DNA from: Flavobacteriales bacterium
GTDB taxonomy: Bacteria > Bacteroidota > Bacteroidia > Flavobacteriales_D > Crocinitomicaceae
Assembly: GCA_947454525.1 (NCBI GenBank)
Contig: CANGJM010000007.1
Span: 1-64,000, forward strand
DNA: 64,000 nucleotides
Reading direction: 5' to 3'
Shown here in pieces: positions 1 through 64,000 of the stretch. Every line of letters starts with the position of its first letter. The stretch's first letter is position 1. The translations under genes and the position numbers were made by a program. The notes beneath the pieces are model-generated. The model saw only the letters and a program-made list of their open reading frames with translations, had not been told where the DNA came from and did no database searches.

Positions 1-102
1 ATCGAAATATTCTGGCATATTATTTTAGTGCTCGTATTGTTAACTATTTCTTCACGTGGACATTCATTGCTGATCAAACGTAATCATTTTTCATTTAAGT
101 AA
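1..102 (+). CDS. C-terminal end of a membrane protein (partial)
   Basis: Frame 1 is open from the first base to a TAA at 100-102, giving 33 residues. They contain a strongly hydrophobic stretch (FWHIILVLVLLTI) followed by a basic tail (LLIKRNHFSFK), as expected for a last transmembrane helix and cytoplasmic end. The stop lies 6 bp from the stop of the convergent gene at 109-462, which is normal tail-to-tail packing and supports a real gene. The family cannot be told from this fragment. The start lies outside the window. Confidence 0.45.
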   Translation: MEIFWHIILVLVLLTISSRGHSLLIKRNHFSFK

Positions 103-108
103 GTAATT

Positions 109-462
109 TTACCTTACCCGATGTTCTTTGGCATCTTGTTCATTCTCGTATAAACAAGCCCAAGCAATATTTTGCAATTCGTCCAGCGAATGAGGCATCG
201 TTTTTGTTGAAGATTTCATCAGAAGGACATGTACATCGATCGGAAATGTATGAAAATGCTCAAAAGCAGATTCATCCACTCTATTAACCAAGTAAAACGT
301 GGTGACATCCACACCTAATAGTCCGTATTTCTGTCCAATTAAGGGCTGATCGACTTCTACCGCTAACACATTTCTGCCGTCCAGCTGTAATCGTTTAAAA
401 TCTTTGATTGTTCTTGGGATTTCAAAATCCTGGAATTCGTATGACGCTAAGTAAAGATTCAT
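109..462 (-). CDS. Hypothetical cytoplasmic protein, 117 aa
   Basis: I do not recognise this family. The product has no signal peptide or membrane segment and is a mixed alpha/beta, acidic protein (117 residues, with VDVTTFYLVNR in the middle). It is the last gene of a leftward run of small accessory genes (109-4169), separated from the preceding lipoprotein gene by 157 bp. Small soluble proteins of this size among lipoproteins are sometimes immunity proteins, but nothing in the sequence shows that here. ATG at 462 is the only good start. Confidence 0.6.
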   Translation of the reverse strand: MNLYLASYEFQDFEIPRTIKDFKRLQLDGRNVLAVEVDQPLIGQKYGLLGVDVTTFYLVNRVDESAFEHFHTFPIDVHVLLMKSSTKTMPHSLDELQNIAWACLYENEQDAKEHRVR

Positions 463-619
463 ATGCTAAATAGGGGTTTGACACCTGGGAATTCTGTTTT
501 TATCTGTTAAGTATTTCAGTGCGCTATGAAGGTTTCACACGTATTTTTTTTTGCCGGTTTTCAAAATAAAAACGACACGGAATAAATCTACCATTACTTT
601 TGGGATTTTGTAGCTGTTT

Positions 620-1105
620 TTAAATCGAAACGCGTTCGAAGGATCCATTAGGTTTTTGGATCACCTTAAATTTCAGTTCCTTTTCCAATTGTTTTTTTTC
701 GTAGATTTTGAAAAATTCCCTCGACCAATATTTCATGTCATTTTTAACAGTGAGGTGAACGTTTATCTGCTGACAATCAAAAATAATGGAGTCTTCAAGG
801 ACATGGTCATATAATTCTTTTGAAATCTGAAAGCCGATATTTCGAATACTATCAGCATTCACATTAGCGCTTAAGATTTTTGTTTTGAGGTAAATATCAT
901 ATGAGGACATTCCTAACGCATATAAACCGATTATTTGAGAATCCATTTCAATATGATCATGCCCCCTTTTTTTTAATTCCTCAATAAATTGAATTTCTTT
1001 TTTTGTTAATGGTTTTTTTTTCCAATTCCTTGCTTCCAATTCTGTTTGATTGCTGAAACAAGAAACAAGAGGCAGTAACAAAAAGCTTATCAGAATGTAT
1101 TTCAT
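620..1105 (-). CDS. Hypothetical lipoprotein, 161 aa
   Basis: The N-terminus (MKYILISFLLLPLVSC) is a lipoprotein signal with the lipobox cysteine at residue 16, so the mature protein of about 145 residues should be anchored to a membrane facing the periplasm or the surface. The rest is lysine- and glutamate-rich and ends in a stretch (LKFKVIQKPNGSFERVSI) that could be beta-strand. I do not recognise the family. A separate 125-bp gap upstream leaves room for its own promoter, so it may not be co-transcribed with the next gene in the row. Confidence 0.65.
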   Translation of the reverse strand: MKYILISFLLLPLVSCFSNQTELEARNWKKKPLTKKEIQFIEELKKRGHDHIEMDSQIIGLYALGMSSYDIYLKTKILSANVNADSIRNIGFQISKELYDHVLEDSIIFDCQQINVHLTVKNDMKYWSREFFKIYEKKQLEKELKFKVIQKPNGSFERVSI

Positions 1106-1230
1106 CGTAATAGTGTTTTTAACCTATGATCCAAATAGCGAGTTTTTTCGAGATGCGTTAAAAAAATCAAGAAAGCTCCACCTTGCGTTTAATAAATGGA
1201 GATCATAGATGAGTAATTGTTTTTTTAGAT

Positions 1231-1746
1231 TCATTCTTCATACCTCAAAATAGCGCGTTGTGGATTCGCCATCCAATATTCCACAGAAACGGTGTTTCCT
1301 TCCCTTAATTGTTTAAATTTCGCATAATCGATAGGGATATCCTGCTCTCTCTCAAATGATACGCCCGCAAGCGTATACGCATACCTTACAGCATACGCCT
1401 TACCGAAGGGCCATTTATAATTAACTATTTTTAATACATTGCCTGGACAAAAATCCGTTTTTTCATTTGCTAAAAAAACAGGTTTAGTATAACATATTTC
1501 AACTTTTTTCGGATTTAAGGTATCATATTTCAGAAGGTACAGTTCATTTTGGATTTCACCATAATGCGAACGATTGAATCGAGTAGTATAAAATTGCGCT
1601 CCTACTTTGTAATGGATATCCTTATTTCCAGTAACTCCTTCCACAGAGCCATAAGTTTCTTTGTAGCCGGAATGAAGTTTTACCTCGTCATCTGAACAGG
1701 AGTTTAAGAATAAAAACATCAAACAGAAATAATAGAAACTATTCAT
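1231..1746 (-). CDS. Hypothetical lipoprotein, 171 aa
   Basis: A short signal peptide ends in a lipobox (FLFLNSC, cysteine 17), followed by an acidic SDDE stretch. In Bacteroidota, acidic residues just after the cysteine often mark surface-exported lipoproteins. The mature part is beta-rich with many tyrosines (GYKETYGSVEG, VRYAYTLAGVSF) and two further cysteines (C85 and C100) that could pair. The start codon overlaps the end of the preceding gene (1739-2152) by 8 bp, so the two are translationally coupled. Family unknown. Confidence 0.65.
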   Translation of the reverse strand: MNSFYYFCLMFLFLNSCSDDEVKLHSGYKETYGSVEGVTGNKDIHYKVGAQFYTTRFNRSHYGEIQNELYLLKYDTLNPKKVEICYTKPVFLANEKTDFCPGNVLKIVNYKWPFGKAYAVRYAYTLAGVSFEREQDIPIDYAKFKQLREGNTVSVEYWMANPQRAILRYEE

Positions 1747-2152
1747 TTTCTTTCGATTTGAGTTCGCAGAGCCATTTCGTTGAATGGAGCGGAATAGAAT
1801 CTCCAGTATACACTTTCAAGTAGTTCACTTCTTTCGTTTGTGCATGACACACAAAATTGAATTCCGTTTCAAAACGATTGGGCGTTGATTTCCCGACTTT
1901 AATCCAATAACACGGGTCGCTTTCACTTGGATATCGATAGGTGAGGTAATCGAAGTCGCTTTGTCCGCCTTGACTTTTGATGCTTTTCGATATGACATCC
2001 ACAAAGTATTGTTCAAGTGTGTCATTTTTTTTCAGGACACCGCTGTCACTTGCCGTAGGGACTTTCGCCTTCGTTCGATCCGGTTGTTTTTGATGGTTTC
2101 CACTGCAATTCACACAGATCAACAGTAAAAAAAGTAAGTTATATCCCTTCAT
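1739..2152 (-). CDS. Hypothetical lipoprotein, 137 aa
   Basis: The signal peptide MKGYNLLFLLLICVNC has its lipobox cysteine at residue 16. It is followed by a polar, proline/lysine-rich linker to about residue 45 and then a compact domain with conserved-looking aromatic and cysteine positions (YRYPSESDPCYWIKVG, FNFVCHAQ, KWLCELK). Three cysteines in the mature part suggest a disulphide in the periplasm. It overlaps the next gene (1231-1746) by 8 bp. I do not recognise the family. Confidence 0.65.
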   Translation of the reverse strand: MKGYNLLFLLLICVNCSGNHQKQPDRTKAKVPTASDSGVLKKNDTLEQYFVDVISKSIKSQGGQSDFDYLTYRYPSESDPCYWIKVGKSTPNRFETEFNFVCHAQTKEVNYLKVYTGDSIPLHSTKWLCELKSKENE

Positions 2153-2221
2153 TTTTCTTCATTTATTTCAATCCTGCTTTTTTACGAATGAAACCATCTT
2201 TTTATAAACCGTTGCGGGAGT

Positions 2222-2422
2222 TTACTTTTTCGAATCCACAAAGTGAAACCATAAATAGGCAACTCCTAATCCCAACGCAAAAAACAAGATACTCGGAGCA
2301 ATTTTAATTAAAAAATCGACATCAAAATAACTTAAAGTAAAGTACCCCGACATGTGCACACTCACCAAAATGATAAACGTTGGCTTCACATTTTTTTCGT
2401 CGAAAAATTTTCTATTCTTCAT
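2222..2422 (-). CDS. Small membrane protein, 66 aa
   Basis: After a charged N-terminus (MKNRKFFDEKNVK) there are two predicted transmembrane helices, roughly residues 14-32 and 38-60, ending in a short charged tail (VDSKK). Both ends are therefore probably cytoplasmic. The ATG lies inside the last codons of the decayed gene at 2412-2739, overlapping it by 11 bp, an arrangement typical of translational coupling, so the two were once a pair. Function unknown. Confidence 0.6.
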   Translation of the reverse strand: MKNRKFFDEKNVKPTFIILVSVHMSGYFTLSYFDVDFLIKIAPSILFFALGLGVAYLWFHFVDSKK

Positions 2423-2739
2423 CTTCGTTTTGTTCTTTTAATTGTTGAATGGCTAATGCTACTTCAGCTGCTAATTTGTCATCGCTAAAATAACTTGGTT
2501 CTTTCCTTCGTTCTGTTTCATCAGGCTCGTAAAAGTCGAGTTGATACGCAAGTTCGGTTAAAATTTCATTGGCATTTTCAGCATTCCAATTGGATTCCTG
2601 AAATTAAGAAATGAACCGCCTTCTATTTAGCTTATCACTTACTATTTTCTCTAAAATTTCCATATTCCTTGTTTGTCAGACCTCTTTCATAAACCAAATG
2701 ATGAATGGTTTGGATGATGCTTGAATGATCGTTGTAAAA
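2412..2739 (-). pseudogene. Decayed small gene, broken by a frameshift and an in-frame stop
   Basis: Two protein-like pieces read leftward in different frames. The first (2739-2635) reads NDHSSIIQTIHHLVYERG and continues to a TGA. The second, from the ATG at 2663, hits a TAA at codon 20 (2604-2606). After that stop it continues open for 63 codons (FQESNWNAENANEILTELAY, then YQLDFYEPDETERRKEPSYF, then an acidic end) to a TAG at 2412-2414. The composition is that of a real small acidic alpha-helical protein. No single intact frame joins the pieces, so the gene is probably broken. Readthrough of the TAA, or a sequencing error, cannot be excluded. The family is not recognised. Confidence 0.5.
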
Positions 2740-2746
2740 TTAATGA

Positions 2747-3373
2747 TTATTCAAATGTCCAGTTTTTGAATTGATGAATCGACAAACACTTTTTCCCGTT
2801 TAGAAAAAAATGTATTTCATCTTTCTGTTTATTCACAACGATAGCGTCCACTGTTCTTTTTGTTGAAATATCCAAATCTGAATAATCAAAATTAAAATAA
2901 CGAAAAGCAAACGCTGTTTTCTGATTGTTTAAACTTACGTTAAAAGATAGAGAATCACGTTTTTTTGCTTCAAGTATAGGGAAATCGTTTAATGAATAAA
3001 GCATATCGTTATAGGCGATTTTCAGAAGGTCATCTGTTTGTAATTTTCCATGTTCGAAATGTACATTTAATTGATTTAAATCTTGACTTTTTCTTTTCTT
3101 CGAAATCATCATTCGGAGTTCATCTAATGGAATAAATGTAATGGATTTATTCGTTTCTTTCACTTTTCGGCAAGTGATGGAGTGAAAAGTTGTATTGCCT
3201 AAAGAAGTTAAATGAAAGGTGTTATTCGTGCTCCAGTAGTTACATTCGGTGTTCGAAAAACGTGTGTGCTTGTTTTGGAAAAAATGATACACTGTTCTAC
3301 CTTCATTTGAATGATTACATCCAAATAATATCCAAATTACAAAGGTTAAAACTAATTTATTCATTGTCTTCAT
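2747..3373 (-). CDS. Hypothetical lipoprotein, 208 aa
   Basis: The start gives a signal peptide (VLTFVIWILFGC, lipobox cysteine near residue 19), so the product is a lipid-anchored protein exposed to the periplasm or surface. The mature region has many Asn, Phe and Tyr residues and alternating beta-like strands (TAFAFRYFNFDYSDL). An internal methionine 4 codons in is an alternative start. The ATG directly follows the TAA of the DUF1493 gene (TAAATG), so the two genes are almost certainly translated from one mRNA. Family unknown. Confidence 0.65.
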   Translation of the reverse strand: MKTMNKLVLTFVIWILFGCNHSNEGRTVYHFFQNKHTRFSNTECNYWSTNNTFHLTSLGNTTFHSITCRKVKETNKSITFIPLDELRMMISKKRKSQDLNQLNVHFEHGKLQTDDLLKIAYNDMLYSLNDFPILEAKKRDSLSFNVSLNNQKTAFAFRYFNFDYSDLDISTKRTVDAIVVNKQKDEIHFFLNGKKCLSIHQFKNWTFE

Positions 3374-3736
3374 TTAAACCTTACTGTTACCATTCCCTTG
3401 AATAATCGTGTCATCGAGTTTAGAAGCTTCAATTCCAAGTACTAAATCAGCAATGGTTAGCACTTTTCTAGCGGACCAACTAAATAGAACTCCCTCGTCA
3501 TCAAAATATTCCGCGGAATTAAACGAAGTTACATCAACATGGAAGTGTGTGCCATAAGCAAGCATAAATTCGACAGCATCCGTGCCCGTTAATCCGACAT
3601 CCTCGAAAAGTCTAGAATGCGGACCGAGGGAAACGTTCGTAGATAACAAGGTTTTTGCATGAATAAATGCAATTAACTCCTTTAAAAGCTCGTTTTCCAT
3701 GGGATATCGTTCATGAGGTTTGTTATAAAGAAGCAT
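3374..3736 (-). CDS. DUF1493 family protein, acyl-carrier-protein-like
   Basis: The central part (HSRLFEDVGLTGTDAVEFML, then HVDVTSFNSAEYFDDEG) matches the layout of DUF1493 (PF07377), a family of small, acidic, helical proteins that resemble acyl carrier proteins and carry a glycine-rich turn before helix 2. This copy has GTDA where a true acyl carrier protein has the DSL/DSV serine, so no phosphopantetheine site is visible. The biochemical role of the family is unknown. The ATG at 3700 (MENELLKEL) is a likely alternative start because the first 12 residues look non-conserved. It is directly followed by a lipoprotein gene. Confidence 0.7.
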   Translation of the reverse strand: MLLYNKPHERYPMENELLKELIAFIHAKTLLSTNVSLGPHSRLFEDVGLTGTDAVEFMLAYGTHFHVDVTSFNSAEYFDDEGVLFSWSARKVLTIADLVLGIEASKLDDTIIQGNGNSKV

Positions 3737-3754
3737 ATCTTGGTAGTCAAGATA
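3736..3754 (-). promoter_or_regulatory. Inverted repeat at the start of the DUF1493 gene
   Basis: TATCTTG and CAAGATA form a perfect 7-bp inverted repeat with a 5-base spacer. It touches the first possible ATG (3736), and lies in the leader if translation starts at 3700. It could be a repressor site or an mRNA hairpin; the sequence does not decide. Confidence 0.3.
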
Positions 3755-3779
3755 GTTGTTTTAAGTAATCAATAGCTTG

Positions 3780-4169
3780 TCAAAGGAAAATACCAACAAT
3801 CCACAAAAGGAAAATAGGGACAATCCAAAAAAATAAAAAAGTCAAAACAATTCTTCTTTTACTGTAAGAAAATATTTTGGTCAAGGTTTCAATCACTTCA
3901 TTGTACCGGTTTTTGTATCGTTGCAAAATCAAAAAATGAACAACAATGAATAATGTTATTCCAAATGCAACGATTGCTGTTTTGTCATATACGATCCATT
4001 TATGTGAAATACATATCCCAAAGGCAATGGAGGACACAGACAAGCTCAATAAAAACACCATGATCGACAAAGCATTTTTACTTCTACCCTCGATATCTTC
4101 GCTCGTACGTTTGTTAACGATGAATAAAAAATGATGGGTAATGTATAAAACGTAATCTAATACCTTCAT
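3780..4169 (-). CDS. Small integral membrane protein, 129 aa
   Basis: I chose the ATG at 4169 (MKVLDYVLYITHHFLFIV) although the frame is open up to 4253, because an exact TAnnTTTG promoter box lies at 4203-4196, downstream of the longer start and 26 bp before this one. The protein has about three to four hydrophobic segments: a first amphipathic one near residues 3-18, then helices near 36-55, 63-82 and 107-128. A basic loop (RYKNRYNEVIETLTKIF) lies between the last two. I do not recognise the family. It faces away from the hip module. Confidence 0.6.
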   Translation of the reverse strand: MKVLDYVLYITHHFLFIVNKRTSEDIEGRSKNALSIMVFLLSLSVSSIAFGICISHKWIVYDKTAIVAFGITLFIVVHFLILQRYKNRYNEVIETLTKIFSYSKRRIVLTFLFFWIVPIFLLWIVGIFL

Positions 4170-4195
4170 TTGTCTTGTGACTTTTCTTCTCGTTT

Positions 4196-4203
4196 CAAAT
4201 GTA
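4196..4203 (-). promoter_or_regulatory. Promoter -7 box (TACATTTG) for the 3780-4169 gene
   Basis: On the minus strand the sequence reads TACATTTG, an exact match to the Bacteroidota TAnnTTTG box, 26 bp before the ATG at 4169. Directly upstream is a hairpin-like inverted repeat (GTTATTT/AAATAAC, 4 bases apart). The -33 box is not clear. Confidence 0.5.
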
Positions 4204-4211
4204 GTTATTTT

Positions 4212-4266
4212 CCGAAATAACCATTCTCCCAGCGCTTTTTTTGTCCTGATCACGCAAGAAATTTAC
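4212..4266 (+). repeat. Left copy of the direct repeat flanking the hip module
   Basis: About 55 bp here match 5867-5921 in the same orientation, with roughly nine substitutions and one 1-base gap. The core TTTTTTTGTCCTGATCAC is identical in both. The two copies bracket hipB-hipS-hipT exactly, which suggests that the module entered, or was duplicated at, this place. Confidence 0.65.
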
Positions 4267-4284
4267 TAATAAATATATGTAAAT

Positions 4285-4374
4285 GCATATAATATATTAC
4301 CTAATCATTTTAATTATATCTATTAACATATAATTGTGTATATTTGACCTTAATTATATTTAGAAGCATATAAT
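4285..4374. promoter_or_regulatory. Three spaced CATATAAT repeats, candidate HipB operators
   Basis: The 9-mers GCATATAAT (4285-4293), ACATATAAT (4326-4334) and GCATATAAT (4366-4374) lie in the same orientation with start-to-start spacing of 41 and 40 bp, about four helical turns. The third touches the hipB start codon and the second lies just upstream of the -7 box. HipB proteins are known to repress their own operon through several spaced operators, so these are reasonable sites for autorepression. The region is very AT-rich, which weakens the case. Confidence 0.4.
4339..4346 (+). promoter_or_regulatory. Promoter -7 box (TATATTTG) for hipB
   Basis: TATATTTG matches TAnnTTTG exactly and ends 26 bp before the hipB ATG at 4373. 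It would drive the whole hipB-hipS-hipT operon and is interleaved with the CATATAAT repeats. Confidence 0.5.
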
Positions 4375-4591
4375 GAATCAGATTTCAACATTTGTAAAAG
4401 AGCGCCGTAAATCGGTCGGTTTGACTCAAGAGGAATTTGCGGAGCGTACAGGCGTGGCCTTAACGGTCCTGCGTAAAATTGAGCAAGGTAAAACCAATTT
4501 AAACATGGATAAAGTAAATCTTGTTCTTCAAATGTTTGGACATGAATTGGGTGCTTTACCAAGCAAAGAAATTAGTCAGAGTGAATCATGA
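4373..4591 (+). CDS. hipB: HipB-like XRE-family antitoxin/repressor
   Basis: This 72-residue protein is essentially one helix-turn-helix domain: residues 5-60 contain the XRE pattern (LTQEEFAERTGVALTVLRKI, then EQGKTNLNMDKVNLVLQMFG). It is shorter than E. coli HipB (88 residues) and ends in a polar tail. The expected role is to dimerise, bind operators in its own promoter and take part in neutralising the kinase toxin. Its TGA overlaps the ATG of the next gene (ATGA, 4 bp), so the three genes form one tightly coupled operon. Confidence 0.85.
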   Translation: MNQISTFVKERRKSVGLTQEEFAERTGVALTVLRKIEQGKTNLNMDKVNLVLQMFGHELGALPSKEISQSES

Positions 4592-4923
4592 GACAAGCAA
4601 AGATTTTTTATGAGGATAAACTAGCTGGCATCTTGACCCAAACAGATGAAGGGAAATACACTTTTCTCTATGAAGATGATTATATTAAAAAATACCCATT
4701 GGATATGATCACATTCTCCATGCCCGTTTCTAGCTTTGCCTATCATGACAATCGATTATTTCCATTTTTTGAAGGTTTAATTCCAGAAGGATGGTTGTTG
4801 GACATTGCTTCCAAAAGCTGGAAAATAAATAAAAATGACCGCATGGGTTTATTACTAACATGCTGTAGGAACTGCATTGGAGCAGTAAGCGTAGAACCGA
4901 TAATTTCGGAGGATGAAGCATAA
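4588..4923 (+). CDS. hipS: HipS-like small subunit (HipA N-terminal subdomain as a separate protein)
   Basis: The 111 residues correspond to the N-terminal subdomain of HipA (Couple_hipA, PF13657): the strand pattern KIFYEDKLAGILTQTDEGKY, FSMPVSSFAYHDNRLFPFFE and the signature FEGLIPEGWLLDIA, then DRMGLLLTCCRNCIGAVSV. In single-chain HipA this subdomain is fused to the kinase; here it is a separate gene, as in the tripartite HipBST system of E. coli O127, where HipS is the part that neutralises the toxin. A CCRNC cluster replaces the usual residues near the end. It overlaps hipT by 11 bp. Confidence 0.85.
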   Translation: MRQAKIFYEDKLAGILTQTDEGKYTFLYEDDYIKKYPLDMITFSMPVSSFAYHDNRLFPFFEGLIPEGWLLDIASKSWKINKNDRMGLLLTCCRNCIGAVSVEPIISEDEA

Positions 4924-5851
4924 GTGTTTATTTTGTTATCGACCACTAACTGGAACTACTGACTTCCATGAAGCTTGCGCAAAAAAGTTTTTTGGAACGA
5001 ATCTAGCGCCATCGTTACTTCATACAAGCAATGAAATGCAATCACTTGCTCAACAAAATATTGATCGTAGTGTTGCTGTTCCCGGTGTTCAACCAAAACT
5101 TTCCATGTCACTTATCAAAGAAGTAGCTGATGGACCCCATAGCAGGTTAACTGTAGTTGGTGCCTTGGGTGGAAATTACATTTTTAAACCCCCATCTGAT
5201 TCTTATCCCGAAATGCCCGAAAATGAACATGTAACAATGCGGATTGCTGAAGAATTTGGTATTAAAGTAGTTCAATCTAGTTTAATACACTTGGCATCAG
5301 GTGAACGCTCATTCATTACCAAACGAATTGATCGAAAAAATAACGGTGAAAAAATACATATGTTGGATATGTTTCAAATAACAGAAGCCAATGACAAATA
5401 CATCAGTACAATGGAGAAAGTTGGAAAAGCACTAAAACAATACTCGAGTAATACAATGTTAGATGCCCTTTTCTTTTTCGAATTAACCCTATTTAGTTTT
5501 ATAACTGGAAACAATGACATGCATCTCAAAAATTTCTCAATGATTAAATCAAATACTGGATGGGTGTTGGCACCTGCATATGATTTATTGAATGTTCGGA
5601 TTATCAATCCAAAGGACAAAGAAGATTTAGCATTGATGTTAGGGGGTAAAAAAAGAAACTTAAACCGAAACTACTTTGTGAAATTTGGTATTGGTTTAGG
5701 CTTGACGCCAAAACAAATTGAAGGTGTTTTCAATCGCTTTGAAAAAAATAAATCGAAAGCACAAGAATGGATTGAAATGTCATTTTTATCTCAAAAAATG
5801 AAAACAGCCTATCTTGAATTGATGAATGAGCGGTATTTTCGGCTTAAATAA
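4913..5851 (+). CDS. hipT: HipT-like serine/threonine kinase toxin
   Basis: This is the HipA C-terminal kinase domain (PF07804) as a separate 312-residue protein. An N-terminal CxxC...HxxC pair (C5, C8, H19, C22) looks like a small zinc ribbon. The Gly-rich loop PGVQPKLSMS is at 57-66, the probable ATP lysine in YIFKPP is K92, the catalytic loop GNNDMHLKN is at 199-207 (D202), and the metal-binding aspartate is in PAYD (D224). The HipA/HipT autophosphorylation serine three residues before the loop glycine is Ala55 here, with the nearest serine at 53. HipA-type kinases phosphorylate aminoacyl-tRNA synthetases (GltX, TrpS); the target here is unknown. Confidence 0.88.
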   Translation: MKHKCLFCYRPLTGTTDFHEACAKKFFGTNLAPSLLHTSNEMQSLAQQNIDRSVAVPGVQPKLSMSLIKEVADGPHSRLTVVGALGGNYIFKPPSDSYPEMPENEHVTMRIAEEFGIKVVQSSLIHLASGERSFITKRIDRKNNGEKIHMLDMFQITEANDKYISTMEKVGKALKQYSSNTMLDALFFFELTLFSFITGNNDMHLKNFSMIKSNTGWVLAPAYDLLNVRIINPKDKEDLALMLGGKKRNLNRNYFVKFGIGLGLTPKQIEGVFNRFEKNKSKAQEWIEMSFLSQKMKTAYLELMNERYFRLK

Positions 5852-5866
5852 AAATTGTTCATCATT

Positions 5867-5921
5867 CCAAAATCACCATTCCCCCAACACTTTTTTTGTC
5901 CTGATCACTCAGGAATTTCAC
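5867..5921 (+). repeat. Right copy of the direct repeat flanking the hip module
   Basis: This matches 4212-4266 in the same orientation over about 55 bp, with an identical core TTTTTTTGTCCTGATCAC. Here the core is followed by a small inverted repeat (CCTGA-TCAC-TCAGG). The repeat ends 16 bp before the trmD promoter box. Confidence 0.65.
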
Positions 5922-5937
5922 TTTTAACGGAAAGCCC

Positions 5938-5945
5938 TATCTTTG
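5938..5945 (+). promoter_or_regulatory. Promoter -7 box (TATCTTTG) for trmD
   Basis: TATCTTTG fits TAnnTTTG exactly and ends only 4 bp before the trmD ATG at 5950, so the transcript would start at or within a few bases of the start codon (leaderless or nearly so). Confidence 0.5.
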
Positions 5946-5949
5946 TTCT

Positions 5950-6627
5950 ATGCGCATCGATATACTTACTGTTTTGCCTCAATTATTGGAAAGTCCTTTC
6001 GCGGCCTCTATTATGAAGAGAGCACAGGATAAAGGACACGTGGAAATTCACGTCCACAACATTCGGGATTACTCCACGGATAAACACAAAAATGTAGACG
6101 ATTACCAATACGGAGGAGGAGCAGGAATGGTGATGAGCATCGAACCAATTGCTGCCTTGATTGAAAAATTGACTTCCGAACGTAGCTACGACGACATCAT
6201 CTACATGACGCCGGATGGAAAAGTCCTGGATCAAAACGATTGCAATCAAATGTCGCTGTGTGAAAACATCATGATTCTATGCGGACATTACAAAGGCGTG
6301 GATGACCGCATACGTCAGCATTACATCACGAAGGAGATTTCCATCGGTTCCTATGTGCTTTCGGGTGGAGAATTAGCTGCAGCGGTTGTCGTAGATGCAG
6401 TGGTTCGACTCATTCCAGGAGTACTGAACGATGAAACGTCTGCCTTAACGGATAGTTTTCAAGATAATTTACTCTCTCCGCCGGTTTTTACACGTCCACC
6501 TGAATTTAAGGGGTGGAAAGTGCCGGATGTCTTGCTTTCAGGAAATCAAAAGGAAATTGATCGCTGGCGAGAGGAGCAAGCGTACCAACGCACCAAAGAG
6601 CGCAGACCAGATTTGTTAGAAGATTAA
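5950..6627 (+). CDS. trmD: tRNA (guanine37-N1)-methyltransferase
   Basis: TrmD adds a methyl group from S-adenosylmethionine to N1 of G37 next to the anticodon, preventing +1 frameshifts. The 225-residue length is normal. Visible family marks are [11 protein letters not shown] at the start, GGGAGM at 55-60, [10 protein letters not shown] at 111-120, and the knotted SAM site [11 protein letters not shown] at 131-141. The catalytic aspartate is in ALTDSF (D168), followed by the [11 protein letters not shown] substrate segment. It is not next to rpsP/rimM, which are 41 kb away in this window, unlike in many other bacteria. Confidence 0.97.
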
Positions 6628-6639
6628 AATTTAAACACG

Positions 6640-7575
6640 ATGAAATTAAAATCGATTCTATTCATTGCCGTTATTTTCATTTCCATGAATGCGATGGCGA
6701 CTCCAAAAGATTCTGCGTACACCTATCGCTTTTCTGTAGAGAACCATTACGGACATTCTTACTTGAATTTTCAACTGGATTCTTCCTGGTATTTTATGAA
6801 GGAAAACTTTCGAGAGCATTTTGTGTACAACGAGTTCGTGAATCCAAGTTTGAAAGAAGAATTGAACATTATTCAGTTGGCTGCTGATTTTTCGTTAGTG
6901 GAAGCTGGAAAAACCAAAATTCCTTCGAAAATACTTGCCTTGAACTTCAAGGAGGTCACCAAACAATACAAGTCCGCTGAATACGAGCAGAAGATGGGCT
7001 ACGTGCAATTGGATATTCCACACAAAAAAGCAATCCTGAACTTGAAAATGTTGGGAATCGGGAAAGGATTTTTGCTCGTGTATGAATTGCACGATCAATC
7101 TACGTGGATGATGTGGTATCCGGGATTGACGGAAGCGAAAAATGATCTTTTGAAAATGCGTGAAGGCAACGCGGATAAGATGATTTTGGAATCATTTGTA
7201 CCAATTGACAAGAAGGATCCATCCAAGGTCGAACTTCATAATGATACTAGCTTTGTTGACGCGGAGTTTCAAGGTGGTTATGAAGGACTATCAAAATTCG
7301 TTAATGAAAATTTGGAAATTCCTGTTTCATTTATGGAATCTGCGAACGTTGAAAATGGAAGTTCTTCCTGTCGCGTTAACATGAGATTTGTCATAGGTAA
7401 GGACGGGTCAATAAATGATTTTTATGTTGACAACATGAATGACGTTTTTATGCCTTCTTTGGTGAATGTGAGCATCAAACTATACCGTGAAATGCCAAAT
7501 TGGACTCCAGCAAGTGAGCAGGGAAAACCCATTTCAATTTTCCTGCGTTTGCCTTTGAAATTTCAGGTTTTTTAA
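6640..7575 (+). CDS. Secreted protein with a TonB C-terminal-like domain
   Basis: A cleavable signal peptide (MKLKSILFIAVIFISMNAMA) is followed by a domain of about 180 residues of unknown family. The C-terminal 100 residues have the TonB C-terminal fold pattern (QGGYEGLSKFVNENLEIP, then CRVNMRFVIGKDGSINDFYV, then MPNWTPASEQGKP). There is no N-terminal membrane anchor, so it cannot act as a classical energy transducer. In Bacteroidota such free TonB-like domains are common in periplasmic proteins of unknown role. It lies 12 bp after trmD and 15 bp before the peptidase gene, so the three may share a transcript. Confidence 0.7.
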   Translation: MKLKSILFIAVIFISMNAMATPKDSAYTYRFSVENHYGHSYLNFQLDSSWYFMKENFREHFVYNEFVNPSLKEELNIIQLAADFSLVEAGKTKIPSKILALNFKEVTKQYKSAEYEQKMGYVQLDIPHKKAILNLKMLGIGKGFLLVYELHDQSTWMMWYPGLTEAKNDLLKMREGNADKMILESFVPIDKKDPSKVELHNDTSFVDAEFQGGYEGLSKFVNENLEIPVSFMESANVENGSSSCRVNMRFVIGKDGSINDFYVDNMNDVFMPSLVNVSIKLYREMPNWTPASEQGKPISIFLRLPLKFQVF

Positions 7576-7590
7576 TTTTTTTTCTATCGG

Positions 7591-9312
7591 ATGAAGCATC
7601 TTTTATGTAGTGCCTTGTTGCTTTTTGTATCAGTTAGCTGTTTTTCACAATCCAACTGGACAGGAAACACTTCTCCAACGTATCCAGCATTAATTGAGCA
7701 CCTCCAAAAACTGGACAAAACACACAAGGAACTTTCCCTGTACAACATGGGCCCCTCGGATTACGGATTGCCCATTTACGTGTTTGTCATCAACGGAGGG
7801 AAGGATTCCACACGTACTTTTGCGAAAGCACAAGCTGGAACAACGATTCTCATCAATAATGCGATTCATCCCGGTGAACCGGATGGCATCAATGCCTGTT
7901 TGATTTGGTTGGACCAATGGATCGCACAAGGAAAACCCTTGGAAACGAAAAATGGCGACAAATTACCGGTGATTGCGTTTATTCCGGGGTACAATGTCGG
8001 GGGAATGATGAACCGTTCTTCGACGAGTCGCGCGAACCAAAATGGACCAGAGGAATACGGTTTCCGTGGAAGCACCCGCAATTTCGACCTGAACCGCGAT
8101 TTTATCAAAATGGATTCGAAAAATGCGTTTACGTTTGCGAAAATCTTTCATTCCTTGGATCCAGATGTGTTTATCGATAACCATGTGTCCAACGGCGCGG
8201 ACTACCAATACACCCTGACGTACATCGCTTCGATGAAAGAGCGCATGTCCCCACAAATGAATGAACTAACCTACGGGAAATGCATTCCCTATTTGGAAAT
8301 GAACGTCAAACAACACGGTTGGGACTTGTTTCCCTACGTGGAATTGAAAGGGGAGACACCTGCGCAAGGAATCCATGCCTTCAATGATTTGCCGCGTTAT
8401 GCAATGGGTTACGCTTCCTTGTTTCATTCGATTAGTTTTACGGTGGAAACACACATGTTAAAACCTTTCCCGCAACGCGTACAAGCGACCTTGGCGTTTA
8501 TGGATGGAATCATTTCATTTACGACAGTAAACGCGCTAGAAATCGAAGCAAAGCGCAGTGCTGCTAAATTGTGGGCAAGAAACCTGCGTCAATATGCCTT
8601 CAACTATCAACTCACGGAAAAAGCGGATTCGATTTCGTTCAAAGGCTACGAGCATTCGTTTCCCTTGCATCCCATTACTGGATTAAAAGAATTGACCTAC
8701 GACCGAACCAAACCGTACGAACGCATGATTCCGTGGTTTAAAACGTATGTCCCGAAGGATTCTGTTGCCGTTCCGGAATACTACGTCATTGGTGGACAAG
8801 AACAGGAAGTCATCGATCGCTTGACTGCAAACCATGTCCTTTTTGAAACCTTGACTTCAGCGTCCATCGACACCTTGCACGTGTTCTCGGTGAAATCGTA
8901 CAAAAGTCCGGCCCAACCTTACGAAGGACACTTTAAATTGTCTCAGATTGAAGTAGGGGAGAGCGCGCGCGCAATGGATTTGAAGCCAGGAGATATCCTG
9001 ATTCCAAGTCAACAAGATGCAGCGCTGTTCATTCACGCATCCTTGCAACCGAGAGCAGAGGATTCTTATTTAACTTGGAATTTCTTTGATTCGTATTTGC
9101 AGCAAAAGGAATATTTCTCAAACTATGTCTTCAAGGATCAAATCGCTGATATTCTGGCGAAGAATCCACAATTACAGGAAGAATACCAACTGCGCAAAGC
9201 AACGGATGAGAAATTTAGAAATTCCGAATGGGATCAACTGTATTTCATCTACAGCCGTAGTCCATATTTCGAGCAAACCTTTATGCGCTTGCCGATTTAT
9301 CAGAAATTCTAA
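7591..9312 (+). CDS. Secreted M14-family zinc carboxypeptidase
   Basis: After a signal peptide (residues 1-20, ending CFSQ) the protein has the M14 zinc site: HPGE (H93, E96) in LINNAIHPGEPDG and a third ligand in FIDNHVSNGAD. The substrate-binding region is GSTRNFDLNRDF, and the catalytic glutamate is probably in ISFTVETHMLKPF. M14 enzymes remove C-terminal residues from peptides or split cell-wall peptides. A C-terminal half (from about 330) of unclear fold is typical of the large Bacteroidota members. There is no T9SS sorting domain, so it is probably periplasmic. The stop is 10 bp from the stop of the convergent PorP gene. Confidence 0.87.
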   Translation: MKHLLCSALLLFVSVSCFSQSNWTGNTSPTYPALIEHLQKLDKTHKELSLYNMGPSDYGLPIYVFVINGGKDSTRTFAKAQAGTTILINNAIHPGEPDGINACLIWLDQWIAQGKPLETKNGDKLPVIAFIPGYNVGGMMNRSSTSRANQNGPEEYGFRGSTRNFDLNRDFIKMDSKNAFTFAKIFHSLDPDVFIDNHVSNGADYQYTLTYIASMKERMSPQMNELTYGKCIPYLEMNVKQHGWDLFPYVELKGETPAQGIHAFNDLPRYAMGYASLFHSISFTVETHMLKPFPQRVQATLAFMDGIISFTTVNALEIEAKRSAAKLWARNLRQYAFNYQLTEKADSISFKGYEHSFPLHPITGLKELTYDRTKPYERMIPWFKTYVPKDSVAVPEYYVIGGQEQEVIDRLTANHVLFETLTSASIDTLHVFSVKSYKSPAQPYEGHFKLSQIEVGESARAMDLKPGDILIPSQQDAALFIHASLQPRAEDSYLTWNFFDSYLQQKEYFSNYVFKDQIADILAKNPQLQEEYQLRKATDEKFRNSEWDQLYFIYSRSPYFEQTFMRLPIYQKF

Positions 9313-9321
9313 ACGAAGGTT

Positions 9322-10284
9322 TTAGAAGGAAGGACAAGAAATACGACGGAAGTCCTTCATTTGTTTTTTACATTTCAAGTTGATTCCCATGGAGATTTCA
9401 TGAGATCCACCTGTTACACCACCTAGTTGAGACACAGTTAAGTCGTAGCTGTAGCCAATTCTGAATTTCTCTGTGGTGATTCCTAAACTCACGATAAACG
9501 CATCGCGGTTGCGGTACCACGCTCCAATCGTAAAGGCTTCGTATTTCAAGTAAGCTCCAATATTAAACTGTTGGAATCCATTCTGGTATTGGTAGATGAC
9601 ATTTGGCATCAAGGTCGTGCTGCTTGAATAGCGTCCACGTTGACCAAGTTTGATGTTCGCACCCATGTGTCCAGTAACGCGAATCGGTAATCTCGAATCA
9701 CCTAAAATCATCGATTCATCGGGACGATTTAAATGGTGCGCAGCCACTCCAAAATAGAAGTTTTTCGTGAATCCAACCATTCCAGCGGAAACGTCAAAGA
9801 AGCCATGTGAACCATCTCCTCTTGGAACATCTCCTGTTTGATAGATGAATCCTCTGCGTGGGTCGATCATGTCCCCAAAAGTCAATTTACTCCAGTCTAA
9901 ATACTTTTGGAAATACGCTGCTTGTCCACCGAACATAATGCGGAATTTGCGATTCACTTTTAAGTAATACGAATACGTTCCAGCAATCATCGATGTCTGA
10001 ATCGTTCCTTGTCCCTGTTGGTCGTGCATCGCCATGATGCCAACTCCACCGGACAAATTCTTTGCGTAGGTATCGTATGCTGCTGCGTAGGTAATGTAAT
10101 TTCCAGTTAATTGCGGCCATTGGTTGCGGTAATTCAAAGCAATCCTTGGACAGCCACTTGATCCTGCCAGGGCTGGATTCAAATAAACTGGATTTGAATA
10201 GAATTGTGTAAAGGTTGGATCTTGAGCCATGGAATGAAAACTCACGTAAAAAAGACCAAGTAGGATGAGGTTTTTTAAGTTCAT
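9322..10284 (-). CDS. PorP/SprF family T9SS-associated outer-membrane protein
   Basis: The signal peptide ends at MAQ, and the mature protein starts with the PorP/SprF signature DPTFTQFYSNPVYLNPALAG, followed by the repeated beta-strand pattern (GGVGIMAMHDQQGQG, FFDVSAGMVGFTKNFYFGVA) of an outer-membrane barrel of about 300 residues. PorP/SprF proteins are needed for secretion or surface attachment of particular T9SS cargo, such as SprB-type adhesins. It lies 8 bp downstream of the barrel-fused anti-sigma gene, so it is the third gene of a sigma/anti-sigma/PorP operon. No adhesin gene is next to it here. Confidence 0.92.
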   Translation of the reverse strand: MNLKNLILLGLFYVSFHSMAQDPTFTQFYSNPVYLNPALAGSSGCPRIALNYRNQWPQLTGNYITYAAAYDTYAKNLSGGVGIMAMHDQQGQGTIQTSMIAGTYSYYLKVNRKFRIMFGGQAAYFQKYLDWSKLTFGDMIDPRRGFIYQTGDVPRGDGSHGFFDVSAGMVGFTKNFYFGVAAHHLNRPDESMILGDSRLPIRVTGHMGANIKLGQRGRYSSSTTLMPNVIYQYQNGFQQFNIGAYLKYEAFTIGAWYRNRDAFIVSLGITTEKFRIGYSYDLTVSQLGGVTGGSHEISMGINLKCKKQMKDFRRISCPSF

Positions 10285-10292
10285 AGTAGTAG

Positions 10293-11972
10293 TTATAGGC
10301 TGATGTATCTGCGCGCTTTTTTGCTAACAGAAGAATGAATACGTAGGGTTAATTGATGTGTGTAAGTTCGTTGTTGTGTGCTCACTAAAGTGCCAAAACC
10401 GGATTGTCCAATCAAAGCAAAATTCTTTCCAACATATCCGAAGGATACACTTCCGGTGTTTAAGTTTCCGTAGGAAAGTCCGAGTTGTGCTTTTCCTGCT
10501 TTAAACGTAAATCCACCGAAGAGTTGTTTTTGGTAATTGGAATGTTGATAGATTGCGTAGGGAGCAAAAATCAATTTTTCATTTCTTGAAATGTACTGTG
10601 TTCCCGTGATGAGGTTGAGGTTTCTTGCTGCGGCCATGGTTTCTCCGTTATTAGAGAAAATATTTTCATTGTGTTTGAAAATGTTCGTGATTTGTCCACT
10701 CAAGAAAAAGAGTGGTGTGTGTATGGTTAATCCAGCATCTAAATCGCGGTACCACAAGGTGCGTCCGATGGCCAAATTCGGATCGAATTGAAACTGGTTT
10801 ACTTGTCCCGTATTGTATTCAACAGAACTTTCATTCACCATTTTCACTTGATTTAAGGTGTATGTTCCATTTTTGAATCGAACAGCTGGTTCCAAGGAGA
10901 TTTTGCGCGACAAGGCAATTTTTGGCGAGAAAATCAAAGCGAAATTGCCGTTTCGAATGAGTCCAGTACTAAAGTCATCGTAATTTACTTGTATACCGAA
11001 TCCCGCACGCATGTTTCTCGAGTAAGCGTCCAGTGAAAGTTGGTTGTTCAGTTTAAATTGGGCTGGATTTTCCAAAGAACGAATGGAGCTTAACATTTGA
11101 AAACGTGTTTGTGAAGTCGTTCCAACTGAACTAAAGTTTAAGTCGAGATTGCTTTGTCCAGGCATCGTGTAATCGTAACTCTGGTTGTTGCTCAGTCCGA
11201 TTTCTTTCGATAAAAGCTGATCGATTTTCTTGAACAGGTCGATATTCCCTAAACTGATTTCGGCAGCATCAAGTTCTGCATTCACACTTAACACTTCGTT
11301 TTTGAAATCGGTACGGTATCCACCGACAATCATTCCTTTCAATGCGTGCAAGTTGATTCGTTCAAATTCCATGGTAGAAATGGGAACATTGGAATTCGAC
11401 AACTTGAAATCTGAAGATTCTTCCACAACGGGATGTGTCGTTTCGTTTGTTGATCCAACTCGAGACAAGGAGCCTTGTTCAGTTGATGGATTCAAAGAAA
11501 GATGATCAGTCGTTTTCCTTGTCGTTTCATAAGGAGTAGAAACAGGCGTGTAGAGTGATGGTCCGTTAACAGAAGAAACAGACTGATCAGATTCAGTTCT
11601 TTTAATGGTTGCGTTGGTTATTTTTTGTTGAGTGCGAGCTGTGTTCTTTTTACCACTTTGAGCATTCACCGAGGAGGTATGTGATTCTTGTTGTTGGTTC
11701 GTATAGAAAAGAGAAATTCCAGTGGTGAACAGAATCAAGAGGCTCAATAGTGCCAAAGCAGGTTTGTAGGATCGTTTTTTGTAGAGTCGTTCTTTGCGTT
11801 CGAAAACCATAGGTGCCACATCCACTTTGGACATTTCCCATGCATCCATGTCCACTTCAAGGTCCGGATGATTCATCAGAAACAATTCTAATTGCTGTTC
11901 TTGCTCCGCAGAAAGATTTCCTTCCGTGTAGTCAAATAGCCAGCGATCAATGTTTTCGTGTGTCGGTTGCAT
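10293..11972 (-). CDS. Anti-sigma factor with predicted dual-membrane topology and PorP-like barrel
   Basis: Residues 1-65 are polar and helical with an anti-sigma-like pattern (NIDRWLFDYTEGNLSAEQEQ, then LFLMNHPDLEVD). Residues 71-90 form one transmembrane helix. Residues 91-265 are a low-complexity Ser/Thr/Gln-rich linker with a short helical part at 245-262. Residues from about 265 to 559 read as a PorP/SprF-like barrel (SRNMRAGFGIQVNYDDFSTG, SRKISLEPAVRFKNGTYTLN, TGSVSFGYVGKNFALIGQSG). The likely topology is cytoplasm, inner membrane, periplasm, outer membrane. Such dual-membrane-spanning anti-sigma factors (Dma) have been reported in Bacteroides. It overlaps the sigma gene by 1 bp and precedes a PorP gene by 8 bp. 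The domain calls are by eye. Confidence 0.75.
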   Translation of the reverse strand: MQPTHENIDRWLFDYTEGNLSAEQEQQLELFLMNHPDLEVDMDAWEMSKVDVAPMVFERKERLYKKRSYKPALALLSLLILFTTGISLFYTNQQQESHTSSVNAQSGKKNTARTQQKITNATIKRTESDQSVSSVNGPSLYTPVSTPYETTRKTTDHLSLNPSTEQGSLSRVGSTNETTHPVVEESSDFKLSNSNVPISTMEFERINLHALKGMIVGGYRTDFKNEVLSVNAELDAAEISLGNIDLFKKIDQLLSKEIGLSNNQSYDYTMPGQSNLDLNFSSVGTTSQTRFQMLSSIRSLENPAQFKLNNQLSLDAYSRNMRAGFGIQVNYDDFSTGLIRNGNFALIFSPKIALSRKISLEPAVRFKNGTYTLNQVKMVNESSVEYNTGQVNQFQFDPNLAIGRTLWYRDLDAGLTIHTPLFFLSGQITNIFKHNENIFSNNGETMAAARNLNLITGTQYISRNEKLIFAPYAIYQHSNYQKQLFGGFTFKAGKAQLGLSYGNLNTGSVSFGYVGKNFALIGQSGFGTLVSTQQRTYTHQLTLRIHSSVSKKARRYISL

Positions 11973-12499
11973 TAGGCAAGTAAAAAAAGTCCTTTTAACT
12001 GTTTCTTTAATTTCAATCGCGCTCTGAATAAATATACTTTGACTTGAGCTGAAGGAATGCTGAGCATGTCCCCAATTTCTTCGTACGTATATCCTTCCAA
12101 ATCGCGTAACAAGAGAATACTTTTCTGTAGGGGAGGAAGGGAGCCGACCATTAAATCGATTGCCTGTTTCGATTCAAACGACTGATCTGGTTTTTCAAAG
12201 CCAGATTTATCGATAGAATCTAAGTGAAGCTTCTGTGTTTTTTTTCGGTGTAACTGATTCAACATCGCGTTGTGCACACAGGTAAAAAGCCAGGATTTCA
12301 CTTTTTCTTTCTCTACTTTTTCTCTATTTAACCACAATTTTTCAAATGCATCTTGAACAACATCCTGAGCATCCTCCGAATCCTTCAGAAAATGAACTGC
12401 ATAGCGATACAATGAATCGCTTATTTGTTCTACGGAATGATTGTATTCAGCACTAGTCAAAATTGTAGTATTACAGTTAAAACAAATTGAACTTATCAA
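11972..12499 (-). CDS. ECF-type RNA polymerase sigma factor
   Basis: Region 2 is visible at about residues 26-95 (DSLYRYAVHFLKDSEDAQDV, then VQDAFEKLWLNREKVEKEKV, then WLFTCVHNAMLNQLHRKK) and region 4 at about 115-170 (LPPLQKSILLLRDLEGYTYE, then EIGDMLSIPSAQVKVYLFRA). Region 3 is absent, as in ECF factors. It would direct polymerase to a specific set of promoters once released by its partner anti-sigma factor, whose ATG overlaps this TAA by 1 bp. The open frame starts with a TTG at 12499. A second TTG at 12460 is an alternative, as the first 13 residues look unlike the family. Confidence 0.92.
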   Translation of the reverse strand: MISSICFNCNTTILTSAEYNHSVEQISDSLYRYAVHFLKDSEDAQDVVQDAFEKLWLNREKVEKEKVKSWLFTCVHNAMLNQLHRKKTQKLHLDSIDKSGFEKPDQSFESKQAIDLMVGSLPPLQKSILLLRDLEGYTYEEIGDMLSIPSAQVKVYLFRARLKLKKQLKGLFLLA

Positions 12500-12581
12500 A
12501 AGTTACACGTCCATGAAAAAAAACAGTAACTACTTAACGAGTAAACTTACAAAATTATTAGCAAGAAGAAAAAAAGGGGAG

Positions 12582-13337
12582 TTAGAACCCGAAATTATCG
12601 AAGCCCATTTGGGTGAGTTCTTGGTATTTCTCTTCGTTAAATTCGTACAAAGAAGAAGGTTTGTGTGGAACACCGCGTTGTTTTTCCTTTAAGTTAGAAA
12701 GGATGTTTAATTTTTGAATTTTGCGACGGAAATTTCTTTTGTCCAAGGGTTTGTCCAAAATACTTTCGTACAAACGGTGCAGTTGACTTAAGGTGAATTT
12801 TTCAGGCAACAGGTTAAATCCGATGGGTTGAATTTTGATCTTCTGCTTTAATTTTTCTTTTGCCGCTTGAAGGATTTCGAAATGGTCAAAGGCTAATTCA
12901 GAAATTTCATTCACTGGCGCCCATCCGGCATTTTTCGCGAAGGAAGATGCGTGAGGCAAATAATCTTCAATTTTCACCAAGGAAAAATAGGCAACGGTAA
13001 TTACGCGAGCATCCGGTTGTGCCCTGATGGACTTCAACCATTCGCGGTCAGATTCCTTGTGAATGCGAAATGGATCACCAAAAGCACCGACTTGTTCGAG
13101 GTAGATGTCTTTTAATCCTGTAAGTTCGTCCAAAACACGGCTTGCAGCTTGATCTAAATTCTCATTGTCGTAGATGAGGTTTCCCGGCAAGGCCAAACGA
13201 GGTCCTTTCTCTGCAGAAATCTCTCCACGGTCAATAACGAGCACGGTTAATTTTTCCAAGTCGAATCCAAAAATCACACAGTCCACAGAGACATTTGGAT
13301 TTAATTCAGAACCTATTTTTTTAAGATTATTATGCAC
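12582..13337 (-). CDS. Nudix-type (NrtR family) transcriptional regulator of the sugar locus
   Basis: Residues about 12-140 are a Nudix domain starting NPNVSVDCVIFGFDLEKLTV, and the C-terminal 90 residues are the NrtR-type winged helix (FTLSQLHRLYESILDKPLDK, then RNFRRKIQKLNILSNL). The Nudix box is degenerate: the segment reads RVLDELTGL instead of REUxEExGU, so two glutamates are lost and hydrolysis is unlikely; it would sense a ligand instead. Relatives in Bacteroidota control sugar use (for example AraR). It diverges from the maltose locus, which it probably regulates. I prefer the GTG at 13337; the frame opens with a TTG at 13391, but that would put the operator-like site inside the gene. 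Confidence 0.85.
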   Translation of the reverse strand: MHNNLKKIGSELNPNVSVDCVIFGFDLEKLTVLVIDRGEISAEKGPRLALPGNLIYDNENLDQAASRVLDELTGLKDIYLEQVGAFGDPFRIHKESDREWLKSIRAQPDARVITVAYFSLVKIEDYLPHASSFAKNAGWAPVNEISELAFDHFEILQAAKEKLKQKIKIQPIGFNLLPEKFTLSQLHRLYESILDKPLDKRNFRRKIQKLNILSNLKEKQRGVPHKPSSLYEFNEEKYQELTQMGFDNFGF

Positions 13338-13354
13338 GAAAGAAGGATTTTGTA

Positions 13355-13381
13355 TATATTTGGAAAGTGTAAAAATGACAC
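13355..13381 (+). promoter_or_regulatory. Promoter -7 box and candidate operator of the maltose locus
   Basis: TATATTTG (13355-13362) is an exact TAnnTTTG box. Four bases after it is GTGTAAAAATGACAC (13367-13381), an imperfect palindrome whose ends (GTGT/ACAC) are complementary. It lies between the promoter box and the kinase ATG at 13409 and just outside the regulator gene, the natural position for a repressor site. The operator call is an inference from position and partial symmetry. Confidence 0.4.
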
Positions 13382-13408
13382 AAAGACTCAAATTATCATT
13401 TTAGAGAT

Positions 13409-14281
13409 ATGTATTTTATAGTAGAAAGTGGTTCAACTAAAAGCGATTGGGTTTTAGTTGATAGCAAAAATAACCAAAGTTTTTATTCAACAATGGGCTT
13501 TAATCCATATTTTCATTCATCCGATTTGATTGAAACGGAATTAAAGAAACAAGTGGACATCCTCGCAGTTGCAGATGAAGTCCGTGGAGTTTATTTCTAT
13601 GGCGCTGGTTGTTCAAGCGATGAAATGAATGAAATTGTTGAAATCGGACTTAAAAGAATTTTCACAAATGCAGAAATTGTGGTTGATCATGATTTGCTTG
13701 CGTGTGCGTACGCGACGTATTCAGGTAATCCAGCCATTTCATGCATCATCGGTACAGGTTCCAATTCTTGTCTGTTTGACGGGAAAGAATTAAGTGAGGT
13801 TGTTCCAGCATTAGGATACATTCTTGGCGATGAGGGAAGTGGAAGTTATTTCGGTAAGCAATTATTGAGTAATTTCTTGTACCACAAACTTCCTGCTCAC
13901 GTCGAAGCGGACTTTATTTCCACGTATCAATTGGATAAAGATCAAATCGTGAATCACGTGTACCGTGAGCCGAATGCCAATGTGTACATTGCGTCATTCA
14001 TGCCATTCATCGCGAAACATAAAGATGAGCCTTTCTTTAGTGAAATGGTTTATGCTGGATTTAAGAAATTCATGGAAGTACACGTGTGTTGCTATGAAAA
14101 TTTCCAAAATACAGAAGTTCACTTTGTTGGTTCTCTTTCTAAAATATTTGAGTCTGAATTGAATAAAGCAGCTGGAGAATTGGGTGTTACTGTGACATCC
14201 ATTATTCAGAAACCCGTAACCGGACTCGTTCATTACCACCTAAATTATATCCTTAATCTTCAAACTGTAAAAACATGTTAA
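13409..14281 (+). CDS. BadF/BadG-type sugar kinase (glucokinase or N-acetylglucosamine kinase)
   Basis: The ATPase fold of the BadF/BadG/BcrA family is seen in the phosphate-1 loop near the start (VESGSTKSDWVLVD, residues 5-18), the phosphate-2 motif IIGTGSNSCLFDG (about 113-125), and LGYILGDEGSGSYFGKQLL (about 135-153), a mark of N-acetylglucosamine kinases. It lies first in a maltose operon whose phosphorylase releases free glucose, so phosphorylation of glucose to glucose 6-phosphate is the job that fits best; this is inferred from context. Its end overlaps the next gene by 7 bp. Confidence 0.85.
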   Translation: MYFIVESGSTKSDWVLVDSKNNQSFYSTMGFNPYFHSSDLIETELKKQVDILAVADEVRGVYFYGAGCSSDEMNEIVEIGLKRIFTNAEIVVDHDLLACAYATYSGNPAISCIIGTGSNSCLFDGKELSEVVPALGYILGDEGSGSYFGKQLLSNFLYHKLPAHVEADFISTYQLDKDQIVNHVYREPNANVYIASFMPFIAKHKDEPFFSEMVYAGFKKFMEVHVCCYENFQNTEVHFVGSLSKIFESELNKAAGELGVTVTSIIQKPVTGLVHYHLNYILNLQTVKTC

Positions 14282-15597
14282 GATCCATACTATTTGCCTC
14301 ATTGTCATTCATTGCCTTTTCATCGATTGCGCAGCGAAACACACCGGATTGGGCTCAAAATGCGACGATTTATGAAATCAACGTACGTCAATTTTCCAAG
14401 GATGGAACATTTGCGCAAGTAACGAAACAGCTTCCACGCTTGAAATCCATGGGTGTGGATATCTTGTGGTTAATGCCGATTCATCCGATTGGGGTGAAAA
14501 ACCGCAAGGGATCTCTTGGGAGCTATTACGCGGTACAAGATTACAAAGCCGTGAACCGTGAATTTGGGGATTTAAATGATTTTAAAACCTTGGTAAATAA
14601 AGCACATGAATTAGGAATGTACGTCATCATTGACTGGGTTGCGAATCACTCTTCTCCCGATAATGTTTGGTTAGAAGAAGGACATCTTGACTGGTATACA
14701 TTAGATTCAACTGGAAATGTTCAACCAACCATCGGTACAGATTGGTGGGATGTTGCTGATTTGAATTATGACAATCCAGCTATGCGTATAGAGATGATCA
14801 AATCCATGAAGTATTGGTTGACCGATGCGAACATTGACGGTTTCCGTTGTGATGTTGCAGGTTGGGTTCCAATGGACTTCTGGATGGAAGCACGTGCAGA
14901 ATTACAAGCAGTGAAGCCAATCTTTATGTTAGCGGAAGCAGAGGAAGTTCCATTGCACGATGCATTTGAAATGACTTATGGGTGGAATTTTCACCACATT
15001 ATGAACGATGTGGCGAAAGGTAAAAAAGATGCCACAGCCATTCAAGAATACGTGAAAACAAATAAATATCCAGGAAACGCTTACCGAATGAATTTCACGT
15101 CAAACCACGATGAAAACTCTTGGAATGGAACAGAGATGGAACGAATGGGTGATGCGCGCTTTGCTTTGGCTGTTTTAGCAGCAACCATTGAAGGAATGCC
15201 GTTGGTATACAATGGACAAGAAACATCTCTTGATCGTCGTTTGAAATTCTTCGACAAAGACAGCATCGAGTGGAAAAAAATGGACCTTGTTCCTTTCTAC
15301 ACGAAATTGCTGAAATTACATCAAACGAATGATGCACTGTGGGTAAATGACGGAACCAATCAAGCGAAATTCGTTGAGACGACAAATCCAAAAGAACAAT
15401 TGGTGTATATCAGAGCATCAAACGGTCATCAAGTGATTACGGTTTTGAATCTCACGAACAAAAAGTCTGAGTTCACCTTTAATTCTAAAAACATTTCAGG
15501 TGAATACACAGATTTATTCTCTGGTAAAAAGAAAACACTTTTAAACTCAAACAAAGTTGCTTTGGGTCCTTGGGGTTACCAAGTTTATTATAAATAA
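14275..15597 (+). CDS. Secreted GH13 alpha-amylase-family enzyme
   Basis: A signal peptide (residues 1-20, ending IAQ) is followed by a complete GH13 barrel. The catalytic residues are all present: nucleophile D193 in GFRCDVA, acid/base E221 in MLAEAEE, and the transition-state aspartate D279 in SNHDEN. The substrate-side motifs VIIDWVANH (117-125) and PLVYNGQE are also intact. A short beta domain ends the protein. It has no T9SS sorting signal or lipobox, so it is most likely periplasmic and would cut malto-oligosaccharides that have already entered the cell envelope. The family cannot separate alpha-amylase from maltogenic or cyclodextrin-cutting types by eye. Confidence 0.9.
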   Translation: MLRSILFASLSFIAFSSIAQRNTPDWAQNATIYEINVRQFSKDGTFAQVTKQLPRLKSMGVDILWLMPIHPIGVKNRKGSLGSYYAVQDYKAVNREFGDLNDFKTLVNKAHELGMYVIIDWVANHSSPDNVWLEEGHLDWYTLDSTGNVQPTIGTDWWDVADLNYDNPAMRIEMIKSMKYWLTDANIDGFRCDVAGWVPMDFWMEARAELQAVKPIFMLAEAEEVPLHDAFEMTYGWNFHHIMNDVAKGKKDATAIQEYVKTNKYPGNAYRMNFTSNHDENSWNGTEMERMGDARFALAVLAATIEGMPLVYNGQETSLDRRLKFFDKDSIEWKKMDLVPFYTKLLKLHQTNDALWVNDGTNQAKFVETTNPKEQLVYIRASNGHQVITVLNLTNKKSEFTFNSKNISGEYTDLFSGKKKTLLNSNKVALGPWGYQVYYK

Positions 15598-15618
15598 TAC
15601 GAGTCAAATACCTAAACC

Positions 15619-16929
15619 ATGACTAGTACGAAACCAAACTTATCTTTTTGGCAAATCTGGAACATGAGTTTCGGATTTATGGGAATCCAATTCGGTTGGG
15701 GACTCCAAATGGCCAATATGAGCTCCATCTATGAAAATTTAGGAGCGAAACCAGAGGATATTCCAGCGCTTTGGCTGGCGGCACCCTTAACTGGCTTGCT
15801 TGTTCAACCCGTTATTGGTTACTTAAGCGACCGAACGTGGCATCCAATTCTTGGAAGACGTCGTCCGTTCTTCTTAATTGGTGCCATCTTAAGTTCTCTC
15901 TGTTTATTCATTATGCCAAATGCATCCGCATTGTGGATGGCTGCCGGATTACTTTGGGTTTTGGATTCTTCGATTAACATCAGTATGGAGCCTTTCCGTG
16001 CGTTTGTTGCGGATAAACTGCCAGAAAATCAACGCACAGTTGGATTCTCGATGCAGAGTTTTTTCATTGGAGTAGGAGCAACGATTGCTAGTGCCTTACC
16101 TTGGATTTTTACCCATTGGTTCAATGTGAACTCCACAGCTGCACATGGTCATGTTGCCGATAACGTGAAATGGTCATTCTACATTGGTGGAATCGCCTTC
16201 CTTGGCGCTGTTCTGTATACCGTTTTTACAACGAAAGAATATCCGCCGACGGAAGAGGAACTCGCTGCGAAGAAAGCAGAAAAGAAAGGATTGCTCAGTG
16301 GAGTGAATGAAATTGTTTACGCCATTACGCACATGCCAAAGAGAATGAAACAGTTGGCCCTGATTCAATTTGTGACTTGGCCAGGATTATTCCTCATGTG
16401 GTTCTATTACACTCCAACGGTTGCCAATGATATTTTCGGAGGCGAAGTGGGATCAAAAGCATATTCTGATGGACAAAATTTCGCTGGATTAACCTATTCT
16501 ATTGAAAATGTTGTGACTTTATTGTTTGCCCTTGTATTGCCATTTTTAGCCGGTAAATTCGGTAAGAAATGGACACATTTTCTGTGCTTGTTGATTGGTG
16601 GACTCGGACTAATCTCTATAAACCTGATTCAAGGTGAAGAAATGAGTTATGGATTGTTCATTGTCATGGGACTTGTTGGGATTGCATGGAGTAGCATTCT
16701 TTCCATGCCATATGCAATGTTGGCGGATTGTCTACCTGAAAATAAGATTGGAATTTACATGGGTATTTTCAACTTTTTTATTGTTTTACCTGAAATTATC
16801 GCTTCTCTTTTCTTCGGAAAGGTGATGGAAAATGTGTTAGATGGATCTAGAATTGCCGCAGTAACCATTGGTGGGTGTTTGCTCATACTAGCGGGAATTT
16901 TAACATTGAGAATTAAAGAGGAAAAGTAA
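15619..16929 (+). CDS. MFS sugar transporter, SLC45/GPH-like (probably maltose:H+ symport)
   Basis: There are about twelve transmembrane helices in 436 residues. Family marks are the loop motif between helices 2 and 3 (PVIGYLSDRTWHPILGRRRP, about residues 73-92) and FGWGLQMANMSSIYENLGA in helix 1, as in the SLC45/sucrose-maltose symporter group. It would carry maltose or short malto-oligosaccharides across the inner membrane for the phosphorylase. A charged cytoplasmic loop (EEELAAKKAEKKGL) lies between helices 6 and 7. It sits 21 bp after the amylase gene and 3 bp before the phosphoglucomutase gene, in one operon. Confidence 0.9.
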   Translation: MTSTKPNLSFWQIWNMSFGFMGIQFGWGLQMANMSSIYENLGAKPEDIPALWLAAPLTGLLVQPVIGYLSDRTWHPILGRRRPFFLIGAILSSLCLFIMPNASALWMAAGLLWVLDSSINISMEPFRAFVADKLPENQRTVGFSMQSFFIGVGATIASALPWIFTHWFNVNSTAAHGHVADNVKWSFYIGGIAFLGAVLYTVFTTKEYPPTEEELAAKKAEKKGLLSGVNEIVYAITHMPKRMKQLALIQFVTWPGLFLMWFYYTPTVANDIFGGEVGSKAYSDGQNFAGLTYSIENVVTLLFALVLPFLAGKFGKKWTHFLCLLIGGLGLISINLIQGEEMSYGLFIVMGLVGIAWSSILSMPYAMLADCLPENKIGIYMGIFNFFIVLPEIIASLFFGKVMENVLDGSRIAAVTIGGCLLILAGILTLRIKEEK

Positions 16930-16932
16930 TTT

Positions 16933-17574
16933 GTGATGGTGAAAGCACTCATTTTTGATCTAGACGGTGTCATTGTGACAACCGAACATAATCATTTTAT
17001 CGCGTGGAAACGCACAGCGGAATCACTAGGGATTCCATTTGAAGAAGAACATAACGAATTACTCAAAGGGGTCAGTAGAGTGGATTCACTCAAAAAGATT
17101 CTCGAACTTGGTGCTAAAACCATTTCCACAGAGGAATTTGATGCGCTTCTGATTAGTAAAAACGACTTTTATGTCGATTCGATTCAGGACTTGAACCAAA
17201 CAGATCTCCTTCCTGGAGTCTTGAGTTTGTTGCAAGAAGCCACATCCAAAGGAATCAAATTAGGCATCGGATCTTCCAGTAAGAATGCAAATTTCATACT
17301 GAAGTTGTTGAAGATTGACCACTTTTTTGATGTCGTAATCGATGGAAACGGAGTAGAGCACCCAAAACCGCATCCAGAGGTGTTTTTAAATGGGGCAAAA
17401 GCCTTGAATTTAGCTCCAACGGAATGCATCGTATTTGAAGATGCAGCAAGCGGAATAACAGCTGCCAAGGCTGGAGGATTCATCGCAATAGCGGTTGGGA
17501 ATCCAAACATCGCTGAAATGGCGGACACATATTTTAATGATTTAACCGAATTTAGTTTAGAAGCGTATGCGTAA
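16933..17574 (+). CDS. pgmB: Beta-phosphoglucomutase (HAD superfamily)
   Basis: It converts beta-glucose 1-phosphate, the product of maltose phosphorylase, to glucose 6-phosphate. The HAD motifs are present: nucleophile and acid DLDG at 8-11 (D8, D10), the cap start with EHNHFIAWKRTAESLG, motif II GIGSSSKN, the lysine in EHPKPHPEVF, and the acidic motif VFEDAASGI. Length 213 is usual. It overlaps the maltose phosphorylase gene by 8 bp, a pairing seen in most maltose-phosphorylase loci and the best evidence for its exact substrate. Confidence 0.93.
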   Translation: MMVKALIFDLDGVIVTTEHNHFIAWKRTAESLGIPFEEEHNELLKGVSRVDSLKKILELGAKTISTEEFDALLISKNDFYVDSIQDLNQTDLLPGVLSLLQEATSKGIKLGIGSSSKNANFILKLLKIDHFFDVVIDGNGVEHPKPHPEVFLNGAKALNLAPTECIVFEDAASGITAAKAGGFIAIAVGNPNIAEMADTYFNDLTEFSLEAYA

Positions 17575-19846
17575 TTTGTTTGAAATAGATGCTTGGAAGA
17601 TAATTGAAAATAAGTTTGATTCCAGCAAACAAAAACAAGCGGAAAGTATCTTTAGTATTGGTAACGGTTCCTTTGGACAACGTGCTAATTTTGAGGAACA
17701 TTATTCAGGAGATTCCTTGCAAGGAAGCTATGTCGGTGGAGTCTATTATCCAGATAAAACACGTGTAGGTTGGTGGAAAAATGGATATCCAGAGTACTTC
17801 GCCAAAGTATTGAATTCATGTAATTGGATCGGGATTAACATCGAAGTGGATGGAATTCCGTTGGATTTAAATACTTGCGAAGTAAAGTCCTTTCACAGAG
17901 AATTGGACATGCAACATGGAATATTGACAAGGCATTTTAAAGTGATTTTGTCAAATGGAAAAGAATTGGAGGTTCAATCCATTCGTTTTTGTTCCATGGC
18001 GAAAGAAGAAATTGCTGCAATTTCTTATACTGTAACTCCCATCAACTTTAGTGGTAACGTGAAATTCACGCCATACCTTGATGGAAAAGTGAGTAACCAC
18101 GATGCGAATTACGATGAGTTTTTCTGGTTGGAGGATAGCCGCAAAGTCGATGCACAAAAAGGAATCATTTGTGGACGCACCAAAAAAACCAATTTCTCTG
18201 TTGCTACGGCAATGCGTTATTCCTTTTGGAAAGACACGGAATTATTGACGATTCATCCGAATGTGGCGGAACGCGATTTCTACGTAGAAAACAACTTTGA
18301 ACATTATTTAGAGAAAGGTATTCCCTATACCTTGAAAAAGTATGTCGCGATTACGTCAACGATGAATCACTCGGATTTTGAATTAGCTGCGAAAGCCATT
18401 TCAAGAGTACGCGATGCGTACACTGGTGGATTTGACAAATTGCGTCAGGACCACGAACAAGCGTGGTTGAAGATTTGGGAAAATGCGGATATCGTTATTA
18501 AAGGTGATACAGCTGCTCAACAAGGAATTCGTTTCAATATTTTCCATCTGTATCAAACCTACACAGGTAAAAATGCCAAATTAAACATCGGTCCGAAAGG
18601 ATTTACTGGAGAAAAATACGGTGGTGCAACGTACTGGGATACGGAAGCATATTGTTTGCCATTTTATTTAAAAACGGCAGACCCGAAAATTTCTCGTCAA
18701 TTGTTGGTTTATCGTTACAACCATTTGAATAAGGCCATCGAAAATGCCGAGAAACTTGGATTCAAAGACGGTGCAGCCCTTTATCCAATGGTGACCATGA
18801 ATGGGGAGGAATGTCACAACGAATGGGAAATTACGTTTGAAGAAATTCACCGTAATGGAGCCATCGCTTTTGGTATTTACAACTACGTGCGACACACTGG
18901 AGACCGCGATTATTTAAAACAATATGGTTTCCCAGTTCTTTTAGGGATTGCACGATTCTGGACACAACGTTTCAACTGGTCTGACAGCAAACAAGCGTAC
19001 GTGATGCTCGGTGTAACGGGTCCAAACGAATACGAAAACAACGTCAACAACAACTGGTATACGAATTACATTGCACGTTGGTGTATCGATTACTGTTTGA
19101 AAATCAACGAGGAAATCGGCGGTTCAAACAATAAATTGATGTCCGAAAAGGAAATCAAAGCGATGCGACACATTGTTGAGAATGTCTATTTCCCTGTTTT
19201 AGAAGGAACGAATATTTTCCTTCAACAAGATGGATTCATGGATAAAGAACAATTATCTGCGAATGATTTGCCGTTAACGGAGCGTCCAATTAACCAACAT
19301 TGGTCTTGGGACCGCATTCTTCGTTCGATCTTCATCAAACAAGCGGATGTCCTTCAAGGATTGTATTTATTCGAAGACCACTTCGATCTTGAAACCATTC
19401 GTGAAAACTTCGATTTCTATGAGCCGAAAACCGTTCATGAATCTTCCTTATCACCATGTGTTCACGTAATTCTTGCTGCGAAGATTGGAAATCTGGCGAA
19501 AGCGTATGAATTGTACTTAAGAACTTCTCGTTTAGATCTTGATGATTACAATCACGAAGCGGACGAAGGACTTCACATTACCAGTATGGCTGGAACGTGG
19601 ATGTCCGTTGTCGAAGGAATGGCAGGTGTCCGTGTACATGAGTCTGGATTGGAAATCAATCCAACGATCCCAACTGCATGGGATTCCTACACATTTAGAA
19701 TTTTATACCAAACCGTTCCTTTGGAGATTTCGATCGATAAAATGAACGTGCGTGTTAAAAATATTGGAACGACTAACGTTACGTGCTTAGTGAAGAAAGA
19801 AATGATTACCATTAACGCTGGAGAAGTGCATGTAACTGAAGTATAA
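17567..19846 (+). CDS. Maltose phosphorylase (GH65)
   Basis: GH65 phosphorylases split maltose with phosphate into glucose and beta-glucose 1-phosphate in the cytoplasm; no signal peptide is seen. The 759-residue length is normal. The N-terminal beta-sandwich begins with SIFSIGNGSFGQRANFEEHY, the (alpha/alpha)6 barrel contains the motif GEECHNEWEITFEEIHRNG with the general acid at E419 (HNEWE), and the segment GATYWDTEAYCLPFYL is typical of the maltose type. Trehalose or kojibiose specificity cannot be excluded by eye, but the ECHNEWEIT version and the GH13 neighbours favour maltose. pgmB overlaps it upstream and an alpha-amylase follows after 10 bp. Confidence 0.93.
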   Translation: MRNLFEIDAWKIIENKFDSSKQKQAESIFSIGNGSFGQRANFEEHYSGDSLQGSYVGGVYYPDKTRVGWWKNGYPEYFAKVLNSCNWIGINIEVDGIPLDLNTCEVKSFHRELDMQHGILTRHFKVILSNGKELEVQSIRFCSMAKEEIAAISYTVTPINFSGNVKFTPYLDGKVSNHDANYDEFFWLEDSRKVDAQKGIICGRTKKTNFSVATAMRYSFWKDTELLTIHPNVAERDFYVENNFEHYLEKGIPYTLKKYVAITSTMNHSDFELAAKAISRVRDAYTGGFDKLRQDHEQAWLKIWENADIVIKGDTAAQQGIRFNIFHLYQTYTGKNAKLNIGPKGFTGEKYGGATYWDTEAYCLPFYLKTADPKISRQLLVYRYNHLNKAIENAEKLGFKDGAALYPMVTMNGEECHNEWEITFEEIHRNGAIAFGIYNYVRHTGDRDYLKQYGFPVLLGIARFWTQRFNWSDSKQAYVMLGVTGPNEYENNVNNNWYTNYIARWCIDYCLKINEEIGGSNNKLMSEKEIKAMRHIVENVYFPVLEGTNIFLQQDGFMDKEQLSANDLPLTERPINQHWSWDRILRSIFIKQADVLQGLYLFEDHFDLETIRENFDFYEPKTVHESSLSPCVHVILAAKIGNLAKAYELYLRTSRLDLDDYNHEADEGLHITSMAGTWMSVVEGMAGVRVHESGLEINPTIPTAWDSYTFRILYQTVPLEISIDKMNVRVKNIGTTNVTCLVKKEMITINAGEVHVTEV

Positions 19847-19856
19847 AACTTTAGTT

Positions 19857-22202
19857 ATGAAAATTTTCGTTTTTTGTGTTTGTTTTTTTGGCTTGACAAA
19901 GCTGAATGTATTGAATGGACAAGTAAATTCAACTTCTCGTCAAGTGGTGCTTCAAGCGTTTTGGTGGGATTATTGGAATTCCAACTATTCCAATGGCTGG
20001 GCGAATTATTTAACAGAATTAGCACCTAGATTAAAAGAGCTAGGAATTGATGCCGTTTGGATTCCACCCACAATTAAAAACAATGGGACCAATAGCGTTG
20101 GATATTCTCCATTTGATCACTATGATTTGGGTGATAAATTTCAAAAAAACGCCACGAAAACCAGAATGGGAGATAAGGATGAATTGCTGCGCATGATCGC
20201 AGTAATGCATGCGAATGGTATTGACGTCATTCAAGATATTGTCTTAAATCATGTTTCAAATGCCGGTAGTGCTAATGGTGCCGGTGGACAAGATCCTTCA
20301 GCGATGGATGATGGACAAACAAATAAGTACAAAAATTTCCGCTATACGTGTTTCAAAACTCCTGCGAGCGCAGAAACTGCAAGTAATTACCTAGCTCGCG
20401 AAGGCAGGTTTCCTAAAAATTGGCAGAATTTTTATCCAAACAATTCGAATGTATGTTGCTCAAATGACATTAATTCTCCTTTTTGGGGTCCAGATGCATC
20501 CTATGAAAACAATGCGTTCGGATTATCGAGTAATGCTACATTTAATCCTACTCAATCCACTGATTACATGCGTTCAAACATGCGCAATTGGCTGATTTGG
20601 TATAAAAAACAAGTAGGTTGGGATGGTGTTCGTATCGATGCGGTAAAGCATTTCCCAAGTTATGCAGCAGAGGATTTTCTATGGAATTTACAATACAACG
20701 CACTCTATGCGAGTGGTGGGGCTGATATGTTCGCTGTTGGAGAATGGGTGGGAAGTACGGCGCAATTGGACGCTTGGTGTGATGCGGTTCAAAACCGAGC
20801 AGGGACCTTTGATTTTAATTTGCGTTTTGCCTTGTCGTCAATGGTCAGTGGAAATGGTAATTTCGATTTAGCGACCATTCCAAGTCAACAACAGATGAAT
20901 CGTGGAAGAACTGTTCCATTTGTAAATAATCATGACACCTTCAGGCCGACGTTAAACAGTCAAGGAAATTATACCGGATGGAACACTGGTTCTGAATTAA
21001 GTCCACATATTGAACCAAATGATGGAAGGAATTCGGTTGCTCATGCCATTGTTATGTCTCTGGACGGTGCGCCGCAACTCTTTTTTGAAGATTTATTTTC
21101 AATCGGTTATAATGGGAATCGTTTCTCGCATCAACCTACTTCCTTGGCGAATTTACCCTTGGACAGTGACATAGAAAATTTACTTTGGTGCCATCAGAAT
21201 CTACATTTTAAACAAGGAAATTACCTTGTTCGTTGGCAGGCTCCTGATGCCTTGGTGATTGAAAGAGAATCGAAAGCACTGATTGGTGTGAATGATCAGT
21301 GGACAAATTGGCAAAATTTGGTTGGTGTGCAGACAAGTTGGTCCGATGGAACCGTTTTGGTGGACTACTCCGGAGCAAATGGAAATACAACGAGCATCGT
21401 TTACGGTGGTGGAAAAGTGAACATTAGCATTCCTCCTTGTGATGGTTCTGCGAACCTTGGAAGAAGAGGTTATTGTGTTTGGGCTCCACAAGGAATCGAC
21501 ACAAATTATGTTCGACCTGGTAAGTCAACAACACAAGAGTGGGAAATGTCCAATGATTTAGGAGATAATCACGCATCCTCTCTACAACAGGGAGGAGCCT
21601 TGCCGAATAACAGTTTGGATTGTCGAACAGTCGGTCGTGTTTTCGCAAAAGCTGGATCCGTCATAAACATTGAATTGTATCCAACCGTCGCTACCTTGCC
21701 AATCAGCCTTATTCTCATCGATAAGGATTGCCAGGAAATCGATTCCATTGTTCAAGCGGGTACGATCAATTATTCTCATGTTGCCACTTATGATGGTTGG
21801 TATACACTGCGAATTAGGAATGCGTCCAGTGCACAATTGGGACAGAAATGTTTTGTGAAAGCAACGTATTTCGCACCACAAATTGTACAAACAAACGTTG
21901 TCAAAAACAAATGTGCTTGTGTAGCTTCGAATCCAAACGTGGGTGTTATAGAAAATGAGTTTCAGGAAATCATCGTGTCGCCAAATCCATTTATCGATGA
22001 ATTAGATGTTCAGTTTCCTCTTGTCAATCATGGAATTAACACCATTCAAATTCTAAATCTAGAAGGAAAAGTAATAAAGGTTATTCCAGTTGAAACGAAT
22101 CAAGAAAGTCTTAAACTGGACTTGGTAGATTTATCAAAAGGATCGTATGTGTTACAATTCATCTCGGATGTGGAGGTGAAATCTCACTTGATTATCAAAT
22201 AA
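19857..22202 (+). CDS. T9SS-exported alpha-amylase (GH13)
   Basis: A signal peptide (to about residue 21) is followed by a GH13 barrel with catalytic D261 (GVRIDAVKH), E296 (FAVGEWVG) and D360 (VNNHDTF), and the calcium/substrate motif DIVLNHVSNAG. Residues 30-90 (WWDYWNSN, DAVWIPPTIKN) resemble the liquefying bacterial amylases. After an extra beta domain the last 75 residues are a type A T9SS sorting domain (IIVSPNPFIDELDVQF, ending SYVLQFISDVEVKSHLIIK). The enzyme should therefore reach the surface or medium and start starch breakdown for the locus. It is the last gene of the operon and meets a convergent gene with no gap. Confidence 0.93.
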   Translation: MKIFVFCVCFFGLTKLNVLNGQVNSTSRQVVLQAFWWDYWNSNYSNGWANYLTELAPRLKELGIDAVWIPPTIKNNGTNSVGYSPFDHYDLGDKFQKNATKTRMGDKDELLRMIAVMHANGIDVIQDIVLNHVSNAGSANGAGGQDPSAMDDGQTNKYKNFRYTCFKTPASAETASNYLAREGRFPKNWQNFYPNNSNVCCSNDINSPFWGPDASYENNAFGLSSNATFNPTQSTDYMRSNMRNWLIWYKKQVGWDGVRIDAVKHFPSYAAEDFLWNLQYNALYASGGADMFAVGEWVGSTAQLDAWCDAVQNRAGTFDFNLRFALSSMVSGNGNFDLATIPSQQQMNRGRTVPFVNNHDTFRPTLNSQGNYTGWNTGSELSPHIEPNDGRNSVAHAIVMSLDGAPQLFFEDLFSIGYNGNRFSHQPTSLANLPLDSDIENLLWCHQNLHFKQGNYLVRWQAPDALVIERESKALIGVNDQWTNWQNLVGVQTSWSDGTVLVDYSGANGNTTSIVYGGGKVNISIPPCDGSANLGRRGYCVWAPQGIDTNYVRPGKSTTQEWEMSNDLGDNHASSLQQGGALPNNSLDCRTVGRVFAKAGSVINIELYPTVATLPISLILIDKDCQEIDSIVQAGTINYSHVATYDGWYTLRIRNASSAQLGQKCFVKATYFAPQIVQTNVVKNKCACVASNPNVGVIENEFQEIIVSPNPFIDELDVQFPLVNHGINTIQILNLEGKVIKVIPVETNQESLKLDLVDLSKGSYVLQFISDVEVKSHLIIK

Positions 22203-22568
22203 TCAATCTTCGTTTAACTCACCTTTTGCATAGGCAAACAATTGCTTCCTCTTGGATACTTCTTCCATGAAATAGCGCAATTGTCCCTTGGACTGAAAAC
22301 GTTTTTTATGCTGTCCGAAAAGTAGAATATTCAATACTTTACGTCCAAACGATAATCTCGGCAAATATTCTTCGTCAATCTTCTTTAAATCGTTCATCGT
22401 ATCGTGAATAGCGCCTTGTAAACGCATGCTTACTAGTTGACGGCGGATTTCTTCCGTTCGCTCGTTAAAGCGGCTCAAATGGTCTCTGTCCAAGTTTTTA
22501 GCTTTCAAAATGCGCGTTGCTTGAAACTCGATGTCGTTAAATGCTTTGTATAATTCGTCGATTGTCAT
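22203..22568 (-). CDS. Hypothetical helical protein, 121 aa
   Basis: The product is soluble, highly charged and predicted to be nearly all alpha-helix (ELYKAFNDIEFQATRILKAK, RFNERTEEIRRQLVSMRLQG), with an interrupted hydrophobic patch (RKVLNILLFGQHKKRF) that is too short and too charged for a membrane span. No known family is recognised. It lies 16 bp downstream of tlyA and is likely co-transcribed with it and with the lipoprotein at 23322. The stop abuts that of the convergent amylase gene. Confidence 0.65.
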   Translation of the reverse strand: MTIDELYKAFNDIEFQATRILKAKNLDRDHLSRFNERTEEIRRQLVSMRLQGAIHDTMNDLKKIDEEYLPRLSFGRKVLNILLFGQHKKRFQSKGQLRYFMEEVSKRKQLFAYAKGELNED

Positions 22569-22584
22569 AATCCTGCAAAGAAAA

Positions 22585-23319
22585 TTATTTTCGTTTAAAA
22601 TAGCCTAAAAATTCTTTATTTCCATCGCCACCAAGAATAGGGGAGTCGATGAACGCTTGCCATTCCAGTTGATTTCGGCTACACATTTCTTTTATGTTTT
22701 CCAGAAGGATTGGGTACTGTCGTACATCTTTGACAATTCCTCCTTTGGATAAAAACGCTCGACCTAATTCAAATTGTGGTTTAATTAACAATACAACATC
22801 CGCATTTGGTTTCAAAAAACGAATCACAAATGGAATGACTTTTTCCAAACTGATAAAAGAAACATCAACTACCAATCCATCAACGTCCTCCGTGATTTGT
22901 TTTTCGGTTAAGTCACGTGCATGCGTTTTCTCTAAATTCACCACACGCTCATCTGCTTTGATGCGCTCGTGTAACTGTTTGGATCCAACATCCACACCGA
23001 AAACTTTTTTCGCTCCTTTGGATAAAAGTACTTCCGTGAATCCACCCGTACTAGCGCCAAGATCGATGTAAACGTTGTCTGTACAATCGAATTTCCATTC
23101 GTCCAACGCTGCGACAAGTTTCAATGCTCCTTTGGAAACCCAAGGAATTTCTTCTGAAATCAATTGAATTTCGGCATCCACCGGAACTTTTTTTCCTGGT
23201 TTGGAAATCAGTTTACCATTGACCAAAACGCCAAATTTGGAAATGAGTTCCTCCGCTCTTACACGCGATGAAACCAATTTTCGTTCCATGATAATTTTGT
23301 CAATACGTTCTTCTTCCAT
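22585..23319 (-). CDS. tlyA: TlyA family rRNA 2'-O-methyltransferase
   Basis: An S4 RNA-binding domain (residues 1-60: RIDKIIMERKLVSSRVRAEE, VLVNGKLISKPGKKV) is fused to an FtsJ-like methyltransferase with the SAM motif YIDLGASTGGFTEVLLSKGA (about 84-103) and the acidic motif VDVSFISLEKVIPF. Family members in actinobacteria methylate 16S and 23S rRNA and were first called haemolysins; the target in Bacteroidota is unproven. The length of 244 is typical. It lies 2 bp downstream of the lipoprotein gene at 23322. Confidence 0.92.
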   Translation of the reverse strand: MEEERIDKIIMERKLVSSRVRAEELISKFGVLVNGKLISKPGKKVPVDAEIQLISEEIPWVSKGALKLVAALDEWKFDCTDNVYIDLGASTGGFTEVLLSKGAKKVFGVDVGSKQLHERIKADERVVNLEKTHARDLTEKQITEDVDGLVVDVSFISLEKVIPFVIRFLKPNADVVLLIKPQFELGRAFLSKGGIVKDVRQYPILLENIKEMCSRNQLEWQAFIDSPILGGDGNKEFLGYFKRK

Positions 23320-23321
23320 GT

Positions 23322-23771
23322 TTATTTGTAGGTATATAGTATGCGTTCTTTCGCTCCTTCGATTTGAAGGTATATTTGTGATCCAGCTTCTTGTTTATAG
23401 GCTAGATCGGTGATGTCAAAAACTAATGTCTGTTCGATCATTGCCACAGGACTATCACCTTTTTTTATGGGGATTTTTTTTACATCCAAACGGATAGCGC
23501 GGATAGGAGGGAGTGATTTAGAAATGTTCGCACTTCCAGTCAAATCAAAATCCTCCACGCCAAGAATGGGATGTGCCTTCACAATCACGTACAGACGATT
23601 TCCAATGATGTTCGTGGATTGAACTTTAAATAATTCCGCTCCCATGTCAATGGTTTCGTTTTGACGAATAAACGCTTTTGGTGCTGTGACTTCTGTCATT
23701 GTCGCTGGTTTTGATTTTTTAACCGTGCCGCACGCGCTAAAAAAAAGGAGGATTGGTAGTAAATAACGCAT
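23322..23771 (-). CDS. Hypothetical lipoprotein, 149 aa
   Basis: The signal MRYLLPILLFFSAC has its lipobox cysteine at residue 14, so the product is membrane anchored. The rest forms a compact beta-rich domain (IIGNRLYVIVKAHPILGVED, then TLVFDITDLAYK, ending IYLQIEGAKERILYTYK). I do not recognise the family. The gene diverges from rimO, with the rimO promoter in the short gap, and is followed after 2 bp by tlyA. Confidence 0.7.
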   Translation of the reverse strand: MRYLLPILLFFSACGTVKKSKPATMTEVTAPKAFIRQNETIDMGAELFKVQSTNIIGNRLYVIVKAHPILGVEDFDLTGSANISKSLPPIRAIRLDVKKIPIKKGDSPVAMIEQTLVFDITDLAYKQEAGSQIYLQIEGAKERILYTYK

Positions 23772-23830
23772 ATTCTTGTGTTTTTTAGTTTGCGAGGGGT
23801 CAAAAATAATACCATTTCGCTAAAGTGTCC

Positions 23831-23838
23831 TATTTTTG
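23831..23838 (+). promoter_or_regulatory. Promoter -7 box (TATTTTTG) for rimO
   Basis: This exact TAnnTTTG box ends 8 bp before the ATG at 23847. It lies downstream of the first in-frame ATG (23778), so the later ATG must be the start if the promoter is real, and the mRNA leader would be only a few bases long. Confidence 0.5.
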
Positions 23839-23846
23839 TGCACGCA

Positions 23847-25160
23847 ATGAAAACAAAAACACTAAAAAAGAACAAAGTAAACGTCGTGACGTTGGGTTGT
23901 TCAAAAAATACCTACGATTCAGAAGTCATGATGGCCCAATTAAAAGCCAATCATTTTGACGTAGAACACGAATCAATGGAGGATGATGCAGAAATCGTCA
24001 TCATCAATACATGTGGATTCATTGACAACGCGAAACAAGAATCCATCGATACGATTATTCGCTACGCGGAAGCAAAAGCAGAAGGACTTGTCGATAAAGT
24101 ATATGTGACCGGATGTTTGTCCGAACGTTACAAAGATGATTTGGAAAAAGAAATCCCAGAAGTGGATGCGTATTTCGGAACTAGAGACTTGCCTCGTTTA
24201 CTCAAAACCTTAAAAGCAGATTACAAACACGAACTAGTTGGTGAGCGTTTGTTGACGACACCAAATCATTACGCTTATTTCAAAATAGCAGAGGGATGTG
24301 ATCGTCCATGTTCGTTTTGTGCGATTCCGATCATGCGTGGGACACACATTTCCACTCCAATGGAGGATTTAGTCCTGCAGGCGAAAAACCTCGCAACAAA
24401 AGGCGTGAAAGAATTGATGTTAATCGCTCAGGATTTGACGTATTATGGTCTAGACCTCTACAAAAAAAGAGCTTTGTCCGATTTGATTAAACGTCTTTCC
24501 GATGTGGAAGGAATCGAATGGATTCGTTTACACTACGCTTATCCGTCTGGATTCCCAATGGATGTATTGGATGTCATGAACGAACGCGACAACGTATGTA
24601 AATACCTAGACATGCCATTGCAACATGGATCCACGAAGATCCTACAAGCCATGCGTCGTGGAATTACCCGCGAAAAAACCGAGGAATTGATTCAAACCAT
24701 TCGTCAAAAAGTTCCCGGCATTGCCTTAAGAACGACGTTAATTGCCGGATATCCCGGTGAAACCGCAGCTGAATTCAAAGAAATGTATGAATTCGTAGAG
24801 AAAAGTCGTTTCGATCGCTTAGGTATTTTCACGTATTCACATGAAGAAAATACACATGCGTATCAATTTACAGATGATGTGACGGCGAAAATGAAGAAAA
24901 AACGTGCGGACGAAATCATGGAATTGCAATCAGGCATTAGTTATGAATTGAATCAACTGAAAGTAGGCAAGGAGTTCAAAGTTCTTTTTGACCGTGTGGA
25001 AGGAGATTATTTCATCGGTCGTACGGAATTTGATTCACCCGAAGTAGATAATGAAGTGTTGATTAAAAAATCAGATTCATTTGTTCGTTTAGGAGATTTT
25101 GAGCGTATTTTAATTACCAGTGCAGATCATTATGATTTGTATGGACAAGTTGTCAAATAA
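23847..25160 (+). CDS. rimO: Ribosomal protein S12 methylthiotransferase
   Basis: RimO is a radical-SAM enzyme with two iron-sulphur clusters that adds a methylthio group to an aspartate of ribosomal protein S12. The N-terminal cluster domain has C's in TLGCSKN, INTCGF and VTGCLSERY; the radical-SAM cluster motif is CDRPCSFCAIP, preceded by AYFKIAEG. A C-terminal TRAM domain (KEFKVLFDRVEGDYFIGRTE) binds the substrate. The GCSKNTYDSE and RYKDDLEKEIPEVDAYFGTR signatures separate it from MiaB. I start at 23847 (437 residues); the longer frame from 23778 would include the promoter. Confidence 0.95.
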   Translation: MKTKTLKKNKVNVVTLGCSKNTYDSEVMMAQLKANHFDVEHESMEDDAEIVIINTCGFIDNAKQESIDTIIRYAEAKAEGLVDKVYVTGCLSERYKDDLEKEIPEVDAYFGTRDLPRLLKTLKADYKHELVGERLLTTPNHYAYFKIAEGCDRPCSFCAIPIMRGTHISTPMEDLVLQAKNLATKGVKELMLIAQDLTYYGLDLYKKRALSDLIKRLSDVEGIEWIRLHYAYPSGFPMDVLDVMNERDNVCKYLDMPLQHGSTKILQAMRRGITREKTEELIQTIRQKVPGIALRTTLIAGYPGETAAEFKEMYEFVEKSRFDRLGIFTYSHEENTHAYQFTDDVTAKMKKKRADEIMELQSGISYELNQLKVGKEFKVLFDRVEGDYFIGRTEFDSPEVDNEVLIKKSDSFVRLGDFERILITSADHYDLYGQVVK

Positions 25161-25169
25161 TACCATCAA

Positions 25170-25814
25170 ATGAACATGAAGTTTAGCATCATCTTAAGTG
25201 TCTTTCTGTGTGTCCTACAATCGTGTAATACCGATCGAACGGCTGAAAATGAGCGCTTAGACTTGGTAGCTGCATGTTTAGATGAAGCGCAACTTTCAAT
25301 GAAGCAACAAGATGTTCAATTGAAAAGCATTCACTTGAATTACCCCAAACTTTCGGTTAAACGCTTCAATGAATGGATGCAACACATGATTCAGCGAGAT
25401 ACAATTGGTGTCTTTTGTACAGAACAAGAATACTTGGACATCACCTATAAAGTCGAACATTTCAGTAAAAGCTTATTGTGTCTTTCGAAGCTTGTCAAAG
25501 TAAAATGTCCAATGGGGAATAAGAATTTCCAATTGAATGAAGTTCAAACGTATTTTTTAAAAAACGACTCCATTTATCAAGTGGACTTTGAGGCACATGC
25601 AGATTTCACAAAGTCAATCGCAAACAAATTGGAAACAAGAAGCATGAGTCGTTGTACGCAGCCAGATATGAATCGCTTGGACTTTATTTTGCGTAAAGGA
25701 AAACTCTTTGTACACGTACCTTACGATTTCCCAATGTGTGATACGATCATTCCCTTCAAATTTGAAAAAAACACGGTAAAGGTGGCTTCGTTAACTCCTG
25801 TAACGAAGAAGTAG
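25170..25814 (+). CDS. Hypothetical lipoprotein, 214 aa
   Basis: A lipoprotein signal (MKFSIILSVFLCVLQSC, lipobox cysteine at 19 from the first ATG; an ATG two codons later is equally possible) precedes a domain with several cysteines (VAACLDEAQ, GVFCTEQEY, SLLCLSKLVKVKCPMG, MSRCTQPD, FPMCDTIIPF), which may form disulphides in the periplasm. No family is recognised. It follows rimO by 9 bp and may be transcribed with it. It ends 3 bp before the stop of a convergent membrane-protein gene. Confidence 0.7.
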   Translation: MNMKFSIILSVFLCVLQSCNTDRTAENERLDLVAACLDEAQLSMKQQDVQLKSIHLNYPKLSVKRFNEWMQHMIQRDTIGVFCTEQEYLDITYKVEHFSKSLLCLSKLVKVKCPMGNKNFQLNEVQTYFLKNDSIYQVDFEAHADFTKSIANKLETRSMSRCTQPDMNRLDFILRKGKLFVHVPYDFPMCDTIIPFKFEKNTVKVASLTPVTKK

Positions 25815-25817
25815 AAT

Positions 25818-26141
25818 TTATCCTTCTTTTTCTGCTTTATCCGTTTGCTTAAAAAGTGAAGCAAGGTCTTCCGTTTTTTGATTTGAACGTCTGATAAACC
25901 CAAAAATCACTTTTCCAATTAAGTAAATAATGATGTGTAATCCAGTTCCAATCGCAACGAGGACGCTATACATCCCTCCGTTTGAATGATTTCCATCGTT
26001 CATTTCCCAGTAAGCATACACAAAGTAACCGAGGAAAATAATTCCATGAAAATACTTCCATCCAATCGGTGGTTTTGAGAATAGCATTACGAGTCCAAAA
26101 AGGATTCCCATTCCCCAGAAAAATTGCAGGTCTTCGTTCAT
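25818..26141 (-). CDS. Small integral membrane protein, 107 aa
   Basis: Three transmembrane helices are predicted at about residues 6-22 (FFWGMGILFGLVMLF), 28-45 (YFHGIIFLGYFVYAYW) and 56-82 (YSVLVAIGTGLHIIIYLIGK). A short charged C-terminal tail (KTEDLASLFKQTDKAEKEG) is probably cytoplasmic. The family is not recognised. A gap of 129 bp upstream separates it from the VanW gene and leaves room for its own promoter. Confidence 0.65.
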   Translation of the reverse strand: MNEDLQFFWGMGILFGLVMLFSKPPIGWKYFHGIIFLGYFVYAYWEMNDGNHSNGGMYSVLVAIGTGLHIIIYLIGKVIFGFIRRSNQKTEDLASLFKQTDKAEKEG

Positions 26142-26270
26142 GCTTCTCTTTTACTTTGGTTTAATTTGTATCCAAACGCTGCGTTAAAGGTTGTTATTTT
26201 TTTGAAATAAAGAGAAAGATTCATTCATTATTTGACTTTTTCTTTACATATCCGCGCATTGAAAATTAAA

Positions 26271-26978
26271 TCAGGAAACTAATTCAGGTATGATTTTGTA
26301 GTTGGAGGTGCTGATCAACTCATTCGAGGAATTGAATACCTGAACGTTCTTTGCGTGCTCGCCAACTTCAATGGTGAACTCAAGTTTGTTTTCTGCTAGT
26401 TTTTCGGCACTCAACAAGGATATTTTCAGGATTCCGTTCAGTACTTCTAAACGGAACTTTATTGGAAACGCAAAGGAGTTTTGAATTCTTAAATCTTTAT
26501 ACCCGTAAACAATGGTTGCATCGGTACCTAATGGACAAAATCTGGAAGTTTCCGTATAGATATCGACGGAATGATTCACGCGTTCTAGAATTTTCAAACC
26601 TGCAATCAGACTCATGTGGTAAACAATTCCGGACACTTGGCAAAGTCCTCCTCCAACTTCTTCGATTATTTTTCCATTTTGAATGGTTCTTCCTTTTTGA
26701 AATTGTTTTTCAGGATTTCCGATGACATGCCAAAAGGAGAAAATTTCATTAGGCATAATCATGTGTTCATTTATTTTATCGCTTGCCAAGTTAAAATTGA
26801 ACACTTTACTTTCAAAGGTCTCATTTTTAACGATCACTTGAGAAATACTCAATGAATGATTCAAAGGAATCAATCCAGTTGATTTACGTGTGAAGCGACG
26901 GAGTTCACCAGAGATGAGATCAGACAGAAATCGTAAAATTACTTTTCTGTAAAGTTTCATTTTTTTCCAATAGTTCAT
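26271..26978 (-). CDS. VanW family protein
   Basis: The VanW core (PF04294) is clear at about residues 75-130: MPNEIFSFWHVIGNPEKQF, KGRTIQNGKIIEEVGGGLCQ and VSGIVYHMSLIAGLKILERV. VanW proteins accompany some vancomycin-resistance clusters in Gram-positives, but their biochemical role is unknown and the name gives no proof of resistance. In a Bacteroidota background it is more likely to act in the envelope or on glycans. No clear signal peptide is seen, only a basic N-terminus. Its ATG overlaps the end of the methyltransferase gene by 4 bp, so they form a pair. Confidence 0.88.
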   Translation of the reverse strand: MNYWKKMKLYRKVILRFLSDLISGELRRFTRKSTGLIPLNHSLSISQVIVKNETFESKVFNFNLASDKINEHMIMPNEIFSFWHVIGNPEKQFQKGRTIQNGKIIEEVGGGLCQVSGIVYHMSLIAGLKILERVNHSVDIYTETSRFCPLGTDATIVYGYKDLRIQNSFAFPIKFRLEVLNGILKISLLSAEKLAENKLEFTIEVGEHAKNVQVFNSSNELISTSNYKIIPELVS

Positions 26979-27646
26979 TTTTTCACCAATTCAATGATTT
27001 GATAGGAACTATATTCTTTTAAAAAGGAATTGGATAAAACCCGATCGATTGAAATAAAGATTGACCTCAATCTTTTCGGAATTCGGTGTATTGGTACAAA
27101 TAATAGTCCATAGGTACGGTGAATATCAAAATGCGTATTCAACTCACGTATTTCTTTGTTCGTCAGGCTAAATCCACCATGCCAATTCGTTCTATTATAG
27201 CGTAATAGTTTTCTTCTCTTCGCAGAGGGAATGTCAAAAATGATTCTTCCTTTTGGTTTTAAAATTCGATCACATTCCTGAAGAATTTGTTTCATTTTTT
27301 CTTCGTTCAAATGCATGAAAAAATGAAAACTGATGATTGTGTCTATTGTATGATCGTCAATACCGGTTTGAGCTGCATCTGCATGAGAAATAGTTTTGCC
27401 AGGGAATTTTCCTTGAGAAACACGAACCATTTCCTTGCTGCCGTCGATTCCAAGTTGTGCGAAATTCAAAAAACGACCACTTCCACAGGGCATGTCAAGA
27501 ACCAACTCTTCCGAATGAGTTAATAGCAGCTGAAGAATAGCTCGCTCTTGTTTGTCGATAAACGTGCCATATGTGTTTTCAAAACGATTACTATCGTAGG
27601 TTTTCGCCAGTTCGTCATAATAGTCTACGATTTCATCCATGTTCAA
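26975..27646 (-). CDS. Class I SAM-dependent methyltransferase
   Basis: The Rossmann methyltransferase motifs are in order: motif I LVLDMPCGSGRFLNFAQLG (about 49-67), the acidic loop GIDGSKEMVRVSQGKFPGK, motif II TIISFHFFMHLNEEKMKQIL, and the strand GRIIFDIPSAKRRKLLR. The HLNEE...KPKGRI layout is that of small-molecule or glycan/lipid methyltransferases (Methyltransf_11 type). The substrate is unknown. It overlaps the VanW gene by 4 bp (ATGA), and the two were probably kept together for one envelope task. It diverges from the cysteine desulfurase. Confidence 0.85.
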   Translation of the reverse strand: MNMDEIVDYYDELAKTYDSNRFENTYGTFIDKQERAILQLLLTHSEELVLDMPCGSGRFLNFAQLGIDGSKEMVRVSQGKFPGKTISHADAAQTGIDDHTIDTIISFHFFMHLNEEKMKQILQECDRILKPKGRIIFDIPSAKRRKLLRYNRTNWHGGFSLTNKEIRELNTHFDIHRTYGLLFVPIHRIPKRLRSIFISIDRVLSNSFLKEYSSYQIIELVKK

Positions 27647-27723
27647 AAAGTATGGTTAAAAATAAGCATATTCTCGAAAAAAAGGAACACTTCTTCTTCA
27701 TTTAGCAAGTGCTATAAAATTCT

Positions 27724-27731
27724 TATCTTCG
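27724..27731 (+). promoter_or_regulatory. Possible -7 box (TATCTTCG) for the cysteine desulfurase gene
   Basis: TATCTTCG differs at one position from TAnnTTTG and ends 13 bp before the ATG at 27745, a spacing like that of the exact boxes elsewhere in the window. Confidence 0.35.
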
Positions 27732-27744
27732 CCAAAACTTCGAT

Positions 27745-28884
27745 ATGCGTGTGTATTTAGATAATGCAGCGACAACACCCGTCGCTCCGGAAGTGGTTGA
27801 AGCCATGATTCCTGTACTCAGAGATACTTTTGGTAATCCATCTTCTACTCATTCCTTTGGTAGAAATGCGAAGGCATTACTCGAAACATCGCGTCGAATC
27901 GTTGCTAAACATTTGAATTGTGCAGCCTCTGAAATTATTTTCACTTCTGGTGGTACTGAAGCAGACAACATGGCCATTCATACCGCAGTGACGGAATTAG
28001 GTGTGAAACGCATCATTACGAGTGCGATTGAACATCACGCGGTTGGACACACAGCTGATGCTGTTTCTGCTCACGAAAAAATCGAACTGGTTTTAGTGAA
28101 CCTTGATTCGAAAGGAAATGTTGATTTGGAGCATTTGGAAACCCTGTTGAAAGAGGCTAAACCTACATTGGTTTCTTTGATGCATGCCAACAACGAAATT
28201 GCGACGATGATTCCCTTGAAAAGAATCGCACAGATGTGTCGTCAATATGGAGCTTATTTTCATTCGGATACCGTTCAGACAATGGCGCATTTCCCCTTTG
28301 ATTTATCGGATTTAGATATCGACTTTATCACCTGTGCAGCACACAAATTTCATGGTCCAAAAGGAATTGGATTTTTGTATGCCAACAAGAAAACAAAAGT
28401 GACTTCGTTTATTCACGGTGGAGCTCAAGAAAGAGGACTTCGTGGTGGAACAGAAAACTTGGCTGGAATTGTTGGATTGGCAAAAGCAATGGATCTCGCT
28501 TACGAGGACGTAGAAGAACACCAAAAACATGTGTTCTCTCTGAAATCATATATGATGGATCAGTTACATGCGTTGTTTCCAACAGTATCCTTTCATGGAG
28601 AAACGGATTTTGACAAGGCGCTATACACGGTTTTGAATGTTTGTCTTCCGGCAACAGAAAAAACAAGCATGCTGTTATTTACGCTCGATTTAAAAGGAGT
28701 AGCAGTTAGTGGTGGAAGTGCGTGTACGTCAGGAGCAACAAAAGGATCACACGTATTGGAAGGAATTCATGCCGATATGACACGGCCAAATGTGCGTTTC
28801 TCTTTCTCACGTTACACGACAAAAGAAGAAATCGATTACGCATTGCAACAATTGCAACAAGTGTATCAACATAACCTTAGCTAG
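27745..28884 (+). CDS. Cysteine desulfurase (NifS/IscS type)
   Basis: This PLP enzyme takes sulphur from cysteine for iron-sulphur clusters or tRNA thiolation. The start MRVYLDNAATTPVAPEVVEAM, the segment FTSGGTEADNMAIH (cofactor binding), the aspartate-bearing HSDTVQT and the PLP lysine in CAAHKFHGPKGIGF (about residue 200) are all present. The sulphur-carrying cysteine is in SGGSACTSGA near residue 326. The short loop around it, and the 379-residue length, fit the NifS-like housekeeping group. No iscU or tusA gene lies next to it; a glycosyltransferase follows after 15 bp. Confidence 0.93.
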   Translation: MRVYLDNAATTPVAPEVVEAMIPVLRDTFGNPSSTHSFGRNAKALLETSRRIVAKHLNCAASEIIFTSGGTEADNMAIHTAVTELGVKRIITSAIEHHAVGHTADAVSAHEKIELVLVNLDSKGNVDLEHLETLLKEAKPTLVSLMHANNEIATMIPLKRIAQMCRQYGAYFHSDTVQTMAHFPFDLSDLDIDFITCAAHKFHGPKGIGFLYANKKTKVTSFIHGGAQERGLRGGTENLAGIVGLAKAMDLAYEDVEEHQKHVFSLKSYMMDQLHALFPTVSFHGETDFDKALYTVLNVCLPATEKTSMLLFTLDLKGVAVSGGSACTSGATKGSHVLEGIHADMTRPNVRFSFSRYTTKEEIDYALQQLQQVYQHNLS

Positions 28885-28899
28885 AAATAGCACAAATGC

Positions 28900-30063
28900 A
28901 TGCAAAAAAGGAACATCTTATTCCTCTCCAGTTGGTATCCAAATAGGATAAAACCTACCCATGGGAATTTTGTGTTTCAACATGCGCTCGCAGCATCTCA
29001 GTATCATCATGTTCACTTATTGTATGTTTGTTTGGACGAAGCATTAAGCGGCAAGACTGAACTTGTTAAAAGCAACGAGCCTTTTCCATGTACGATTGCC
29101 TATATTCCAAAATCAACCATTCCACTCATTGGATCCGTGTGGAACTATCTGCGCATCATCATGTGCTATTTTCAATTGCTGCGTGAAGAAAAAAACGAAG
29201 GATTTCATCCGGAGTTGATCCATGCGAATGTGGTGTATCCCATCGGGATCGTTGCGCGATTGCTCTCGATTCGCTACAAAATCCCCTACGTTATTACAGA
29301 ACATTGGACCTGTTACCACAAAGTGGTCTTGCCTCGTCCAAGTTGGATTCAGCAATTTATCACACGATTGGTAGCGAACAAAGCAAGCTTGATTTTACCC
29401 GTAAGTGAAGACCTCGCCCAAGCGATGCGAAGTTCAGGAATTCAAACGGAAATGAACGTTGTCTACAACGTCATCGATACTTCCTTGTTTGTTCCGGGAG
29501 ATGCAACCGCACGCAAAGGGAATCAATTGATTCATGTTTCTTCTCTCGCACGTTTGCAGAAAAATCCAAGTTTATTGTTTCGTGCATTTGCTGAATTACG
29601 AGAATGGAAGCCGGATTTACGATTACAGATCGTAAGCGACGGAGATTTTTCTGTTTTTCAGGAGGAAATCAAGCAACTGAAAATCGAAGAGTACATCGTC
29701 TTTCACGGAACACTCGAAGCGAAAGAAATTGCTGAAGTTTTGAAAGGGGCAGACTTATTCGTTTTAACGAGTCGTTTCGAAAATTTACCGTGTGTATTGA
29801 TTGAATCCATATCAGCTGGAGTTCCCATCGTTTCAACGAATGTTGGGGGAATCAAAGAAATCGTACACTCAACTTACGGACAATTAGTACCATCAGAAGA
29901 TCAAGTTGCGTTGGTTGCGGCAATAAAAGAGCAATTAGTACGTTTGGACAAGTACGATTCAAGCATCATGCACCAAGAAGCAACAGCACAATTTAGTTAT
30001 CAAGCCATCGGTAAAAGATTCTCGGATATTTATGAAGCCATAATAAGTAAACATGGTTCGTAA
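28900..30063 (+). CDS. Glycosyltransferase family 4 (GT-B fold)
   Basis: The N-terminal half opens with the GT4 acceptor pattern (NILFLSSWYPNRIKPTHGNF, VFQHALAASQYHHVHLL) and the C-terminal half has the sugar-nucleotide site (SSLARLQKNPSLLFRAFAEL, then LTSRFENLPCVLIESISAGV and PIVSTNVGGIKEIV, with the conserved glutamates of the EX7E motif). It should add a sugar to a lipid-linked glycan at the cytoplasmic face of the inner membrane. It overlaps the flippase gene by 11 bp and is followed by a methyltransferase gene, making a three-gene glycan operon. Confidence 0.92.
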   Translation: MQKRNILFLSSWYPNRIKPTHGNFVFQHALAASQYHHVHLLYVCLDEALSGKTELVKSNEPFPCTIAYIPKSTIPLIGSVWNYLRIIMCYFQLLREEKNEGFHPELIHANVVYPIGIVARLLSIRYKIPYVITEHWTCYHKVVLPRPSWIQQFITRLVANKASLILPVSEDLAQAMRSSGIQTEMNVVYNVIDTSLFVPGDATARKGNQLIHVSSLARLQKNPSLLFRAFAELREWKPDLRLQIVSDGDFSVFQEEIKQLKIEEYIVFHGTLEAKEIAEVLKGADLFVLTSRFENLPCVLIESISAGVPIVSTNVGGIKEIVHSTYGQLVPSEDQVALVAAIKEQLVRLDKYDSSIMHQEATAQFSYQAIGKRFSDIYEAIISKHGS

Positions 30064-31327
30064 AATCCTAGGAAATTTTGGCGTCCGCTTGCTTTCGGCC
30101 ATCATGAATTTGATGATTGCCATTGTTGTTTCACAATACCTTGGCGCAACGGGAAAAGGGGAGCAAAGTTTGGTCTTGACCATGATCGCCATCGTAACGA
30201 TTTTTGACAACATGGTTGGTGGAGCGTCCATTGTGTATTTAACCAATAAATTACGCATTCGCGAGTTGTTTTTCGCTGCTTATCTTTGGACGTTTATCGT
30301 CAGCGTAATCTGCTATTTCGTATTGCTTTATGTAGATTTAGTTCCAACGAAATTTATTCTGTCAGTACTCATTTTGAGTGCTGTTTCCTCCATTGTCTCG
30401 ATACACAGTTCCATTTTACTGGGGAAAGAAAACTTAAAATCGTTTAATTTATTGAGTTTCTTGGTTCCCCTTTTGACTTTATCCGCCCTGCTTGTGCAAT
30501 TTACCCTCAACTGGAATCAAACGGCAGAGGCGTACGTTTATGCATTGTATATTGCCTATGGAGTTACCTTTCTAATCAGCATCCTGCTCATCACTAAACA
30601 TGTAAAAAAGGATTCCGTTTTTCAATTTTCCAATACATGGACAACCTTTAAATCCTTGTTTTTCTATGGATTTCAAAATCAATTGGCCCATGTTTTTCAA
30701 TTATTGAGCTTCCGCATCAGCTATTTTTTCTTGGAAAGGGATTGTGGCGAAGCTGAGGTAGGGATTTACTCCAACGCAGTTTCCGTCATCGAATCCATTT
30801 GGATGATTTCTACGAGCATCTCCTTGTGGCAATATGCGAAAATATCTAATTCTACAGATGTCAACTATACCAAGAACATTACTGAGCAATTAACGAAATA
30901 TGGACTTTTAACCGCTTTCGTTGCCTTGACTGTCTTGTTGTTTATTCCATCGGAGTTTTATTCCTGGTTATTTGGGAAAGAATTTCATGGATTAAACGAA
31001 CTGATGTTTTTCCTTGCACCTGGAATCTGGGTATTCAATTATGCGCTGATTATCGGACATTATTTCTCTGGACATGGGAAATATTACGTGAACGCGATTG
31101 CATCCGGAATAGGACTCGTGGTCACGTGTTTGGCGGCATATTATTTCATTCCAACTTTAAAAATTCAAGGTGCGGCCATTACGGCGAGTCTTTCCTATTT
31201 TGTAACCTCATTGGTCGTTATTCTTTATTTTAGAAAAGAAGGTGCTAACTTTGTGGTCTTTCCATCCATTGGGGAATTAAAATCAACTCTTGGACAATTG
31301 AAACAGCATTTATCAAAGCGAACGTAG
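30053..31327 (+). CDS. Polysaccharide flippase (Wzx/MATE-like, PST family)
   Basis: The 424 residues contain about twelve hydrophobic helices, with the family start VRKILGNFGVRLLSAIMNLM and IVVSQYLGATGKGEQSLVL, the typical first-helix pattern of PST-family exporters (GxxGxGxYSL type). Such proteins flip lipid-linked oligosaccharide from the cytoplasm to the periplasm. It overlaps the upstream glycosyltransferase by 11 bp and precedes a methyltransferase by 3 bp. No Wzy polymerase or ligase is nearby, so the rest of the pathway must be elsewhere. Confidence 0.88.
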   Translation: MVRKILGNFGVRLLSAIMNLMIAIVVSQYLGATGKGEQSLVLTMIAIVTIFDNMVGGASIVYLTNKLRIRELFFAAYLWTFIVSVICYFVLLYVDLVPTKFILSVLILSAVSSIVSIHSSILLGKENLKSFNLLSFLVPLLTLSALLVQFTLNWNQTAEAYVYALYIAYGVTFLISILLITKHVKKDSVFQFSNTWTTFKSLFFYGFQNQLAHVFQLLSFRISYFFLERDCGEAEVGIYSNAVSVIESIWMISTSISLWQYAKISNSTDVNYTKNITEQLTKYGLLTAFVALTVLLFIPSEFYSWLFGKEFHGLNELMFFLAPGIWVFNYALIIGHYFSGHGKYYVNAIASGIGLVVTCLAAYYFIPTLKIQGAAITASLSYFVTSLVVILYFRKEGANFVVFPSIGELKSTLGQLKQHLSKRT

Positions 31328-31330
31328 CAC

Positions 31331-32134
31331 ATGAATAAGTTAACTAAATTGGTCAAAGCACTTTCTCTGGTTATTCAAAAGCCTTATTTATTGAATAATG
31401 TACTGAAGGATGAAATCGTCTTCCAATCTGACTTTCGACGTGCCTTTCCCAATACAGCGTTTAAACAAATTCGCTTGGTTGATTTGATGGACTCCGATGA
31501 GGTGCGCATCGCTCCTTATGCTTTTCTTTCGGGTTCTTCCTTGGCAACAGACTTCGCCTTGCTTCAGTTACTTTGTCGAAAATACCAAGTGAAAGATTAC
31601 CTTGAAATTGGAACGTGGAGAGGGGAGAGTGCAGCGAATGTAGCGCCATACGTTGATTCCGTGACCTCTTTCAATCTTGGTGATGAACAATTGCTATCCT
31701 TGGGATTGGAGAAAAACTACGTGGAATCCCATCGTTTCTTTTCCAAAGATATCCCAAACATTCAACATGTTTTCGGGGATTCGCAAACCTTCGATTTTGA
31801 TCAATTGAATAAAAAGTTTGATTTGATTTTCATCGATGGTGATCATTCCACGGAAGCCGTTCGTCGCGATACGGAAAAAATGATGTCCTATTTGAAAAAT
31901 GAGCAATCGATCATCGTTTGGCATGATGCGAAAAAGGACACAGAATATCCGCGTTATGAAGTCCTATTGGGAATTTACCAAGCATTGCCCACCGATATGC
32001 AGAAAAACGTTTACTTGGTGGAAAACAGCCTCTGTGCGGTGTATATTCCCACAAGTATCGCCAGCGAAAGTCCAATTTTGAATCGTTTACCAAGAAACTC
32101 CTTTGAATTTACGCTGAAAAAGTTGTCGATTTAG
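31331..32134 (+). CDS. Class I methyltransferase (Methyltransf_24 type)
   Basis: Motif I is DYLEIGTWRGESAANVAPYV (about residues 88-107) and the metal/SAM acidic stretch is KFDLIFIDGDHSTEAVRRDT (about 161-180), the pattern of PF13578 enzymes, which methylate sugars or other small molecules. Then VWHDAKKDTEYPRYEV closes the fold. Its place after the GT4 and flippase genes suggests that it modifies the same glycan; this is inference. An 84-bp gap with a weak hairpin (GGAC/GTCC) separates its end from the convergent gtrA-like gene. Confidence 0.8.
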   Translation: MNKLTKLVKALSLVIQKPYLLNNVLKDEIVFQSDFRRAFPNTAFKQIRLVDLMDSDEVRIAPYAFLSGSSLATDFALLQLLCRKYQVKDYLEIGTWRGESAANVAPYVDSVTSFNLGDEQLLSLGLEKNYVESHRFFSKDIPNIQHVFGDSQTFDFDQLNKKFDLIFIDGDHSTEAVRRDTEKMMSYLKNEQSIIVWHDAKKDTEYPRYEVLLGIYQALPTDMQKNVYLVENSLCAVYIPTSIASESPILNRLPRNSFEFTLKKLSI

Positions 32135-32218
32135 CATCAAAAGGTAACCGAAGACATTATTCAGGACAGAAAAGTCCGAAAAATAATTAAATCCGATTTC
32201 GTTCAAAAAAAGATTGAG

Positions 32219-32704
32219 CTATTTAAAGCTGAATTTTCGCTGCAGCAAATAACTGATGGTAACTACCACACAAGAAGCGAGAACGTTGGCAACGGAAGGA
32301 TAAATCCCCATTCCAAGAACAAGTATTTTCAAAAGTCCCCAATTGGTGGTAGATGTAATCACAGCGCTTAGTCCATAACGTAAAAATTGTGCTCTTCCAC
32401 GCAATTGACTCGCGGTAAAAACGACATAGCGCATCAACAGGAATCCAATAAGGAAAGAAATGCAGGCACATACGATGGAACTTAAGGTCAAAGCCGAAAT
32501 GGTTTTTTCGCCTAATCCAAATGGAAGGTTATGAAAGGTGAAATCTTGCTTTTGAAAAATCAGGTTGAAAAAAACGAAAAAGAAGATCCAACTGAGTACT
32601 AAATTCCCACTTCCGCAGGCCGCATAGTAATACGTTGTCTTGTCAAAAATCCGTTTGACAAGTGGATAGAAAAAATCCAAGATCTGATGAATGAGTCGAA
32701 CCAT
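32219..32704 (-). CDS. GtrA family membrane protein
   Basis: Four transmembrane helices in 161 residues and the family's pattern (ACGSGNLVLSWIFFFVFFNL, VCACISFLIGFLLMRYVVF, TSTTNWGLLKILVL, ending ISYLLQRKFSFK) fit GtrA (PF04138), thought to help move polyprenyl-phosphate-linked sugars across the inner membrane. The typical N-terminal basic stretch is HQILDFFYPLVKRIFDKTTY. The ATG overlaps the TAA of the DUF2797 gene by 1 bp, so it is the last gene of the gldB-gldC operon. Confidence 0.88.
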   Translation of the reverse strand: MVRLIHQILDFFYPLVKRIFDKTTYYYAACGSGNLVLSWIFFFVFFNLIFQKQDFTFHNLPFGLGEKTISALTLSSIVCACISFLIGFLLMRYVVFTASQLRGRAQFLRYGLSAVITSTTNWGLLKILVLGMGIYPSVANVLASCVVVTISYLLQRKFSFK

Positions 32705-33495
32705 TATGCGTTAAATTCTATTTCGTATCCAGTGTGTCTTCTCAAGTTGATGACTTTTTGTTCATCCAAATACAGGTATTGTCCACGTATGCCAACCAAT
32801 TTGCCCGTAATGCTTGCTTCTTTGTCAAAAGTCATCGATTGTACCTTGCTTGGATACACAGCAACTGGATAGTTAAATGTAAGGATTTCATCGTTCTCCA
32901 GCCAATATTGCGCCAAATCTGCGGGTAATTCATCGCTAACCTGCCATTTTTCTTCGATCAAATCGATGGAATCATCCTGCATATTACGCAACATGTTCTG
33001 CCAATTTGTTTTATCCGCATAAAAGTCTTTCAATGCAACTTCAATCACTCCAGCTAAATAACGATTGGGAACTTCTGCCAACAAAATAGCTTTGTTTGCT
33101 CCTTGGTCGATCCAGCGTGTTGGAATCTGCGTTGCACGTGTCACACCAACTTTGACGATGTCTGTCGCTGCAAGATACACGTAATGCGGTTGAAGGTGAT
33201 GTTTTATTTCGTACTCGATATCGCGTCCCTTGCCTAAATGTGCTTCGCACAATTCTGGATGTAAAATACAGGGACTTGCTTCCGCTGAATTGCTGAAACA
33301 AGAAAAACAGAATCCTTCACCGAAGGATTTTTTGGTCTTTTTGGCACAGGTACGACAGGTAATGGTGCCTGTCCAGTGCAATTCAATTTCCTTACCAATG
33401 AAATCATTCAAACACACGACTTCCGGATGAGTAGGGAGGAAGTATTGAACTGTTTCCTCGTGTTTCGTGTGCATTTTCTCTAACGTAAACTTCAT
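32704..33495 (-). CDS. DUF2797 family zinc-binding protein
   Basis: The N-terminal part has two CxxC pairs (C47/C50 and C63/C66) that should bind zinc, followed by CILHPELCEAH and the DUF2797 (PF10977) signature HHLQPHYVYLAATDIVKVGV with TRATQIPTRWIDQGANKAIL, a segment that looks like the GIY-YIG nuclease fold. The function of the family is unknown. The gene is coupled by a 4-bp overlap to gldC upstream and by 1 bp to gtrA downstream, linking it to the gliding operon. Confidence 0.85.
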   Translation of the reverse strand: MKFTLEKMHTKHEETVQYFLPTHPEVVCLNDFIGKEIELHWTGTITCRTCAKKTKKSFGEGFCFSCFSNSAEASPCILHPELCEAHLGKGRDIEYEIKHHLQPHYVYLAATDIVKVGVTRATQIPTRWIDQGANKAILLAEVPNRYLAGVIEVALKDFYADKTNWQNMLRNMQDDSIDLIEEKWQVSDELPADLAQYWLENDEILTFNYPVAVYPSKVQSMTFDKEASITGKLVGIRGQYLYLDEQKVINLRRHTGYEIEFNA

Positions 33496-33839
33496 TCCTC
33501 AGGTAGGATTTCCATTTTAGTGGCGAAATGATAACAGTAATCTCTTAAGTCCTCGCTAATTAAATGTTCACCTGTTGCTTTTTCAAAAGTATCGGCCATT
33601 GTCAGCAAAGTTTGATGAAAGAATTGTTTCATTTCTTCAATGCTCATGTCCTTTGTCCATAAGTCGATTTTCATCGTGTTTTTCTCCTTTGGATCCCAAA
33701 TGGAAAGTAAAAAAGCGGATGCTGCGGCATCGGTAACGTTTGTGTCTACCGCGCTCCATTTAATCGCAGATGGAATTTGGTTTGCATCTAATCCAACCGT
33801 GATTACGATGTCGGATTTCTTTGTAATTTGATCACTCAT
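33492..33839 (-). CDS. gldC: Gliding motility protein GldC
   Basis: The 115-residue soluble protein has the GldC pattern: DIVITVGLDANQIPSAIKWS near the start, ASAFLLSIWDPKEKNTMKID and LWTKDMSIEEMKQFFHQTLL in the middle, and a final DLRDYCYHFATKMEIL. GldC is found in gliding Flavobacteriales next to gldB and improves gliding, but is not strictly required in Flavobacterium johnsoniae. The gene starts 2 bp after gldB and overlaps the DUF2797 gene by 4 bp. Confidence 0.93.
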   Translation of the reverse strand: MSDQITKKSDIVITVGLDANQIPSAIKWSAVDTNVTDAAASAFLLSIWDPKEKNTMKIDLWTKDMSIEEMKQFFHQTLLTMADTFEKATGEHLISEDLRDYCYHFATKMEILPEE

Positions 33840-33841
33840 AA

Positions 33842-34855
33842 TTAGTTAACTTGATATTTTTGGAGAATTTTATTGTAAGGTGTTTTCATTAATTCTTTCG
33901 GACTCACGTCATTGTTTTCCATGTATTGTTTCACAATCATGTAGCCCATGAATCGTCCCATACGGTCTGGACTTTCCTGTGGTAATCCTGTTGTAAACGG
34001 TCCTTCATGCAGGAAATTCATGCGGGTTTCTTCGTCTGTTTTGAAGAGTAATTCTTCATCAACGAGGTATTCCCAGAACGCTTTCTCGCTCGCAACTGCC
34101 CAATTGTAGTCCTTTTTGGAATAACGCAACACATCGGATTCGGGTAGTTCCGGTAAACAAATGTGCGTCAGAAAGAGCATTTTTCCCCAGCGGATCATTT
34201 CACTTGCGTAATTATCAGATGTTTCTTCGATTCCGTGTGAACTGATCCAAACGAGAAGTGCATCCGATTCCACAAAGTTCTCTTGCATCGCTTCTTTTAT
34301 CCAGCCGTAAAACTGATTGGATGGAAGTTCTTGAATCAATTTGTCACTTGGACCCAAATAACGTTCTTGTCCAATGGCGATGGACTTGTCCGTACAGTAG
34401 GCGCTCGCGGCAAATCGACTATTGATGAAGTAGATGGAACGTGGTTTTTTCCAGTTCGGCATAAAATACGAGAGTCTTTTGAATCCATTCAACATGAGCT
34501 CACTGGATTCTTTGCGCCATTTCGCTTTAGTGGCTAATTTTTTCTCGAGTGCGGAAATGTATGGATTCACATAAAACCGGTTGATTCCATTGCGAAAAGC
34601 GGTATCGGAAGTCAAGGGAATTTCCAAGGCAAAGGAAAAAGCGAAGTTAAAAAGTTCTTCGTCTTTTTTCTTCAAATCCATGAAAAGCGCATCGCGTTGG
34701 GTCCAATTCGCATGCAAAGCCAACGAATCTAAATTGACAAAATCGATGTTTAATGGAACTTCATCTACGTTTACTTCGTAGGTGTTCGATGAACAGGAAG
34801 CAAAGATGAAAATCACTAATCCAAAAAGCAGTGTTACGAAGCGAAAGGGTTTCAC
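33842..34855 (-). CDS. gldB: Gliding motility lipoprotein GldB
   Basis: A lipoprotein signal (LLFGLVIFIFASC, lipobox cysteine at 20) precedes a 317-residue mature domain with GldB marks: PNWKKPRSIYFINSRFAASA, DKSIAIGQERYLGPSD, and the C-terminal SPDRMGRFMGYMIVKQYMEN. GldB is required for gliding motility and T9SS function in Flavobacterium johnsoniae and is also kept in non-gliding relatives. It is the first gene of gldB-gldC-DUF2797-gtrA and diverges from the barrel-protein/nadE pair across a 46-bp gap. Confidence 0.92.
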   Translation of the reverse strand: MKPFRFVTLLFGLVIFIFASCSSNTYEVNVDEVPLNIDFVNLDSLALHANWTQRDALFMDLKKKDEELFNFAFSFALEIPLTSDTAFRNGINRFYVNPYISALEKKLATKAKWRKESSELMLNGFKRLSYFMPNWKKPRSIYFINSRFAASAYCTDKSIAIGQERYLGPSDKLIQELPSNQFYGWIKEAMQENFVESDALLVWISSHGIEETSDNYASEMIRWGKMLFLTHICLPELPESDVLRYSKKDYNWAVASEKAFWEYLVDEELLFKTDEETRMNFLHEGPFTTGLPQESPDRMGRFMGYMIVKQYMENNDVSPKELMKTPYNKILQKYQVN

Positions 34856-34864
34856 GATAATTCT

Positions 34865-34872
34865 TATTTTTG
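34865..34872 (+). promoter_or_regulatory. Promoter -7 box (TATTTTTG) for the barrel protein/nadE operon
   Basis: An exact TAnnTTTG box lies in the 46-bp divergent gap between gldB and the 34902 gene, ending 29 bp before the ATG. Confidence 0.45.
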
Positions 34873-34901
34873 TTCAAAATTAACACTTAAAACAGAATCA
34901 C

Positions 34902-35729
34902 ATGAGATCAATGTCAATCAAACGAGTATCAAGCGTTATTTTTTCAGCTTTCATCGCTGTTGGAGTGCAGTCTCAAACGGTTGGAGATAAATCCTTACAA
35001 GCGGGATTAGTTGGTGGAGTTGGTATCAGTATGTTGAAAATGGGAACGAACAACCTTTCCGCGAATGGTGTAGGAGCAACGTTCACGTTAGGAACAAATT
35101 TCACGAAAGCGTTTAAAGAAACGAAAAACCTTGCATACACCTTTGGTTTAGAGTTTGACATTGAAAACTTGAATTATAAAAAAGAGAACGCAAATGTTTT
35201 TTATCGCTATACGGATAAAGTGATTAAAAATCAGAAGGAAACAGTTGCAACGACCGACAAATACTTTTTGTTAAGCGAGCGCACATACAATCCAGTTTAC
35301 ATCAGTCTGCCTATCTATTTGAATTTCAGAACAGAGTTCATCGGTGATTTTCGATATTTCGCCAATTTTGGATTACGCAATCGCTTCCTCGTTTCTAATA
35401 AAATCAACGATACTGGATTTTCATTAGACAATTTGAATGATCCATTTCAATCTTGGCAAAATCAAGAAAATGTTGACATGACATCCAAAGGGGAATTATT
35501 TATTTTCAATTCCAACATTGGATTTTCTGGTGGAGCGGAATGGAATTTCGCAGGGACAACTGTTTTGAAAGCAGAACTTGGTTACTATTACGGATTCGTT
35601 CCTTTGTTTCTAGATCGTTCAGATGATAAAAAGAACTTGTTTATTTTAGATAACAATTTCAACAAGGTATATTTCTCCAATAAATCAACTCAAAACCAAG
35701 TGGTATTGAAAGTCTCAATCCTTTTTTAA
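34902..35729 (+). CDS. Outer-membrane beta-barrel protein, PorT-like
   Basis: A signal peptide (cleavage after VGVQSQ, about residue 25) is followed by about 250 residues with the alternating strand pattern of an eight-stranded barrel (LVGGVGISMLKMGTN, TFGLEFDIENLNYKK, YISLPIYLNFRTEFIGD, FRYFANFGLRNRFLVSN) and a C-terminal strand ending in phenylalanine (VVLKVSILF), which the Bam complex recognises. It resembles the PorT/OMP_b-brl_2 group (PF13568), but this does not prove it is PorT itself. Its TAA directly precedes the TTG start of nadE, so the two are co-translated. Confidence 0.8.
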   Translation: MRSMSIKRVSSVIFSAFIAVGVQSQTVGDKSLQAGLVGGVGISMLKMGTNNLSANGVGATFTLGTNFTKAFKETKNLAYTFGLEFDIENLNYKKENANVFYRYTDKVIKNQKETVATTDKYFLLSERTYNPVYISLPIYLNFRTEFIGDFRYFANFGLRNRFLVSNKINDTGFSLDNLNDPFQSWQNQENVDMTSKGELFIFNSNIGFSGGAEWNFAGTTVLKAELGYYYGFVPLFLDRSDDKKNLFILDNNFNKVYFSNKSTQNQVVLKVSILF

Positions 35730-36506
35730 TTGAATCCAATTGCCTCTCATATTGTCGCTTGGTTAAAATCCTACCAAGAAAAAGCACGCGTTGATGGTTT
35801 CATCATCGGTGTTTCTGGTGGCGTTGATTCGGCCTTAACGTCCACTTTGTGTGCCTTGACCGGTGCAAAAGTAATTTTGTTGAATATGCCGATTCGTCAA
35901 ACCAGTGCGGAATACAATCGCGCTCAAGAACATATTCAAGATTTGAAAAGTCGGTTTCCAAATGTGCAAGCCTTCGAAATTCCTTTGACCGAGATATTTT
36001 CTTCTTTCGAATCCGTGATGCCTTTTGAAATTTCATCTCAAGCATTAGCGATGGCAAATTCTCGTTCGCGCTTGCGCATGATGACGTTGTACGCAGTCGG
36101 ACAAGCGAATCGTTGTTTGGTTACTGGAACAGGAAATCGAGTTGAAGACTTTGGTGTTGGCTTCTTTACGAAATACGGTGATGGTGGTGTGGATGTGAGT
36201 CCAATCGCTGATTTAACCAAAACGGAAGTGTTTCAATTGGCGGAATCGTTAAACGTTGTCAATTCTATTTTAACTGCTGCGCCAACAGATGGACTTTGGG
36301 AAGATGGACGAAGTGATGAAGATCAAATCGGCGCTACGTATCCAGAATTGGAGTGGGCGATGGATTATCAAGGAGATTCGACTGAATTAACTGTAAGAGA
36401 AAAAGAAGTACTGCGTATTTACCAAGGATTCCATTCAGCAAATAAGCACAAAATGGAACCGATTCCCGTTTGCCTCATTCCAAGAGAATTGAAAAATGCA
36501 GAATAA
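35730..36506 (+). CDS. nadE: NAD synthetase, ammonia-dependent
   Basis: NadE makes NAD from deamido-NAD, ATP and ammonia. The PP-loop ATP motif GVSGGVDSALTSTLCA lies at residues 27-42. ANSRSRLRMMTLYAVGQ and LVTGTGNRVEDFGVGFFTKY are the family's dimer and substrate motifs. No N-terminal glutaminase domain is present, so ammonia is the donor. The start is TTG, immediately after the TAA of the upstream barrel gene; no in-frame ATG exists before the conserved region. It overlaps the first possible ATG of the WG-repeat gene. Confidence 0.94.
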   Translation: MNPIASHIVAWLKSYQEKARVDGFIIGVSGGVDSALTSTLCALTGAKVILLNMPIRQTSAEYNRAQEHIQDLKSRFPNVQAFEIPLTEIFSSFESVMPFEISSQALAMANSRSRLRMMTLYAVGQANRCLVTGTGNRVEDFGVGFFTKYGDGGVDVSPIADLTKTEVFQLAESLNVVNSILTAAPTDGLWEDGRSDEDQIGATYPELEWAMDYQGDSTELTVREKEVLRIYQGFHSANKHKMEPIPVCLIPRELKNAE

Positions 36507-36528
36507 AAGGAAATTTATGGCCTTTGAC

Positions 36529-38490
36529 ATGAAAAGAAATGGTGTATTTCTCTGCTTCTTTTTATGTTCACTTTTTTCAATGAGTACTTTCGGACAAAAA
36601 TCCATCGAAAAAGGATTTGCCGATTTACAAGAAAAAAACTTCGGATTAGCAAATGAACATTTTCGTTCTGGCTTGAAAAAAAGCGGAAGCATAGCGTGTT
36701 TCGGATTATCAAAATTATTCATTACGCAGGATTTTCGAAACCTGGATAGTGCCTATGTTTATGTCTTAAAGGCGGATTCTTTGTGGGCAGCTGTTTCTGA
36801 AAAAGTCAAAGTCAAGTGGAAAAGCGATTTTTCGTTTGATAAAATGGCGATTGAAGCGCAACAACAGTTGGTTAGTCAGTTGATTTTTGATGAAATTCAA
36901 GCGAATCCAACGGTGTATGCTTGGAATCAATTTATTCAGCATCATGCTCAATTCCTCTCCAGAAATACAGCGATTTATCTGCGAGATCAATTAGCCTTTC
37001 AGTTGGCAAAAGAGAAGAAAACTTCTGTAGCCTTAAAAATGTACATGGATTCCTTACCGGAATCTTCCTTTGCGCAAGAAGCCAAACATCTTTATTTTGA
37101 TTTGGAATATGCTGAAATGACCAACGATGGACAATTAGCTTCCTATGTTCGGTTTTACGAAAATTGTCCGACAAACACCCATTTGATGGAAGCGGCGAAA
37201 GAAATTTACCGTCTAGCTACCATCAATCACTCATTGGAAGAATATGTTCACTTTGTGCGCACGTATCAGTCTAGTCCATTTGTGAACGAGGCGTGGAGAA
37301 ACGTGTACAAAATTTACTTGAAGGATTATTCAGTAGAAAAATATGCGGCGTTTCAACAGGAATTTCCTAATTATCCGTTTATGCAAGAATTAGCGGTGGA
37401 TATTGATTTGTTCCAAATGAAGTTGTATCCAGTCATCTCTGTAGGGAAATATGGCTTTATGAATACGCAAGGAAAATTGATGATTCCTGCGATGTATAAT
37501 GAGGTTGGTCCATTCCAAGAAGGATTGGCTGTTGTTTCCAAGGATGATAAATTTGGCATCATAGACAAGAAAAATCAAATGGTTGTTGATTTTCAATACG
37601 ATGAAATACTCGAGTTTGTACAAAACAGAGCGATTGTAAGGAAAGGTGAAAAGTACGGTGTAATTGATCGTTTAGGGAAATTGGTTTTTCCATTGATTTA
37701 TGAGGACATCAGTATTCGAGAAGACAGTCTTTATGAAGCCATAGAGGAAGGAAGGTCACATTATTTTGATTTAAATTATTCACAACAATTATCATTGAGT
37801 GGGATTGTTTTTATTGATTTTTCTAAATACACTTCTTCACGTCACCCAGAATTTGAATTTGTCGGCGATCTAGATCGAACTTCCAATAGGGCGGTTGTCA
37901 AAGTTTCCGGACAACTAAATTACATTGATTCAACGGGGAAATTGATGTTGACGAATTCATTGGAATGGTTTCCAGATGCTTTAAGTGTCGCTAAATACAA
38001 CAATGGTTTTGCTGTTTACCGTAAAAAAGATAAATATGGTTTGATTGACATCAACGGGAAAGTTGTTCAGAAAAATGTCTATGAGTCGAGCGGTCCGTTT
38101 ACTGGATTTTGGCCGGTGAAGGACAAAGGCAATTGGGCGCTTTTGGATGTGAAAGGAAAGGTCATCTTGCCTTTTGAATATGATTTCATTCGTTTCATGC
38201 CGGATTTAGGTTATTTAATCGAGCGAGAAGAACAGTTTGGATTGCTGAATTCGATGGGAAATATGATTTTACCTGTTTCTTTTTCGACGATCAAACGTTT
38301 TGAAGACGCGTATTACTTGGTATCCATAGATGAAAAGTTTGGTTTGTTTTTGAAAGATGGACGAGAAATACTTCCAATTCAATATGAGCGAATTCAACGA
38401 TTTGATGTAGAATCATTTGTTTTGACACTAGATGGTCGCTTAACGTATTTCTTCCCTGAAACACGTGCGTTTATAAGTTTGGCGGAATGA
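36529..38490 (+). CDS. Secreted WG-repeat protein
   Basis: I start at the third ATG (36529) because MKRNGVFLCFFLCSLFSMST then forms a clean signal peptide; the frame is open from 36496. Residues about 25-310 are helical, TPR-like (DLQEKNFGLANEHFRSGLKK). Residues about 315-640 carry repeated WG/KWG units (KYGFMNTQGKLMIPAMYNEV, KFGIIDKKNQMVVDFQYDEI, KYGVIDRLGKLVFPLIYEDI, NWALLDVKGKVILPFEYDFI), which fold as a beta-propeller-like structure for protein contacts. No sorting domain is seen, so it is likely periplasmic. It overlaps the TonB-domain gene by 4 bp. Confidence 0.83.
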   Translation: MKRNGVFLCFFLCSLFSMSTFGQKSIEKGFADLQEKNFGLANEHFRSGLKKSGSIACFGLSKLFITQDFRNLDSAYVYVLKADSLWAAVSEKVKVKWKSDFSFDKMAIEAQQQLVSQLIFDEIQANPTVYAWNQFIQHHAQFLSRNTAIYLRDQLAFQLAKEKKTSVALKMYMDSLPESSFAQEAKHLYFDLEYAEMTNDGQLASYVRFYENCPTNTHLMEAAKEIYRLATINHSLEEYVHFVRTYQSSPFVNEAWRNVYKIYLKDYSVEKYAAFQQEFPNYPFMQELAVDIDLFQMKLYPVISVGKYGFMNTQGKLMIPAMYNEVGPFQEGLAVVSKDDKFGIIDKKNQMVVDFQYDEILEFVQNRAIVRKGEKYGVIDRLGKLVFPLIYEDISIREDSLYEAIEEGRSHYFDLNYSQQLSLSGIVFIDFSKYTSSRHPEFEFVGDLDRTSNRAVVKVSGQLNYIDSTGKLMLTNSLEWFPDALSVAKYNNGFAVYRKKDKYGLIDINGKVVQKNVYESSGPFTGFWPVKDKGNWALLDVKGKVILPFEYDFIRFMPDLGYLIEREEQFGLLNSMGNMILPVSFSTIKRFEDAYYLVSIDEKFGLFLKDGREILPIQYERIQRFDVESFVLTLDGRLTYFFPETRAFISLAE

Positions 38491-39260
38491 AAAGAATACT
38501 GAAAAATCCGGAGCAGTTCTTTAAAATCCTCATGGGAATCATGACCATCTACGTCGGTGTTTTCGTTTATTTGGAATTGACAACCGTCCGAAAAGAGACA
38601 GCGATTGAAGCGGATGAGTTTTCTGTTGCCATTCAAGAAGTTCCGGAAGAAGTAGAATTGACCCTTCAACAAGATCCAGCATTTCAGGCTGGGGCAGACG
38701 TTCACAATGTCGTTCGGGATGCATCAGATTCGCGTCAACGTTCCAATCAAGATTGGTCGCAAGATGCAGCAAGTTCTACGCGCTCGGGTAATCCAGAACA
38801 AAGCGCTAGAGATTTTGAACGAAGTTTGTACGATGAATTTGGTGGGGCAAGAGAACGGGAACGCATTCAAGCGCAGTCGGCGGAACGCATCAAAAACAAC
38901 AACACCGGCTCCAGTGGAAAATTGAATCCAACAACGACTCAAAGTGGGAGTCAAAACCAATATGCGGGAAGTGTCATGGTTGATTTTTCTCTTCCCGGAA
39001 GGACCGCCTTTGAAAACAAGAAGTGGTATATCCGAAATCCAGGTTACACATGTGGATACAATTCAGCTGGAACCGTTGTGGTCACGATTACGGTGAATAA
39101 TGCGGGGAGAGTAATTTCCAAGTCCGTAGATAATAACCGCAGTACAGCTGCCACGCCATGCATGATCGAGCAAGCGTTGAAATATGCAGGAATCTCACGT
39201 TTTAACGCCGGTTCCGGAAATGTAACTGGATACATCAGTTACCGTTTTGTTTCTCAATGA
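38487..39260 (+). CDS. Inner-membrane-anchored protein with TonB-like C-terminal domain
   Basis: One transmembrane helix (FFKILMGIMTIYVGVFVYLE, about residues 11-30) anchors the N-terminus. A long charged, coiled and Gln/Ser-rich segment (about 35-165) follows, as needed to cross the periplasm, and the last 80 residues have the TonB C-terminal pattern (TVVVTITVNNAGRVISKSVD, then CMIEQALKYAGISRFNAG, ending GYISYRFVSQ). This layout is that of TonB-like energy transducers, though no exbB/exbD is next to it. It is coupled by a 4-bp overlap to the WG-repeat gene. Confidence 0.78.
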   Translation: MKRILKNPEQFFKILMGIMTIYVGVFVYLELTTVRKETAIEADEFSVAIQEVPEEVELTLQQDPAFQAGADVHNVVRDASDSRQRSNQDWSQDAASSTRSGNPEQSARDFERSLYDEFGGARERERIQAQSAERIKNNNTGSSGKLNPTTTQSGSQNQYAGSVMVDFSLPGRTAFENKKWYIRNPGYTCGYNSAGTVVVTITVNNAGRVISKSVDNNRSTAATPCMIEQALKYAGISRFNAGSGNVTGYISYRFVSQ

Positions 39261-39302
39261 TGATATTTTAATCAAAATAATGATGAGTTATTTGGATTTT
39301 GT

Positions 39303-39323
39303 TATTTTTGTAGTCTAAAAGAC
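39303..39323 (+). promoter_or_regulatory. Promoter -7 box and GTCTAAAAGAC operator-like palindrome
   Basis: TATTTTTG (39303-39310) is an exact TAnnTTTG box. Two bases downstream lies GTCTAAAAGAC (39313-39323), a perfect 4-bp inverted repeat with a 3-base centre, 7 bp before the ATG of the repressor gene. A repressor bound there would block transcription start, so it is a natural autoregulatory site. Confidence 0.45.
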
Positions 39324-39330
39324 ACAAAAT

Positions 39331-40146
39331 ATGTTCATTGCGGCTAATTTAAAATTACTCAGAAAGCGTTCAGGAAAATCACAAGAAGAATTAGCGCAAG
39401 CACTTGGATTAAACCGTTCAACCTACAGTGGATATGAAAACGAAGTAGCACAACCCAGTTTGGAGATGTTGCTTTCCATTTCTCAATACCACAAAGTCAC
39501 GTTGGATGACTTAATCGCAAAGGACTTTTCTACATACGCGGACTCCGATTGGAATTCTTTGGCGAATCATTGGAAGACAGGAGCACAAGGAACGAACTTG
39601 CGTATTTTGACAACGGTGGTAAACTCCGACAACGAAGAGGAAGTGGAGTTGATACCAGAGAAGGTTCGTGCAGGCTACGTCGCAGGATATGCGGATCCTG
39701 AATTCATGAGAGATTTGCCGACTCTGAAATTGCCTTTTTTATCCAAAAACAGAAAGTACCGAGCATTTCCAATTTCTGGAGACTCCATGCCACCGGTTTC
39801 CCATGGATCCTATGTCGTGGGGGAATTTGTGCAAGATTGGTTGAGTTTGCCTTCAAATTCACCCTGTGTGATTGTCACAAATAACGATGGGATTGTTTTC
39901 AAATATGTGTTTAATCAATTGAAAGAAGCGCAGCAATTACTGTTGGTTTCCTCGAATCCAAGTTATGAACCTTATACCGTTTCTGTAGAAAATGTATTGG
40001 AGGTTTGGCGCTTTGTTTCGTACATCTCCAAAGAGATTCCGGATGTCCAATTGGATGCCGAAGGAATGGGTGCTTCCTTCCGAAATTTACAAAAGGATAT
40101 CCAACAAATTCTGATTCACTTATCGGATCCAAATAGTAAGGCGTGA
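39331..40146 (+). CDS. CI/LexA-like transcriptional repressor (XRE + S24 domain)
   Basis: Residues 5-60 are an XRE helix-turn-helix (LKLLRKRSGKSQEELAQALG, LNRSTYSGYENEVAQPSLEM). Residues 125-215 resemble the S24/LexA C-terminal peptidase fold with GDSMPPVSHGSYVVGE, where S152 would be the catalytic serine, and a lysine in IVFKYVFNQL that could be its partner. No clear Ala-Gly cleavage site is seen, so self-cleavage is uncertain. A C-terminal helical tail follows. This family is widespread in Bacteroidota, and its targets are unknown. No phage genes lie near it. Confidence 0.85.
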   Translation: MFIAANLKLLRKRSGKSQEELAQALGLNRSTYSGYENEVAQPSLEMLLSISQYHKVTLDDLIAKDFSTYADSDWNSLANHWKTGAQGTNLRILTTVVNSDNEEEVELIPEKVRAGYVAGYADPEFMRDLPTLKLPFLSKNRKYRAFPISGDSMPPVSHGSYVVGEFVQDWLSLPSNSPCVIVTNNDGIVFKYVFNQLKEAQQLLLVSSNPSYEPYTVSVENVLEVWRFVSYISKEIPDVQLDAEGMGASFRNLQKDIQQILIHLSDPNSKA

Positions 40147-40173
40147 TTCCTTCCTAAATCCCACGGATATTAT

Positions 40174-40181
40174 TATCTTTG
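40174..40181 (+). promoter_or_regulatory. Promoter -7 box (TATCTTTG) for thrS
   Basis: An exact TAnnTTTG box in the gap between the repressor gene and thrS, ending 24 bp before the thrS ATG; it probably drives thrS-infC-rpmI-rplT. Confidence 0.55.
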
Positions 40182-40205
40182 CACTTCAAAATACGATAAG
40201 AACAG

Positions 40206-42140
40206 ATGATTCAGGTTACTTTTCCAGATGGAACAATCAGGGAATATGAGAAGGGGACTTCTGCATTGCAAATCGCAATGTCTATTTCCGAAGGATTGGC
40301 GCGTAATGTACTAGCAGCACGTGTCAACGGTCAAGTGAAGGATGCGGTCCTTCCAATCAACGAAAATTGTGAATTGCAATTGTTGACCTGGAACGATACG
40401 GATGGAAAATCGACCATGTGGCATTCATCTGCCCACCTAATGGCTGAAGCTTTAGAATTTCATTTTCCAGGTGTCAAACTTGCAATAGGTCCACCAGTAA
40501 ACAGTGGATTCTATTACGATGTTGACTTTATGGATTATTCGATTTCCGAGAAAGACTTGGAGAAAATCGAGCAAAAAATGAAGGAATTAGCGAAAGCGAA
40601 GAATCCATTTATTCGTCAAGAAATTTCAAAAGCCGACGCAATTGCGTACTTCACGGAGAAACAAGATCCATATAAATTGGAATTGCTTTCTGAATTAGAA
40701 GACGGCACGATTACCTTCTATACCCAAGGAAATTTTACTGATTTATGCCGTGGTCCACACATTCCGGACACTGGCTTCATCAAAGCAGTGAAGTTGACAG
40801 CTATTGCTGGAGCCTATTGGAGAGGGGATGAGAAAAACAAACAATTAACACGTATTTATGGTGTTACGTTCCCGAAGCAAGCTGAATTAACAGAGCATTT
40901 AGAGAAGTTAGAAGAAGCAAAGCGTCGCGATCACCGAAAATTAGGAAAAGAATTGGAGTTGTTTACCTTCTCACAAAAGGTTGGACAAGGATTGCCAATG
41001 TGGTTACCGAAAGGAGCAGCGTTGAGAGAACGTTTGGAGAATTTCTTGAAGAAAGCACAGAAAAAAGCCGGATACCAGCAGGTGATTACTCCGCATATTG
41101 GAAATAAAGAGTTGTATGTAACCTCTGGACATTACGAAAAGTATGGTGCGGATTCATTTCAGCCCATTCGTACGCCAGATCCAAATGAAGAGTTCTATTT
41201 AAAACCAATGAATTGTCCGCATCACTGTGAGATTTTTAGAGCGAAGCCGAGGTCTTACAAGGACTTACCTGCACGTTTTGCAGAGTTTGGAACAGTGTAT
41301 CGTTATGAGCAATCGGGTGAGTTACACGGACTGACAAGAGTACGTGGATTTACACAGGATGATGCGCATATTTTCTGTACGCAAGAACAGGTGAAAGATG
41401 AATTCAAAAACGTCATTGACATTGTTCTTTACGTTTTGAAAACCTTAAACTTCCATAATTTCAAGGCGCAGATTTCTTTGCGTGATAAAGTTAACCGTGA
41501 AAAATACATCGGTTCTGAAGAAAACTGGGTAAAAGCGGAGCAAGCAATTATTGAAGCTGCTGCGGAAAAAGAATTACCAACGGTTGTTGAATACGGCGAG
41601 GCGGCATTCTACGGACCAAAATTGGATTTCATGGTGCAAGATGCGCTTGGTAGAGAGTGGCAACTTGGAACAATTCAAGTAGATTACAATTTACCGGAAC
41701 GATTTGACTTGGAGTACGTTGGGGCGGATAATCAAAAACATCGTCCAGTGATGATTCACCGTGCGCCTTTTGGTTCCATGGAAAGATTCGTTGCGGTATT
41801 GTTAGAACATTGCGCTGGAGACTTCCCACTTTGGTTGTCAACCGAGCAATTTATTGTCCTTCCAATTTCAGATAAATACAACGAGTACGCAGAAAAAGTT
41901 TTAGAATTCCTAAATAATTACGATATTCGCGGACTTGTTGACGACCGAAATGAAAAAATTGGTAAGAAAATACGTGATGCCGAGTTGGCGAAAGTGCCAT
42001 ATATGTTGATTGTTGGAGAGAAAGAGTTTGAATCAAACCAAGTATCAGTAAGACAAAGAGGACACGGAGATCACGGTTCAGTTACCCAAGAAGCGTTTGT
42101 TGCAATGGTGCAAGAAGCAATCGCTGCGGAATTGTCATAA
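40206..42140 (+). CDS. thrS: Threonyl-tRNA synthetase
   Basis: This class II synthetase charges tRNA-Thr in the cytoplasm. In order: the TGS domain (1-60, [20 protein letters not shown]), the editing domain with [11 protein letters not shown] and the later CRGPH, and the catalytic core. The core shows the zinc cysteine in [10 protein letters not shown], motif 2 [20 protein letters not shown] and motif 3 [13 protein letters not shown]. The C-terminal anticodon-binding domain begins [15 protein letters not shown]. The 644-residue length is normal. It heads the conserved thrS-infC-rpmI-rplT group. Confidence 0.98.
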
Positions 42141-42156
42141 GTATTTAAATTATTGA

Positions 42157-42702
42157 ATGAGAAGAAATTCGAGACCATTTGTAAAAAGAGAAGTTGAAGC
42201 GCAACACAGAATTAACGACAAAATTGTTGCTGCTGAAATTCGTTTAGTGATTGAAGGTGAAGAGCCTCAAGTAATGTCTGTTTCTAGGGGAATTGCCTTA
42301 GCGGAAGAACAAGAGCTTGATTTAGTGGAGATTTCTCCAAATGCGAAACCACCGGTTTGTAAAATTTTGGACTATAAAAAGTTCCTTTACAATCAGAAAC
42401 GTAAACAAAAAGAGTTAAAAGCAAAACAAAGCAAAATCGTCGTAAAAGAGATTCGCTTTGGACCTAATACAGATGACCATGATTTCCAATTTAAATTAGC
42501 GCACGCTAAGAAGTTTTTGGAAGAAGGTAGTAAGGTAAAGGCATATGTGTTTTTTAGAGGAAGAACCATCGTTTTTAAAGACCGTGGAGAAATTCTTTTA
42601 TTGAAATTCGCACAAGAACTTGCTGATTTTGGTGTTATTGAACAGCTGCCAAAATTGGAAGGTAAAAAGATGATCTTAATGATCAACTCGAAAAAGAAAT
42701 AA
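42157..42702 (+). CDS. infC: Translation initiation factor IF-3
   Basis: IF-3 keeps the 30S subunit free and checks the start codon. Both domains are present: the N-terminal domain ([60 protein letters not shown]) and the C-terminal domain ([36 protein letters not shown]). The start is ATG here, not the AUU used for autoregulation in E. coli; no in-frame AUU alternative exists just upstream. It lies 16 bp after thrS. Confidence 0.97.
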
Positions 42703-42742
42703 TGAAGCTGATATAGATGTTTAACTTTTAAAAAAAGTAGTA

Positions 42743-42940
42743 ATGCCTAAAATGAAAACAAAATCCAGTGCAAAGAAGAGATTCACCATCACTGGAAGTG
42801 GAAAAATCAAGCGTAAACACGCTTTCAAAAGCCACATTTTAACTAAGAAGGCTAAGAAACGTAAACGTAACTTGACACATGCTGGTTTGGTACATAGTGC
42901 CGATCTATCAAACATCAAGTTGCAATTATGTATGAAATAG
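42743..42940 (+). CDS. rpmI: Ribosomal protein L35
   Basis: This 65-residue, very basic protein matches L35: [20 protein letters not shown], then [20 protein letters not shown], ending [15 protein letters not shown]. It belongs to the large ribosomal subunit. The place between infC and rplT is the conserved one. Confidence 0.97.
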
Positions 42941-42942
42941 TC

Positions 42943-43002
42943 CTTAGTTGGTTTGTAAATTGTTTAACCCGGTAACGAGTAACTAAGTCTTCACTGTTGA
43001 AG
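42943..43002 (+). promoter_or_regulatory. Structured leader between rpmI and rplT
   Basis: Two hairpins can form in the rpmI-rplT gap: CTTAGTT (42943-42949) with AACTAAG (42981-42987), enclosing GGTT/AACC, and CTTCA-CTGT-TGAAG (42989-43002). L20 is known to repress its own operon by binding mRNA in other bacteria, so this could be its site; that is inferred from position only. Confidence 0.3.
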
Positions 43003-43028
43003 CACTCTTTATCAAAAAACTTAAAATT

Positions 43029-43376
43029 ATGCCAAGATCAGTAAATCACGTTGCGTCAAGAGCAAGAAGAAAAAACTTGATGAAACTAGCCAAAGGTTAC
43101 TTTGGAAGAAGAAAAAACGTTTGGACCGTAGCTAAAAATGCTATTGAAAAAGGTATGCTTTACGCATATTCAGGTCGTAAACAAAAGAAAAGAAATTTCC
43201 GTTCATTGTGGATTACACGTATCAATGCAGGTGCACGCCTTCATGGTATGAGTTATTCTCAATTTATGGGAGCAGTACACAAAAGTGGAATCGAATTAAA
43301 TCGTAAAGTACTTGCAGATTTAGCGATGAACCACCCAGATGCTTTTAAAGCGGTTGTTGATTCTGTAAAAAAATAA
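43029..43376 (+). CDS. rplT: Ribosomal protein L20
   Basis: The 115-residue basic protein has the full L20 pattern: [60 protein letters not shown] and [21 protein letters not shown]20 is needed early in 50S assembly and often represses its own operon. It is the last gene of the thrS operon and is followed by a clear terminator. Confidence 0.98.
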
Positions 43377-43395
43377 AATTAATTTATATCAGCTT

Positions 43396-43430
43396 AAAGC
43401 CATTAGTCCTTCGATTAATGGCTTTTTTTT
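43396..43430 (+). terminator. Rho-independent terminator after rplT
   Basis: AAAGCCATTA pairs with TAATGGCTTT around a 7- to 10-base loop and runs straight into eight Ts (43423-43430). It ends the thrS-infC-rpmI-rplT operon before the oxidoreductase gene at 43449. Confidence 0.85.
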
Positions 43431-43448
43431 AATCTGTTCGTTTGCACT

Positions 43449-44414
43449 ATGTTGAAAATCGGTCTCGTTGGTACTGGTCACCTTGGTAAAATTCATTTAC
43501 GTAATTTACTGGAATTGCCGGTGGACTTTGAACTAGTTGGGTTTTACGATACGGATGATTCGACAGTGCAGGAAATTCAACGTGAATTTCAAACAACATC
43601 CTTCTCAGATTTAGAGGACTTGATGAATGCGTCAGAGGCACTTTTAATCGCTAGTCCAACGCCATCTCATTTTCCCATTGCCGTTCAAGCCCTCAAAAAA
43701 GGTAAACATATTTTCATTGAAAAACCGGTTTGTTTCACGGTGGAAGAATCCAAAAAACTGTTGCTTTATGCACAAGAAGCAGGTGTGGTTGTGCAAGTTG
43801 GACACGTGGAACGTTTTAATCCAGCTTTGATCGCAGCAAATCCCTTCGTTCAGAATCCGCTATTTATCGAATCTCGAAGAACCGCGCCATATCAAAAAAG
43901 AGGAACGGATGTATCCGTAGTGTACGATTTAATGATCCATGATATTGATGTCGCACTGACCATTGCCAATTCGAATGTGAAAAAAATCTCCGCCTTTGGC
44001 ATGAATGTACTGAGTGACTCAATCGATGTTGCCTCCGCACATTTAACCTTCGAAAATGGATGTACGGCATACCTGAGTGCCTCTAGGGTTTCTGATCAAC
44101 GTGAGCGAAAATCTTGTTTCTTTATGCAGGATGCTCATGTATACGTTGATTTTCTGAACAAAACAGTGGATCGACACGAACTCATGCAAGAGTCAGTGGA
44201 AGTCCGTCAACTTGTTCAAACAGTCATTCCTGTTGAGGATTCAAATGCCATCAAAATGGAATTACTGTCATTTGCATCTTCCATTCGAGAGGAGAGTATT
44301 CCAGCAGTTAGCCTAACAGATGGACACCGTGCCTTGCAGATTGCAGAACTTATTTTAGATCAAATTCACGAGTCCAATCAATTTTATCAAATAAAAACCG
44401 AAATAACACGTTAA
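43449..44414 (+). CDS. Gfo/Idh/MocA family oxidoreductase
   Basis: The N-terminal Rossmann domain has the NAD(P) motif KIGLVGTGHLGKIHLRNLL (residues 3-21) and the family's EKPVCF motif (about 96-101) with the catalytic-type lysine. The C-terminal half has SVVYDLMIHDIDVALTIAN, with the aspartate-histidine pair typical of sugar dehydrogenases in the family. The likely substrate is a sugar or nucleotide sugar. It is first in a three-gene block with a lipoprotein and a sugar-phosphate transferase, which points to surface-glycan building. Confidence 0.9.
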   Translation: MLKIGLVGTGHLGKIHLRNLLELPVDFELVGFYDTDDSTVQEIQREFQTTSFSDLEDLMNASEALLIASPTPSHFPIAVQALKKGKHIFIEKPVCFTVEESKKLLLYAQEAGVVVQVGHVERFNPALIAANPFVQNPLFIESRRTAPYQKRGTDVSVVYDLMIHDIDVALTIANSNVKKISAFGMNVLSDSIDVASAHLTFENGCTAYLSASRVSDQRERKSCFFMQDAHVYVDFLNKTVDRHELMQESVEVRQLVQTVIPVEDSNAIKMELLSFASSIREESIPAVSLTDGHRALQIAELILDQIHESNQFYQIKTEITR

Positions 44415-44418
44415 CGAA

Positions 44419-45282
44419 TTGATGAGAGTTTTATTGTACCTTGTTTTAGTAGGCTTGCTTAGTGCATGTATTAAAAATAATCCCGATCCATCTTGGATTG
44501 AAGTGAATCCATTCGTCCTTGTTTCTAATCCATCACTCTCAGGTTCTGAAGGACAATTGACAAAAGATTTTCGAGATGTATGGTTGTACATCGATGATCA
44601 AATGATTGGATGTTTCCAAACACCCTTTAAAATTCCCATTTTGAAAGAGGGGAATGTCAACATAAAAATCTATCCTGCAGTTAGAAATAACGGAATTGCT
44701 ACCGATAAAAAGATCTATCCCTTCATGAATGTTTATGAGATCAATTCGAAATTGGTAAAAAATCAAACCTTAACCGTGAATCCAGTTACGAGTTACGTGA
44801 ATAATTCCAATTTCTGGATTGAAGATTTTGAAGATGCTTCCATCAAAATTCAAGATGATCCAAATACAAGCTTGGCAAGTTTATTTATTTCCAGTGATAA
44901 CCTGACTCCTTTCAATGGATTCAACTATGGAAAGGTCGTTTTAACTGAACTCGATTCCATTTGGGTAGCGAACACGACAGAACAATTGCCCATTGCTAAA
45001 AACAAACCCTGTTTCATGGAGGTGGATTACTACAATACCAATTCATTTGTCCAAGGATTCTTGGCCCTGAACTCGAATGGTTCTATTTATCAAGATAATG
45101 CTGGATTCAATGAACAACCCGTGAGCACCGTAAAGTGGAAGAAAATGTACATCGAATTGACAGAATTAATTGGAAATTCAACAAACGGTTCAAATTTCAT
45201 CCAAACATTTAAAGCGAAGTTAGACTCCTTACAAACGGAAACGTTTATTTGCATCGATAACATTAAAATCGTTTATAAGTAA
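44419..45282 (+). CDS. Hypothetical lipoprotein, 287 aa
   Basis: The signal MRVLLYLVLVGLLSAC ends at a lipobox cysteine (about residue 17, counting from MMRV). The mature part starts with a beta-sandwich-like segment (IEVNPFVLVSNPSLSGSEGQ) containing LYIDDQMIGCFQTPFKIPIL, and ends with a jelly-roll-like part (ALNSNGSIYQDNAGFNEQPV, TFICIDNIKIVYK), resembling carbohydrate-binding folds. I do not assign a family. It lies 4 bp after the oxidoreductase and 1 bp before the glycosyl-1-phosphate transferase, so it is part of that operon and may act in the same envelope process. Confidence 0.75.
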   Translation: MMRVLLYLVLVGLLSACIKNNPDPSWIEVNPFVLVSNPSLSGSEGQLTKDFRDVWLYIDDQMIGCFQTPFKIPILKEGNVNIKIYPAVRNNGIATDKKIYPFMNVYEINSKLVKNQTLTVNPVTSYVNNSNFWIEDFEDASIKIQDDPNTSLASLFISSDNLTPFNGFNYGKVVLTELDSIWVANTTEQLPIAKNKPCFMEVDYYNTNSFVQGFLALNSNGSIYQDNAGFNEQPVSTVKWKKMYIELTELIGNSTNGSNFIQTFKAKLDSLQTETFICIDNIKIVYK

Positions 45283-45283
45283 C

Positions 45284-46675
45284 ATGAAAGATCGTTTTTG
45301 GGCTTCTTGTTTAGTACTAATCGATTACCTTTTCGCTGCATTGGCATGGGGTGTATTTTTCTACATTCGAAAAACACAGATTGAAGGACTAACATTTATT
45401 CCAGATTCACAATTTTATTTAGGACTTACCCTTGTACCGTTATTTTGGGTGTTCTTTTATTTCATTCAGGGAACCTACCACGACATCCGAAGAATGTTTC
45501 GCTTGCAAATGGTGAATCTCACCTTGATTGCATCGTTTTTAGGGACAATTATTTTATTTTTCACCTTACTCATTGATGACGACGTTAAGTCCTATCAAAA
45601 TTTCTACCGCTCTATTTTCTTTCTCTTTGGACTTCATTTTTTCATTGCACTGATTCCAAGATTGATTTTCAACACTTTGCTCATTCGTTTTATCCGCAGT
45701 AACGGTCATGGATTTAAAACCATTATTATTGGCGGGAATGAAAAAGCAGTAGAAATTTACAACGAACTCATTCAACAAGAACAAAACACGAATTTCTTTA
45801 TTGGTTACGTCAACGTAAATGGTAAGGATACTTTATTGGATGGAGTCGTTCCGTATTTAGGTCACGCCAATAACTTGGAAGAAGTAATGAGTCAACACGA
45901 AGCGGAAGAAGTGATACTTGCGGTGGAGAGCTCCGATCACAACCGTTTAAAAGACATGATTTCTCGCGTGGACAACGGAAGAATTCGCATCAAGTTATTG
46001 CCTGACATGTATGCCATCCTTTCTGGATCCGTTGAAATGACCAATATTTATGGTGCTTTGTTGATTGAAATCATCCCGGACGCCATGCCGTTTTGGCAAC
46101 AAGCAATTAAACGTTTGATGGACATCGTGATTTCTCTTGTGGCGGTTGTTTGTTTGATTCCCTTTTACCTGTTTTCAGCTTTGGCAGTAAAACTATCGTC
46201 TCCAGGACCAATTTTCTTTTTACAGGATAGGGTAGGGATTAACGGGAAGGTTTTTCGCATCATCAAATTCAGAACGATGTACGTGAATTCTGAACAGCAA
46301 GGACCACAACTTTCTTCAGAAGGAGATCCACGTATTACGCCGATTGGACGTTTTATGCGTAAGACGAGATTGGATGAATTTCCACAGTTTATCAATGTCC
46401 TACTTGGACAAATGTCCTTGGTTGGTCCGAGACCAGAGCGACAGTTTTACATTGATCAAATTGTTCAGGTGGAGCCTCAGTACATTCATTTAACTAAGGT
46501 TCGACCTGGAATTACATCTTGGGGACAAGTGAAATATGGCTATGCCGAAAATGTCGATCAAATGCTGCAACGCATGAAGTTCGATTTGATTTACCTCAAA
46601 AACAGAAGCCTTGCGCTGGACATAAAAATCATGTTTTACACCGTGATTATTGTCATAAAAGCCAAAGGGAAATAG
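45284..46675 (+). CDS. Undecaprenyl-phosphate sugar-1-phosphate transferase (WcaJ/WbaP type)
   Basis: Four N-terminal transmembrane helices (residues about 8-125) and a Rossmann-like domain (KTIIIGGNEKAVEIYNELIQ) precede the catalytic domain. That domain starts with a membrane helix (MDIVISLVAVVCLIPFYLFS) and the signature SSPGPIFFLQDRVGINGKVF, RIIKFRTMYV, TRLDEFPQFINVLLGQMSLV and GPRPERQFY. It moves a sugar 1-phosphate from a nucleotide sugar to undecaprenyl phosphate, the first step of an exopolysaccharide or O-antigen. The 463-residue length is normal. No other pathway genes follow; rpsP comes next with its own promoter. Confidence 0.93.
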   Translation: MKDRFWASCLVLIDYLFAALAWGVFFYIRKTQIEGLTFIPDSQFYLGLTLVPLFWVFFYFIQGTYHDIRRMFRLQMVNLTLIASFLGTIILFFTLLIDDDVKSYQNFYRSIFFLFGLHFFIALIPRLIFNTLLIRFIRSNGHGFKTIIIGGNEKAVEIYNELIQQEQNTNFFIGYVNVNGKDTLLDGVVPYLGHANNLEEVMSQHEAEEVILAVESSDHNRLKDMISRVDNGRIRIKLLPDMYAILSGSVEMTNIYGALLIEIIPDAMPFWQQAIKRLMDIVISLVAVVCLIPFYLFSALAVKLSSPGPIFFLQDRVGINGKVFRIIKFRTMYVNSEQQGPQLSSEGDPRITPIGRFMRKTRLDEFPQFINVLLGQMSLVGPRPERQFYIDQIVQVEPQYIHLTKVRPGITSWGQVKYGYAENVDQMLQRMKFDLIYLKNRSLALDIKIMFYTVIIVIKAKGK

Positions 46676-46714
46676 AATCTTCTCGCAGAAGTGTTAGAAT
46701 TCAAAAAACCTTTG

Positions 46715-46722
46715 TATCTTTG
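46715..46722 (+). promoter_or_regulatory. Promoter -7 box (TATCTTTG) for rpsP-rimM
   Basis: An exact TAnnTTTG box ending 53 bp before the rpsP ATG, leaving a 40-50 base leader. Confidence 0.55.
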
Positions 46723-46775
46723 CACCTTCAAATTCATTTATAAACGCAGGTTTCGTACCTCAAATTGTAAACATT

Positions 46776-47420
46776 ATGGCAACAAGAATCAGATTACAGA
46801 GACACGGTAAAAAAGGTAAACCATTTTTTCATTTGGTTGCAGCAGATAGTCGTGCAAAAAGAGATGGTAAATTCATCGAAAAATTAGGAACGTATAATCC
46901 AACTGCTAATCCAGCGGTAATTAACATCAATTTCGAGGCAACTTTGAATTGGGTTCAAACTGGAGCAGAAATGTCGGATACGGCTCGTGCAATTTTATCT
47001 TACAAAGGAGTTTTGTACAAAAACCACCTTTTGAATGGAGTTAAAAAAGGCGCTTTAACAGTTGAGCAAGTAGAAGAGAAATTTGCACAGTGGTTAGCTG
47101 ACAAAGAATCAAAAGTTCAGAACAAAGTTGATGGATTGGTGAAAAATGCAGCTCAAGAGAAAATCGCTCGTCAACAAGCGGAAGTAGCAGCAAACGCAGC
47201 GAAAGCAGCAGTAGTTGCAGCGAAAAACGCACCAGTTGTTGAAGAAGTTGCAGCTGAAGAAACAACAGAAGAAGTTGTAGCAGAAGAAGCTCCAGCAACA
47301 GAAGAAGTTGTAGCGGAAGAAGCTCCAGTAGCAGAAGAAGCTCCTGCAGTTGAAGAAGCTCCAGTAGCAGAAGAGGCTCCGGCAGCGGAAGAAGCATCAG
47401 AAGAAGCTGCGGCTGAATAA
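46776..47420 (+). CDS. rpsP: Ribosomal protein S16 with long acidic tail
   Basis: Residues 1-80 are S16 (MATRIRLQRHGKKGKPFFHL, RAKRDGKFIEKLGTYNPTAN, LSYKGVLYKNHLLNGVKKGA), a 30S assembly protein. Unlike the usual 80-90 residues, the protein has 214: a helical stretch to about 145 and then about 65 residues of Ala/Glu/Val/Pro repeats (EEAPVAEEAP type), which should be disordered and strongly negative. Extended S16 tails occur in Bacteroidota; their role is unknown. It is followed after 5 bp by rimM. Confidence 0.95.
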   Translation: MATRIRLQRHGKKGKPFFHLVAADSRAKRDGKFIEKLGTYNPTANPAVININFEATLNWVQTGAEMSDTARAILSYKGVLYKNHLLNGVKKGALTVEQVEEKFAQWLADKESKVQNKVDGLVKNAAQEKIARQQAEVAANAAKAAVVAAKNAPVVEEVAAEETTEEVVAEEAPATEEVVAEEAPVAEEAPAVEEAPVAEEAPAAEEASEEAAAE

Positions 47421-47425
47421 GCTTT

Positions 47426-47953
47426 ATGCAAAAAAAAGATTGTTTTTATTTAGGAATAATAGCGAAACTTCACGGATTTAAAGGTGAAGTTTCGTTGTTT
47501 TTGGACGTTTCTAATCCAGCTGATTACGCTACGTTAGATGCTGTATTTGTTGAAATCGATGGTGGACTCATTCCATTTTTCGTTCAAAACATCAAGATTA
47601 AGACCAAGGGTTTCGTGGCTGTGAAATTCCAAGGTGTCGATAGTGAAAAAGATGCGCAGCGCATTTTGAAGAAGCCAGTTTACCTTCCCGAAACATTTTT
47701 ACAAGAGTTAGATCAAACTTCATTCTATGATCACGAAATCATTGGTTACACCGTAATTGATGAAGTTCATGGCAATGTAGGAATTGTTGAAAATGTAATC
47801 GATATGGCTGCAAATCCATTGTTGCAGTTAGATAAAGATGGAGTAGAAGTATTGCTTCCGATTTTTGATGGACTCGTTCAAAAAGTTCAGCGCAAAAAAA
47901 AGGAGCTTTATGTAAAAGCTCCTGAAGGATTAATCGATTTGTATTTAGGTTAA
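47426..47953 (+). CDS. rimM: 16S rRNA processing protein RimM
   Basis: RimM helps mature the 30S head by binding S19 and 16S rRNA. The N-terminal barrel (CFYLGIIAKLHGFKGEVSLF, FVQNIKIKTKGFVAVKFQGV) and the C-terminal PRC barrel (FYDHEIIGYTVIDEVHGNVG, then LLPIFDGLVQKVQRKKKELY) are both present in 175 residues. The rpsP-rimM pair is the common arrangement. Its stop overlaps the stop of the convergent GH3 gene by 4 bp. Confidence 0.95.
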   Translation: MQKKDCFYLGIIAKLHGFKGEVSLFLDVSNPADYATLDAVFVEIDGGLIPFFVQNIKIKTKGFVAVKFQGVDSEKDAQRILKKPVYLPETFLQELDQTSFYDHEIIGYTVIDEVHGNVGIVENVIDMAANPLLQLDKDGVEVLLPIFDGLVQKVQRKKKELYVKAPEGLIDLYLG

Positions 47954-49095
47954 TTCACCTTTAACAATCCCATGGCAATTTTCATGCGAATTACTTTTTT
48001 CGCAGCTTCATCCACTTTCTTTTTGAATTCTTTATTCGTGCGGTAAGCAGTCAAAATCTCTTGATGCGCTTTCTTTGCATCCAACGGCATTAACACGATG
48101 TCACATCCCGCATTGATTGCTTTATACGCAGCCTGTGGGACATTCACGACACCTCCCATGTTCATGGCGTCCGTAACGATGAGTCCTTTGAATCCAAGAC
48201 TGTCTTTCAGTAACTCCGTAACAATTTTCTCTGAACAGGTAGATGGTAATCCTTTTGTGTCGTATTTCGCGTTGTTCTGAACAGCGATGTGCGCCACCAT
48301 TATCGATAAAACACCGTTGGCAATTAAAGTTGGGTAATTACCGATTTCTTTCATCTCTCCATCAATTACCTGTAACGCTTTGTGCGTATCTCCAGTCACG
48401 AGTCCGTGTCCTGGGAAATGTTTTGCTGTAGCGATGATGTTGTTGCGTTGCGTTTCTTGAATAAAGGCATCGGACCAAGGAATGATGTTCGCCGGAACAG
48501 CACCAAAACTTCTAAATCCAACCGTTGTGTTAGGTGACATATCGACAACTGGAGAAAAGTTATAATTGATTCCAATTGCATTCAAATCACCAGAAATGGT
48601 TTTTGCACAAGCAATTACTTCATCTACATTCTTTAATTCGTTTGCTTTTTTAACGATGGTTGAACCAGCGATTTTACGGTTCACTAAACTCGGTTCCGCA
48701 TCTGCGCTATATAAAAAGGGAAGATTGCCGAATTTCGCATTGTTGGACTCAAAATCTTTGATCCATGTACTAAATTCTTCTTTGGTACCGTTTAACATCA
48801 ATACACCACCAATCACTCGGTCTTTGATGTGTTGATCAATGGTTGCTTTCGTTTGACCCAAGCGTCCTACAGCTGGCATGATCAATTGTGCAACAATCGC
48901 AGTGTCATCCATTTGTTTAAAAACGCGCTCAACTTCTTTGTCTAATGCAGGATTATCTTTTAAGAAATCAGCCAATTCAAAACTGATTTCCGTTTTTGGT
49001 TGAATAACCTTCGCTTGTTTTGTTGATTCATTTGATTGCGCACATCCTTGAAATAGGAGTCCGGCTAGAAATAATGGGGTGATGATTTTTTTCAT
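47950..49095 (-). CDS. GH3 beta-N-acetylhexosaminidase-like lipoprotein
   Basis: I start at 49095, where MKKIITPLFLAGLLFQGC is a lipoprotein signal (lipobox cysteine 18); the frame opens at 49116. The mature part is a GH3 N-terminal barrel with the N-acetylglucosaminidase signature IIATAKHFPGHGLVTGDTHK (normally KHFPGHG...DSH; Thr replaces Ser) and the nucleophile aspartate in LIVTDAMNMGGV. It should cut GlcNAc residues from peptidoglycan fragments or chitin in the periplasm or on the surface. NagZ is the cytoplasmic relative; the lipobox sets this one apart. Confidence 0.88.
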   Translation of the reverse strand: MKKIITPLFLAGLLFQGCAQSNESTKQAKVIQPKTEISFELADFLKDNPALDKEVERVFKQMDDTAIVAQLIMPAVGRLGQTKATIDQHIKDRVIGGVLMLNGTKEEFSTWIKDFESNNAKFGNLPFLYSADAEPSLVNRKIAGSTIVKKANELKNVDEVIACAKTISGDLNAIGINYNFSPVVDMSPNTTVGFRSFGAVPANIIPWSDAFIQETQRNNIIATAKHFPGHGLVTGDTHKALQVIDGEMKEIGNYPTLIANGVLSIMVAHIAVQNNAKYDTKGLPSTCSEKIVTELLKDSLGFKGLIVTDAMNMGGVVNVPQAAYKAINAGCDIVLMPLDAKKAHQEILTAYRTNKEFKKKVDEAAKKVIRMKIAMGLLKVN

Positions 49096-49226
49096 AGTAT
49101 AAATTGTCAGTTTCAAATTTAAATATATCTCGTTTAGCCAAGTTGTTTATTTGTTGAAGAAATAACCAAGGTCTTGTCAATAACTATGCCTAACCTTCCA
49201 TTCAAGACCGATCCTAAAAAAAATGC

Positions 49227-49241
49227 TTAACTTTAAGTTAA
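49227..49241. repeat. 15-bp perfect palindrome upstream of the CotH-type gene
   Basis: TTAACTTTAAGTTAA reads the same on both strands and lies about 70 bp before the ATG at 49310, in a 214-bp gap between divergent genes. It is a candidate regulator site, with no further support. Confidence 0.35.
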
Positions 49242-49309
49242 TATTGCTTAAATATTACGCAAGTAATACCATTATGTGTCATCAAAGCAATAAACTAACG
49301 TACGTTCAA

Positions 49310-51568
49310 ATGAGAAAAACAATTCTATTCCTTTCCTTTTTCACATCCATGATTGGATTTTCACAGGTTCAAAACTTCTATGATCGCGCCACAATTCAAA
49401 CCATAGAGGTATTTTTTAGTTTTTCGAATTGGGATGCACAACTTGACGCTGCAGTTGCTTCCGAAGCATATATCATCGCGGACTCTGTTCGAATCAATGG
49501 TGTTTCTTTTGATAGTTGTGGCGTGAAATACAAAGGAAACAGTTCTTACAGTCCGACAAATCAAAAGAATCCTTTACATATCGAACTCGATCATATTAAG
49601 GGAAATCAAGATTACCAGGGATATACGGATATTAAATTGCAAAATGGCTACAAGGACCCATCCATGATTCGCGAGGTACTTTCCTATGCGATTCTCGAGC
49701 AATACATGGATTGTCCGAAAGGGAATTTTGCCAACGTGTATGTCAACGGTGTCTATCGCGGCCTATATTCCAGTGCGGAGAGCATCAATAAAACGTTCAA
49801 TGCCAATCACTATTATCAAAGTGGGGACACCTATTTTAAGTGTAATCCTGTTGGTGGGGCCGGACCTGGAAGCACGGTGAGTCCGGATTTGAAGTACATT
49901 AGTATGGATAGCAGTGCCTACGCAAATGGGTATGAATTACGAAGTACTTATGGTTGGAATCGTTTAGTAGATCTTATCAATACCTTGAATAATGACTTTA
50001 CGAATATTGAGTCAAAATTGGATATTGATCGCGCGATTTGGATGTTAGCATTCAATAATGTCCTTGTTAATTTGGATTCGTACAGTGGGGCGTTTAGACA
50101 AAACTATTATTTGACATGGGATAACAATGCGCGATTCGTTCCGACCGTATGGGATTTAAACATGAGTTTTGCCGGCTTTCCTGGTGGAACAGGTTCAAGT
50201 TCAAGTACCACAACACTTGATCCAATGTCCAACAGTACATCGACGATTCATCCGCTTATTGTGAAAATATTAGGTAATCCAATGTATAAACGCATGTACA
50301 TGGCACATGTCCGTACGATGGTGCAGGAAATGTTTGCCAACGATTATTATTTAACTGTTGCGAACCAATTACGCACGACGATTGATGCAACGGTGAATTC
50401 AGATCCATATAAATTTTACACATATACCCAGTTTCAAAATAGTTTAACAACTGCCGTAACTGGAACCGGTGGTCCAGGTGGAGGTGCCAGCATTCCAGGT
50501 ATTCAAGCCCTGATGAGTGCACGTGTTTCTTACTTTAATACAAATGCCAATTATGTGTTGGTGGCACCGACGATTTCTAGTTTTTCTTCTTCGGTTTCCA
50601 GTCCTGTGTATAATCAAACGATTACGATCAATGCCACTTGCGCCAATGAAACGTCTGTCTTTTTGGGCTACCGAACCAATCACCAATTGAAATTCAATCG
50701 TGTGGCGATGTTCGACGATGGCGCACACAATGACGGTGCAGCAGGAGATCACGTGTACGGTGTTGATGCGCTCGTGAATGGCGTTGTTTTCGAATATTAC
50801 ATTTATACGGAGAATGCGAGTGCTGGATTGTTTAGTCCACAGCGAGCGGAACATGAATACCATTCTTTAGCGGTTTCCGTTCCTTTCCCAACAGTTGGAT
50901 CGGTTTTAATCAATGAGGTAGTCGCATCAAACGGGACTTCCGCGATGGATCAAAATGGTGAAAATGATGACTGGATTGAGTTGTACAATACGACTTCGAA
51001 TCCAATTGATCTTTCTGGAATGTATCTAACGGATGATGCTCTGGATTTAATGAAATGGTCTTTTCCAGTTCCAACAACCATTCCAGCAAATGGATACTTA
51101 ACGGTTTGGGCTGATAATGACGTCTTTCAATCTGGCTTGCATGCATCTTTCAAGTTGAATGCTTCTGGTGAATTAGTCATATTGAGCAACGGTGCGACTT
51201 TTCACGATCAAGTTGGATTTGGTGTTCAAACAACGGATGTTGCTTATGCGCGTTGTCCAGATGGAGGTGCGACATTTGCCTACGTAGCGCCAACATTCAT
51301 GGCATCTAATAATTGCAACGCATCTATCGACCAGATGAATTTTGAAGTGAAAATTTATCCTAATCCATTTAACGATCAGCTAACCATTCAGCTTGATGAA
51401 CAATTGACGTCTCAAGTAACGATCAGCGATGTGAATGGAAAGATCTTGTTAAATGAAGAATATTCATCTCCTGAAAATGTCATCTCCACTGCAAATTGGT
51501 CCAATGGGATGTACATGGTAACGATTCAAAATGAACGTGGAATGAAAACACTCAAATTAATCAAGTAA
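49310..51568 (+). CDS. T9SS-secreted CotH-like kinase protein
   Basis: I start at 49310 (MRKTILFLSFFTSMIGFSQ, a signal peptide); the frame is open from 49223. Residues about 20-410 match the CotH family (PF08757): SCGVKYKGNSSYSPTNQKNP, LQNGYKDPSMIREVLSYAIL, FANVYVNGVYRGLYSSAESI and PTVWDLNMSFAG. CotH proteins have an atypical protein kinase fold and phosphorylate spore-coat proteins in Bacillus. Residues about 540-660 are a lamin-tail-like domain (LINEVVASNGTSAMDQNGEN, DDWIELYNTTSNPIDLSGMY). The last 70 are a T9SS type A sorting domain (VKIYPNPFNDQLTIQL ... MKTLKLIK). It should be on the surface or released; the substrate is unknown. Confidence 0.9.
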   Translation: MRKTILFLSFFTSMIGFSQVQNFYDRATIQTIEVFFSFSNWDAQLDAAVASEAYIIADSVRINGVSFDSCGVKYKGNSSYSPTNQKNPLHIELDHIKGNQDYQGYTDIKLQNGYKDPSMIREVLSYAILEQYMDCPKGNFANVYVNGVYRGLYSSAESINKTFNANHYYQSGDTYFKCNPVGGAGPGSTVSPDLKYISMDSSAYANGYELRSTYGWNRLVDLINTLNNDFTNIESKLDIDRAIWMLAFNNVLVNLDSYSGAFRQNYYLTWDNNARFVPTVWDLNMSFAGFPGGTGSSSSTTTLDPMSNSTSTIHPLIVKILGNPMYKRMYMAHVRTMVQEMFANDYYLTVANQLRTTIDATVNSDPYKFYTYTQFQNSLTTAVTGTGGPGGGASIPGIQALMSARVSYFNTNANYVLVAPTISSFSSSVSSPVYNQTITINATCANETSVFLGYRTNHQLKFNRVAMFDDGAHNDGAAGDHVYGVDALVNGVVFEYYIYTENASAGLFSPQRAEHEYHSLAVSVPFPTVGSVLINEVVASNGTSAMDQNGENDDWIELYNTTSNPIDLSGMYLTDDALDLMKWSFPVPTTIPANGYLTVWADNDVFQSGLHASFKLNASGELVILSNGATFHDQVGFGVQTTDVAYARCPDGGATFAYVAPTFMASNNCNASIDQMNFEVKIYPNPFNDQLTIQLDEQLTSQVTISDVNGKILLNEEYSSPENVISTANWSNGMYMVTIQNERGMKTLKLIK

Positions 51569-51591
51569 GGATTGCTCCAAAACTATTGGAC

Positions 51592-51632
51592 AAAAATAAA
51601 GCCCTGACAATGTTTGTCAGGGCTTTATTTTT
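51592..51632. terminator. Bidirectional rho-independent terminator
   Basis: Bases 51592-51610 and 51614-51632 form a perfect 19-bp stem with a 3-base loop: a GC-rich core (GCCCTGACAA/TTGTCAGGGC) flanked by AAAAATAAA and TTTATTTTT. It lies between two convergent genes and can stop transcripts from both sides. Confidence 0.9.
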
Positions 51633-51650
51633 GATAGAGGATTATCTTGA

Positions 51651-51986
51651 TTAATCGTTACGTTGTTCCGTAGCTGATTTTTCTAATTTCGCAAATTGTT
51701 CAGCTGTTAAAATGTTTTTTAACATCGCTTTTCTAGCTTCTTCGTTTGATTTGATGATGGCTTTCTTTTGTTCTTCAGAATAGTTTGACATCAAAATCCC
51801 TTGATTTTTTTGTGCAATACCTAAATGAACGGTGTACACTTCTTCTTGTTGAGCTGCAGTCAATTTCAACATGGTCGTTTGACTTTGAGTTAATGCTTGC
51901 GCATTTTGTTCAGGAGATTGTGCTTGTTGTGCAACAGCAGTTAATCCTAAGAAAAATGAAAAACATAAAATTTTAATTGCCTTCAT
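51651..51986 (-). CDS. Small periplasmic helical protein (Spy/CpxP-like)
   Basis: A signal peptide (MKAIKILCFSFFLGLTAVAQ) precedes about 90 residues of almost pure helix rich in Gln, Glu and Lys (MLKLTAAQQEEVYTVHLGIA, YSEEQKKAIIKSNEEARKAM, LKNILTAEQFAKLEKSATEQ). The LTxxQ-like motifs (LTAAQQ, LTAEQF) at two places are the mark of the Spy/CpxP fold, which acts as a periplasmic chaperone or stress sensor in E. coli; by analogy only. It stands alone between the terminator and a 130-bp divergent gap. Confidence 0.75.
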   Translation of the reverse strand: MKAIKILCFSFFLGLTAVAQQAQSPEQNAQALTQSQTTMLKLTAAQQEEVYTVHLGIAQKNQGILMSNYSEEQKKAIIKSNEEARKAMLKNILTAEQFAKLEKSATEQRND

Positions 51987-52116
51987 GGGTATTGTTTTTT
52001 GTAATTAGTTCAAATTTACGAAACGAAGTTAAGAAAAAAGAGAAAGTTCCCCATTCTTTATTCATCGAAGAGACTAAAACTGAATTTATTCCGTTAATTT
52101 CGTTTAAAATTCACAA

Positions 52117-53001
52117 TTGAAACTTCTTGCCTCGCAACATATAGACAAACGAAAATGGGATCAAATGGTTGCTTCGGATGAGCAATTGGATTTTTTTTCT
52201 TTGTCCTGGGTGCAAGATATTTTACACTCTCATTGGGAAATGCTCTGTGACGAAGACGGGAATTACCTTCTGAATATTCCCAAAGGATCAAAACTCGGGT
52301 TTTCTTATCGCCTACAACCATTCTACATTCGATCCCTTCATGTTTCATCCAAATATCAAGGTGATTTAAAAGAGATTGTCCAATTTTTAACAGCATCTGC
52401 GCGCTTTGTTCAATTGAACCTAGATTCCGAAAATCAAGAAGTGTTCCAATCCTTTGGTAAATTTCAACTGCTCGATTTATCGATTGATCTTGAAGGAATC
52501 AAATCAAAATACGCGACGAATGCCAAACGTATTTTAAAGAAGATTCCTACTGAATTTATTCTTGGTGAATCAACAGATGTTTCTGAATTCATTTCTTTTT
52601 TCCGAAAACAAAAAGGGGAGGAGTTACGTGGTTTCACTCCAGCGGTTTGGCAACGTTTAACAAACTTATTGGAAGAAACGCAACTTCGTGATATGCTAAG
52701 GATACGAACCATTCATCTGAATGGCCTTCTTATTGCTTCTGGAGCATTCATTTCACATAAAGGCACATCTTACTTTTTAAAGGGAACAGCAACGCCCGAG
52801 GGGAAAAAGTTGGGTGCGATGTACGCCTTGATCGATCAGGAAATTTCTTCCATTCAAGAAACACACCATACCTTGGATTTTGTTGGTTCAAACAATGAGG
52901 CGATTGCCCAATTTTACCGAAAGTTTGGTGCTATCGACAAACCATACGGGATACTAAAGCAGAATAACCTTCCAGCTATTCTGCGTTTGTTCAAGTCTTA
53001 A
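52117..53001 (+). CDS. FemAB/GNAT-like acyltransferase
   Basis: The protein has two GNAT-like halves; the C-terminal one contains MLRIRTIHLNGLLIASGAFI, GTSYFLKGTATPEGKKLGAM and HTLDFVGSNNEAIAQFYRKF, the usual acyl-CoA- or aminoacyl-tRNA-binding pattern of FemAB-type and GNAT enzymes (LDFxGSxxxxxAxFYxxFG). It could transfer an acyl or aminoacyl group to a cell-envelope precursor; the substrate is unknown. Translation starts at a TTG (52117); the first ATG would cut off part of the N-terminal domain. It meets the GH92 gene tail to tail with a 4-bp overlap. Confidence 0.75.
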   Translation: MKLLASQHIDKRKWDQMVASDEQLDFFSLSWVQDILHSHWEMLCDEDGNYLLNIPKGSKLGFSYRLQPFYIRSLHVSSKYQGDLKEIVQFLTASARFVQLNLDSENQEVFQSFGKFQLLDLSIDLEGIKSKYATNAKRILKKIPTEFILGESTDVSEFISFFRKQKGEELRGFTPAVWQRLTNLLEETQLRDMLRIRTIHLNGLLIASGAFISHKGTSYFLKGTATPEGKKLGAMYALIDQEISSIQETHHTLDFVGSNNEAIAQFYRKFGAIDKPYGILKQNNLPAILRLFKS

Positions 53002-56000
53002 TTGAAGATTAGCTCGTCAATAAATAACCAAGTTGGATTTCCTACTCCAAGATGCCATTCTGGACAATTGCCTGGATTCACAATCGTGTAACGGATGCTT
53101 TTAATTGTTCGTGCTTTGTCCGTTTCAAGAATTTGAGTGAATTTCTGGTTGTGTGGATTTTTATCCGTTTTTGTAGCAGATGGAATGGAAATAATTTGCG
53201 GATTTTGAAAAGTGATCCCGTCATATGAAATTTCAAAGCGTATTTCCTTTGGAAGAAAAATCCATGCTTTCTGATCACGGATACATGAAATACCAAATTC
53301 ATGAATAGCCATCGGTTCTTTAAAGGTAACAGTTGCAACAATGTCTTTTCCGTAATAGCCTTGATAATCTCCAGTTCTGAACTCACCACCTCCAAAAAGT
53401 CCGTCGATAAGTGCATTTTCTCCTGATGCAGCGTATTGATTTGAATACTTGGTGTCAAGTGTCAAACTTACATTTGGATTCTTTCGTATAAATTGACTAG
53501 AAACAATCGCACTTTCAGCACTTATTCCAGCGGCATTTTTTCGGAGCAATTGCAAGTCGACAGTCGTTGTTTCTTTGATTTTGATCGGTTGCGTATAATT
53601 ATTCCAAGGACCATTGTTCAAACGGAATTTCATTTCATAAGTGTCCGTTGGGCTCAAAACCACATGTCCTAATTCTAAATACAACTCTTGATCGAAAATG
53701 CGCTGTTCTGTTTTAACGAAAGGCGCAGGAACCAAATCTGCAGGAAGATCCACGGTATTCATTTGTGGATAGTTCGATTTCGCTGGTTTTTTATCGGTCA
53801 TTTCAAATTCCAATTTTCCTCCAAGCATCAATGTTTTGTGGTCAATTTGAAAGTCTGGAATCAATTTTCCATTCCATTTAACGGAAGCCACATAACAATT
53901 CGCTGCGCTCTGATTGTTGCAAATGATGTCAATTTTTGTATTGCTTTGATTGTCCACATTAATCGTCGCTTTGCTGAACAAAGGTCTTCCAATTTGATAC
54001 ATGGTATTTCCTGGAGCAATGGGATAAAGTCCCAAAGAACTAAGCACATACCAAGCGCTCATTTGTCCACAGTCCTCGTTTCCGGAAAGTCCATCTGGCT
54101 TCGCGTGATACATTTCCTTTAAAATACGATCGACGTAATACTGTGTTTTGTACGGAGCATTAGTGAAATTGTATAAATAGGCCATGTGATGGGACGGTTC
54201 GTTTCCATGTGCGTATTGTCCGATTAATCCGGTAATGTCCGCTTGTTCGCGTCCTGACAATTTCATTTCTGTTGTAAACAAACGATCTAACCACGCTTCC
54301 AAGGAGTCGCGTCCACATAATAAATTTGTTAATACTTCAATTTCATGCGGAGCATACAATGAATATTGCCAGCTATTCGCTTCGGTGTAGTTGAAATTCA
54401 CTTCTGATGGATCAAAGGGTCCGTACCATTGTGCACCGCGACGTGCACGCATGAATTTCGTGTTTGGATCGAATAAATTCACGAAGGAAAAGCTACGTTT
54501 GCGGTACGTTTTCGCCATTTCGTCATTTCCCATGGCTGCAGCCATTTCGGCAATGCAAAAATCGTCATAGGCATATTCCAAGGTTTTCGAAACGGACTCT
54601 GGTTCATCACTTGAACTCAAATATCCATTGTTCGCATAGGTTTGTTTGCCTAGTTCGTTGATGTTAGCGGTAAAATGCATGTCGTTTAATGCTTTTTTCG
54701 CGTCGTAGGACATTCCAGTAACTTTTGTTTTTCCATCCAATCCTTTCATGTAAGCATCAGAAATAACACTAACGCTGTGATATCCGATCATACATTCCGT
54801 TTCGCAGGCTGCTAATTCCCAAACGGGAAGATCTCCGCCTTCATCAAATTGACGCAAGAAAGTACGTATGAATTGAGTCGTTCGTTCTTGTTGAATCAAG
54901 GTAAATAAAGGATGATTTCCTCTGTAAGTATCCCAAAGTGAAAACACTGTGTATTGATTGTCCTTTACCAATTGATGAATTTTCTGATCACGTCCGCGGT
55001 AACGTCCATCTAGATCACTCATCAAATTTGGAGCAACCATGCAATGATACAAACTCGTGTAGAAGATGATGGCATCTTCGAAATTCAATGCATCCACTTT
55101 TATTTTACTTAATTCCTTGTTCCATTTTTCAACATTACGGGAATACACTTGCATAAAATCAAAACCCGGTATTTCGAGTTGTAAATTATGTGCCGCTCCT
55201 TTTTGATCCACATGTGACATACCCACTTTGACATACAGCACTTTGGTATCCTTCGGGAATTCGAGCAATAATTTATGTGTCCCGTCGATTTTCACTGGTT
55301 TGGCAGAACTGAATGGGGTGGAAGTTTCTAGTTGAAAATAAAAGTGTTGTTCGTTTGCCCATGCTTCTGAAACTCTTTTTCCAGATATGCTTGTGTTGTT
55401 GATGATCTCAAATCCTGCGTCAAGAACTTTGTCGCGGTAATCTAAATCCAACAGAATGTACTTTTTTCCTTTGGCATTCGTAAATGTATATTCGTGAATA
55501 CCACAACGTTCACTTGTGGTTAAGCGAACATTGATTTGCTCATCTTCCAAATAAACTTCATAGAATCCAGCGCGCGCTTTTTCTTTGTTGTGAGAGAATT
55601 TTGAGCCATAACCATTTTTCGCATCTTGGTATTTCGGAAGTAATTTTGCCTTTTTTCCAGATTGAGGTGAGATCAATAAATCCGCATAATCTGGAACTCC
55701 TGTTCCGCTCAAGTGCGTATGACTAAAACCATAAATGAGGGAGTCGGAGTAATGGTATCCGCCACATCCATCCCAACCATCGTGACGTGTATCCGGACTC
55801 AATTGCATCATCCCGAATGGAGCACAAACACCTGGAAACGTATGTCCGTGTCCGCCCGTGCCTATCGTTGGCATGACGTAAACATATGGATTAAACGATT
55901 CCGCTGGTTTCCCAACTAACTTTTGTGCTTTGTCACTTGCCTCCATCACAGTTGTTACTTGTGCAAAGGAAAAGAAACCAAGCGAACAGAAAAGGGTACT

Positions 56001-56015
56001 GAATATCGTTTTCAT
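52998..56015 (-). CDS. GH92 alpha-mannosidase, secreted
   Basis: I start at 56015, where MKTIFSTLFCSLGFFSFAQ is a signal peptide and the ATG overlaps the upstream TAA by 1 bp. The GH92 N-terminal domain shows YVMPTIGTGGHGHTFPGVCA and PFGMMQLSPDTRHDGWDGCG; the catalytic barrel has TVFSLWDTYRGNHPLFTLIQ and the acid glutamate in SGNEDCGQMSAWYVLSSLGL. A C-terminal discoidin-like part (about 880-1005) may bind sugar. GH92 enzymes are calcium-dependent exo-alpha-mannosidases that trim N-glycans or mannans. No T9SS domain is seen, so it is probably periplasmic. It is last in an operon with a GT2 and a GWxTD protein. Confidence 0.93.
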   Translation of the reverse strand: MKTIFSTLFCSLGFFSFAQVTTVMEASDKAQKLVGKPAESFNPYVYVMPTIGTGGHGHTFPGVCAPFGMMQLSPDTRHDGWDGCGGYHYSDSLIYGFSHTHLSGTGVPDYADLLISPQSGKKAKLLPKYQDAKNGYGSKFSHNKEKARAGFYEVYLEDEQINVRLTTSERCGIHEYTFTNAKGKKYILLDLDYRDKVLDAGFEIINNTSISGKRVSEAWANEQHFYFQLETSTPFSSAKPVKIDGTHKLLLEFPKDTKVLYVKVGMSHVDQKGAAHNLQLEIPGFDFMQVYSRNVEKWNKELSKIKVDALNFEDAIIFYTSLYHCMVAPNLMSDLDGRYRGRDQKIHQLVKDNQYTVFSLWDTYRGNHPLFTLIQQERTTQFIRTFLRQFDEGGDLPVWELAACETECMIGYHSVSVISDAYMKGLDGKTKVTGMSYDAKKALNDMHFTANINELGKQTYANNGYLSSSDEPESVSKTLEYAYDDFCIAEMAAAMGNDEMAKTYRKRSFSFVNLFDPNTKFMRARRGAQWYGPFDPSEVNFNYTEANSWQYSLYAPHEIEVLTNLLCGRDSLEAWLDRLFTTEMKLSGREQADITGLIGQYAHGNEPSHHMAYLYNFTNAPYKTQYYVDRILKEMYHAKPDGLSGNEDCGQMSAWYVLSSLGLYPIAPGNTMYQIGRPLFSKATINVDNQSNTKIDIICNNQSAANCYVASVKWNGKLIPDFQIDHKTLMLGGKLEFEMTDKKPAKSNYPQMNTVDLPADLVPAPFVKTEQRIFDQELYLELGHVVLSPTDTYEMKFRLNNGPWNNYTQPIKIKETTTVDLQLLRKNAAGISAESAIVSSQFIRKNPNVSLTLDTKYSNQYAASGENALIDGLFGGGEFRTGDYQGYYGKDIVATVTFKEPMAIHEFGISCIRDQKAWIFLPKEIRFEISYDGITFQNPQIISIPSATKTDKNPHNQKFTQILETDKARTIKSIRYTIVNPGNCPEWHLGVGNPTWLFIDELIFN

Positions 56016-57040
56016 TAGTTGAATTTTCGTTTGTTTAATTGAGAATAAACGGTGTTTTTCAAAAAGTAATAATCCCAAATAATTCGTCCATTGTAGCGGT
56101 AGAATTTTCTAGCTTTGGTATTGATTTGACGACGTTTTTTATAAAATCTTCCGAATTGGGCATACACATTCATGTGAGCTAAAAATACCATCCATGTCAA
56201 TTGGAATTTTCCGGAAAGCAGGAATTTAACTCCAGCAATTCCATCCAAACACATGCGGATAAATAAACTGGGAAATAAAAGTCCGGCGTGGTTTTTCATC
56301 AACATGAAAAGACTGTTTCGGAAGTTTAAATAGACTTTCTTTGGAGAATCATAATCAAGTGTTCCTCCACCTAAATGGTACACCGTACTTTCAGGAACAC
56401 AATGGAAGTCAAAACCCAGATTTCCAAGTCTAATGCACAGATCAATTTCTTCCATATGTGCAAAGAAATCGGAGTCAAATCCCTTTACTTGATGAAACAA
56501 GTTAGAACGAATGAGCATCGCTGCGCCTGATGTCCAGGTTACTGGAACGTCATAGTCATACTGTTGTTCATCGTTTTCTAGTGAATCGAAAATGCGTCCA
56601 CGGCAAAAAGGGAAATAATGCAGATCGACAAATCCACCTGCTGCTCCTGCATGTTCAAACGTATGTTTGTTTCGCCAGGACATGATTTTAGGTTGACAAG
56701 CTGCTGTGTTTTCGTGCGTATCCATGAATTCCTTCAATGGTTCAATCCAATGTTCTGTAACTTCCACATCACTATTGAGCAGAAGGTAATAATCGAATTG
56801 ACCTTTGATTTGTTCTAATGCGACATTGTATCCACCAGCAAATCCTAAATTTCGCTTTTGTTGGAGTAGGTGAACGTGTGGGTATTTATCTTGAATAAAC
56901 GAAACGGAATCGTCCGTGCTGGCATTATCTGCAACAAAAACGGGTGTTTTCTTTGAACAGGCAAGCACACTTGGTAAATACGTTTCAAGGTGGTGTTTTC
57001 CGTTGAAATTGAGAATGACAATTGCTAAAGAAGTATCCAT
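56015..57040 (-). CDS. Glycosyltransferase family 2
   Basis: A GT-A fold enzyme: the nucleotide-sugar part SLAIVILNFNGKHHLETYLP and VFVADNASTDDSVSFIQDKY, the metal-binding DxD-like YLLLNSDVEV, then VTWTSGAAMLIRSNLFHQVK and FFAHMEEIDLCIRLGNLGFD (ED motif), as in rhamnosyl-type GT2 enzymes. The C-terminus is hydrophobic and basic (LLFPSLFIRMCLDGIAGVKF) and may touch the inner membrane. The product glycan is not known. It lies 3 bp after the GWxTD gene and overlaps the GH92 gene by 1 bp. Confidence 0.92.
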   Translation of the reverse strand: MDTSLAIVILNFNGKHHLETYLPSVLACSKKTPVFVADNASTDDSVSFIQDKYPHVHLLQQKRNLGFAGGYNVALEQIKGQFDYYLLLNSDVEVTEHWIEPLKEFMDTHENTAACQPKIMSWRNKHTFEHAGAAGGFVDLHYFPFCRGRIFDSLENDEQQYDYDVPVTWTSGAAMLIRSNLFHQVKGFDSDFFAHMEEIDLCIRLGNLGFDFHCVPESTVYHLGGGTLDYDSPKKVYLNFRNSLFMLMKNHAGLLFPSLFIRMCLDGIAGVKFLLSGKFQLTWMVFLAHMNVYAQFGRFYKKRRQINTKARKFYRYNGRIIWDYYFLKNTVYSQLNKRKFN

Positions 57041-57043
57041 TTC

Positions 57044-58486
57044 CTAGTATTGACGAAATAAATCGTTGCTGTCACCACCCCAATGCTTTACATTATTTTG
57101 ATTAGGATTGTCCACATTTCCATTGTACGTATTGCGTTTCGCAAGAATTTGTGGCCATGCTGGATTCTTCAATTCTCCAATCATGTCTGAATGCAGTAGG
57201 CGGTAGGCATTGTTTACGAGGTCAGGATTGTAAAATACAAAGCGCTTGTTGCTGTAAACACCAATTTTATTGTACGTCCAAATCTCGTACGGATATTCGG
57301 AAGGAGAGGATTCTCGTGCGTTCACTTGATTTGGCGCACCATACTTTAGGTAAACACGCCCACGGTCCGTTTCAAATCCTTCTTGAAAATTATTTCCGTA
57401 GATTTTCTGTACGAAAATGACTTGTGCTTTGTATTTCAACCAAGATTCATAGGGATTGGTTGGTGTGGATACCGCCCAATATCCTTGAATGTGCTTGCGT
57501 GCTTCGTCGTTGTTTTTAGATTTCAGGGTTTCAATGATGTTTTTAATCTCCGCAGGTTTCGAAATCGGAATTAAACTTTCAAGGTAGTACATGACGGAGT
57601 CTGATGGTATGGATGATTGAAAAGCAGGATCCAGCATCATATTTTCCATGGTGAACATGTAATTATTCTCATTGCTGCGCTCGAAATCATACGTTTGAAT
57701 CGAAAGTATTTCATTCGAGTTATTCGTCAAACGGTATTCGATTTGATAGTTTCCTGAATTCAATTCTTCGATGTTTATCGTTTCAAAAACGGGAACAACG
57801 CTTGATTTAAACAAAGTGCTCGTGCGTGTGAATCCAGGCATTTCACTGGCGTCTTTCATGTTGATGATGCGATGTGATAATTGAAAGGTGCTGTCTTTTA
57901 TTTTCTCTGTCCCATATAATTCCAAATAAACGGGTAACGTTTTTGAATCCGTCCCATAAAAACTCGAAAGCATGGGGATAATGTGGTAGCCTGATTTGTC
58001 AAAATTCGTTTGCTGATCGCTCGGGTAAGCATATTCCGCAACAAGAACATCCGAGATTTTCGTGTTTGCAGAGAAATCTTCAATAGAAATAGGCAGGACA
58101 CCAGAAATCTCCGAGTCCTCTTTGTTGACATCCAGTAGATTGATTTTCAAAGAATACTTACCTGGATTTAACTGAACGCGAAGGATTTCGTAAAAATCAT
58201 CTTGCACACTATCAATTGCCTCTGGAGATTCAAGGACATACCGATCGGTAAAAACCGTTTTGGAACTATCTGCGATTTCAACGGAAATCAGGACTTTCGC
58301 CCTTAATCCATTCCCTTCGTTTTTGTACACGACGGAATAGGATACGAACTGCATGTATAATTCTAGGTAATTGCCAACATTGGGAGCATAAAATTGCTTG
58401 GTGTCGAGGTAGGTCTTTAATTTAGCTCCTTGCGCAAAGGAAATACTTTGTAAAAGACAAAAACAGATTAGAATGATTTTTTTCAT
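57044..58486 (-). CDS. GWxTD-domain secreted protein
   Basis: I start at the second ATG (58486) to give the signal peptide MKKIILICFCLLQSISFAQ. Residues about 25-310 form beta-rich domains of unknown family. The C-terminal 150 residues carry the GWxTD domain: NPYESWLKYKAQVIFVQKIY, then FETDRGRVYLKYGAPNQVNA and EYPYEIWTYNKIGVYSNKRF, with Phe-Glu-Thr-Asp in place of the usual GW-x-TD. The family occurs in Bacteroidota and Acidobacteria and has no known function. It is first in an operon with a GT2 and a GH92 gene. Confidence 0.83.
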   Translation of the reverse strand: MKKIILICFCLLQSISFAQGAKLKTYLDTKQFYAPNVGNYLELYMQFVSYSVVYKNEGNGLRAKVLISVEIADSSKTVFTDRYVLESPEAIDSVQDDFYEILRVQLNPGKYSLKINLLDVNKEDSEISGVLPISIEDFSANTKISDVLVAEYAYPSDQQTNFDKSGYHIIPMLSSFYGTDSKTLPVYLELYGTEKIKDSTFQLSHRIINMKDASEMPGFTRTSTLFKSSVVPVFETINIEELNSGNYQIEYRLTNNSNEILSIQTYDFERSNENNYMFTMENMMLDPAFQSSIPSDSVMYYLESLIPISKPAEIKNIIETLKSKNNDEARKHIQGYWAVSTPTNPYESWLKYKAQVIFVQKIYGNNFQEGFETDRGRVYLKYGAPNQVNARESSPSEYPYEIWTYNKIGVYSNKRFVFYNPDLVNNAYRLLHSDMIGELKNPAWPQILAKRNTYNGNVDNPNQNNVKHWGGDSNDLFRQY

Positions 58487-58512
58487 GTGCATTTAAAATT
58501 ACAGAAAAAGCA

Positions 58513-60021
58513 TCAATCTTCGATATTCAATCTGATTTTTTGTGCTAATTGACGATTATAGGTTTCTAACAGAAATTTGAAATAGTTATCCGTGCTTTTG
58601 GAAATACATTTCGTGTAATGCTTCAATCTATGCTCGATGTGATCTTGTATAACTTTCATTAGATCAAGCGCATGATCAAGGTTTTGGGCGGCAGCTTCAA
58701 TCGCCTTGAAATGGTTTTCAATGGACATATCAATCGCAACTTTTCCTTTTTCACCACGGTCCAAACATTCGTAATAACAGTCTTTGATGTTGAATTCCTC
58801 CAAAATGGCCGATGGCATGTACTTGTCAAATCCTTTTGGAAACTCAAATTCCACTTCAAATTCCATGTCCTCCAATTCGGAGATGCGGGATTCCAAAAAG
58901 CGATCCGGAAATTTAAACGCATCCTGCCAGTTGATGTAATCTTGCCAATAGCCAAAACGACGAACGTTGTTTCCTAAATCGATGATTTGGAATTCACTTT
59001 TGTTTGGAAGTTTTCTGGATCCACGTCCAATCATCTGATGATACAACGTCAATGAACGCGTTGCACGGTTAATAATAATGGATTCAACCGTTGGCTCATC
59101 AAATCCTGTTGTCAAGATGCCTACAGAGGTTAAAATGGCTCCCGGAGTCACTTTAAACCAATGAATTACATCCTTTCGGTCTTTATCGCTAAAAGTAGAA
59201 TCTAAATGACGAATGTTGTATTTTAACTTCTTGAATGATTCTTCCACACGTCGTGAAGTTTCGATTCCGGCGTTGAAAATCAGTGTTTTTTTGTTTAAGC
59301 TTACTTCTTCATAGGCAAAAATCAATTTTTCTTGCATAAAGAAGTTGCTGTAAAGTAAATCAGAACTACTTACGGTAAAATCTCCGTTTGTTCCAATTTT
59401 CAATCCATGAAGATTTACATCGTATTGGTATGTTTCGGCATTGGACAAATAAGCTCCTTCAATGAGATTCGAAATGGATTCGCCCACCAATAGCTTGTTG
59501 TAATTATCTTTTAGTGGTAGATTTCTATTCGAACTTAAAGGTGTTGCGGTTACACCTAGGATATTTGCATCCTCGTAAAACTGGAAGATTTTTCTAAAAC
59601 TATTGTAATGTGCCTCATCGACAATGACCAATCCAACATCCGCAATGAAATTATCATTTTCATTCAAACGATTATTCAAGGTTTCCACCATAGCGATGAA
59701 ACATTGATATTCGTCCTGATCATCTAAATGCTTCACTTCTGAATTAATGACCTTATTGGCAACCTTAATGGCTGAAAGTTGTTGGGATGTTTGAACGGAA
59801 AGTTCGATTCTATGCGTTAGAATGAGCACTTTTTTCCCCCATTGTTCGATGAATCGACGAGCAATTTCAGAGAAAATAACCGTTTTACCACCTCCAGTTG
59901 GAAGTTGGTAAAGCAAATTAAAATTCGTGCCGTTTTTACGAAGTTCTTCTAAAACTTGGTTGACGGTTTGTTCCTGAAAAGGGTAAAGCTTCTTTGCTTC
60001 GTATAAATCGAAATCAATCAT
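58513..60021 (-). CDS. SF2 DEAD/DEAH-box helicase
   Basis: I prefer the ATG at 60021 (MIDFDLYEAKKLYPFQEQTV); the frame opens at 60042. All superfamily 2 motifs are present: Q-like YPFQEQTV, Walker A LPTGGGKTVIFSEIA (about 42-56), Ia VLILTHRIELSVQTSQQL, Walker B DEAH in VIVDEAHYNSFRK, motif III VTATPLS, IV-VI TLIFNAGIETSRRVEESF, TGFDEPTVESIIINRATRS and QMIGRGSRK. It resembles the SSL2/UvrB-like stand-alone helicases of about 500 residues. The C-terminal 110 residues are helical and of unknown role. It may act on DNA or RNA; the target is not known. No nuclease or defence gene is next to it. Confidence 0.88.
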   Translation of the reverse strand: MIDFDLYEAKKLYPFQEQTVNQVLEELRKNGTNFNLLYQLPTGGGKTVIFSEIARRFIEQWGKKVLILTHRIELSVQTSQQLSAIKVANKVINSEVKHLDDQDEYQCFIAMVETLNNRLNENDNFIADVGLVIVDEAHYNSFRKIFQFYEDANILGVTATPLSSNRNLPLKDNYNKLLVGESISNLIEGAYLSNAETYQYDVNLHGLKIGTNGDFTVSSSDLLYSNFFMQEKLIFAYEEVSLNKKTLIFNAGIETSRRVEESFKKLKYNIRHLDSTFSDKDRKDVIHWFKVTPGAILTSVGILTTGFDEPTVESIIINRATRSLTLYHQMIGRGSRKLPNKSEFQIIDLGNNVRRFGYWQDYINWQDAFKFPDRFLESRISELEDMEFEVEFEFPKGFDKYMPSAILEEFNIKDCYYECLDRGEKGKVAIDMSIENHFKAIEAAAQNLDHALDLMKVIQDHIEHRLKHYTKCISKSTDNYFKFLLETYNRQLAQKIRLNIED

Positions 60022-60071
60022 TTTCGCAGTTGGGATTTGCAAAAATACAGCCTTTTCTTTGAATTAAGACA

Positions 60072-60806
60072 CTATGATTTCAATTGAGACCAATGATGAA
60101 GGAAAATACCTGTCGCAATGGAGACATTTAAAGATTCCGCTTGTCCGTATCCGGGTATGGTAACTGCTTGATTGATATGTTTTTGAAGGGAGGGTGAAAT
60201 TCCCTTTCCTTCATTTCCCATGACGAGAATTTTTATTTCATTTGGATCAACATTTTCAAGATTTTCACCGTTTAAAAGCGCTCCATGTATGGTGGAATTC
60301 AATTTTGGTAGAAATTCAATCAAATTTTCATAAAAAACAGGAATTCGAAATGCGCTGCCCATCGATGATTGAATGACTTTGGAGTTAAAACAATTGACCG
60401 TGTCTTCAGAGCAAAGAATTTGTGTGATTCCGAACCAATCTGCTGTCCGAATAATGGTTCCGAGATTCCCAGGATCTTGAATACTTTCTAGTACAAGTAT
60501 GCGTTCGTTTGGATTGAATTTTTTTTCAACTCGCTCATGAAAAAGTCCAATCATGGTAGATGGACTATTAAATTGTGAAATGCGCTCCATCTCATTGTTG
60601 TTACAGGCGTAACAATCAAACTGATTTAACAACGCAGCATCCACATCTCCACTTGTGTAAATAGAATGAACGAGCTTAGGAAATTGAACACATAATTCGC
60701 TGACCAATTTTAAGCCTTCAACCACAACTAATTTTTCTTTATCCCGATTTTTCTTCAGGTGAAGACTTTTAATCCATTTTATCTTTTGAAGCGAAATTTT
60801 TTCCAA
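60072..60806 (-). CDS. TrmH/SpoU family RNA 2'-O-methyltransferase
   Basis: The knotted SpoU motifs are clear: LESIQDPGNLGTIIRTADWF (motif 1, about 107-126), ILVMGNEGKGISPSLQ (motif 2) and TIPGYGQAESLNVSIATGIF (motif 3). An N-terminal substrate-binding domain (RDKEKLVVVEGLKLVSELCV) is like that of rRNA guanosine methyltransferases. It methylates 2'-OH of an rRNA or tRNA nucleotide; which one cannot be told. The start is TTG (60806), with no in-frame ATG before the conserved region. It diverges from tamL across a short promoter-bearing gap. Confidence 0.92.
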   Translation of the reverse strand: MEKISLQKIKWIKSLHLKKNRDKEKLVVVEGLKLVSELCVQFPKLVHSIYTSGDVDAALLNQFDCYACNNNEMERISQFNSPSTMIGLFHERVEKKFNPNERILVLESIQDPGNLGTIIRTADWFGITQILCSEDTVNCFNSKVIQSSMGSAFRIPVFYENLIEFLPKLNSTIHGALLNGENLENVDPNEIKILVMGNEGKGISPSLQKHINQAVTIPGYGQAESLNVSIATGIFLHHWSQLKS

Positions 60807-60818
60807 CTTGATTATTGT

Positions 60819-60826
60819 TATTTTTG
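60819..60826 (+). promoter_or_regulatory. Promoter -7 box (TATTTTTG) for tamL
   Basis: An exact TAnnTTTG box ending 9 bp before the ATG at 60836. An earlier in-frame ATG (60815) would lie upstream of it and is therefore unlikely. Confidence 0.45.
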
Positions 60827-60835
60827 TACTTGGAG

Positions 60836-63583
60836 ATGAAACATCGAGCGAATTTACTAAATATTGCGATTATCCTTCTGTTTGTTTTAACAGCATGTGA
60901 TTTAACACGAAACGTTCCTGCGGGTAAATACCTTCTTCGTGCCAATACGATTGAACTGAAGGATAATTCATCCATCGATAAATATGACCTTGGACTGATT
61001 GTTCGTCAACAACCAAATCAACGAAATTTTTACATCAATGTTAAATTGCGCATCTACAACGCAATCGATTCTGCTCATGTTGCGCACAAAAGGGAAGTGA
61101 AATTTCAAAAATTCGAAAGGAAACAAAAAAGAAAAAAAGAAAAAGTGGACCGAATCAATGCTGAGCGCAATGAAAAGGCTTTCGCTCGTGGAGACTCCAC
61201 ATTCTTCCCTAAAGAATACCATCAAGCAACGTTTACGAAGGTACTGTGGAAGGAAAAAGTTAAATATAAATTTGGACAGAAACCCATTGTTTTTGACACC
61301 ATATTATATCAAAAAAGCATTGAGCAACTTGGATTCTATTTACGTAAAAAAGGTCATTACTACGGAAATGTAACCGGTGGATTGGTCCTAAACGAAAAAA
61401 AACGTTTTGCTTATCCAAGTTACGTAATTCAAGCCGGACCTCAATATTTTATTGATTCTGTTCAATACATTGGAGCGAAATTACTACGAGATAAGCACGC
61501 TTCATATGTCCGAAAACACATCGAAAGAACAGGTGAGCATCCGCTCCTCGGAATGCCTTTCGATACGGATTACTTGAATGATTACCGAGAACTCGTAGCG
61601 AAGTATTTAAGAGACGATCAAGTGTATAAATTTTCGTCAAGCAGCATATCTTTTTCAGCGGACACCAACCGTCAAACCATGAAAGTTCGCTTGGTGGTTC
61701 GATTTGATGATCGATATGTTCCTTCAGAAGTTAAAAAGGATAGTTTGATTCGAGTTCCATATGTGGAAATGACCGTCTCTAATGTGTATTTCCATCTTTC
61801 GGACACGACGAATATGGAGGATAGTTTTTCTCAACTCATGAAGGATCAACAATTGAGTTTGTATGATCCCATTGCTCCTCAATTCTTGAGAACCACTAAG
61901 TCTTTCGTTTACGACGAAATCCTATATTCAAAAAAACAATTGAAGGAAAAACACGTTCCGATTGGAAGCACTAATCCCTTTCGTAAAATTACCGTGACAT
62001 ATAACGGAGACTCTCCATGGATCAAGCCATCCATTCTTGAACTTCAGAATTATTTGGAGAGTGATAACAAATACAAGGAATACTATTTGGATCGAAGTTA
62101 CCGCTCCATCGTTCAACTTGGGGTTTTTAGCTCGGTCAAACCGATTATTATTGAACAACCTGGAAATAAATTAGCAGTGCACTATTTCCTTGAGCCAGCA
62201 AAAAAACAAACGTATGGATTTGACCCAAAATTCACCTCTTCAACCGGATTACTTGGTGCAAATGCCTCGTTTAACTACACGAACAAAAATATCCGCAAAG
62301 GAGCTGGAAAAATGACTTTTTCTTTTGGTGGTGGATTCGAGTCGCAACCGTTGGTCTTCCAAGATCAATCGAATCAGACGGTTGGAACTGGAAAGGGACG
62401 TACGTTCAATACCTTCGAATTTGGTCCTAGTTTAAAGTTTGATTTACCGGGATTATTCCCAACGCCCGTAACGATGTTAGGGAAACGTCAAAAACCAAGA
62501 ACAGTCTTGACAACTGCGTACAACATTGAGAAACGAAGCATTTTTGACCGCAGTGTTTTTCAGCTCAATTACATGTGGAAATTCTTGGTAGGTAAGACCC
62601 AAGTTTTTCAGATGGGACTTCCGGGCGCATCAGTCATCAAATATGTGTCCATCAAAAAAAGTGCTGAATTTCAAAATCAGCTAAATCAAATCAACGATGT
62701 TTTTTTGAACGCGACGTATAACAATCAATTCATTTGGCAGGACTTTAAGTTTTCATATGAATACAATAACAAGGAAAAGGATTTAAAAGAAGGGAAGGAG
62801 CGAAAAAACGCCTTGAATACTTCCATTTATTTCAACTCAACCTTCGATGCAGCAGGAAACTTGTTGTACCTGTTTAGAGAGAGACAAGACACGTTAAACG
62901 GACAATATTTGCTTCGTAATCAACCGTATTCTCAGTTTGTCCGTTTAGACAATCAATTTATCATGAGTAAACGTGTGCTATCCGGGTCTTCCTTGCACCT
63001 AAAACTTTCCGCTGGAGCAGGACTTCCTTATAAAAATTCGAAAACCGCAATGCCGTATGACTACAGTTTCTTTGGCGGTGGATCGAATGATAATCGGGGA
63101 TGGAGAGCAAGAGCACTTGGTCCGGGAGCTTACAAATATCACTTGGACACCAATCGTTTGGCTACTCAAATTGCGGATATTCGCTTTGCGGGATCATTGG
63201 AATACCGTTTCAGTTTAGGATCAACGTTTAAAGGCGCCCTTTTCACGGACTTCGGGAATATTTGGACCTTTAGAGAGGATGCGAGTAGAATTGGCAGTCA
63301 GTTTCAATGGAATACATTTATTCCACAAATTGCGATCTCATCTGGAATTGGACTCCGAATGGATTTAGAATTTTTCATCATCCGTTTAGATGTAGGTTTC
63401 CCAATTTACGATCCAGCATTTGCCAAAGGTGCGAAATGGGTATTTCAGGAAATGGGAACTCGTCAGACCTATTACCAAGAAGGAATGAACCAATTTAACA
63501 TGAGCTTGGATCAAGTGAAGGCAATTATGCCCAAACCTTTCCTTCCGAATTATTTGAATTTCGGTATCGGTTATCCATTCTAA
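60836..63583 (+). CDS. tamL: Omp85-family outer-membrane lipoprotein TamL
   Basis: The start at 60836 gives a lipoprotein signal (LLNIAIILLFVLTAC, lipobox cysteine 21) followed by DLTRNVPAGKYLLRANTIEL, the usual opening of TamL, the Bacteroidota form of TamA. POTRA-like domains fill about residues 30-420 (QLGFYLRKKGHYYGNVTGGL). The Omp85 barrel (about 440-915) has TYGFDPKFTSSTGLLGANAS, then GGGSNDNRGWRARALGPGAY, and ALFTDFGNIWTF. It is thought to act with TamB in outer-membrane assembly or lipid transport. tamB is not in this window. A very basic run (KRKKEKVDRINAERN) in the N-terminal part is unusual. Confidence 0.92.
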   Translation: MKHRANLLNIAIILLFVLTACDLTRNVPAGKYLLRANTIELKDNSSIDKYDLGLIVRQQPNQRNFYINVKLRIYNAIDSAHVAHKREVKFQKFERKQKRKKEKVDRINAERNEKAFARGDSTFFPKEYHQATFTKVLWKEKVKYKFGQKPIVFDTILYQKSIEQLGFYLRKKGHYYGNVTGGLVLNEKKRFAYPSYVIQAGPQYFIDSVQYIGAKLLRDKHASYVRKHIERTGEHPLLGMPFDTDYLNDYRELVAKYLRDDQVYKFSSSSISFSADTNRQTMKVRLVVRFDDRYVPSEVKKDSLIRVPYVEMTVSNVYFHLSDTTNMEDSFSQLMKDQQLSLYDPIAPQFLRTTKSFVYDEILYSKKQLKEKHVPIGSTNPFRKITVTYNGDSPWIKPSILELQNYLESDNKYKEYYLDRSYRSIVQLGVFSSVKPIIIEQPGNKLAVHYFLEPAKKQTYGFDPKFTSSTGLLGANASFNYTNKNIRKGAGKMTFSFGGGFESQPLVFQDQSNQTVGTGKGRTFNTFEFGPSLKFDLPGLFPTPVTMLGKRQKPRTVLTTAYNIEKRSIFDRSVFQLNYMWKFLVGKTQVFQMGLPGASVIKYVSIKKSAEFQNQLNQINDVFLNATYNNQFIWQDFKFSYEYNNKEKDLKEGKERKNALNTSIYFNSTFDAAGNLLYLFRERQDTLNGQYLLRNQPYSQFVRLDNQFIMSKRVLSGSSLHLKLSAGAGLPYKNSKTAMPYDYSFFGGGSNDNRGWRARALGPGAYKYHLDTNRLATQIADIRFAGSLEYRFSLGSTFKGALFTDFGNIWTFREDASRIGSQFQWNTFIPQIAISSGIGLRMDLEFFIIRLDVGFPIYDPAFAKGAKWVFQEMGTRQTYYQEGMNQFNMSLDQVKAIMPKPFLPNYLNFGIGYPF

Positions 63584-63594
63584 ATCTTTTACGC

Positions 63595-64000
63595 ATGTTT
63601 AAATACGCATTCTTTTTTCTCACGCTCGTTTCTTTTTTGTTTTCCTGTATGAAGGGACAAAAAGTGGATTTAATCATTCATAACGCCAATATCCATGTGA
63701 TGGATGATGCCGGTTCGGTTCACGAAGCAATGGCCATTCGCGATGGAAAAGTCATCGAAGTTGGACCTGAACGTCAAATTTTGAATAAATACAGATCGGA
63801 CGAAGACATCGATGCATTGGGCAAGGATGTTTATCCAGGCTTGACAGACGCGCACGGACATTTACTGATGTATGCCAATCAGATACTTGGGGTCGATTTA
63901 ACCGGTGCTAAATCCATGGATGAAGTAATTTATCGCTGTGAAAAGTATTTTGCAAAGTCAAGTAACAAATTTATCATCGGTGGCGGATGGGACCAATCGC
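63595..64000 (+). CDS. Amidohydrolase-family lipoprotein (partial, cut by window end)
   Basis: From the ATG at 63595 the frame is open to the window end (135 codons). It begins with a lipoprotein signal (FFFLTLVSFLFSC, lipobox cysteine 18), then KVDLIIHNANIHVMDDAG and MAIRDGKVIEVG, the N-terminal beta domain of amidohydrolases. Next comes the first metal-binding motif DAHGHLLMYANQ, which follows VYPGLT as in the YtcJ-like (Amidohydro_3) group. These hydrolyse amides or similar bonds; the substrate is unknown. The remaining two-thirds lie outside the window. Confidence 0.85.
   Translation, partial: MFKYAFFFLTLVSFLFSCMKGQKVDLIIHNANIHVMDDAGSVHEAMAIRDGKVIEVGPERQILNKYRSDEDIDALGKDVYPGLTDAHGHLLMYANQILGVDLTGAKSMDEVIYRCEKYFAKSSNKFIIGGGWDQS

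Follow-up and report, generated by a model that had tools for sequence, protein, structure and literature searches.

The window analysed here is a stretch of 64,000 nucleotides, bases 1-64000 of contig C7 in a genome of 2.83 Mb (labelled G000). Its minus strand carries a three-gene operon behind a conserved promoter. The first gene (11972..12460) encodes an ECF sigma factor of 162 amino acids, which matches Sigma70_r2 (E = 1.3e-15), Sigma70_r4_2 (E = 1.7e-16) and NF058625 (E = 2.9e-39), starts with TTG and ends in a stop codon that overlaps the next start codon (TAATG). The second gene, the open reading frame at 10293-11972 in the ORF list of the window, encodes 559 amino acids and is referred to below as the fused protein. 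The third (9322..10284) encodes a PorP/SprF protein with two cysteines in its C-terminal tail (PF11751, E = 4.4e-62; TIGR03519, E = 8.3e-72), a duplicate of the core PorP of the type IX secretion system (T9SS). The ECF sigma gene and the second PorP/SprF gene, which the original prediction had named as neighbours of the fused gene, are thus both confirmed. Against NF058625 the sigma factor of the window scores 134.5 bits, over the curated cut-off of 130, and one other fused-system sigma that was scanned scores 126.5 bits, under it. The sigma gene had been placed at 11972-12499; its start is corrected here to a conserved TTG at 12460 (window 12458-12460), found at the same place in 60/60 loci, and this invariable TTG suggests that low translation is under selection.

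The family sample comprises 60 loci picked by score and genus spread, including that of the window, and the 60 fused proteins were aligned. In all 60 loci the fused gene directly follows an ECF sigma gene, and in 57 it directly precedes a PorP gene; the remaining three loci stop at contig ends. Another eight loci come from elsewhere in the order: seven belong to families f57, f63 and f64, and one lies on a short, possibly misbinned contig of a 64%-complete f2 genome. The sigma gene is present in seven of them (the eighth stopping at a contig end) and the PorP gene in all eight. The operon and its promoter are strongly supported. Within the family of the window, 157 of 200 genomes match the fused protein at E <= 0.001, a count that takes in partial and PorP-like-only matches; two Crocinitomicaceae MAG relatives are 86 and 88% identical. 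A search of 395 phylum genomes listed a full-length fusion for the genome of the window only; its other listed matches cover part of the protein (N-terminal domains, the tether alone or separate PorP/SprF proteins). Among those listed for 399 genomes of the order, full-length fusions occur in families f1, f57, f63 and f64 and on the f2 contig; in genera g2, g10, g11, g13-g16 and g20 of the family of the window the best E-values of this search are no better than 1e-32, the level of a PorP match. No relatives were found in viral contigs.

Beyond the PorP gene, window 7591-9312 encodes a 573-residue protein whose start looks like a signal peptide; it contains an HPGE stretch resembling M14 carboxypeptidases but matches no Pfam family at E <= 1. 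On the other side of the operon, window 12582-19846 holds an NrtR-type NUDIX regulator followed by apparent sugar-use genes, as judged from the ORF list. In many genera outside that of the window, the sigma gene is flanked by a divergent gene of about 588 codons (L053, 2435-4201); the one example examined is an AMP-binding enzyme.

Domain architecture of the fused protein

An anti-sigma-like N-terminus, a transmembrane helix, a tether and a PorP-type barrel in a single chain constitute a well supported architecture, which we consider highly probable. Residues 1-68 (11769..11972, minus strand) form the anti-sigma-like domain, which would be cytoplasmic. The alignment of 60 members reveals near-invariant residues (N7, D9, W11, F13, E17, G18, N19, F31, P36 and W45), AF2 models helices at residues 8-16, 22-34 and 42-48 (pLDDT of about 75 for residues 1-40), and comparison with the N-termini of 10 ECF-adjacent unfused anti-sigma proteins gives a profile match of 97.6% (E = 4.3e-12). 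This helical, putatively sigma-binding domain is homologous to the N-terminus of other ECF-adjacent proteins. A single transmembrane helix is predicted at residues 72-90 (11703..11759, minus strand), the sole segment of the protein to reach the hydrophobicity threshold (Kyte-Doolittle value 2.11) and one that coincides with a low-confidence model helix at 70-97; it agrees with the helix first proposed at 71-90. The linker of about 170 residues that had also been proposed is recovered as a Ser/Thr-rich, putatively periplasmic tether at residues 91-259 (11196..11702, minus strand; Ser 14% and Thr 12% over residues 93-245). The tether is poorly conserved and gapped in places, and the span from the end of the transmembrane segment to the last 300 residues ranges from 146 to 267 residues (median 174) in the 56 of 60 fused proteins that were measured. 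The chain ends in the predicted outer-membrane barrel, residues 260-559 (10296..11195, minus strand), and the domain order supports the dual-membrane layout originally predicted for this single 559-residue chain.

The C-terminal barrel

Searched alone, the fused protein of the window matches no Pfam family at E <= 1, and its single NCBIfam match is an insignificant one to an anti-sigma model (E = 0.16). The barrel is undetectable from this protein alone, so the family alignment is needed. Scanned singly, 38 of the 60 fused proteins match PF11751 (PorP_SprF) at E <= 0.1 (best 9.1e-30) and 38 match TIGR03519 (best 1e-31), the protein of the window being in neither set; the runner-up Pfam family after PF11751 is matched by 2/60. 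In a profile-profile comparison, residues 245-559 match 48 full-length downstream PorPs at 99.8% (E = 1.1e-28, 294 columns), and the same method gives 5.6% for the barrels of 10 unfused loci and 2.5% for six Dma-like proteins, both taken as negative controls. Ten barrel residues are invariant across the 60 members (D315, P350, K351, P362, G369, D410, N430, G457, G498 and H539). It is clear from the family that the C-terminal domain is a full-length PorP/SprF relative, and this part of the original prediction stands on the 99.8% profile match and the 38/60 matches to PF11751.

PorP-like proteins belong, according to PMC9143113, to the FadL family of barrels and have 14 strands. AF2 left the barrel unresolved in the full-length protein (3-row alignment, pLDDT 30.1) and produced 14 strands at low confidence for the barrel together with PorP (6-row alignment, pLDDT 45.7). 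All 50 matches listed by Foldseek for the 14-strand model are membrane barrels (bacterial outer-membrane proteins, VDAC and Toc75), only two of the matches listed reaching E <= 0.001; the 50 listed by VIA are likewise all membrane barrels (Z = 12.2-14.1). PorP, PorV and FadL entries were absent from both lists of 50 obtained with this weak model. A sequence search of the PDB gave four insignificant matches for the fused family and none for PorP. The model being weak, the structural matches only support the assignment.

A duplicate of the core PorP in the operon

Contig C12 carries a PorP gene whose product shares 81% identity with the operon PorP over 317 residues. On one side this gene has a GldJ-like gene, scoring slightly below the cut-off for GldJ, and on the other PorU and then PorV. 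Since the core PorP is thus duplicated in the operon, the link to PorP is closer than the original prediction had it. We counted PorP genes (E <= 1e-60) in 25 chosen genomes, 13 with the fusion and 12 without. Two were present in 12 of the 13, the operon copy in the thirteenth (G037) being cut by a contig end, and a single one in 11 of the 12. The twelfth (G013) has two: the core gene, flanked by GldJ-like and PorU genes (L394, 3842-4683), is broken by four in-frame stops, and the other, on a different contig, is intact. A PorP gene lies beside PorU in 23/23 genomes covered for this locus (22 intact, and the broken one of G013; G184 and G052 are outside this count). At least four other PorP genes of the genome of the window directly adjoin genes with a type-B sorting domain.

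Two cysteines occur within the last 45 residues of 47/48 operon PorPs. Among the fused proteins, 43/60 have no cysteine within the last 300 residues, and 10/60 have one within the last 45, in nine of these more than 20 residues from the end; the tail of the fused protein of the window has no cysteine, unlike that of SprF. In Flavobacterium johnsoniae, the C-tail cysteines of SprF are reported to bond to GldK and to be needed for normal movement along the track (PMC12635249). By analogy, attachment to the track is possible for the operon PorP and improbable for the fused barrel, which mostly lacks these cysteines.

Promoter and candidate regulon

A conserved ECF-type promoter, TGTAAC-N16-TTGTTT (12480..12507, minus strand), ends 19 bp before the sigma start codon. 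TGTAAC-16-TTGT is found upstream of 58/60 orthologues; the two exceptions have a 15-base spacer and ATGTTC, respectively. Using the strict pattern TGTAACTTT-N13-TTGTTT, three perfect sites were located in the genome of the window: that of the operon itself, one at position 255701 of contig C1 and one at position 118074 of contig C5. The second precedes three tandem genes of about 120 codons with lipoprotein-like starts, and the third precedes a gene for a putative outer-membrane protein of 296 residues that is distantly PorP-like (82%, E = 1e-5, 201 columns, 6 rows). The three small lipoprotein-like genes (L270, 3755-4952) have no Pfam match, and the gene adjoining their operon is presumably pheS.

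Ten genomes of the genus were searched, and six, including that of the window, have exactly three perfect sites each. All 18 of these sites precede the operon, the lipoprotein unit or the outer-membrane-protein unit, 17 of them at 13-26 bp from the start codon. Of the other genomes of the genus, the perfect sites fit the three units in G115 (2/2), G184 (2/3) and G136 (1/1), and G121 has no site. Among 40 other genomes, a perfect site is present in 24/28 with the fusion and 1/12 without it; the single site in the latter group, in G022, has no clear gene after it. The 47 perfect sites of the 28 fusion genomes lie ahead of 20 sigma genes (13 assigned by translated locus and 7 by position), 12 lipoprotein genes, one PorP gene (292 aa) and 14 other genes, and a reversed-pattern control gave 10 sites in all 40 genomes.

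Perfect sites precede lipoproteins in 8/10 genomes of the genus and 12/28 others with the fusion, versus 0/12 without it; in distant genera the distance from the site to the lipoprotein ORF downstream is 92-196 bp. The lipoprotein operon itself was found in all of 23 genomes, nine with the fusion and 14 lacking it. In seven of these 14, the operon is preceded by a site that departs from the strict pattern at no more than one position. Among nine fusion genomes, a set picked partly for want of perfect sites, one has a perfect lipoprotein site, two have a site with one mismatch, one has a site with two mismatches and five, all of genus g7, have none. Since half of the fusion-less genomes keep a near-perfect site, the lipoprotein promoter may be read by another sigma factor, or may be older than the fusion. 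This imperfect link weighs against a tight regulon, and the 14 sites before other genes weigh against the explanation favoured below.

Promoter hits discriminate only when perfect: with one mismatch allowed, the strict pattern gave 59 sites in the ten genomes against 50 for the control, near control level. A looser pattern (spacer 15-18, no TTT) was discarded, its 8 sites against 6 control sites being near chance.

Comparison with Dma proteins and other sigma/anti-sigma systems

The Dma proteins of Bacteroides thetaiotaomicron are described as having an anti-sigma domain, one transmembrane helix, a long disordered tether and a β-barrel, their genes adjoining that of an ECF21 sigma factor except for Dma3 (PMC13088901). 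The four-part domain order and the position beside an ECF sigma gene are thus common to the reported Dma proteins and the fused protein, whereas the PorP/SprF-type barrel and the PorP gene completing the operon distinguish the fused system. As Dma-like we label ECF-adjacent proteins with one transmembrane segment and an outer-membrane-protein-like C-terminal end, for which Pfam supports a barrel weakly. The fused N-terminus does not match six such proteins of family f6 (0.4%), a comparison outside which the B. thetaiotaomicron Dma proteins themselves lie. In a tree of 56 sigma factors (22 fused-system, 12 unfused, 14 beside Dma-like proteins and 8 other), the fused-system and unfused sigmas form one clade (100/99), and the 14 sigmas beside Dma-like proteins form a separate clade with one other sigma (100/97). 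The fused-sigma group has moderate support (89/45), and long branches were flagged among the outgroup rows. Descent from Dma-like proteins is accordingly not favoured, since sigma, N-terminus and barrel all fall outside the Dma-like groups. On paper the fused protein would operate as a Dma does, but it looks like a product of separate origin and should not be classed as homologous to the known Dma proteins.

The NF058625 (PG0214 / GFO_1088) family has sigmas that group with those of the fused systems (100/99) and homologous N-terminal anti-sigma domains. In these unfused systems, however, the anti-sigma protein ends after its tail and is followed by a separate barrel gene, matching PF13568 in the three tested, and the fused barrels do not match these barrels (5.6%). 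The fused form may have arisen by fusion of an unfused anti-sigma with PorP, or the unfused form by loss of an older barrel. The genome of the window contains such an unfused sister system on contig C8 (L116, 4098-6755), with a sigma factor, a 349-residue anti-sigma, the N-terminus of which matches that of the fused protein (6e-10), and a separate PF13568 barrel gene; its promoter, TGTAAC-N16-CGTC, has the same -35 element as the fused operon and another -10 element. On contigs C11, C5 and C28 (L120, L121, L122, L123 and L127), ECF sigma genes are followed by genes for proteins of 341-466 residues with one predicted transmembrane segment, several of which may be classic Dma proteins.

PorXY-SigP of Porphyromonas gingivalis likewise links an ECF sigma factor to the T9SS, but there a two-component system is reported to act on the sigma factor (PMC7712824, PMC8265659). 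The fused barrel is homologous to PorP/SprF proteins over nearly the full length, and its low-confidence model has the 14 strands stated for PorP-like proteins (PMC9143113); it differs in being tethered N-terminally to an inner-membrane anti-sigma domain, in mostly lacking the C-tail cysteines and in having no adjoining type-B cargo gene. No description of a PorP-barrel anti-sigma factor was found among the open-access titles and abstract openings listed.

Discussion

The sequences themselves show in what order the domains lie, that the barrel is homologous to PorP, that the operon is invariant and holds a second core PorP, and that a conserved promoter stands at the operon and, in many relatives though not in all, at the lipoprotein operon too. 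The explanation that we favour, at about even chances, is that this sigma/anti-sigma operon, with an anti-sigma factor spanning from cytoplasm to outer membrane and a PorP/SprF barrel as its sensor, is a homeostat of PorP supply. The N-terminus would hold the sigma factor at the inner membrane, and the barrel would sit in the outer membrane as a mimic of PorP, mostly without its C-tail cysteines. If PorP in the outer membrane became scarce, or its assembly or partners were disturbed, the barrel might be left uninserted, captured by a PorP partner or cut. The sigma factor would then be freed to raise the expression of PorP and of its own operon, and in some species of the small lipoproteins too, until new PorP restored the resting state. 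We put forward more tentatively that the tethered PorP look-alike competes as a decoy with real PorP for assembly or partners, so measuring PorP supply, that the operon repays a shortage with a spare core PorP and that the arrangement arose separately from the Bacteroides Dma proteins.

A somewhat doubtful but possible alternative is a Dma-like general sensor of outer-membrane assembly or envelope stress, in which the barrel reports whether insertion occurs at all and its PorP type is an accident of recruitment. Such a sensor would agree with the domain order reported for the B. thetaiotaomicron Dma proteins (PMC13088901), with the occurrence of motif sites before putative outer-membrane proteins and lipoproteins, and with the other ECF-adjacent proteins of 341-466 residues in the genome of the window. 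The second PorP gene, however, goes with the fusion and is absent without it (25 genomes, one broken exception), and this, like the invariant operon order, points to PorP specificity. We consider unlikely the reading, close to the original prediction, in which the barrel monitors T9SS machine activity or type-B cargo in the outer membrane and regulates T9SS genes. PorP-like proteins are reported to carry type-B cargo (PMC9143113, PMC12618676), the core PorP copy has PorU, PorV and a GldJ-like gene as neighbours, and in Flavobacterium psychrophilum an ECF-type motif is described before T9SS genes and a sigma/anti-sigma pair (PMC9723704). That motif, however, has a CGT -10 box, as does the unfused paralogue here, and not TTGTTT. 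None of the three perfect sites in the genome of the window, nor any in the five relatives with three sites, precedes a T9SS motor or translocon gene, and a regulon of T9SS machine genes is accordingly not favoured. The dual-membrane layout, the T9SS-type barrel and the sigma and PorP flanks of the original prediction are supported, and T9SS control is not.

Very improbable, in our judgement, is the reading of the C-terminal end as a decayed remnant of PorP that does not insert, carried by an ordinary inner-membrane anti-sigma factor that is released by proteolysis. With the closest relatives set aside, identity to the counterparts in the window is 20-41% for the whole fused protein, tether included, and 57-80% for the operon PorP, and PF11751 fails to recognize the fused protein of the window. 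Against decay stand the profile match across nearly the full length of PorP, the ten residues from D315 to H539 that do not vary in 60 members and, at low confidence, the 14 modelled strands.

Dual-membrane anti-sigma factors are a recent discovery, and a single chain that appears to span both membranes could carry information on the condition of an outer-membrane barrel directly to the transcription machinery. The present system suggests that two-membrane signalling of this kind arose more than once. It also suggests that members of this family may regulate the T9SS PorP by feedback. The family of the sensor barrel has known partners (cargo, the GldK track and PorE), the gene for its likely reference protein is adjacent and the promoter is readable, so what a tethered barrel senses becomes directly testable. 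The genome of the window also has five one-mismatch sites, one of which lies inside a gene. The other four (L267 2114, L267 4501, L268 3303 and L269 3261, with TTGTTA, TTGTTC or TTGTCT) precede genes with signal-peptide-like starts and are candidates either for further targets of this sigma factor or for targets of its sister sigmas.
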